The translations under genes and the position numbers were made by a program. Below, piece by piece: positions 1 to 25,009 of a DNA stretch of 25,009 nt. The stretch is from IMG/VR virus record IMGVR_UViG_3300044985_000354, positions 1 to 25,009 of that record; one strand, 5' to 3'. Each line of letters starts with the position of its first letter. Position 1 is the stretch's first letter. Origin of the DNA: a virus. Under the pieces are notes generated by a model. The model saw only the letters and a list, made by a program, of their open reading frames with translations. It was not told the origin of the DNA and did no database searches.

Positions 1-152
1 ATGTACTTGTCGCCTACCGTGTTGATGACAGCGCCAAACGTCTCAACCACACCCCTGTCGAAGCTCGTCAACCATATGTCCGCATTACGCTCGTTGGTCT
101 CAGAGAGGACACGCGGTGTCGCTTCAGCGAATAGATCATCTAAGACCGTCAT
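1..152 (-). CDS. Partial CDS cut by left window edge, unknown function
   Basis: An open frame runs from an ATG at 152 to the window edge without a stop. It gives about 50 residues beginning MTVLDDLFAEATPRV. It starts 7 bases after the stop of the preceding gene, and an AGGG-containing stretch overlaps that stop codon and could act as a ribosome binding site. I do not recognise the family from this fragment. Its position after the connector and neck genes fits a tail-completion or tail protein, but that is inference from gene order only. Confidence 0.6.
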   Translation of the reverse strand, partial: MTVLDDLFAEATPRVLSETNERNADIWLTSFDRGVVETFGAVINTVGDKY

Positions 153-159
153 AACGCCA

Positions 160-999
160 CTACCCTAGCCGCTTTTGGAATCCAGAGTACTTCCGCGCCT
201 CGCCTGCGCCTACCTTGTCCATCTTGGCTGGCCAGCGTTTCCAGCGCTTCGAATTAGGCTTCGTTGCAGCTTCCATAATGACCTTGTGTTTGAAGGGCAT
301 CCGCTTCATCGCAGAGCCACGCAGAGCCCTGATGGCCTTGCGCCACACCGGCTTCGCACGCTTGCCCTGGCCGCCGAATTCAAGCTCTAGCGCCTGCATG
401 CCCACGTCCGGGATGGCCTTTCCCTTCCTCCCAGGATGCCCAGGGTCTCCGACCTTCTTCTTCTTGATCTTCCGACCCATCTCCCTGAGCTGCGCCCGGA
501 TCCCTGCAAGCTCGTTCTTCTTGCTCTTCGCCACCTGGTCGACCTCCTTCTTCGAGGTCTTGCGCTGTACAACCACCGCCTCCTTCTTGTTCGGCCAGAA
601 GGGAATCGTGTCAGCGGTCCACGGGCTTGTGTCCTCAAGGAGCTTGATTGCAGGGTCCGGCCTAACAAGCCTCTTCTTCGCCGTCACAAAGACCAAGGTC
701 TTGCCGATGTCTAGCTTCTTGACACGGCGACCCTTGACCGGGGCATGCACAGAGAAGCCGCCCTGGGAGCCCTTCTTCATGCCCCCGATCTCGCTGATCT
801 TCAGGGCCTTCCTTAGGTCCTTGTAGGCCGCGCCGCTCGGGATGCCTGCGAGGACCTGGTCAAAGGCCTCCTTGGCTGCCGCGTAGGACACCATTCTGTG
901 CATGGCCTTGAAGCGGTCTTCCAGCTCCTCGGTAACCATGCGCCAGTTGTTGCGGTCCTTGTTGGTCTGGGTGATGTCAATGAACGACCCCTTGGCCAT
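160..999 (-). CDS. Basic protein with HK97 gp10-like C-terminal motif; putative tail-completion/connector protein
   Basis: This 279-aa protein is strongly basic, with Lys/Arg runs near residues 145-195. Residues about 200-226 (MQALELEFGG, then a KPVWRKAIRAL segment) resemble the signature of HK97 gp10-like tail-completion proteins, where a Glu-Phe-Gly turn is followed by a Pro and an aromatic- and Arg-rich helix. The first 50 residues look helical. The ATG at 999 is preceded by GGGGGTGAGCA, an acceptable ribosome binding site. It follows the neck genes and the zinc-ribbon gene and precedes a gene running off the window, so a role in closing the head-tail junction fits. The family call rests on a short motif. 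It is longer than typical gp10 proteins, so the N-terminal half may be a separate domain. Confidence 0.5.
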   Translation of the reverse strand: MAKGSFIDITQTNKDRNNWRMVTEELEDRFKAMHRMVSYAAAKEAFDQVLAGIPSGAAYKDLRKALKISEIGGMKKGSQGGFSVHAPVKGRRVKKLDIGKTLVFVTAKKRLVRPDPAIKLLEDTSPWTADTIPFWPNKKEAVVVQRKTSKKEVDQVAKSKKNELAGIRAQLREMGRKIKKKKVGDPGHPGRKGKAIPDVGMQALELEFGGQGKRAKPVWRKAIRALRGSAMKRMPFKHKVIMEAATKPNSKRWKRWPAKMDKVGAGEARKYSGFQKRLG

Positions 1000-1002
1000 T
1001 GC

Positions 1003-1419
1003 TCACCCCCTGAGTCTCAATATTCCGCTCGTGTCTGGGAGCGAGTCCTCGTCAACCACCTCTTCGCCGTCCCTGGAAATGAGAACAACGCTGGCCGCGC
1101 GTTTGTTGGTCGGCTTCAGCTTCTTCACGAAGCTGACGTGAGGCTCACACAGACCAACCACCCGAACGTGGTTGTCCACCCTGACCGCGTGCGTAGCCTC
1201 GTTACCGCAGACGAAGCAGAACTTGTCGAACCTCGTCATCGGGCCCTTGTATTCATGGAAGACGTCACCAGCTATTGGCGAACCGCAGCCCTCCACCGCC
1301 AGGCATGTATCGCCGGGAATGTCCCGGTCTCTCGCCTCGTGGTACCTCTCACACGTAGCGCAGACTATGCTCAGTCCGCGACCCGCAGCGATGGCGATAC
1401 GTGTAGCGTCTATCGCCAC
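1003..1419 (-). CDS. Zinc-ribbon-like protein, unknown function
   Basis: This 138-aa protein has two clusters of metal-ligand residues. The first is Cys20-x2-Cys23 with Cys39 and Cys45. The second is Cys68-x2-Cys71 with His77, Cys91 and His94. The pattern suggests two structural zinc sites. The GTG start at 1419 shares bases with the TAG stop of the 772-aa gene (TAGTG), which implies translational coupling. The C-terminal 40 residues have mixed charge and no recognisable domain. It lies between a large putative virion protein and the gp10-like gene, so it is co-expressed with structural genes, but I cannot assign a role. It could be a small structural protein stabilised by zinc or a nucleic-acid-binding accessory protein. 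Confidence 0.6.
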   Translation of the reverse strand: MAIDATRIAIAAGRGLSIVCATCERYHEARDRDIPGDTCLAVEGCGSPIAGDVFHEYKGPMTRFDKFCFVCGNEATHAVRVDNHVRVVGLCEPHVSFVKKLKPTNKRAASVVLISRDGEEVVDEDSLPDTSGILRLRG

Positions 1420-3737
1420 TAGCTGTACCGCACCTTCTCCCGGTGCAAGTCACGATACGTGTTCAGGAACATGCCCTCCGCAGGAACTTCGGCCCTGTCG
1501 GCGGCGTCCTTCATGTCACGCAGCATGCCCTCGATCTCTTTCAGACGAGACTCGCGCTGCTTTGCCCTCTCGGCGGGGTCAGAGAACATGCGAACCTGCT
1601 GGACCTCGGAGCCGCTCTTTGGAGCCAGAACTCCAGCCGGATACGGGGTGCCGTAGGCCTTGGCCAGCTCCGGGCCCTCCTTGGGATCCCCCGCAGGACC
1701 GTAGACCGTCTTCCCGAGTTCTGGGTAGGACTCACGCACATAGCCTTCTACGGTTGAGCCCGCAGCCTGGAGTGCTGTAGCCGCCCAGAAGATCGTCTTC
1801 GGAACCGTGTCCTCCTCCAGCCCGACCCGAGCCAGGGAGATGAACGACGACCTGTCGAGACCTTTGGGGATGCGTCCACGCGAAGCCACCTCGCTCCACT
1901 CGCGGCGGAACTCCGACGTGCTTTCGCTCATGGACCGAACCAGCGGTAGAAGGTCTTCTCCGGGGATCATCAGGAGGCTGGCGATTCGGGTCACGTCCTC
2001 CCACTCCAGCTGAGCAAGACACTCAAGGACGATCTCGTCCGCGATGTCCCCGCCTCTGAGGGTTTCGATAACCGTGGCCGGTGAGCGCGGCGGCTCTGGC
2101 CCGGGATCCTGGGGTTCCCCCGTCAGGACCTGGGACACCTCAGTCAGAAGAGGTCCGCTTCGTGTGGGCACAAACGAGTCCGTATGGAGCCCCGTCCGTC
2201 GACCAGCCGTCGAGGGCTCTTTCTTCTCTGCGCCCTCTTTGTCCTTGTTCATCTGGTGGGTTGCGCCAGGCAAATGCTTCTCGCCCGCCGACTTGAACCC
2301 TGCCTTGACCTTGTTGTAGGCCTTTCCGGCCCACTTGCCGACCTTGTGCAAAATGCCTGGCTTCTCGGGGCCACTCTGCGCGCTCGCCTTGCTGCCAGAC
2401 GATGCCTTCCCACCCCCGGATGTCGCTCCGTCGCCAGAGGCTGCTCCCTTGGGCTTACCCATGGCTCCACGAACGGCGCCGCCTACGGCTGCACCGGCAA
2501 CATGGCCCACGGTCTTGGCGGCAAGACTTGCTGCGCCGACATGCGCCTGGCCCACCTTCTTGGCGCCCCATGCGAGGGCTGATCCCACCTTCTTGGCGCC
2601 GCCCTTGAGGGAACCGCCCTTGGTGATTTCCTTGCCGCCAATATCTCTCGCCGTCCTGGCGACGCCCATCATCTTCTTGCCCGCCCGAGCCAATGCGCCG
2701 GGTCCAGCCTTCTTCTCAGCCTTCTTGGCTGCGTGCTCAGCCGATCCTGCGTCAGCGGCCTTCTGGTAGCTGGCCGACGTTTTTGCGTCCTTGGCCTTCT
2801 TCCTCTGCGCCTGCCTGTCCTTGAGTGCACCCAGCTTTGCGGACCTCACGGCGGGACTGTGCTGCTGCATGCCGCCCTTGCCTGTACGCATCGACGCGGC
2901 GCGCTTCTGAGCGAGGGGGTCCTCTGCCTGGCTGCCCATCCGGTCCTTGGCCGCCTTTTTCATTTGAGATCGATCAGAGACGGGCTTGCTCCTCTGTTTC
3001 GCCATCCCCGCCTTCCGGGCCGCCGCTTTCGCGGTAGCGGCCCAGCTGGTGTCTGGCTTGATGTCCGGGATACTCATCGCTTCTACGAGGTCCCGAACGT
3101 GCTCCGGCATGAATCTCAGCCGGTGAGGAAGGAGCATCCCGTCGATGACCGACTCGGCTAGGCCATCAGGACCCTCCAGCGCCAACTTCTCAAGCGCCTC
3201 CAGGTTCTCTGGGCCAGCCCATTCGCAGAACTCATGGATATTCTTGATGCTCTCGACCGATTCCTCGGACAAGAGAGCGATCACCGCCTCGTCCATCGGG
3301 TCCGCCGCCTCATTGAAGGCCTCCTGGAACGCCTCCTGAAGCATCTCCTCTTCGGTGAGTATTTCCGGTCCTTTGTCGATGAACGGAGCGGGGTAGCTCT
3401 CGTCCATGACGTGGCTCAGCTCCTCAACGAGACTGCTGGAGCGTCGGAGGAGGGACTCGTCGAACGTTGGGGTCACGCCGTAGACATTCCTCAGAACCAT
3501 TGCGACATCGGGGGCTAGTCCAGCCGACAAACCCTTCATTTCCAGGAAGGCGATGATGTCCTTCTTGGAGATGGTCTGGTTCTTCTGCAGCTCGTTCTCT
3601 TTGACGATCTGCATAGCAATCTGATCCGGAATGTAGTGCGTTCCAGGAGAGGTTTGACCGGACGGATCGAACTGGCTTACGCCTGGTCGTCCGAGAAACA
3701 CTGCCTGGCCGGGGCCATTTACCATCCAAGTAGTCAT
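1419..3737 (-). CDS. Large putative virion protein with histone-like Lys/Ala/Gly centre
   Basis: This 772-aa protein starts at ATG 3737, which has GGAGA five bases upstream. An in-frame ATG at 3749 lies directly after the previous stop with GGAGG too far away (15 bases), so I prefer the internal start. There are three regions. An acidic, helical N-terminal part spans about residues 1-230 and is rich in Glu (for example TEEEMLQEAFQEAFNEA). A basic low-complexity centre spans about 230-510 and is rich in Lys, Ala, Gly and Ser, with repeated AKKVG/AKK units and a hydrophobic Ala/Gly stretch near 400-425. An ordered-looking C-terminal part spans about 550-772. The centre resembles histone H1-type tails in composition. 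It follows the neck genes, so a virion location is likely. It might bind packaged DNA or be an ejected protein; neither is shown. Confidence 0.6.
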   Translation of the reverse strand: MTTWMVNGPGQAVFLGRPGVSQFDPSGQTSPGTHYIPDQIAMQIVKENELQKNQTISKKDIIAFLEMKGLSAGLAPDVAMVLRNVYGVTPTFDESLLRRSSSLVEELSHVMDESYPAPFIDKGPEILTEEEMLQEAFQEAFNEAADPMDEAVIALLSEESVESIKNIHEFCEWAGPENLEALEKLALEGPDGLAESVIDGMLLPHRLRFMPEHVRDLVEAMSIPDIKPDTSWAATAKAAARKAGMAKQRSKPVSDRSQMKKAAKDRMGSQAEDPLAQKRAASMRTGKGGMQQHSPAVRSAKLGALKDRQAQRKKAKDAKTSASYQKAADAGSAEHAAKKAEKKAGPGALARAGKKMMGVARTARDIGGKEITKGGSLKGGAKKVGSALAWGAKKVGQAHVGAASLAAKTVGHVAGAAVGGAVRGAMGKPKGAASGDGATSGGGKASSGSKASAQSGPEKPGILHKVGKWAGKAYNKVKAGFKSAGEKHLPGATHQMNKDKEGAEKKEPSTAGRRTGLHTDSFVPTRSGPLLTEVSQVLTGEPQDPGPEPPRSPATVIETLRGGDIADEIVLECLAQLEWEDVTRIASLLMIPGEDLLPLVRSMSESTSEFRREWSEVASRGRIPKGLDRSSFISLARVGLEEDTVPKTIFWAATALQAAGSTVEGYVRESYPELGKTVYGPAGDPKEGPELAKAYGTPYPAGVLAPKSGSEVQQVRMFSDPAERAKQRESRLKEIEGMLRDMKDAADRAEVPAEGMFLNTYRDLHREKVRYS

Positions 3738-3749
3738 AACGCTCTCCAT

Positions 3750-4253
3750 CTATGGAGGAGTAATCCTCCGCTCGGCGCCGAACTGACTACGACGCTTGAG
3801 GCTCAACCGAAACTGCGTGAACGTGGGCGAATCATTGATGTGCCCATCGTGCTTAGCCTTGATAACATCAAAGAACATACCCTTTCCCATGGACCATTTG
3901 TCATGGTACGGGGTCCGCCACATCTCAATGATATCCGCTTCAGACGGGTAGGGGGCATTGGCTGCATCCAGGTGCGCCCTGCTGATGACCACCTGGGCGT
4001 CCCACTGGCGCCCGAAGCCCACCTCCTCTGCCAGAGGCTCATACTCTGGGTACTGAATCAGGGCCATGATGCGAATGGGTCCAGCGAAGTCTCGCTCTGT
4101 GGGCTCGCCATAGAGGGGGTCAACCTTGGAACGATTCTGGGGGCTGTCGACGTCGTAGCCGTAGTAGTTGATCTCCGAACCGGCCAGGTCAATCATGTCC
4201 TGGTTGATGCAGTCGAAGAGAGCAACTTCGCTATCGTCTAGAACCTTACCCAT
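3750..4253 (-). CDS. Putative neck / head-tail connector protein
   Basis: This 167-aa protein has an N-terminal stretch with YYGYDVD followed by DPLYGEP at residues 45-51. A Asp-Pro-Leu-Tyr-Gly-Glu motif of this kind recurs, to my recollection, in neck or connector proteins of T4-like and related myoviruses. The C-terminal half contains SRAHLDA and SEADIIEMW segments that look like an alternating strand/helix domain. It starts two bases after the stop of the gp13-like gene without an evident ribosome binding site, consistent with re-initiation by ribosomes finishing the upstream gene. The pairing with a gp13-like protein parallels T4, where gp13 and gp14 form the neck, so a gp14-like role is possible but not shown by sequence alone. 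Confidence 0.6.
   Translation of the reverse strand: MGKVLDDSEVALFDCINQDMIDLAGSEINYYGYDVDSPQNRSKVDPLYGEPTERDFAGPIRIMALIQYPEYEPLAEEVGFGRQWDAQVVISRAHLDAANAPYPSEADIIEMWRTPYHDKWSMGKGMFFDVIKAKHDGHINDSPTFTQFRLSLKRRSQFGAERRITPP
3754..3769 (-). other. Inverted repeat at the end of the neck gene, carrying a GGAGG
   Basis: On the minus strand GGAGGATTACTCCTCC can fold as a 6-bp stem with a 4-base loop. It covers the last codons of the 167-aa neck gene, 16 bases before the start I prefer for the next gene. The stem hides a Shine-Dalgarno-like GGAGG, leaving the closer GGAGA as the available site. A regulatory role is inferred only. Confidence 0.35.
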
Positions 4254-4255
4254 GG

Positions 4256-4990
4256 CTACGCAGCGAAGAACGGCATCGGCATCGCGCTACCGTAGATCTC
4301 CTCCTCCAACTTCTCTATCTCTGCCTTCGACTGGGCCATCAAGGTGTCACCGTTGAGGCTCACCTGGCCCTGTGCGGTCGGCCAGGTGGAATATTTACTG
4401 TAGATCATCCCAAGGTCCTGTTTGGCCCACGCCAGGGCATAGCGCCTCAGCAGGTTGTGGTCACGCTCGGGCAGCTGCTCAATCGTGTTGCAGGTGCTCT
4501 TGTACTCAATGAACGCCTTGCCGCCGCCCTTAGGATTGGGCAACAGCATCAAGATGTTCTTGTGAGGAAAGTAGAACCAGTTCCTCTCAGCGTTCAGCAT
4601 CCGCTTCGCCATCTCGACGTACTGGATGGACTGGAGGAACGAGCTGTACAGACCCACCGAACTGGGCGCAGCAAATGCGTTGTATGGAATCTTCTCGTCC
4701 GCAATGATGTGCGGCGCAAAGATGAGCGAGATGTCTAGCGGAGAGACCTGAAACGACACGTCGATGACTGCATCGCAGTCCTCAGGCATCGTGTATTCAA
4801 CCTGTCCCGCGAACAGATCGATAGTGAGATCGCGGTCAACGCCTTTTTTGGCAGCGAACCAGCTCTTCGCCTCTTCAACAGCGTCGTCGATATGAAGCTC
4901 GTCGAGACAAACCTTAGCTATCGGAGCGCCTAGCCTTCGAAGTATCCACTTCTTCAGCTCCGGCTCCGTCATTAGACGTGTCGCTGCCAT
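4256..4990 (-). CDS. Neck protein, T4 gp13-like
   Basis: This 244-aa protein begins with a helical segment containing LKKWILRRLGAP, then acidic residues and IDDAVEEAKSWF (residues about 11-45). This pattern of RRLGAP followed by an Ile-Asp-Asp-x-Ile/Val-x-x-Ala helix is characteristic of T4 gp13-like neck proteins. In T4, gp13 assembles on the portal after DNA packaging. The middle is strand-rich (QVEYTMPEDC, AFIEYKST), and a C-terminal helix ends EIEKLEEEIYG. The ATG at 4990 has AAGGTGA just upstream. It overlaps the preceding gene by 77 bases in a different frame; an in-frame stop TGA directly precedes GCG-ATG, so this start, or the ATG at 4972, is required. Confidence 0.75.
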   Translation of the reverse strand: MAATRLMTEPELKKWILRRLGAPIAKVCLDELHIDDAVEEAKSWFAAKKGVDRDLTIDLFAGQVEYTMPEDCDAVIDVSFQVSPLDISLIFAPHIIADEKIPYNAFAAPSSVGLYSSFLQSIQYVEMAKRMLNAERNWFYFPHKNILMLLPNPKGGGKAFIEYKSTCNTIEQLPERDHNLLRRYALAWAKQDLGMIYSKYSTWPTAQGQVSLNGDTLMAQSKAEIEKLEEEIYGSAMPMPFFAA

Positions 4991-5345
4991 CGCTCACCTT
5001 CTTTTTTTTGCCGTTCTTCTTCTTCTTCTTCTTGGCAGCGGACCGAGCCGAGTCGGCCACAGTTGCTGGTTTCTCGTCGGTAGAGCTGGCAGCCGCGATC
5101 TTAGCCATGTCACTGACCGTCTTCTTCGGCGGTGGCGGCAGCTTTACAGCCTGCTTCAGCTCCTCGGGAGACTCCTGCGTGTCCGGTGTAGCGACGGCGC
5201 CGGTCTCGGCAACGAAGCCCAGGGCCACAAGCGGTGACCAATCGTTCGCGTCATCGTTCTCAACGACTTCACCCTCACCAAGGAACCGACCAGACTGGTC
5301 TGGGTACGGAACGGGGCCACAGTTGTCGACCTTGCGGTATGCCAT
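4914..5345 (-). CDS. Small lysine-tract protein, probably disordered, unknown function
   Basis: This 143-aa protein has an N-terminal domain of about 55 residues (MAYRKVDNCGPVPYPDQ, then DANDWSPLVALGFV). It looks like a short fold in which a position-dependent value is given. A disordered tail follows, with a Pro run and a lysine tract (AAKKKKKKNGKKKK) near residues 103-117. The start ATG at 5345 shares its A with the upstream TGA (TGATG), and GGAGG lies seven bases upstream. Its last 26 codons overlap the gp13-like gene. Similar short proteins with a folded head and charged tail often follow capsid genes in tailed phages, but I recognise no family. Confidence 0.6.
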   Translation of the reverse strand: MAYRKVDNCGPVPYPDQSGRFLGEGEVVENDDANDWSPLVALGFVAETGAVATPDTQESPEELKQAVKLPPPPKKTVSDMAKIAAASSTDEKPATVADSARSAAKKKKKKNGKKKKVSDGSDTSNDGAGAEEVDTSKARRSDS

Positions 5346-5662
5346 CAGTATTCCTCCGTATCGAGCAATGCGAGATCGACTTCTAGTTGCTTCAGTCGGT
5401 CGTTCGCTTCGCGGGCGGTGTCTCTGACCTCTTGAAGGCTGGCGCTCATCCTGTCTGCCATCTTCGAGATGTTCACGACTGCTTCTTTTTGCCGAGCAAT
5501 TGACTCGGCCACTGACTCTGCGTGCTTGCCGTTGGCTCCGTTTGAAGGAGCGGCTCCGTTTGAAGGAACAGCTCCACTTGACGGGGTATCGGCATCCGAA
5601 GAAGTTCCTTCTCCGATACCCAGCATTTCCATCTCTCTAATTACATCAGCTGGAGCAGCCAT
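5345..5662 (-). CDS. Small coiled-coil protein downstream of the capsid gene
   Basis: This 105-aa protein starts MAAPADVIREMEML at ATG 5662, supported by GGAGG four bases upstream; the longer in-frame option at 5686 lacks support. Residues about 18-45 are a low-complexity linker with an imperfect repeat (SGAVPSNGAAPSNGANG). Residues about 48-100 form a predicted coiled coil (SARQ-like helix, then SASLQEVRDTAREANDRLKQL). It is the first gene after the capsid terminator and its stop overlaps the next start. The family is not recognised. A small accessory virion or assembly protein is the likeliest class. Confidence 0.6.
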   Translation of the reverse strand: MAAPADVIREMEMLGIGEGTSSDADTPSSGAVPSNGAAPSNGANGKHAESVAESIARQKEAVVNISKMADRMSASLQEVRDTAREANDRLKQLEVDLALLDTEEY

Positions 5663-5680
5663 AACACCTCCACGACAACG

Positions 5681-5707
5681 TCTCAAAAACTACCACAGTT
5701 GTTGAGA
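5681..5707 (-). promoter_or_regulatory. 11-bp near-perfect inverted repeat upstream of the post-capsid genes
   Basis: TCTCAAAAACT at 5681-5691 pairs with AGTTGTTGAGA at 5697-5707 with one mismatch and a five-base spacer. It lies between the capsid terminator and the ribosome binding site of the next gene and has no U-run after it. It could be an operator or a 5' leader stem-loop. I cannot identify a sigma70-type promoter around it with confidence. Confidence 0.4.
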
Positions 5708-5731
5708 TAACACTACCAACCCAACGGAACC

Positions 5732-5767
5732 TAAAAAGAAAGCCCGGAGGTGTTAACCCCCGGGCTT
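5732..5767 (-). terminator. Rho-independent terminator after the major capsid gene
   Basis: Read on the minus strand, AAGCCCGG pairs with CCGGGCTT (5760-5767 with 5740-5747). Two more G-C pairs lie inside the stem after one mismatch, and the loop is TTAACA. The stem is followed by TTTCTTTTTAG, a classic U-tract. It begins 26 bases after the capsid stop codon and should separate capsid transcription from the neck genes below. Confidence 0.9.
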
Positions 5768-5792
5768 CCATTCACTTACTCAGCCTATCGGC

Positions 5793-7271
5793 TTACAGGC
5801 CGGTGAAGGTTACCCGCCCGTAGTACTCGCTACGGAGAACCTTCTTGCCGTACCTGGTCCTCAGTCCCTTGCGGAAGCTGAAGTCGGCCGGGTCGAGGAA
5901 CGTGGGAGTGACCTGCAGCGGGATGTATGGAGCCCACACATATCCGGCATCCAGGAAGCTCGCGCCCTTGAGACCGACGAGCATCTTGTCGGCCTCGAAG
6001 AACGGATCTTCGTAGACGACCCACTTGTTCATCAAGGTGCCGACCTTGTAGATACCGAACTGACCGTGCTGGGTCAGCGGGCGCGGCATGTCTGCCGGGC
6101 CGTAAGGGCTTGCGCCGCCCGATACCCACAGGGGCCTGAAGTCACCGTGCGTGGTGAGCTGCGCGATCCTCGCCGAGATCTCCGGAGAGGTCACGAGGAA
6201 GTTCGCGGGCGCACGCAGGGTGTCCTTGTGGATGAAGTTCGAGATCTTGCTGATGGTCGTGATCATCGACCGGAGGTGGTCGATCTCACTGATACCAGCT
6301 GGCGGAGCCAGGGAGAACGTGTCCGTTCGGCCGGTGGCCGAGGTCACGAACAGATCGTTGATGATCTCGCGGTCGATTTCGAGCGCGATCTCCTGGGCGA
6401 TTCCCGAGACCAACTCGGTCTCAGCGTCCAGGCCGTGGAAGGCCCGAAGGTCCTCTGCGGCTTCCGACGACCAAAGAGCCTTGAGGCGACGCGGGATCGC
6501 TTCGATGGGCTGCTTGGTGATGTCCAGGTTGACCTGGGGGATCTTGGTGTTCAGCTCGCCGTCGTAGAAGTACCGAGCCGTGATGGAGTTGCCGGTATCC
6601 GGAATGTCGGTGAACTTGAACGCGGTGACCGCGCCCGAGCCATAGTTGATAGCGCCAGCGCTGACTGCGCCAGTGAAACCACCAGAACCGTCGTCGGTCG
6701 CCGTCTGCTGGATGGCGCCAGTGGCGTCAATGTCCAGAAGCTGAACCGAGAAGCCCAGTGCCGCATTGAGCGGCCGGACAGGGGTCCACGCCAGCACTGC
6801 GGTCATCGCAGCACCACCGCCACCGAAGTTGGTGCCGTCGCCCGTTGCGAGGGCTTCGTCACGAACGAACTCCGAGGAGTAGTCGCGGTCGAAGTCGCGC
6901 GGGAAGATGGCTCCGGCCTGGGTCGCACCCTTGGTCGAGCCGTACTTGTAATCGAAGAAGAAGACCGCGCCAACGGGAGCCGTCATAGGCTGCACCGACA
7001 CAATCTCATTCGCGATGAGGTTCGGGAACACCCGGCGCAAAACCGGGAAGATGAATTTGGTGAAGGAACCGACGTTGATCGTCTTGGTCTCTTCCTCCAA
7101 ACCCTGGAGCCACTGCGACTCGTTCTCCATCAGCATGGCTGTTACGCCACGCGTGTATGGATTCTCGATTCCTTCGAGAAGCTCGCCCCATTTGCCGATC
7201 AGCTGCTGGATATACCCCTTGTCAGCAATCGACCGACGGGATTCGCTCAACATCATTTGTCTCGCCTGCAT
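5793..7271 (-). CDS. Major capsid protein, T4 gp23-like
   Basis: This 492-aa protein follows the protease-scaffold gene and precedes a strong terminator, the expected place for the major capsid protein. The N-terminal region (about 1-60) is a helical delta-like domain. The segment from GSFTKFIFPVLRRVFPNLIANEIVSVQPM (68-96) onward is typical of gp23-type HK97-fold capsid proteins, as are KALWSSEAAEDLRAFHGLDAETEL (264-287) and the C-terminal segments with KVGTLMNKWVVYEDPFF and GYVWAPYIPL. Residues about 145-240 form an inserted Ig-like beta domain. ATG 7271 has AAGGA seven bases upstream. The T4 family matures by protease cleavage after a hydrophobic-x-Glu site; LEE at 58-60 is a candidate here. 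Confidence 0.92.
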   Translation of the reverse strand: MQARQMMLSESRRSIADKGYIQQLIGKWGELLEGIENPYTRGVTAMLMENESQWLQGLEEETKTINVGSFTKFIFPVLRRVFPNLIANEIVSVQPMTAPVGAVFFFDYKYGSTKGATQAGAIFPRDFDRDYSSEFVRDEALATGDGTNFGGGGAAMTAVLAWTPVRPLNAALGFSVQLLDIDATGAIQQTATDDGSGGFTGAVSAGAINYGSGAVTAFKFTDIPDTGNSITARYFYDGELNTKIPQVNLDITKQPIEAIPRRLKALWSSEAAEDLRAFHGLDAETELVSGIAQEIALEIDREIINDLFVTSATGRTDTFSLAPPAGISEIDHLRSMITTISKISNFIHKDTLRAPANFLVTSPEISARIAQLTTHGDFRPLWVSGGASPYGPADMPRPLTQHGQFGIYKVGTLMNKWVVYEDPFFEADKMLVGLKGASFLDAGYVWAPYIPLQVTPTFLDPADFSFRKGLRTRYGKKVLRSEYYGRVTFTGL

Positions 7272-7291
7272 GATAAAATCCTTCCGTGTCC

Positions 7292-8326
7292 TTAGTTACT
7301 GTTGGGGTTCTCGGGAAGCCCCGACAGGGCACGGATATCCGCTGCGTTCATTCCGAGCCCGTTGTAGTTCTGAGTTGCCCCGTTTTGACCGTTTGGCCGA
7401 CCTTCTTCTTGCTCCTGCAGGTATTCCTGCGTGGGGCTATTCAGAATTCCTCGCACCCGCTGTCGGGCAATATCCAGATCCTCCGTCACCGAGGGGCGTG
7501 ACCACGAACGCTCTAGCAGCTGGTCTACCTCGGCTTTGGTGGAAGGATTTCTGTTCTCAACCAGGTCCCGCGCACGTTCGGCGTCGGGGTGGTTAGCCAG
7601 GCGCTGCTCAAGATAGACCTGCGCAGCAAGCTCCTTGCTTGCCTCGATGGCCTTCTCCGAGATGAGCTGGGATCGCGCAAGGTCTTCCTTGAGCCTCTCA
7701 ACCTCGGACTTGTGCTCGTCCTGTTCCGTCTGCTGCTTGTTCACCTCTTCGAGGATCGAAGCAAGACGTGTGTCCATTTCCTTGACGCTTTCGTAACGCT
7801 TCACGTCTCCGAGAAGCTCACGAACCAGCTCTGCATGCTCAACGCCGTGCAGAGTCTGCTCAAGGTGGAACCGATAACCGGCCTCCTTGGCAATTGAAGC
7901 CAGCTTGTCATTCTCGGCGGCGAGGTTGGCGTTCTCAAGCTTGGACTCAGCCAACTTCTGCTCAAGTGCCTCGGTTTTGCCCTCTTGCTCGCGAACAACG
8001 GCTTCAACATCTTCGGGAATGATGAAGGGACGAAGGAGGGTCCTGACTTCGCTGAGAACCTTCTTGGCTCCGGCTACTGCCGGGTCAGCAAGAAGACGCT
8101 CGCGGACGGACTCTTCCATTCCCTCTTTGGCCTGGGTGACCACAGTCTCAAGCTTCTCGGCGAACTCGGCGCGTAGCTCCGTAGTCGCTTCCTCTCTTGC
8201 TGCCATGATCTTCTTGGCCCAGATCGCCGCCGCTTTGATCTCGTACTCGCGTTCGGCGTCGTCCCACAGACCTTCGGCAAGCTCTGGAAACTTCTCTTTC
8301 AGTTCTTTGAATGTCTTTGGATCCAT
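7292..8326 (-). CDS. Scaffolding protein from an internal start within the protease-scaffold gene
   Basis: An in-frame ATG at 8326 (residue 194 of the long protein, sequence MDPKTFKELKEKFPELAEG) is preceded by GGAGGCAGCT, a perfect Shine-Dalgarno at five bases. It would give a 344-aa protein of almost only charged helices. These include KTEALEQKLAESKLENANLA and a C-terminal tail rich in Asn, Gln and Gly that may dock to the capsid protein. Free scaffold would be made in excess over the protease fusion, as Nu3 is relative to C in lambda. The start is read from the sequence; its use in vivo is inferred. Confidence 0.7.
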   Translation of the reverse strand: MDPKTFKELKEKFPELAEGLWDDAEREYEIKAAAIWAKKIMAAREEATTELRAEFAEKLETVVTQAKEGMEESVRERLLADPAVAGAKKVLSEVRTLLRPFIIPEDVEAVVREQEGKTEALEQKLAESKLENANLAAENDKLASIAKEAGYRFHLEQTLHGVEHAELVRELLGDVKRYESVKEMDTRLASILEEVNKQQTEQDEHKSEVERLKEDLARSQLISEKAIEASKELAAQVYLEQRLANHPDAERARDLVENRNPSTKAEVDQLLERSWSRPSVTEDLDIARQRVRGILNSPTQEYLQEQEEGRPNGQNGATQNYNGLGMNAADIRALSGLPENPNSN

Positions 8327-8905
8327 AGCTGCCTCCGTGACACTTTCATGCTCCAGATATGAAGCTGATGGGGTGTTAGTGTGTTCTAGCTCTACCTTTG
8401 GGTAGGCTGACGCCATCGCGGGCTCTGCCACGAAGTCGAATGTCATCAAGCGGTAGTCGTTCTGGACTACGTCCTCACCCTTAAGGTTCGGCTTCGTTGT
8501 CCCAAACCCGCGCGACGAAACCCCAACCGCCCCACCCGCATCTAGGATGGCCTTCAAGTTCTTGCCATGGTCGGTGTCGAGGATGTGGGCAGTGCCAATG
8601 ACAATCTCGCCCTCAAGGTGGAGGTCGGTGACGATGTGTGACGCACGCTTCAGCTGAGTGCGGCCGTCCATTGGGTGGTCCAGCTCGCCGTAGACCTTGC
8701 GGCCCTCAAGCTGCTTGCTCATGCGATCTAGCTCGCGCTCCCACAGCCCACGAGGGTAGAGGCGCTTGTTCTCTGTCGCGCGGTCGGAGCGAGCGAACTC
8801 TCCACGAGCAATGTACTTGCCCGGTCCACTAGTGGCTTCCAAGACAGGCCCAGTTGGCCTGAAAGTCATCGTGTCCACTAGAAGTTGTTTGGCTTTCACC
8901 GACAT
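7292..8905 (-). CDS. Prohead protease-scaffold fusion (T4 gp21-like protease domain)
   Basis: This 537-aa protein has two parts. Residues about 1-175 match prohead proteases of the T4 gp21/U35-type serine protease fold. Evidence includes ENKRLYPRGLWERE (45-58), GELDHP with the likely catalytic His77, and GVSSRG with the likely nucleophile Ser130 followed by DFVAEPA (157-163). Residues about 194-537 are a highly charged coiled coil with the composition of a scaffolding protein. A strong internal ribosome binding site lies at the junction (see the nested entry). The protease degrades scaffold and trims capsid subunits during head maturation. The ATG at 8905 overlaps the stop of a 58-aa gene (TAATG). 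In T4 these functions are separate genes 21 and 22; fusion with nested scaffold recalls lambda C/Nu3. Confidence 0.88.
   Translation of the reverse strand: MSVKAKQLLVDTMTFRPTGPVLEATSGPGKYIARGEFARSDRATENKRLYPRGLWERELDRMSKQLEGRKVYGELDHPMDGRTQLKRASHIVTDLHLEGEIVIGTAHILDTDHGKNLKAILDAGGAVGVSSRGFGTTKPNLKGEDVVQNDYRLMTFDFVAEPAMASAYPKVELEHTNTPSASYLEHESVTEAAMDPKTFKELKEKFPELAEGLWDDAEREYEIKAAAIWAKKIMAAREEATTELRAEFAEKLETVVTQAKEGMEESVRERLLADPAVAGAKKVLSEVRTLLRPFIIPEDVEAVVREQEGKTEALEQKLAESKLENANLAAENDKLASIAKEAGYRFHLEQTLHGVEHAELVRELLGDVKRYESVKEMDTRLASILEEVNKQQTEQDEHKSEVERLKEDLARSQLISEKAIEASKELAAQVYLEQRLANHPDAERARDLVENRNPSTKAEVDQLLERSWSRPSVTEDLDIARQRVRGILNSPTQEYLQEQEEGRPNGQNGATQNYNGLGMNAADIRALSGLPENPNSN
8332..8336 (-). 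promoter_or_regulatory. Internal ribosome binding site for free scaffold
   Basis: GGAGG on the minus strand lies five bases before the in-frame ATG at 8326, inside the protease-scaffold gene. It sits exactly at the boundary between protease and coiled-coil regions, where chance occurrence is unlikely to be meaningful otherwise. Confidence 0.75.
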
Positions 8906-9081
8906 TAGTTATTCTTCCACCTAAAGGTTCCTCGGAATGCAGACCTCCCTATGGGGGAAGCCTTTGGATCTACATCCTTCTCTAGTCCGATATCTGGAGC
9001 CTTCTTCCTTCGCTTTGGTAGTCTCGTCGATTTGCCATGTAGAGATGTTGCGTCGCTGTCTCGCGGCTCAAGTCCAAACAT
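8905..9081 (-). CDS. Small basic protein in the position of T4 prohead-core genes
   Basis: A 58-codon frame runs from ATG 9081 to TAA 8905-8907. The stop overlaps the start of the protease gene (TAATG), a coupling signature seen repeatedly in this window, and it fills an otherwise empty 229-base gap. The peptide starts MFGLEPRDSDATSLHG, has a basic patch RLPKRRKKAP and ends FRGTFRWKNN. The ribosome binding site is weak (AAAGAG touching the start). A better GAGGAG lies 27 bases up without a standard start codon, so the true N-terminus may differ. By position (portal, core proteins, protease) it corresponds to T4 genes 67/68, which encode small prohead-core proteins, but sequence similarity is not evident. 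Confidence 0.55.
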   Translation of the reverse strand: MFGLEPRDSDATSLHGKSTRLPKRRKKAPDIGLEKDVDPKASPIGRSAFRGTFRWKNN

Positions 9082-9134
9082 CTCTTTGCGTCCCGACGAA
9101 TAGGCAGTTCTCCTCTTCCTGAATTCCTCGGCTC

Positions 9135-10241
9135 TTAGTAGCCGCGCCCGGTAGGGTTTCCCATCGAGGCTCTCCGCTCGCGGAGCTGGGCTAGCTTGTC
9201 GGAGACGGACTCTTTGTAGCCCTTCCCCTTCTTGTCGTCTTCGTCGTCATCGTCGTCATCATCGTCGTCGTCCTTCTTGGACATCTCGGCGAGAACGGCG
9301 TCGTACGCTTCGACGGCATCCATGAGGTCCAGGGTCATCGCCTGGAAGAGGTTCTCGATGTCCTCGACGGAGAGTTCATCGTCATCGTCGCGATCTTCAG
9401 CAGCCCACTTGCCGTTGGCGATGGACTTTTTCTTCTCTGCCTCGTGCGAGACAGTCATCTCGATGATGGAGAGAGCCTCGATGGCGCTGTTGGACAGGCC
9501 TTCCATGGCGTCGACAACATGCTCGACCTCGAAGTGCTCCGAGATCTCGGTGAGACGGTCCGCAAGCAGAGCCGCGTTCTCACCGATGAGGAAGAAGCCG
9601 CGCTCCAGGTGATCGAAGTCTTCCTGGGTCTGGGCGCCGTGAAGGAGGGCTTCAACCTCTCCCATCAGCCGACTGGCGCGACGGACGGAGCTACTCTCCA
9701 TCTTCTTTTTCTTGTTCTTGCCTGAGTTCGTGGTCATACCAGCGTGCTGGTTGGTCGGGCTCAGGCCCTCGGCGCTGTCTGGATCTTTGCCGCCGTCGTA
9801 GTGACCGCTGCTGGACTTCTCCATGCCAGGCTTCTTGGCGAGGATCTGGTACTGGCTGTACCCGTGGGACGAGTCCGGGCCGGTCTCGTAGTTGCCCTCA
9901 CGCATGTTCGGCTTCTTGTTGTAGCCGCCTGCGCTCTTGCCCTTGCGGGGATCGCCGCCGCCGTCCATGGCGGTGTCGTGATCGTTTTTGTCGTCCGGCG
10001 CGATGCGCGGGCGCGGCTGCTTGCCGGTCTTGTGGTGCGCCTTGGTGTTGATGCTGTCGCCGCTGCTGTCAACGTTTCCGCCGAGCGTGCTCGGGTCCGG
10101 CGAGGGGATGTCGCGCGGGTTGTTGGGATTGTCGACCTCTTGGAACTCGTTCGACTCCGTCAGCTCGTTCTCAGGGATGAGTCCGATGGCCTTGAAATCC
10201 TCTTCCATGGTCGTGAGTTTGACGTTGTATCTGTGATTCAT
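9135..10241 (-). CDS. Acidic, largely disordered protein between portal and protease; possible prohead-core protein
   Basis: This 368-aa protein has a disordered N-terminal half rich in Asn, Pro, Gly and Ser (about 25-180). A helical region follows from about 185 to 310, with SRLMGEVEALLHGAQTQEDFDHLERG and IENLFQAMTLDLMDAVEAYDAVL segments. Then comes an uninterrupted run of ten aspartates (DDDDDDDDDD, about residues 325-334) and a basic tail. ATG 10241 has AGGAG six bases upstream. It sits where T4 encodes acidic internal core proteins (gp67), so a role in the prohead core or as an internal head protein is plausible. The helical region may carry the conserved function. I recognise no specific family. 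Confidence 0.6.
   Translation of the reverse strand: MNHRYNVKLTTMEEDFKAIGLIPENELTESNEFQEVDNPNNPRDIPSPDPSTLGGNVDSSGDSINTKAHHKTGKQPRPRIAPDDKNDHDTAMDGGGDPRKGKSAGGYNKKPNMREGNYETGPDSSHGYSQYQILAKKPGMEKSSSGHYDGGKDPDSAEGLSPTNQHAGMTTNSGKNKKKKMESSSVRRASRLMGEVEALLHGAQTQEDFDHLERGFFLIGENAALLADRLTEISEHFEVEHVVDAMEGLSNSAIEALSIIEMTVSHEAEKKKSIANGKWAAEDRDDDDELSVEDIENLFQAMTLDLMDAVEAYDAVLAEMSKKDDDDDDDDDDEDDKKGKGYKESVSDKLAQLRERRASMGNPTGRGY
9235..9272 (-). repeat. Trinucleotide tract encoding poly-aspartate
   Basis: A run of GAC/GAT codons (seen on the plus strand as gtc/atc units) encodes ten consecutive Asp residues plus neighbouring acidic residues. Mixed GAC and GAT use within the tract suggests selection for the acidic peptide rather than fresh repeat slippage. 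Confidence 0.7.
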
Positions 10242-10274
10242 GAGGGTCTCCTGTCGTCGAAGTCGAAACCGAAC

Positions 10275-11234
10275 TTACTCAGCCTCATCCATTGCGCCGA
10301 CCATGCGTTCAACAAAGCGTCCGGCAATTTCGTAGTTGGTGAGAGCCTCTACAACAGAGTCGTAGATCTGCCCCAGGCACATCACACACTCTTCGTTCTG
10401 AACAGCGTCTGAGATAACTCCACGGAGTCCGCGAAGGTCGTTGATGAGGTCCTCTGCAAAAAGGCAGAACTTTTCGAGAACTTCCTTCTCGCTCTCGCCG
10501 ATCTCTGTGTCGGACAGAGACTCTACGAAAGGTAGGTAGGCTGTCTCAGCCTGGGTGTGCGTCGACTCAAGGCGGGACGCAACGACCGACAGGTCGGCCA
10601 TGACTCCCTCCCGGTACAACTCAAAGGTCTCTTCCGGGATGTCGTCGGTCTCGTACAGCGGCGTGTACTTGGCTTCGAGTTGGTTCTTGTTGATTGCCTC
10701 AAGATGGTCAACCACCTGGCGGTGGATCTCCTCTTGCTGCTCACCGTAAACCTCTCGCCAAGCCCTCTTGCCTGCAAGACCCGCCTTGATCTCAGCAGCA
10801 AAATCTCGCGCCGCCTCAACCTGCTTCTGCTCGTGTAGGCTGACCAGCTCCAAGATGTGACCAGTCGCCACATCTGCATCCTCTGAAAGGATGGCGTCTA
10901 CGGCGCTCAGCGTGTAATCGCGAACAGCCTTAGCCGCGTTCGTGCTATCGACCACCGGGACGTCGAGTGAAGACGGATCTGAGAGGACAACCTCCCCGTT
11001 CACGCTCTCCAGCTTGGCCTCGAAATACTCACCGGCTGCAGTTCCAACCACAACACGGTCAGTAAATGTGGCAAGCCTGGCAATCTCAACATTGCTATCC
11101 CCGACAAAGAGGCTTCGCTGCTCCTCTAAGGCGACATCGATGCGAGACGTCAGTTGCTCATAGGAGCCCTCGACGAGCTTCTTGACCACACTGAGTGGTA
11201 CTACTTTTTCTTTGAGCGATAGGATTGCCGACAC
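10275..11234 (-). CDS. Hypothetical acidic helical protein next to the portal gene
   Basis: I place the start at GTG 11234, which has AGGGA eight bases upstream and gives about 319 residues. The frame extends to a TTG at 11294 with no visible ribosome binding site (339 residues), so the N-terminus is uncertain. The protein is rich in Glu, Asp, Val and Ala. It begins with a region of mixed strand/helix (residues about 30-110, including FVGDSNVEIARLATF) and continues as long helices. CVMC and an aliphatic helix lie near the C-terminus. It lies directly after the portal in transcription order and before the acidic 368-aa protein. No family is recognised; an assembly or core protein is the likeliest class. 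Confidence 0.6.
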   Translation of the reverse strand: MSAILSLKEKVVPLSVVKKLVEGSYEQLTSRIDVALEEQRSLFVGDSNVEIARLATFTDRVVVGTAAGEYFEAKLESVNGEVVLSDPSSLDVPVVDSTNAAKAVRDYTLSAVDAILSEDADVATGHILELVSLHEQKQVEAARDFAAEIKAGLAGKRAWREVYGEQQEEIHRQVVDHLEAINKNQLEAKYTPLYETDDIPEETFELYREGVMADLSVVASRLESTHTQAETAYLPFVESLSDTEIGESEKEVLEKFCLFAEDLINDLRGLRGVISDAVQNEECVMCLGQIYDSVVEALTNYEIAGRFVERMVGAMDEAE

Positions 11235-11320
11235 GAGTTGATTCCCTGTGTTCGAGGCCGATACTAGATGTATGAGAAAACCTATGTCAAGCAAGCGTCG
11301 ATGGGTTTATCGAGAAAACC

Positions 11321-13132
11321 CTACCGAGGCATGCCCGCTCTCATCTCATTTACGAGTTCACGCAACTCACTGATACGCCTGGCGGTTGACGTGTTACTCG
11401 ACAATATTTTGTCTAAATTATCCTCGACCAATTTCTCGTGGTCGCGGTTCCCACTAAGCAACTCTTGCTCGGTAATGGGACGATAGCCAAGGTTCTGTCT
11501 CATTTGTGGCCACATACGGGACAGGCTTCCGACCTGACGAAAATGTTGCCTCAAATCCTCTGATGCTTTTGTCCCCGGAGGGGCCATCGCCATCTGTTGG
11601 GCCTGCTGTTTCGTCTGAATGTCAGCCTGCGCTTGTTGCTGTTGCGCCTGAGCTTGGCCCTGGACATCCATCTGTAGACCCATCGACTTCGCTTGGATCT
11701 CCGCGTCAGCCAGCTGCTCGTTGTGACGCTCCTTGATGATGTACTCAATCTCGCCTTCGCTAAGACCAAAGATTCTTTGGAGAATCCAGTGAAGCGAAAC
11801 GAATTGGCTCATCCTGCCTGCGAAGTCAGCCTTGGCGTTTCTCACCTCAAGCTGAGCGAGTTCGAAGATCGAACTCGGGATGGTCATGAAGATGTCGTAA
11901 TCAACCGCCGCCGGGTTGATGTTCAAAGAGGCGAGGTGGACCCTCGCCATCTTCTTCATTCCATTCCTCAATTCACGCTGCAAACGGAGGACGGTGCGGG
12001 CGAACCTCACATCCTCCTGTGACAACACACCTTTTGCGCGCGGAGCTTCAGAGCCGAGGTAAACCTTCGGCACTTTGATTGCGGAATAGAGCTTCAGCTT
12101 GAAGTATTCGATGTCCTCCATGTGCTGCCACGATGGACTGCCCACGACATCGATCTTCGTCGCCTGTACCCCCTTGCGGACCGGGACAAAGAAGTCCTCG
12201 TCCTGCGAAAGCGGGTTGTATTTGAGATCCAACTTCCCGGTCTGCGGGTTGTAGAACTTGGTCTTCTTGTACTGCTGGCGAACCTTGTGAAGGAACGCGA
12301 ACGCTTCCTTGGGAGGAAGATCGCCGACGTCGATGTAGAACGCGTACCTCTGGGGAGCCCTCTGCAGGCGGTACACCATCGCGGCATCTTCCAGGAGCAT
12401 GAGGCGCTTCCAGATCCAGCGAGCTGGCTCTAGCACCGAGTACCCGTAGATTGCCCTACGGTGCTTGGACCGAAGGCGCATGTGGCACACCTCCCAATCC
12501 TCCAGGGCCGCGTACTTGTCATGCCGTCTGTTTGTCCCAGCCATGCGCTGGGTCAGCAGCTGCTTGAATTCGTCTGGGCTGTAGCCGAACCGACCCTTGA
12601 AGTCCTGGACGAACCCGAACAGCTCACCCCTGCGGCCCTCGATTCGCCTCATCGTAGGCGGCGGCAAGAAGTTCATCCCGACGAGCCCGTCGCCGGTGAC
12701 CAGCATCTCCTCATAGTCGTTCCCGTACTTCACGAGGGTTCGGGCTATCTCCCAAATCTCCTCGTCAATGCGCAGCCGTCTATGGAAGAGGTCGTCGAGG
12801 ATCGTCTGCACCGTCTTGTCCGGTGAGTCGACCCACAACACCTTGTTTTCCAGGCTCTCTGTTTGAGTCGCGTCGTCAGCATAGATGTCGATTGCCGAAG
12901 CCAGCTCCGGGTAATCGTCCATCTCCTCGTAGTCCACGAACCTCGCCATGAGGTCGTGTTCCAGCTTCAGATAGTCACTGAGTACGTCGTACCCATAGGA
13001 CTGAAGGAGGTCGAACCCGGTTTGCGGGTAACTAGAAGAGGTGCCGCCCTTTGCGAGACTGAGAACAACCTGCTCTTTGTCCCAACGCAGAAGCTGACGA
13101 ACTCTGCCGCCTACATTTCCCCAGAAACCCAT
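11321..13132 (-). CDS. Portal protein, T4 gp20-like
   Basis: This 603-aa protein has the hallmarks of T4-type portal vertex proteins. MARFVDYEEMDDYPELASAIDIYADDA (about residues 62-88) is the common portal stem-entry segment. YNPLSQDEDFFVPVRKG, DVVGSPSWQHMEDIEYFKLKLYSAIKVPKVYLG and SQEDVRFARTVLRLQRELRNGM follow, matching the gp20 family order of an acidic FF-hinge, the iEDieYF region and the crown. The C-terminal region is a Gln/Ala-rich coil (QGQAQAQQQQAQADIQ, about 495-515). Twelve subunits form the DNA entry channel, bind terminase and start prohead assembly. ATG 13132 has GAGGA eight bases upstream. It leads the block portal, core proteins, protease-scaffold, capsid. Confidence 0.92.
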   Translation of the reverse strand: MGFWGNVGGRVRQLLRWDKEQVVLSLAKGGTSSSYPQTGFDLLQSYGYDVLSDYLKLEHDLMARFVDYEEMDDYPELASAIDIYADDATQTESLENKVLWVDSPDKTVQTILDDLFHRRLRIDEEIWEIARTLVKYGNDYEEMLVTGDGLVGMNFLPPPTMRRIEGRRGELFGFVQDFKGRFGYSPDEFKQLLTQRMAGTNRRHDKYAALEDWEVCHMRLRSKHRRAIYGYSVLEPARWIWKRLMLLEDAAMVYRLQRAPQRYAFYIDVGDLPPKEAFAFLHKVRQQYKKTKFYNPQTGKLDLKYNPLSQDEDFFVPVRKGVQATKIDVVGSPSWQHMEDIEYFKLKLYSAIKVPKVYLGSEAPRAKGVLSQEDVRFARTVLRLQRELRNGMKKMARVHLASLNINPAAVDYDIFMTIPSSIFELAQLEVRNAKADFAGRMSQFVSLHWILQRIFGLSEGEIEYIIKERHNEQLADAEIQAKSMGLQMDVQGQAQAQQQQAQADIQTKQQAQQMAMAPPGTKASEDLRQHFRQVGSLSRMWPQMRQNLGYRPITEQELLSGNRDHEKLVEDNLDKILSSNTSTARRISELRELVNEMRAGMPR

Positions 13133-13146
13133 CTATTCGATCCTCA

Positions 13147-13443
13147 TCACAGACTGTCCTCGCCTCGACTGTGCAGATGGACTCGAACCATCCAACACCA
13201 TCCGCTTGAGACCGCCCCGGCCGCCGCCCACTGTTTCCACCAGACAAGGCCGAGGTCAGGCCACAGCCCCAGCCAGCACCAAACGATGCCGACGGGAACG
13301 CCTACGCACATCGCGCAATGTATCCAGCACCCAAGGACTGGGACTGGCCTAAGCAGCTTGCGCAGCCATCCAAAGATCTGTCCGCCTGTCACGATGTTGG
13401 TAACGCCGTAACAAGCAAGAAGAAATACAATAAGAGTAATCAT
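13147..13443 (-). CDS. Small membrane protein, DUF1360-like
   Basis: This is 98 residues from ATG 13443; a TTG one codon upstream is less likely. The first 16 residues are hydrophobic (MITLIVFLLACYGVTN). FGWLRKLL follows, then a Cys motif (Cys39, Cys43, Cys46) running into a second hydrophobic stretch rich in Trp, Val and Gly (about 46-63). The layout of an N-terminal membrane helix, FxxLR, CxxxCxxCxG and a second membrane helix resembles DUF1360-type phage and bacterial membrane proteins. The match is from memory of the motif. The function of the family is unknown; in a phage a lysis or membrane accessory role is possible. The C-terminal 25 residues look unstructured. Confidence 0.55.
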   Translation of the reverse strand: MITLIVFLLACYGVTNIVTGGQIFGWLRKLLRPVPVLGCWIHCAMCVGVPVGIVWCWLGLWPDLGLVWWKQWAAAGAVSSGWCWMVRVHLHSRGEDSL

Positions 13444-13458
13444 CAAAACACGTTAAGA

Positions 13459-13485
13459 GGCCGGACACTCAACGAATGCCCGGCC
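13459..13485 (-). other. Weak hairpin between the 136-aa and membrane-protein genes
   Basis: GGCCGG at 13459-13464 pairs with CCGGCC at 13480-13485 across a 15-base loop. On the minus strand it is followed by TCTTAACGTGTTTTG, only a loose U-rich stretch. It may attenuate transcription or be chance. It occupies the 92-base gap, which otherwise shows nothing definite. Confidence 0.3.
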
Positions 13486-13535
13486 ACCCTATGCATCCGT
13501 TCTTACAACGTCGGACTGGTTGAAGTCTCCACTTT

Positions 13536-13946
13536 TTAATCAACATCCTCATCCTCCTTGATGACCCTATCGAGCCTCTGTTCTAGCTCATCGTCAAGCT
13601 CATTCTCTAGCTCTTTGTCGCCAGAGATGACAACGCTCGCGCAAACCGAGTCTAAAGGAATCGGCTTGTGATCACCAAAGTCAGCGGGACTGTCGCCCTC
13701 TTGAATCCTATTGTCGAACCTCTGAGTTTCCTTATCTGAGGCGAACGCCTTAGCGGACTCGATGAGACTCTCTTCTATAGGACTTAATTGAGGCTTCTCA
13801 GTAACCTCAAGCTTAACGAGGCCTTTGCCCTTGGCGCCAGCCTGTGCCCGAACTGAACAGGAGGCCTCCACTTTCTGAATTTCCACAGAAGTGTTGCCAA
13901 AGTCGGTAGACGAATCTTTGTGTTCCTGACCCATGGCCGGGAACAT
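13536..13946 (-). CDS. Hypothetical acidic protein
   Basis: This 136-aa protein has a hydrophilic N-terminus (MGQEHKDSSTDFG), a possible strand-rich segment with SCSVRAQAGAKGKGLVKLEV (about 29-48), and an acidic helical C-terminus (ENELDDELEQRLDRVIKEDEDVD). ATG 13946 has AGAGG eight bases upstream. A second ATG at 13934 has no ribosome binding site. Its ribosome binding site lies in a 12-base sequence that is also found at the ends of the two preceding genes. Codon use looks like its neighbours. No family is recognised. Confidence 0.55.
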   Translation of the reverse strand: MFPAMGQEHKDSSTDFGNTSVEIQKVEASCSVRAQAGAKGKGLVKLEVTEKPQLSPIEESLIESAKAFASDKETQRFDNRIQEGDSPADFGDHKPIPLDSVCASVVISGDKELENELDDELEQRLDRVIKEDEDVD

Positions 13947-13950
13947 AACA

Positions 13951-13962
13951 CAGGCCTCTGTG
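13951..13962. repeat. Copy of a 12-base gene-junction repeat (CAGGCCTCTRTG)
   Basis: CAGGCCTCTGTG here matches CAGGCCTCTATG at 13973-13984 and 14635-14646. The latter two are part of a longer 25-base identity (13971-13995 and 14633-14657) coding the shared C-terminus of the two paralogues. This copy holds the ribosome binding site of the 136-aa gene. Confidence 0.65.
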
Positions 13963-13968
13963 CTTGGC

Positions 13969-14631
13969 CTACCAGGCCTCTATGTGGAAAACGCCGTAGT
14001 ACAGGTAGTCGTAACTGAGACGAATCGTGTCAGTGTCCGGTGGGTTGACGAACTCAATGGCCAGCTGCCCTGTAGCGCGATCTACCAATGCAGACACTAT
14101 CTCCGCCGCGTCCGCTCCACCCAGGGTAGAGGTTCCGAGGATGGTCGCCGTCTTCGGCACAGCGGCGACTTCCCAGTTCACGGTGATGACAGCAACATCA
14201 ATTGGAATGTGCGCGAACTGAATCGCGAACGTCGTCTCCACTCCGTCCTCTGTGGGAGTAACCGTTGAGCCAGAGGTGGTTCCTGGGTCTTCTGAGACTA
14301 CCCCCGTGGAAACCCCTGCTCCTGTTCCGCGAACAGCAATGCCGCCCTCGTACATGCCCCAAAACAACTCGGAGTCGTTGGCGGGAACCTCTCCATGGAC
14401 GGTCACTCCATCAAACGACCACTCGATGGCTGTATCAATAGATCTGATCCTCACATGGGAAGCCCACGCCTGCTCGGGCTCCGCAGGATCCTTGGGATCG
14501 GGCCTCTCAAAGGAGAATGACCTGTCAGAGAAGTCTGCAGTATTCTCCCCAGTTTCGTAGAACCTCAGAGATTTACGATTGCTTGGAAATGACGACGGAA
14601 ACGCGGGAGGAAGGACGCCGAGACTAGGCAT
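13969..14631 (-). CDS. Putative virion protein with inserted Ig-like domain (paralogue of the 111-aa gene)
   Basis: This 220-aa protein shares its first 102 residues and its last eight (GVFHIEAW) with the adjacent 111-aa protein, for example GVLPPAFP, NRKSLRFY, FERPDPKD and SFDGVTVHG. Between them lies an extra block of about 109 residues (103-212): a Thr/Ser/Gly linker, then a beta-rich domain ending in RLSYDYLYY. That domain resembles the insertion in the capsid protein. The start ATG overlaps the stop of the upstream gene (TAATG), with AGAGG seven bases upstream. A role as decoration or fibre-like virion protein is inferred from the Ig-like domain and the location among head genes. Confidence 0.6.
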   Translation of the reverse strand: MPSLGVLPPAFPSSFPSNRKSLRFYETGENTADFSDRSFSFERPDPKDPAEPEQAWASHVRIRSIDTAIEWSFDGVTVHGEVPANDSELFWGMYEGGIAVRGTGAGVSTGVVSEDPGTTSGSTVTPTEDGVETTFAIQFAHIPIDVAVITVNWEVAAVPKTATILGTSTLGGADAAEIVSALVDRATGQLAIEFVNPPDTDTIRLSYDYLYYGVFHIEAW

Positions 14632-14966
14632 TACCAGGCCTCTATGTGGAAAACGCCACCGCCCCTGATTGCGATCCCTCCCTCAAAGCGATCCCAGTAA
14701 ACCTGGGCCTCGCCTGAGGGAATGAAGCCATGGACAGTGACTCCATCGAACGAAATCTCACAGTCAGCCGTCAAACACCGGACCCGGATGGAGTTGGACC
14801 ACCCTTGCTCTGGCTCAGCTACATCCTTGGGATCTGGACGCTCAAAGGCGAACGAATTCGTGGCGAATGCGCCATCAGCCGTCCCTGTCGCATAGAACCG
14901 CAGGGACTTGCGGTTCGTCGGATTCTCGGCTGGAAATGCTGGGGGTAGTACGCCGGGGCTGGGCAT
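14631..14966 (-). CDS. Putative small virion protein (paralogue of the 220-aa gene)
   Basis: This 111-aa protein is a compact version of its downstream neighbour: 102 residues of a beta-rich domain followed directly by GVFHIEAW. The fold looks like a single beta-sandwich, with alternating hydrophobic residues in SIRVRCLTADCEISFDGVTVHG and a Gly-rich end (EGGIAIRGGG). ATG 14966 has AGGAG eight bases upstream. Tandem duplication in the head module between holin and portal suggests a repeated surface or accessory component. No named family is recognised. Confidence 0.6.
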   Translation of the reverse strand: MPSPGVLPPAFPAENPTNRKSLRFYATGTADGAFATNSFAFERPDPKDVAEPEQGWSNSIRVRCLTADCEISFDGVTVHGFIPSGEAQVYWDRFEGGIAIRGGGVFHIEAW

Positions 14967-14976
14967 GGATTAGCTC

Positions 14977-15351
14977 CTATGAGGCCGGAAGGGCCTTCTC
15001 TTTGGCGCCATCGAACAGCTTCGCCTCCACAAGCATGGCCAGCTCCTTCGCAGCCTTCTCGTCAAGCTTGAGAGCCTTCAGCTGTGCGTTGACGAATTTC
15101 ATCGTGTCGTCCAGCTTCTTCTCGCCGGGCGTTTTATCGCCGCCCTTCTTGATGGCCGCAAGACTCTTGTGCTCAGCCGCCTTGATACCTTTCAGGACGA
15201 GAGCGTCGACCTTGTCCTCGTAGACAAGAACTGCGGTGAGGTTCCACTTCTTGGCCATCATGTTGAGGCCCTTGTTGACCAACAGCATGAGGACCGGAGT
15301 GAGTACCGTAACTGCCAGAGGAATAAGGTTTTCAGCTACTGTCTGCCACAT
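14977..15351 (-). CDS. Holin-like membrane protein (phage holin superfamily 6-like)
   Basis: This is 124 residues from ATG 15351, with AAGGAG seven bases upstream; a GTG one codon earlier is the alternative. One membrane helix is predicted at about residues 7-27 (LIPLAVTVLTPVLMLLVNKG). An amphipathic region follows with AALDALVLKGIKAAEHK-like content, then a helical tail ending AKELAMLVEAKLF. One N-terminal membrane segment, then a KGI-AAEH element and a C-terminal LVEAKL helix match the LLH/holin superfamily 6 layout. If it is a holin it would permeabilise the inner membrane at lysis. No endolysin gene lies in the window, so its partner must be elsewhere. Confidence 0.65.
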   Translation of the reverse strand: MWQTVAENLIPLAVTVLTPVLMLLVNKGLNMMAKKWNLTAVLVYEDKVDALVLKGIKAAEHKSLAAIKKGGDKTPGEKKLDDTMKFVNAQLKALKLDEKAAKELAMLVEAKLFDGAKEKALPAS

Positions 15352-15369
15352 CACTTTTCTCCTTAGGGT

Positions 15370-15651
15370 TCAGCGCCCACGCTTCACAATTACTGCGCGA
15401 CCAGACGTCTCGGGGCGCTCGACATCTTTGACTTCTTCATGCGCTGATTGGTCTCTCTCAGCCGCCGCCCGAAGATACTGCATAACGGCCCTTTGGAAAA
15501 CCGCACCAACAGAGCAATCCTCTGCACGGGCATGCCGGGACAGGATCTCATAGACAGATACAGGCACGAGAAGGAACGTAAATTCCGTCTCCCCGCCAGG
15601 ACCGAGAGCCTCTTCCGCTTGCTTCAGTGGTGTTGCTTCAACCCTTTTCAT
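15370..15651 (-). CDS. Ribbon-helix-helix-like small protein
   Basis: This is 93 residues from ATG 15651, supported by AAGGA seven bases upstream and by lying just after the previous stop; the longer frame to 15741 would overlap the upstream gene. Residues about 23-62 follow a ribbon-helix-helix pattern. A strand (EFTFLLVPVS) is followed by a helix (VYEILSRHARAE), a turn with DCS, and a second helix (VGAVFQRAVMQYLRAA). Such proteins usually dimerise and bind DNA operators. The tail is charged and disordered. It may regulate the late operon or bind phage DNA during packaging; the call is by pattern only. Confidence 0.55.
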   Translation of the reverse strand: MKRVEATPLKQAEEALGPGGETEFTFLLVPVSVYEILSRHARAEDCSVGAVFQRAVMQYLRAAAERDQSAHEEVKDVERPETSGRAVIVKRGR

Positions 15652-15667
15652 CAAATATTCCTTAGAC

Positions 15668-16447
15668 CTACGGAGCGTTCCGTCCAGCCAGTGAGCCACC
15701 GCTGCTCGGCTTGCCTCCGCCGGGCGCAGAAGATCCTCCACGCTTGGCAGCCAGCGACCCTGGATCCGTCAGGTACCACTCGATTCCCATCTCAATGAGC
15801 CTTAGCTCTGCTGCATCAATCTGCCCAGGGTGGATGCCCGCCTTCCCCATCGCCCTCAATAGAATTGAATGCTTCGGAAGAGTGGGATCCTTGTCGATGA
15901 AGTCGAGGATGTAGTTCCATACCCTCCAGGCAGACTCAGAGCGAAAGCCAAGGCCGGGGGACTTTCTGAAGTCGTACCTGCCTCCGGCGCCGTCCTCTTC
16001 ACCGTCGACGTTGTGTGTGAATCCGGGGCCGCCTATCGTCGGGCCGCCTGCACGTATCTTGACCATTCCAAGCTGAGGAACCGAATAGCCTCCCCAGGCC
16101 GGGTTAGGAGCAGAGCTGCCCTCATTGCCAGCTCCGAAGAACTCAAGCAAGCCCATGGACTTCTTCAGCTCATGCATCACCCGTAGGCGGCTCGGAAAGG
16201 CGTGCTTGCTATCTCCCATAGGCGCGGGGGGAGGAGTGGCTCCGCCGCCATTGCCGCCTCCGCTGTCACCATTCGCTGTGCCCGGTTTGAAGGTCCTCGG
16301 GGTACCTAGGCTAGACGGAAACAGCATAGGAAACGCATACTTGTACTGCTTTTTGCGACACTTGCTACGCTTGTCGCCCTTGCGGCACGGCTTCGAGTCA
16401 GCCTCGGAGAGCGCGCCCATCACCTTTGTAAGGGCTTCGATATTCAC
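15668..16447 (-). CDS. Hypothetical Gly/Pro-rich protein downstream of terminase
   Basis: This 259-aa protein starts at GTG 16447, sharing bases with the TGA of the 98-aa gene (GTGA). An N-terminal basic segment has Cys21 and Cys30 (KPCRKGDKRSKCRKKQYKYAF). A Gly/Pro linker follows (about 53-78). A central region contains Gly-rich stretches, and a helical region spans about 165-230 (SAWRVWNYILDFIDKD, AAELRLIEMGIEWYL). A Gly/Ser-rich tail ends the protein. A structural or packaging accessory role is suggested only by context. No family is recognised. Confidence 0.55.
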   Translation of the reverse strand: MNIEALTKVMGALSEADSKPCRKGDKRSKCRKKQYKYAFPMLFPSSLGTPRTFKPGTANGDSGGGNGGGATPPPAPMGDSKHAFPSRLRVMHELKKSMGLLEFFGAGNEGSSAPNPAWGGYSVPQLGMVKIRAGGPTIGGPGFTHNVDGEEDGAGGRYDFRKSPGLGFRSESAWRVWNYILDFIDKDPTLPKHSILLRAMGKAGIHPGQIDAAELRLIEMGIEWYLTDPGSLAAKRGGSSAPGGGKPSSGGSLAGRNAP

Positions 16448-16740
16448 CTCGAACGCCTGTTCTCTCTGTCGATTTTCTTCTGCAGCTGATCCATTTGATG
16501 CAGTGTGGCGTCCATTCTCCGAAAGACTCGCCTCAGCTTCACCCGCGCGCCCTGGATATTCCCACTCATGATGGCCCTAGAGACCTGCATCATGGCAGTG
16601 CTGCTCAGCTGCATGACCTGAGCAAGTTGAGCTAGCTTGTTCTGAGGGGCCTTGTAGGCAGGGACTGGCGGTTGCCACGTCTCGTCAAGCATGGCTACAT
16701 GCTCATGGTACCCACGAATTTCACGATGAAACTTGGACAT
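16444..16740 (-). CDS. Small helical protein downstream of large terminase
   Basis: This 98-aa protein is mostly helical. It has a hydrophobic-heptad-like stretch at about 34-90 (LAQLAQVMQLSSTAMMQVSRA, then RRVFRRMDATLHQMDQLQKKI) and a basic C-terminus. The ATG at 16740 starts two bases after the terminase stop, and the stop overlaps the GTG of the following gene. No domain is recognised. It may be an oligomeric helper in packaging or assembly, but nothing in the sequence proves this. Confidence 0.6.
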   Translation of the reverse strand: MSKFHREIRGYHEHVAMLDETWQPPVPAYKAPQNKLAQLAQVMQLSSTAMMQVSRAIMSGNIQGARVKLRRVFRRMDATLHQMDQLQKKIDRENRRSR

Positions 16741-16742
16741 GT

Positions 16743-18737
16743 CTACCCCTGGATGAACGGCATCATCAGTGAATGCTCATCTGTCATCTCTCGCTGTTCG
16801 TCAACCATCGGATCCGCATGCGCTGAGAGCCCCTTCACGATACCCATCGGGGCGCCATGATACATCGTCGTCAGGGTGTACGTGATGCCCGCCAAGGCGT
16901 CGGCAACATCCTTCGACTTACCTCTCGGATGGTCAACCTTGTTCCTTACATTGTCCTTCTGGATCGTCCTCAGCTCTTCCAGTAGAGGCTCGTATTCATA
17001 GAACGAAAGCCGCCCCTCGTAAATCGCCGCCTTCGTTGTGTCGTAGGCATCCATCGGCTTGTCCACCGACAGGCGCTCCGAGGTGATGCCCTTCGAATTG
17101 AACTTCTGGATGGTTGGCGCCGAGTTGAACTGGTCCATCGTCACGAGGCCAATTGCAAACCCGTGCTTCTGGAACTGGTAAACGAGCCCTCGAATCATCC
17201 CGTGGTCGATTTCTCCACCGATGGGAGGCTTGATCCTCAGCAGGAAGTCCACCCAGATCTTCGGCGCTGGCTCGGTGTACTCCTCCTGGGTGTGCAGGTC
17301 GCGCCGAACCACCGTTTTGTACCCCGTCACGCAGCCGACAGCTACGCCCGTACTGTCTGAGTTCAATGACGGATCTATGTGGATATGCCTAGTTACTCCT
17401 GGGTGATACAGCGGCTGCCACGCCTGGAACACCTCCGCCCCGTCACGCATCTCGACCTGGTTGGCAATCGACGTCCAGCTCATCTGGCCTGGCTCGGTTT
17501 GGACCCATTCCGCTACGGTGAACGGATGCTTACGCTTTGTATCGATGCAGGGGATAATGCGGTCCCTCTGCTGGATGAACGGGGAAACGGAGGTCGTTTC
17601 GATTCCGGCGACATCTCGGATCGCGTCTTCGAGACTGTTCTCAAAGTCGTTTCGAAAGTCGATGGGGACCTCGACGATAATCATCCCCTCCTGGAGGTTT
17701 GCCCTAAGTGGTTCCACCTCTTCGGGTTCTAAGATTTTCGAAGGAACTTGGTCGTTGCCTACCAGTACATGGAAGATCTCAGACGAATACACATCCTTCT
17801 TGACGTGCCACGTCGCGTAGTCGCGCACGAATACAGTCGGGTCATTCTTGGACTCCTTGATCCGCTTGGCCGTGAAGTCCTCCTTAGTCTGCTTAGAAGA
17901 CACGACAATCATCATTCCCGGAAGCTTTCCGTGCTTCTGGAAACGTGATTTCATACGACGAACCAGCTGGTCGTATAGGAATTGAGCCCTGTCCGTGGCT
18001 CCGACTCTGTTATCGATGCTGCCCTTCTTCCGCATCGGCTGCATGAAGTTGGACTCGTCGATCATGGCCGCAAAAACGTTGAGACCCAGGGCTGCGCTGT
18101 CAGTGGACGCGCGAGCGGCAACCTGGATCTTCTTCGGAAAGATGATCTCCTTCTTCATCGACTTGAAGGGGAAGTGGTCCTTGAAGTACTGGCTCTCCCC
18201 AATCTTCGTAGCGATGTTGTCGAAGGCAACCTTGATGGCGAGGTCCTCTTTGACCGAGAGGACCACAAACGAGATGTCCGAGCCGCGACCAATACCGAGG
18301 CTGCGGTGCGGATCCCTCATGCACGACAGCTCGTAGAGCACCCGGCACGCAGCGATAGACGCAAAGAATGTCTTGCCCCAGCCAATCGAACCCGTGAGCA
18401 CCGCCTCGCGATAGCCGCCAGCGAACAGTTCCTCCATGTCCTCCAGGAGTTTCGGGTACAGGACGTCGCAGGTCTTCCCTAGGTAGTAGGGGTCCATCAC
18501 AAACGTCTCAATATCAACTGGTTGGCGAGTGTACTCTCCGTCGTTGAGAACATCGTAGATGCGAGGAGGAGGCTCCTCCATCTCGTTGAACGCGGGGTCG
18601 TCAAGCTCCTTCAGGCAAAGCATGACCGCCGCCTGCTCCTCTTCACTAAGGTGAGAAAATTCCCTCTGAATAATCTCGGCAACTTCCTGCGGGGTGCGCT
18701 CGCTTACCAGCCGACCACCGAGATCCTTGATGGCCAC
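16743..18737 (-). CDS. terL: Terminase large subunit
   Basis: This 664-aa packaging motor has an ATPase domain with Walker A GSIGWGKT at 116-123. Walker B is FAAMIDES with Asp227 and Glu228, and there is a coupling motif near VVSSKQT (278-284). The C-terminal RNase H-type nuclease domain shows acidic residues in HIHIDPSLNSDSTG (Asp455), VTMDQFNS (Asp535) and VDHPRGKSKDVADALAG (602-618). The enzyme cuts concatemeric DNA and pumps it through the portal using ATP. The GTG start at 18737 follows the previous stop by two bases, with GGAG five bases upstream of it. It follows a probable small terminase gene, as usual. Confidence 0.95.
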   Translation of the reverse strand: MAIKDLGGRLVSERTPQEVAEIIQREFSHLSEEEQAAVMLCLKELDDPAFNEMEEPPPRIYDVLNDGEYTRQPVDIETFVMDPYYLGKTCDVLYPKLLEDMEELFAGGYREAVLTGSIGWGKTFFASIAACRVLYELSCMRDPHRSLGIGRGSDISFVVLSVKEDLAIKVAFDNIATKIGESQYFKDHFPFKSMKKEIIFPKKIQVAARASTDSAALGLNVFAAMIDESNFMQPMRKKGSIDNRVGATDRAQFLYDQLVRRMKSRFQKHGKLPGMMIVVSSKQTKEDFTAKRIKESKNDPTVFVRDYATWHVKKDVYSSEIFHVLVGNDQVPSKILEPEEVEPLRANLQEGMIIVEVPIDFRNDFENSLEDAIRDVAGIETTSVSPFIQQRDRIIPCIDTKRKHPFTVAEWVQTEPGQMSWTSIANQVEMRDGAEVFQAWQPLYHPGVTRHIHIDPSLNSDSTGVAVGCVTGYKTVVRRDLHTQEEYTEPAPKIWVDFLLRIKPPIGGEIDHGMIRGLVYQFQKHGFAIGLVTMDQFNSAPTIQKFNSKGITSERLSVDKPMDAYDTTKAAIYEGRLSFYEYEPLLEELRTIQKDNVRNKVDHPRGKSKDVADALAGITYTLTTMYHGAPMGIVKGLSAHADPMVDEQREMTDEHSLMMPFIQG

Positions 18738-18739
18738 TG

Positions 18740-19492
18740 TTACTCCGACTCCGCAGCGACTGGCTCAACATCTATGACGTCCTCAACATGGACATCTATC
18801 ACCGACGTCCCCGCGACGCCCGCTGCGCCTGCCACCAGGTCTGTCGCATCAATGTCGGCCTTGGCACTCAGCGCCATCAGGGTCTCAACCATGCCTAAAA
18901 CCCGGCGCCGAGAGTCGGGGCTCGTCATAATGGCTCCCATGTTCTCGCCGTGACGGGTTGCAATCGCCATAGAGGCCTGCCCTGTGACTGACAGCTCCCC
19001 CAGCTGCCGCTTAGCCAGGCCCAGGTCCATCTTCAGAGTGGCGCTCTGCTTGAGGATCTTCATTGCCACGAAGATCTCTCGACCCGTCGTGGGGAACAGC
19101 TTGTTGATGTTCGCCTCGTTGGTGACGTCGATCTCCACGCGCTTCATCTGCATCTCGTACAGCCGCTGAAGCTCGCTTAACTCATTGAGACCATTGGACA
19201 GCTTCGTGTTCGCGTGCTTCGCAGCGATAGGGTTGCGGGTGGAAAGAACCAGCTCAGCCGGTGGGATCGACTGGCGAAACTCGTCGACCATCTTCTTGAC
19301 GTACTTAGCGCTCAGGTGCGTCAGCTCGTTCTGGTCCTCCTGGATCATCCGAACGACGTCATTCGACGACCAGCCCATCCTGATGCGCCGCTCGACCTCA
19401 TCGAAACACCTGCACTCCCTCAGCGCCGTCCCCTTCTTCTTGTTAGGGGCGTCGCGGCTAACAGGCTGAATCGTTGGACGTCTTTTACTCAT
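18740..19492 (-). CDS. Probable terminase small subunit
   Basis: This is 250 residues from ATG 19492 (MSKRRPTIQPVSRD), supported by GAGGT eight bases upstream; the frame extends to 19531 without support. Residues about 30-85 look like a helix-turn-helix-type DNA-binding region (VERRIRMGWSSNDVVRMIQED, then HLSAKYVKKMVDEFRQSI). The middle is helical and could oligomerise. The C-terminus is Ala/Val/Asp-rich and acidic (VIDVHVEDVIDVEPVAAESE). The placement immediately before the large terminase, after a gap full of palindromes, fits a small subunit that recognises the packaging site. Family identity is not certain from sequence. Confidence 0.6.
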   Translation of the reverse strand: MSKRRPTIQPVSRDAPNKKKGTALRECRCFDEVERRIRMGWSSNDVVRMIQEDQNELTHLSAKYVKKMVDEFRQSIPPAELVLSTRNPIAAKHANTKLSNGLNELSELQRLYEMQMKRVEIDVTNEANINKLFPTTGREIFVAMKILKQSATLKMDLGLAKRQLGELSVTGQASMAIATRHGENMGAIMTSPDSRRRVLGMVETLMALSAKADIDATDLVAGAAGVAGTSVIDVHVEDVIDVEPVAAESE

Positions 19493-19611
19493 GGAATTAC
19501 CTCGACAAAGAGATCTCTGCCAACGCAACAAAGCCTAACGCAGATAGGCTTTTACCTCAACAAAGCACAGCAGTGCTACAGGAGGTATCGACGAAAGTAC
19601 TTTCGTCCCAG
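19493..19611. promoter_or_regulatory. Palindrome-rich intergenic region before the terminase genes; candidate packaging or control site
   Basis: The 119-base gap between the third kinase-like gene and the small terminase gene contains four inverted repeats. These are an 18-base perfect palindrome (19590-19607, GACGAAAGTACTTTCGTC), a 5-bp hairpin (19564-19577), an 8-bp hairpin (arms 19530-19537 and 19545-19552) and a 10-base palindrome (19509-19518, AGAGATCTCT). A 14-base direct repeat with one mismatch lies at 19497-19510 and 19552-19565; the first copy includes the small terminase ribosome binding site. None of the stems has a clean U-run on the minus strand, so I do not call a terminator. 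A pac/cos-like or regulatory role is inferred from position. Confidence 0.5.
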
Positions 19612-20955
19612 CTATTGCTTCGCTTGGAGGTTCTTGGCGAAGTCGAACGCCGCACCAGTCGCCGCCGACATGATCGAGTTGACCACTTCAACGACCTTCT
19701 GGTTCCGCCCTTCACCGAAGCCGTAGCCCCGCCGCATCGGAACCAGGACGTTCCTGGTGAACTCTTCCGGCCTGGCCAGTACCGCCTCCGGATCCTCTTG
19801 CATGAACGTCATGCGAGCGAAGAACCCAGCAATACAGCGAGGGGGCACGGAGTGCTCAATCAACACCTGACCCAAGAGCAGCGCAAGCTCGTCGGTCATC
19901 CCCTCTGCTATTTGGCCAAATGTCTGGGCACATTCATCGACATACGCGTCCTGCACAAGGGCAGAGAGGTGCAGCAAATCAGCACCGTGAACCGGGACCG
20001 GCCTCGGCGAATCCTCGGTAGGCCCGGTTGCCCTCTTGCCCCAGCCGGTCAGTCTGGCCTGGATATAGGCATCCGCAGTGGCCACGGGATCGGAGAATAC
20101 TAGAGCGTTGTCGTACAGGACCAGCGCATCAGAGGTCCTGTTATAAAGGATGCTGCAGAGCAACCTGTCGACGGACCCGGTGAGGAAGTCGAACGCGATA
20201 GCTCGATAAATGCTGTGCCTGAGCCTGTCGCTGGCGCGCTCCCAGCGAGTCGCCTCATCCGCCCCCAGGGTGCCCCAGAACTCTACGAAGTTGGATGCCG
20301 AGAACGGGAGCGCCTGTAGCAAGCCGACCGTTCCGAGGCGCTCGTCAACCTCGATAGAAGGAACCCTCATCGCTGACGAGATCCTCGACCTCACCGCGTC
20401 CGAGATCAGTGGGACCAGGTTGACCTCGCGCGCAGCAACAGGAGCCACCATGTCCTCCATTCCGCAAGCCTTGGCCGCCTCGTAGGCTGCCAGCTCCCGA
20501 CGTAGGACATCGTAGTGCCCGGGGTCCAGCATGAACCGCGTGCCCCAGACCTCGTAGACATGATCGCGACCGAGACCACCGAACTTGAGCAGAGCGCTGC
20601 GTACCCGGCCATCTTTGTTCCGGTACCGAGCCCAGAACGAGGAGTTCAGACCATCTAGGTGCCTCTCCTCGACATGCTCAATCTCTGCTTTCCTGAGCAA
20701 ATCCCACAGAATTGGCTCAGGGACCGTCCATGGAGGGTCTTCACTGGAGCCGTCAATCCTGCGAGACGGCACCAACAGCACGCCGGTCTTCCGGTTGACC
20801 TTCGGGATCGCAGGCAAAGGCTCCGCCACGACAGCACTCCGCCGCGCCTCAGCCTCTCGCTGGGCATCCTTCTCGGCCTCCGTAGGTGCCGGGGGCTCGT
20901 GCGATAACGGTCCGAAGACGCTACGCAGTCGGGCTATTGGGGGTGCTACAGTCAA
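19612..20955 (-). CDS. Kinase-fold protein with degenerate active site (paralogue of the 561-aa protein)
   Basis: This 447-aa protein resembles PI3K/HipA-type atypical kinases. It has a probable ATP Lys in SALLKFGG (Lys124), a helix RRELAAYEAAKAC (152-164), a catalytic-loop-like DFLTGSVDRLLCSIL (256-270) and a metal-motif-like LVLYDNALVF (Asp282). The canonical loop is N-x-D-R-H-x-x-N; here Asp263 remains but both Asn positions are Ser (261, 268) and the His is Leu. It aligns along its length with the 561-aa protein, for example VYEVWG/VYSVWG and LGQVLIEHSVP/LGRALIEHKIP. The start is TTG 20955 with GGAGG six bases upstream (20962-20966), overlapping the previous gene by 35 bases. It may be a pseudokinase or have altered chemistry. 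Confidence 0.55.
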   Translation of the reverse strand: MTVAPPIARLRSVFGPLSHEPPAPTEAEKDAQREAEARRSAVVAEPLPAIPKVNRKTGVLLVPSRRIDGSSEDPPWTVPEPILWDLLRKAEIEHVEERHLDGLNSSFWARYRNKDGRVRSALLKFGGLGRDHVYEVWGTRFMLDPGHYDVLRRELAAYEAAKACGMEDMVAPVAAREVNLVPLISDAVRSRISSAMRVPSIEVDERLGTVGLLQALPFSASNFVEFWGTLGADEATRWERASDRLRHSIYRAIAFDFLTGSVDRLLCSILYNRTSDALVLYDNALVFSDPVATADAYIQARLTGWGKRATGPTEDSPRPVPVHGADLLHLSALVQDAYVDECAQTFGQIAEGMTDELALLLGQVLIEHSVPPRCIAGFFARMTFMQEDPEAVLARPEEFTRNVLVPMRRGYGFGEGRNQKVVEVVNSIMSAATGAAFDFAKNLQAKQ

Positions 20956-21262
20956 TCTCGGCCTCCGGCAGCAACTCTACTAGGTCAGACGCCTTGCCAA
21001 GATACTGAAAAGCAGACCTCAGGTCATCCACGACAGCCGGATACAGGGCGATATGGCTGCCTCCTACACGGCTGCAGATACTGGCCAGAGTGCCCTCCTC
21101 GACGTCCGCCTGAAGGACAGTCCCGTCCGACCGAAGGAACTTGCGCCTCACGACGCCCTCCTCCGTCTCCCAGTAGACAGCGTTTACTTTTGTGAAATCA
21201 GGCGAATAGCGAAACAGTACATTCATGGTCTTAGTACAAGGCAGCGCCCCGATATTACACAT
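20921..21262 (-). CDS. Small protein of the third kinase couplet, unknown function
   Basis: This 113-aa protein starts at ATG 21262, overlapping the stop of the kinase-like gene before it by eight bases (ATGTGTAA). A second ATG at 21226 (MNVLFRYSPDFTKV) may be the real start, as the first 12 residues look poorly ordered. The protein appears as a compact alpha/beta domain with strands such as AVYWETEEGVVRRKFL and SHIALYPAVVDDLRSAFQYL. It overlaps the TTG start of the 447-aa kinase-like gene, so the two are probably translated together. It holds the same place as the 84-aa and 171-aa proteins in the other couplets, but I see no convincing sequence similarity to them. Confidence 0.6.
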   Translation of the reverse strand: MCNIGALPCTKTMNVLFRYSPDFTKVNAVYWETEEGVVRRKFLRSDGTVLQADVEEGTLASICSRVGGSHIALYPAVVDDLRSAFQYLGKASDLVELLPEAEIDCSTPNSPTA

Positions 21263-22553
21263 TCTTCTCGTTCAGGTGTCGCCTTTCGAGGACCCCATCA
21301 ATCCCGTGAGTCATTAGCTCCCTGGCGTTAGTCTGCAGCTCTTTGGCGTCGTCGTCTGACAACCCCATGTGATGTTTGCCTTTTTCGGAATGGCCCCCCA
21401 TAGCCAACCACTGCAAGGTCTTCTGCATTCTCTCTGGGAACTCTATCGGAAGCGGCTTGCCGTCTTCGCCCTTGGGGGCGTTGGCGGTGTAGTCGAGCTT
21501 GCCGCCAGGCTGGAAGACAGAACGAAGCCCTGTCTTCCCTTTCTCCTGCCTGGTTCCCTTGGTGTGCTCCGAGGCAAATGAGAGGTCATGGTCGATCAGG
21601 ATCGGATGTCCCTCTCCGTGGATCATCACATTGTCCTCATGACCATCGCTGTTCGACTGCAGCAAGTGCATGACAAGGCCATGAACCCGGTGCTCGTGAT
21701 CAACCCCTTCCAGCTGCGCGTCCGTCGCGTCGCCAACGGTCACATGGTTGGGCTCGTGCTGAACGACGTGGGTGGCCTTGCCCGCATGGTACCTGGCCAT
21801 CCTCATCTTCTTCGGAGGGCCGACCATGTTGCCTTCCTGGTCGAAATCGCCCTCGTGAGCCAGATCGTGCTCATCTGGGTGCACGATGTCCTTGTCCGAC
21901 TTGTCCATTTGGTCGTGGTCATGAAACTTCGATTCGAAGCCAGGCAGGACCATGTGATGGGCGCCCATTGCCGCCGCAATAGAGTATGCCGCCTCGTGTC
22001 GCTTGCCCCAGTGCTCTGGCTCGTGATCGTCGGCCGCCGCCTCGTGGGGTTTGGACACGAATGAGGCCCCACCATGCATCGTCCCGTGAAAGTTCTGATT
22101 GGCTGACCGTCCGCGAAGGTGGCGTACCGCTTTCACGCCCTTCTCGTCCTTGTGGTACCCCCCGTGAAAGGCGTCATGTCTCTCGTGACCGTGAGCAAGA
22201 TCTTTCCTCGCGCGCTCCGCCAGAGAGGGCTCCTCTTCTGAGTGGTCAAACGCGTGGCGCTTGCCCTTCGGTCCAGCCACCTGCTTCTTTCGTTCAGCCT
22301 CTTGTCTGGCCGCCCTTTCCCTCCCCTTCTCTATTGCCTTCTTGTCCGCCGCAGAAGACTTGATCTTCGGCTCCTTCCTGAAGGGCACGTTGGGAGGGTC
22401 ATACGTTGGGGCCGGTTCTGATTTTGCCGCTGGCACTTTCTTCTGGAGCTTCGCGGTCTTTGGCTCCTCTTTGCCCTTGGACGAGCGCACGAGGCTCGAC
22501 AGAGATGGCGTCTGCTCTAGCAACTCAGCGGTTGAGATCCATCGCCGAACCAC
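21255..22553 (-). CDS. His-rich kinase-fold protein with intact catalytic loop
   Basis: I start it at GTG 22553, which overlaps the stop of the 84-aa gene (TAGTG) and has GGTGG nearby, giving 432 residues. Longer in-frame starts at 22610 and 22685 overlap that gene. A disordered Lys-rich stretch (about 20-95) precedes a kinase-like domain. Its features are GASFVSKPHE (Lys168), helix HEAAYSIAAAMGAHH (186-200), catalytic loop QSNSDGHEDNVM (Asn301, Asp303, His305, Asn308) and metal motif PILIDHDLSF (Asp321). This fits PI3K/HipA-type atypical kinases. It is unusually rich in His and Asp between the lobes. Substrate unknown. Of the three kinase-like genes it alone keeps all expected catalytic residues. 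Confidence 0.6.
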   Translation of the reverse strand: MVRRWISTAELLEQTPSLSSLVRSSKGKEEPKTAKLQKKVPAAKSEPAPTYDPPNVPFRKEPKIKSSAADKKAIEKGRERAARQEAERKKQVAGPKGKRHAFDHSEEEPSLAERARKDLAHGHERHDAFHGGYHKDEKGVKAVRHLRGRSANQNFHGTMHGGASFVSKPHEAAADDHEPEHWGKRHEAAYSIAAAMGAHHMVLPGFESKFHDHDQMDKSDKDIVHPDEHDLAHEGDFDQEGNMVGPPKKMRMARYHAGKATHVVQHEPNHVTVGDATDAQLEGVDHEHRVHGLVMHLLQSNSDGHEDNVMIHGEGHPILIDHDLSFASEHTKGTRQEKGKTGLRSVFQPGGKLDYTANAPKGEDGKPLPIEFPERMQKTLQWLAMGGHSEKGKHHMGLSDDDAKELQTNARELMTHGIDGVLERRHLNEKNV

Positions 22554-22807
22554 TAGTCCACCACTTCGGTCCGCACCATCGAACAGCACTGCAGTCGCCG
22601 CCGCAACCATTCCAGCGGAGAGAGGTCCATTCCCTTTGCTTGGATCTCCACATCCTCTCTGGCGTAGGGCACTAAGCCCTCCCAAATGCCGCTAGTCTGC
22701 AACTTGCCTTCCGGGCCCTGCCAGACGTCGGCGGCAAAGTCACTGACCATTTCACCGTCAGCCATCTTGATCTGGTAGAGGCGCAAGCGTCTAGTGTCAT
22801 TTTTCAC
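22553..22807 (-). CDS. Small protein of the second kinase couplet, related to the 171-aa protein
   Basis: This 84-aa protein starts at GTG 22807, overlapping the stop of the 561-aa gene by 11 bases, with GGAGG upstream in GGAGGGGGCGCCAA. It aligns with the C-terminal half of the 171-aa protein: NDTRRLRLYQI/GDTRRLKIISI, a W-Q-x-x-x-G-x-L-x-x-S-G block, and MDLSPLEWLRRRL/LDISPLTVLHARI. It looks like a small beta-rich domain with one C-terminal helix. Its stop overlaps the kinase start that follows. Position and homology suggest a partner or chaperone for the adjacent kinase-like protein; this is inference. Confidence 0.65.
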   Translation of the reverse strand: MKNDTRRLRLYQIKMADGEMVSDFAADVWQGPEGKLQTSGIWEGLVPYAREDVEIQAKGMDLSPLEWLRRRLQCCSMVRTEVVD

Positions 22808-24482
22808 TTGGCGCCCCCTCCATATCCGTCTCCTCCTGTTCCTCGTCCGTCTGTCGCATCTCAGCTACAAAGTCGAACTCGCGAACAAGGACCTTCTTCA
22901 TTGTCTGGTTCACAAAGACGAAGACCCCCTCCATTTCTGGGAGGTCTTCCCCGGATAGAATCTGGGCGTACATCTGCGCCACAAAGTACGGGTTGCGCGC
23001 TATCTCTCTAGAGTGTGTGGCCAGCAGCCATATACGGCTCAGCGCCCCAGCAACATGCATTGAGGGGATCTTGTGCTCAATCAGTGCACGACCTAGCTCG
23101 GTCGCACGATCACCCTTCATCCTGCTGGCGGTTCCGATCCCTATCTTCTCGAAGTCGTCTAGCTCGCGCTTGCTACCGCGCGTTGCCAACTTCATGAGCG
23201 GATCGCTCCACAACATGGGGATGCCAATACGAGGATCCAGGTCGGTTGAGAGGAAGTCGCCTATCTTATTGTCCAGCACCGCCTGGCCCGTCTTTCTGGG
23301 GCAGGGGAAAGACAGCTCTCCACCCGAGACATGGATGGGGTGACGAGTATCGTCACAGAAGGTGATGTCACCCATGTTACGGTCGCCGTTCCACACGATG
23401 TAGTCGAGCATCGCAATGCGCAAAAACGCGATACGTCTACCCTCTGGAATGAAATCCCAGATGTAGTTCAGGAGATCCTTCCTGTCGACGTCGCCTTCGT
23501 TCTTGAAGAAGCGCCGAAACCAATCTTCTTTCTCAATGGTCCACATGTCACGGTGAGCCAAGAAGAGAACCGCGTATCCACCAAGCTGTTTGCGCAGCGT
23601 GTCGGGGTTCTCGCCGGTACGAAGAGCGATCGACTCGTTGTACTCTCGCCTCCGCTCGATGAGATCGTTCGGCAAAACCGCTTCGAACTCACCGTAGTCA
23701 TCAAAGCGAAATGCCATCGGGGGCACCAGGTCATCAAAGGCGCAAGCCTTTGATAGCTCATAGACTGCTGCCGCCCTACGAGACAGGTCTCCCTCGCCTT
23801 TTGATAGCTCGTAGAACTCGCCCCACACAGAGTAAACCGTTGGGTCCCGGAGACTCTCCAGGCACATGTACGCGTTCTCGGAAAGGTGGTCACGCCCCTG
23901 CAGCTTGACGATCATCAGACCGTTCTCAGAGTCAACGACCTTCATCCGCGTGATCGATCCTGTCCTCAGCCGCTCTATTGTCTCCGGCTCACCCACGCCC
24001 CACAGCACAGGGTCTGTAGGCACCACGCTGTTCACGGGCGTGTCGTAGTTCATGGGGTTCGGGGCATGCGCGCGACGATTGTCTGCGTCGTACCTACGCC
24101 TCACCGACGCCGGAACTGGATCCGAATCCGCAACGTCTTTAGCGCTTAGCCCAATCTTCCACGCGATGTCGTGGTACCGAACCTCAGTCCGTGTAACCGG
24201 CCCTACAGGTTCCGGCTGAGCCTCTGGTGGCTCATCATCCGGCAAACCTGGAACGGAAACGTTCGAGGCTTTTTTCAGCAGCTTCGAAACCTCAGCTTCG
24301 CCATCGCCAGATTTGCTGGGGCTTCCCGGGCGAGCGGCTGAGTACACATCGCCAGGGTTCGCCCTCCGAACATGGAAGGCTTGCTTCACCGTCCTCGTGC
24401 CGCCGCTCTTGCTCTTCCTCTTGACGCTCTTGATGACGCGGACAAGTCGGCCAAACTGTTCTTCGACATTAGGCGTTGTCAT
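22797..24482 (-). CDS. Kinase-fold protein, probably degenerate (first couplet)
   Basis: This 561-aa protein has about 170 N-terminal residues of basic and disordered sequence, then a kinase-like domain. Features are MIVKLQGRD (Lys193), helix RRAAAVYELSKACAFDDL (235-252) and catalytic loop LDYIVWNGDRNMGDI (359-373) with Asn365, Asp367 and Arg368. The last loop Asn is replaced by Asp372, and the region of the metal-binding Asp reads HPIHVSGGELSFP, lacking it. A C-terminal helical region (about 460-545) is shared with the 447-aa paralogue. ATG 24482 overlaps the upstream gene by 14 bases, with GGAG ten bases before. The family is the PI3K/HipA-like atypical kinase fold, by motif reading only. 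Activity may be lost or changed. Confidence 0.6.
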   Translation of the reverse strand: MTTPNVEEQFGRLVRVIKSVKRKSKSGGTRTVKQAFHVRRANPGDVYSAARPGSPSKSGDGEAEVSKLLKKASNVSVPGLPDDEPPEAQPEPVGPVTRTEVRYHDIAWKIGLSAKDVADSDPVPASVRRRYDADNRRAHAPNPMNYDTPVNSVVPTDPVLWGVGEPETIERLRTGSITRMKVVDSENGLMIVKLQGRDHLSENAYMCLESLRDPTVYSVWGEFYELSKGEGDLSRRAAAVYELSKACAFDDLVPPMAFRFDDYGEFEAVLPNDLIERRREYNESIALRTGENPDTLRKQLGGYAVLFLAHRDMWTIEKEDWFRRFFKNEGDVDRKDLLNYIWDFIPEGRRIAFLRIAMLDYIVWNGDRNMGDITFCDDTRHPIHVSGGELSFPCPRKTGQAVLDNKIGDFLSTDLDPRIGIPMLWSDPLMKLATRGSKRELDDFEKIGIGTASRMKGDRATELGRALIEHKIPSMHVAGALSRIWLLATHSREIARNPYFVAQMYAQILSGEDLPEMEGVFVFVNQTMKKVLVREFDFVAEMRQTDEEQEETDMEGAPSEK

Positions 24483-24984
24483 CGTCCACTAGCTCCGCAC
24501 GCATAAACGCGCTGCGTGCAATGCGTGCATGAAGCACGGTTAGGGGCGAGATGTCCAACGCAACGGACGTTCTCTCGTACCGCGCCGCAACTGTTGGTTC
24601 GAACAGCATGACCGCAGCCAGCCCAGAGCCGTGCAGTTGTCCGCTCTCAGATTGCCAGGCCTCACCGACGATAGCGCTGTCCATCCCGGACATCGGATCG
24701 ATGGAAATGATCTTCAGTCGCCTGGTGTCGCCGACGATGTCCCCCACCCTTGGTCCTACGTAGTCGTCAACCGACTTTCCCTTTGCTGGATCTTCCGCTG
24801 GTGCCTCTTCTGGTGTCTCGCCGTCTTCTGGAGCTTCGCCCTCTGCTGGAGCTTCACTTGATGGAGGGTCGCCCTCGCCCTCGACAAGACGAGCCCTCAT
24901 CTCGGGAGCCATGGCCATGACTTCCTCCCACGAGAACTTGTACCGTTCCATCAGGTACCAGGCGTCTTCTTCCAGCCGACCCAT
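24469..24984 (-). CDS. Small protein of the first kinase couplet; possibly incomplete at its N-terminus
   Basis: This is 171 residues from ATG 24984. The frame is still open to the right window edge, and no strong ribosome binding site is seen, so the gene may begin outside. The first 35 residues are helical (MGRLEEDAWYLMERYKFSWEEVM), followed by a Pro/Glu/Ala-rich acidic linker (about 37-68, PEEAPAEDPAKGK). The C-terminal 90 residues are homologous to the 84-aa protein (GDTRRLKIISI, AWQSESGQLHGSG, LDISPLTVLHAR). Its stop lies inside the start of the 561-aa kinase-like gene. No function is known. Confidence 0.6.
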   Translation of the reverse strand: MGRLEEDAWYLMERYKFSWEEVMAMAPEMRARLVEGEGDPPSSEAPAEGEAPEDGETPEEAPAEDPAKGKSVDDYVGPRVGDIVGDTRRLKIISIDPMSGMDSAIVGEAWQSESGQLHGSGLAAVMLFEPTVAARYERTSVALDISPLTVLHARIARSAFMRAELVDDDNA

Positions 24985-25009
24985 TATGCGCTCGCTGTAT
25001 CCCCTGGCT

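Follow-up and report, generated by a model that had tools for sequence, protein, structure and literature searches.

The PI3_PI4_kinase superfamily (PF00454) includes PI3K-like and HipA-like kinases of bacteria and phages, and the pairing of a small protein with a kinase is known from HipS-HipT (PMC6581861, PMC9325769). Among tailed viruses, gp16 of the HSTV-2/HRTV-7-like haloviruses (named a "phosphatidylinositol kinase") contains a PI3K-like domain (Pfam E=1.5e-5) and is encoded in the head module. In HSTV-2 gp16 (positions 10647-12119 of record L113) this domain is fused to an N-terminal domain; the whole protein occurs in 8 records only, while the N-terminal ~130 aa alone are common to HF1/HF2-type viruses. 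In eukaryotes, the secretory kinase FAM20C is activated by a paralogous pseudokinase, FAM20A. To our knowledge, phage kinases are usually single genes, and phage pseudokinases have hardly been described.

In this study, we analysed a stretch of viral DNA of 25,009 bases (the window), in which portal, protease, major capsid, terminase large subunit (TerL) and terS genes all lie on the minus strand, and in which a row of six genes, three of them encoding large proteins with kinase-like features, adjoins the terminase genes. A sequence-only reading of the window had described this row as a triplicated kinase array inside a head-assembly operon. By comparing the row across related phages, and by combining profile searches with structure prediction, we arrive at a different picture, in which a single predicted active kinase would be accompanied by two predicted pseudokinases.

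Results

Organization of the array

The array consists of six minus-strand ORFs of 171, 561, 84, 432, ~101-113 and 447 aa, which span positions 24984 to 19612 and adjoin the terS candidate and TerL on their upstream side, in the order s1-561-s2-432-s3-447 and then terS-TerL (large proteins are named here by their length, small ones as s1 to s3). As the sequence-only reading had it, these are six adjacent, co-directional genes upstream of the terminase, and all six prove to be intact. It had also described every junction as overlapping, which is slightly overstated. From s1 through terS the junctions measure -14, -11, -1, +28, -35 and +80 nt, and the 28-nt gap between 432 and s3 arises because the start of s3 is taken as the conserved ATG at 21226 and not at 21262, where a longer ORF begins. 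The former is probably the true start, as s3 begins there, with MNVLF, in almost every relative. The 432-s3 junction varies among relatives from -8 to +46 nt, while the overlaps at 561-s2 and s3-447 are constant wherever these genes are present. Downstream, the terS candidate is an ORF of 263 aa from a TTG (18740-19531, minus strand; phrog_35167, E=1.5e-9), whose true start is probably the ATG at 19492, and it is followed by TerL (16743-18737, minus strand; phrog_2), with tblastn matches to the TerL of Vibrio SIO-2-like phages and of Rhizobium phage RHph_Y1_11 (E to 2e-97). Elsewhere in the window, the first 104 residues of a 220-aa ORF (13969-14631) share 59% identity with the 111-aa protein next to it (14631-14966), and the pair looks like a tandem duplication because relatives have a single copy.

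Conservation in related phages

Close relatives were found with TerL as the anchor, and profiles of each large protein then added more. The array recurs next to terS-terL in nine other distinct related contigs, which answers the question of whether the couplets accompany terL in other phages; the row is complete in eight (L006, L007, L010, L011, L015, L018, L019 and L110) and partial in L008, and a further contig, L014, is near-identical to L011 and was not counted as a distinct phage. Of the phages with the full row, L110 has the most divergent TerL, and it too carries 432 and s3. L008 has the row s1-561-s2-447, without 432 and s3, and the rest of its 42-kb record yielded no 432 homolog; apart from this missing 432, every record examined has a single copy of each large family. 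The array was absent from TerL relatives near 50% identity, though terS was present, and in those that were read terS is preceded by DNA polymerase I or other genes. Orthologs of the terS candidate stand before TerL in some 30 loci.

Array proteins are about 30-50% identical between related contigs, with median pairwise identities of 0.37-0.44 for array genes; the corresponding values are higher for terS (0.56) and TerL (0.71). In two informative pairs dN/dS was well below 1, a clear sign of purifying selection, for all genes except s3 between L018 and L019 (0.155/0.223), the ratios being rough for those genes in which dS is saturated. Chance ORFs or broken frames are rejected as an account of the row, since the frames are intact, the row is syntenic in nine other contigs and dN/dS is low, and synteny at such identities points to a core, selected function. 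The array thus appears to belong to the core genes of a single clade of tailed phages, which are large and uncultured. Between L018 and L019, dS is 0.22-0.35 across s2-432-s3-447 and 2.7-4.3 outside (about 2.8 at 561 and 4.3 at terS); low values inside and high values on both flanks argue that the two phages probably exchanged this block in one piece.

Several of these relatives have intein-like inserts in TerL (starting with Cys or Ser and ending in HN) at the Walker A motif, between GSIGWGK and T, with coordinates 8054-11698 in L007, 8429-11662 in L008 and 13867-18258 in L019. L007 TerL has two inserts, of 134 and 410 aa, six residues apart, and in L019 TerL a further insert of 376 aa lies near residue 537. 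Portal inserts of about 330-370 aa occur in L007 (14490-17309), where the insert is intein-like, and in L006 (14919-17867), where the alignment did not place its ends. Intein-type inserts are also apparent in DNA polymerase I of distant TerL relatives (L036 6022-8778, L037 4461-7241 and L047 2334-4586).

The 432 protein, a predicted active kinase

The protein that retains the full set of catalytic residues is the 432-aa product (21255-22553, minus strand), which has a variable N-terminus and is probably an active PI3K/HipA-like kinase. Its N-lobe Lys (K168, in an xxKP strand), catalytic Asp (D303), Asn (N308) and Mg-binding Asp (D321) are invariant in 9/9 family members, within the motifs D303-G-H-x-x-N308 and I-D321-H-D. 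PF00454 matched all eight members scanned (best E=2.8e-4), with 13.6-14.6 bits for the window protein, below the gathering threshold of 27.1 bits. The AF2 model has an N-lobe sheet, alphaC, hinge and catalytic loop in that order, and almost all of its top 50 Foldseek matches in the PDB belong to the PI3K family. Structure prediction of the large proteins, as proposed in the sequence-only reading, thus retrieved PI3K-family structures first for both 432 and 561, at low confidence (mean pLDDT 56 and 62, respectively; best Foldseek PDB E about 2e-3 to 3e-3, with low TM-scores).

Searches at the sequence level returned little. Neither phmmer with 432 and 561 nor profile searches gave anything significant against PDB sequences, the best match for 432 being PI4K-beta (E=0.055, over the catalytic loop). 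By tblastn against reference phages, 432 had one weak match, a PI3K/HipA-like protein of Alteromonas phage P24, and 561 and 447 had no relatives. Viral contigs searched with 432 or 561 as a single query likewise yielded no relatives, and of two genome-contig scans the first found no 432 homolog and the second only distant TerL.

561 and 447, predicted pseudokinases

The other two large proteins, 561 (22797-24482, minus strand), which has a C-terminal helical domain, and 447 (19612-20955, minus strand), are paralogs (hhalign E=6.6e-29 over 368 columns), and are predicted to be pseudokinases because most catalytic residues have been lost. Among the ten members of the 561 family, the catalytic Asp is kept in eight (lost in L006 and L008), the Asn is replaced in all (by Asp in nine and by Ser in L110), and the N-lobe Lys is absent from all except L110; the Mg-binding Asp is missing at its usual position. 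Glu389 of 561 is conserved in 10/10, and this conservation, together with the Asp in place of Asn, makes it conceivable that 561 may have an unusual residual catalysis, e.g. AMPylation. In the 447 family no catalytic position is conserved, and the Asp residues of the window protein are not kept in relatives. The Lys, N-x-D and distal Asp motifs that the sequence-only reading had seen in all three proteins are thus borne out in 432 but not in 561, which has neither the Lys nor the distal Asp, or in 447. With the complete residue set found only in 432, three equivalent active kinases are rejected.

The kinase-like fold itself fared better. The AF2 model of 561 has a kinase-like topology, its top Foldseek matches in the PDB were PI3K, VPS34, ATM, PI4K2 and HipT (E from 1.9e-3), and its top match in BFVD was the PI3K/PI4K protein of HSTV-2 (E=1.9e-4). 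TIGR03843 (NCBIfam, SCO1664 family) matched weakly in five of nine 561 members (best E=0.0057), and the window protein scored 11.8 bits over the alphaC/beta4 region, where the cut-off is 172.4. A direct hhalign comparison of 561 with 432 was not significant; significance came once profiles were merged. The merged 561+447 profile scored 43.3 against 432 combined with HSTV-2 gp16 and the Alteromonas phage P24 protein, compared with 13.2 +/- 1.9 (maximum 16.7) for 60 column-shuffled controls, and aligned alphaC/beta4, hinge and catalytic loop in register, at an HH-suite probability of only 53%. The alphaC/beta4 segment is common to all three large families, and the paralogy of 447 with 561 suggests a PI3K/HipA-like fold for 447 as well. 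Pfam for 432, Foldseek for 432 and 561, this paralogy and the shuffled controls together support the fold class that had been proposed from motifs.

Small proteins and pairing

The small proteins s1 (171 aa; 24469-24984) and s2 (84 aa; 22553-22807), both on the minus strand, are paralogs (profile comparison E=4e-14). s1 has an N-terminal extension and a conserved core of ~85 aa, with orthologs in all related contigs. s3 (~101 aa; 20921-21226, minus strand) has no similarity to s1 or s2, is always found together with 432, and is missing along with it in L008, where s2 directly abuts the 447 ortholog. None of the three matched Pfam or PHROGs. Given the paralogy of 561 with 447 and of s1 with s2, and the direct contact of s2 with 447 in L008, the simplest reading would be that one couplet was duplicated to give s1-561 and s2-447, and that a cassette of kinase plus s3 sits between s2 and 447. 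The pairs of small and large proteins noted earlier therefore stand, but "triplicated" does not describe two paralogous couplets plus 432-s3, in which 432 is only a remote relative of 561 and 447.

Transcriptional context

The region upstream was read in six relatives, and in these the array is preceded by a ParB-like gene (phrog_26387, E=4e-51), which ends a few bases from s1 where s1 was read; farther upstream, L010 has UvsX/RecA-like, Cas4-like exonuclease and RuvC-like genes. Rhizobium phage RHph_Y1_11 has a ParB-like gene, then a small gene, then TerL, and no array. On the other side, the gap between 447 and terS is 75-128 bp in all 10 phages (80 bp in the window), and holds at the same place a 16-bp palindrome (19591-19606; ACGAAAGTACTTTCGT in the window and GCGCAANNNNTTGCGY in most relatives), with the exact pattern in 9/10 phages and one mismatch in L110. 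At a near-fixed distance from it, all ten have TTG-N17/18-TANNNT (in the window TTGAGG-N17-TAGGCT, 19532-19560, minus strand), 5' of the likely terS start. A generic promoter scan did not detect this promoter-like element, whose consensus is weak, so that it is identified through its conservation. These features suggest a separate promoter for the terminase, and an array that closes the transcription unit of the ParB-like gene, with operon boundaries as deduced from sequence. The claim that the array lies inside a head-assembly operon is accordingly rejected: the ParB-like gene directly before s1 and the conserved element separating 447 from terS place the array probably outside the head operon.

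The pre-terS palindrome recurs at L011 7880, L015 5878, L018 5662 and L019 4570, close to where a SANT/Myb-like regulator gene begins (in L011, L015 and L019 this gene was read). Its presence at both places suggests a shared phage transcription signal.

Discussion

We put the probability at roughly 45% that the array is a phage-core kinase-pseudokinase module, composed of one predicted active kinase, two paralogous pseudokinases and their small partners, a reading drawn from gene order, conservation, fold class, and the retention and loss of residues. More tentatively, it is possible that these proteins form a dedicated complex, in which the active PI3K/HipA-like kinase is regulated by the two pseudokinases and the small co-translated partners, as a core module at the boundary of replication and packaging. 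The overlapping genes would then yield co-translated subunits of one or more complexes, with s1 and s2 serving, by descent, as one partner for each pseudokinase and s3 linked to the kinase. The pseudokinases could be scaffold or allosteric subunits, as FAM20A is for FAM20C, or substrate-recognition subunits, and 432 would phosphorylate a protein of the phage or its host, or attach another portion of ATP to it, probably at about the time when replication gives way to packaging. The pseudokinases, at least, can act alone, because L008 keeps both without 432.

The fixed position beside terS/terL in all relatives might instead reflect the role that the sequence-only reading had suggested, in the virion or on injection; the large proteins would then be minor head or neck components, or be packaged and ejected with the DNA, and the targets of the kinase would be virion proteins or early host proteins. 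Such a role is conceivable given HSTV-2 gp16, in which a PI3K-like domain is fused to a head-module protein, but we regard it as unlikely: the array follows the ParB-like gene and is set off from terS by the conserved element, its proteins (median identity 37-44%) have diverged far more rapidly than TerL (71%), and no structural domain was recognised in them. The same rapid divergence relative to terS and TerL, the decayed catalytic residues and the apparent recombination of the s2-432-s3-447 block between phages would suit counter-defence or host takeover, in which host factors would be the targets that a fast-evolving kinase and its pseudokinases bind or modify, the latter serving as decoys or binders. 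Several small genes 3' of TerL diverge about as fast, however, and this explanation too seems improbable. The least probable is a HipBST-like toxin-antitoxin or superinfection-exclusion system, in which the kinase would poison the host by phosphorylating one of its translation factors and the small proteins would counteract the kinase. A small protein beside a HipA/PI3K-fold kinase, the overlapping genes and HipT among the Foldseek matches of 561 recall such a system, but the PADLOC defence models gave 0 matches for the six array proteins, the array is invariably present and syntenic rather than patchy, and s1 and s2 pair by descent with the pseudokinases and not with the active kinase.

If the kinase-pseudokinase module is the correct reading, the array would be a natural model for how pseudokinase regulation arises, with dead paralogs kept at about 40% identity, and protein phosphorylation would be a regular part of the life cycle in a group of phages.

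Comparison with known systems

PI3K-like kinase domains are already known in phages, HSTV-2 gp16 being one example, and it is the arrangement that is without equivalent in the collections searched, i.e. reference phages, genome contigs, defence models and the literature (most subscription papers lay outside the search); literature searches on phage pseudokinases and HipA-like virion kinases found nothing relevant. With the PI3_PI4_kinase superfamily the array proteins share fold topology, and the 432 family also shares the D-x-H-x-x-N ... I-D motif and the Lys in the xxKP strand; they differ in that the window 432 falls below the Pfam threshold, 561 and 447 are without catalytic residues, and the context is not that of a lipid kinase. 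The likeness to the SCO1664 family is limited to the weak matches of 561-family members, which are far below the cut-off and in a family without the Mg-binding Asp. HipBST resembles the array in its small protein beside a kinase of this fold, whereas the array consists of conserved core genes with three large proteins, two of them predicted pseudokinases, and its six proteins had no HTH, HipA or HipT family matches in Pfam, PHROGs or PADLOC. HSTV-2 gp16, the best viral structural match of 561, is likewise a PI3K-like domain of a tailed virus near head genes, but is a single fusion protein with intact motifs, encoded after the capsid gene of an archaeal virus. A parallel in mechanism, proposed as an analogy only, would be FAM20A-FAM20C, where an active kinase is likewise accompanied by a related pseudokinase partner.
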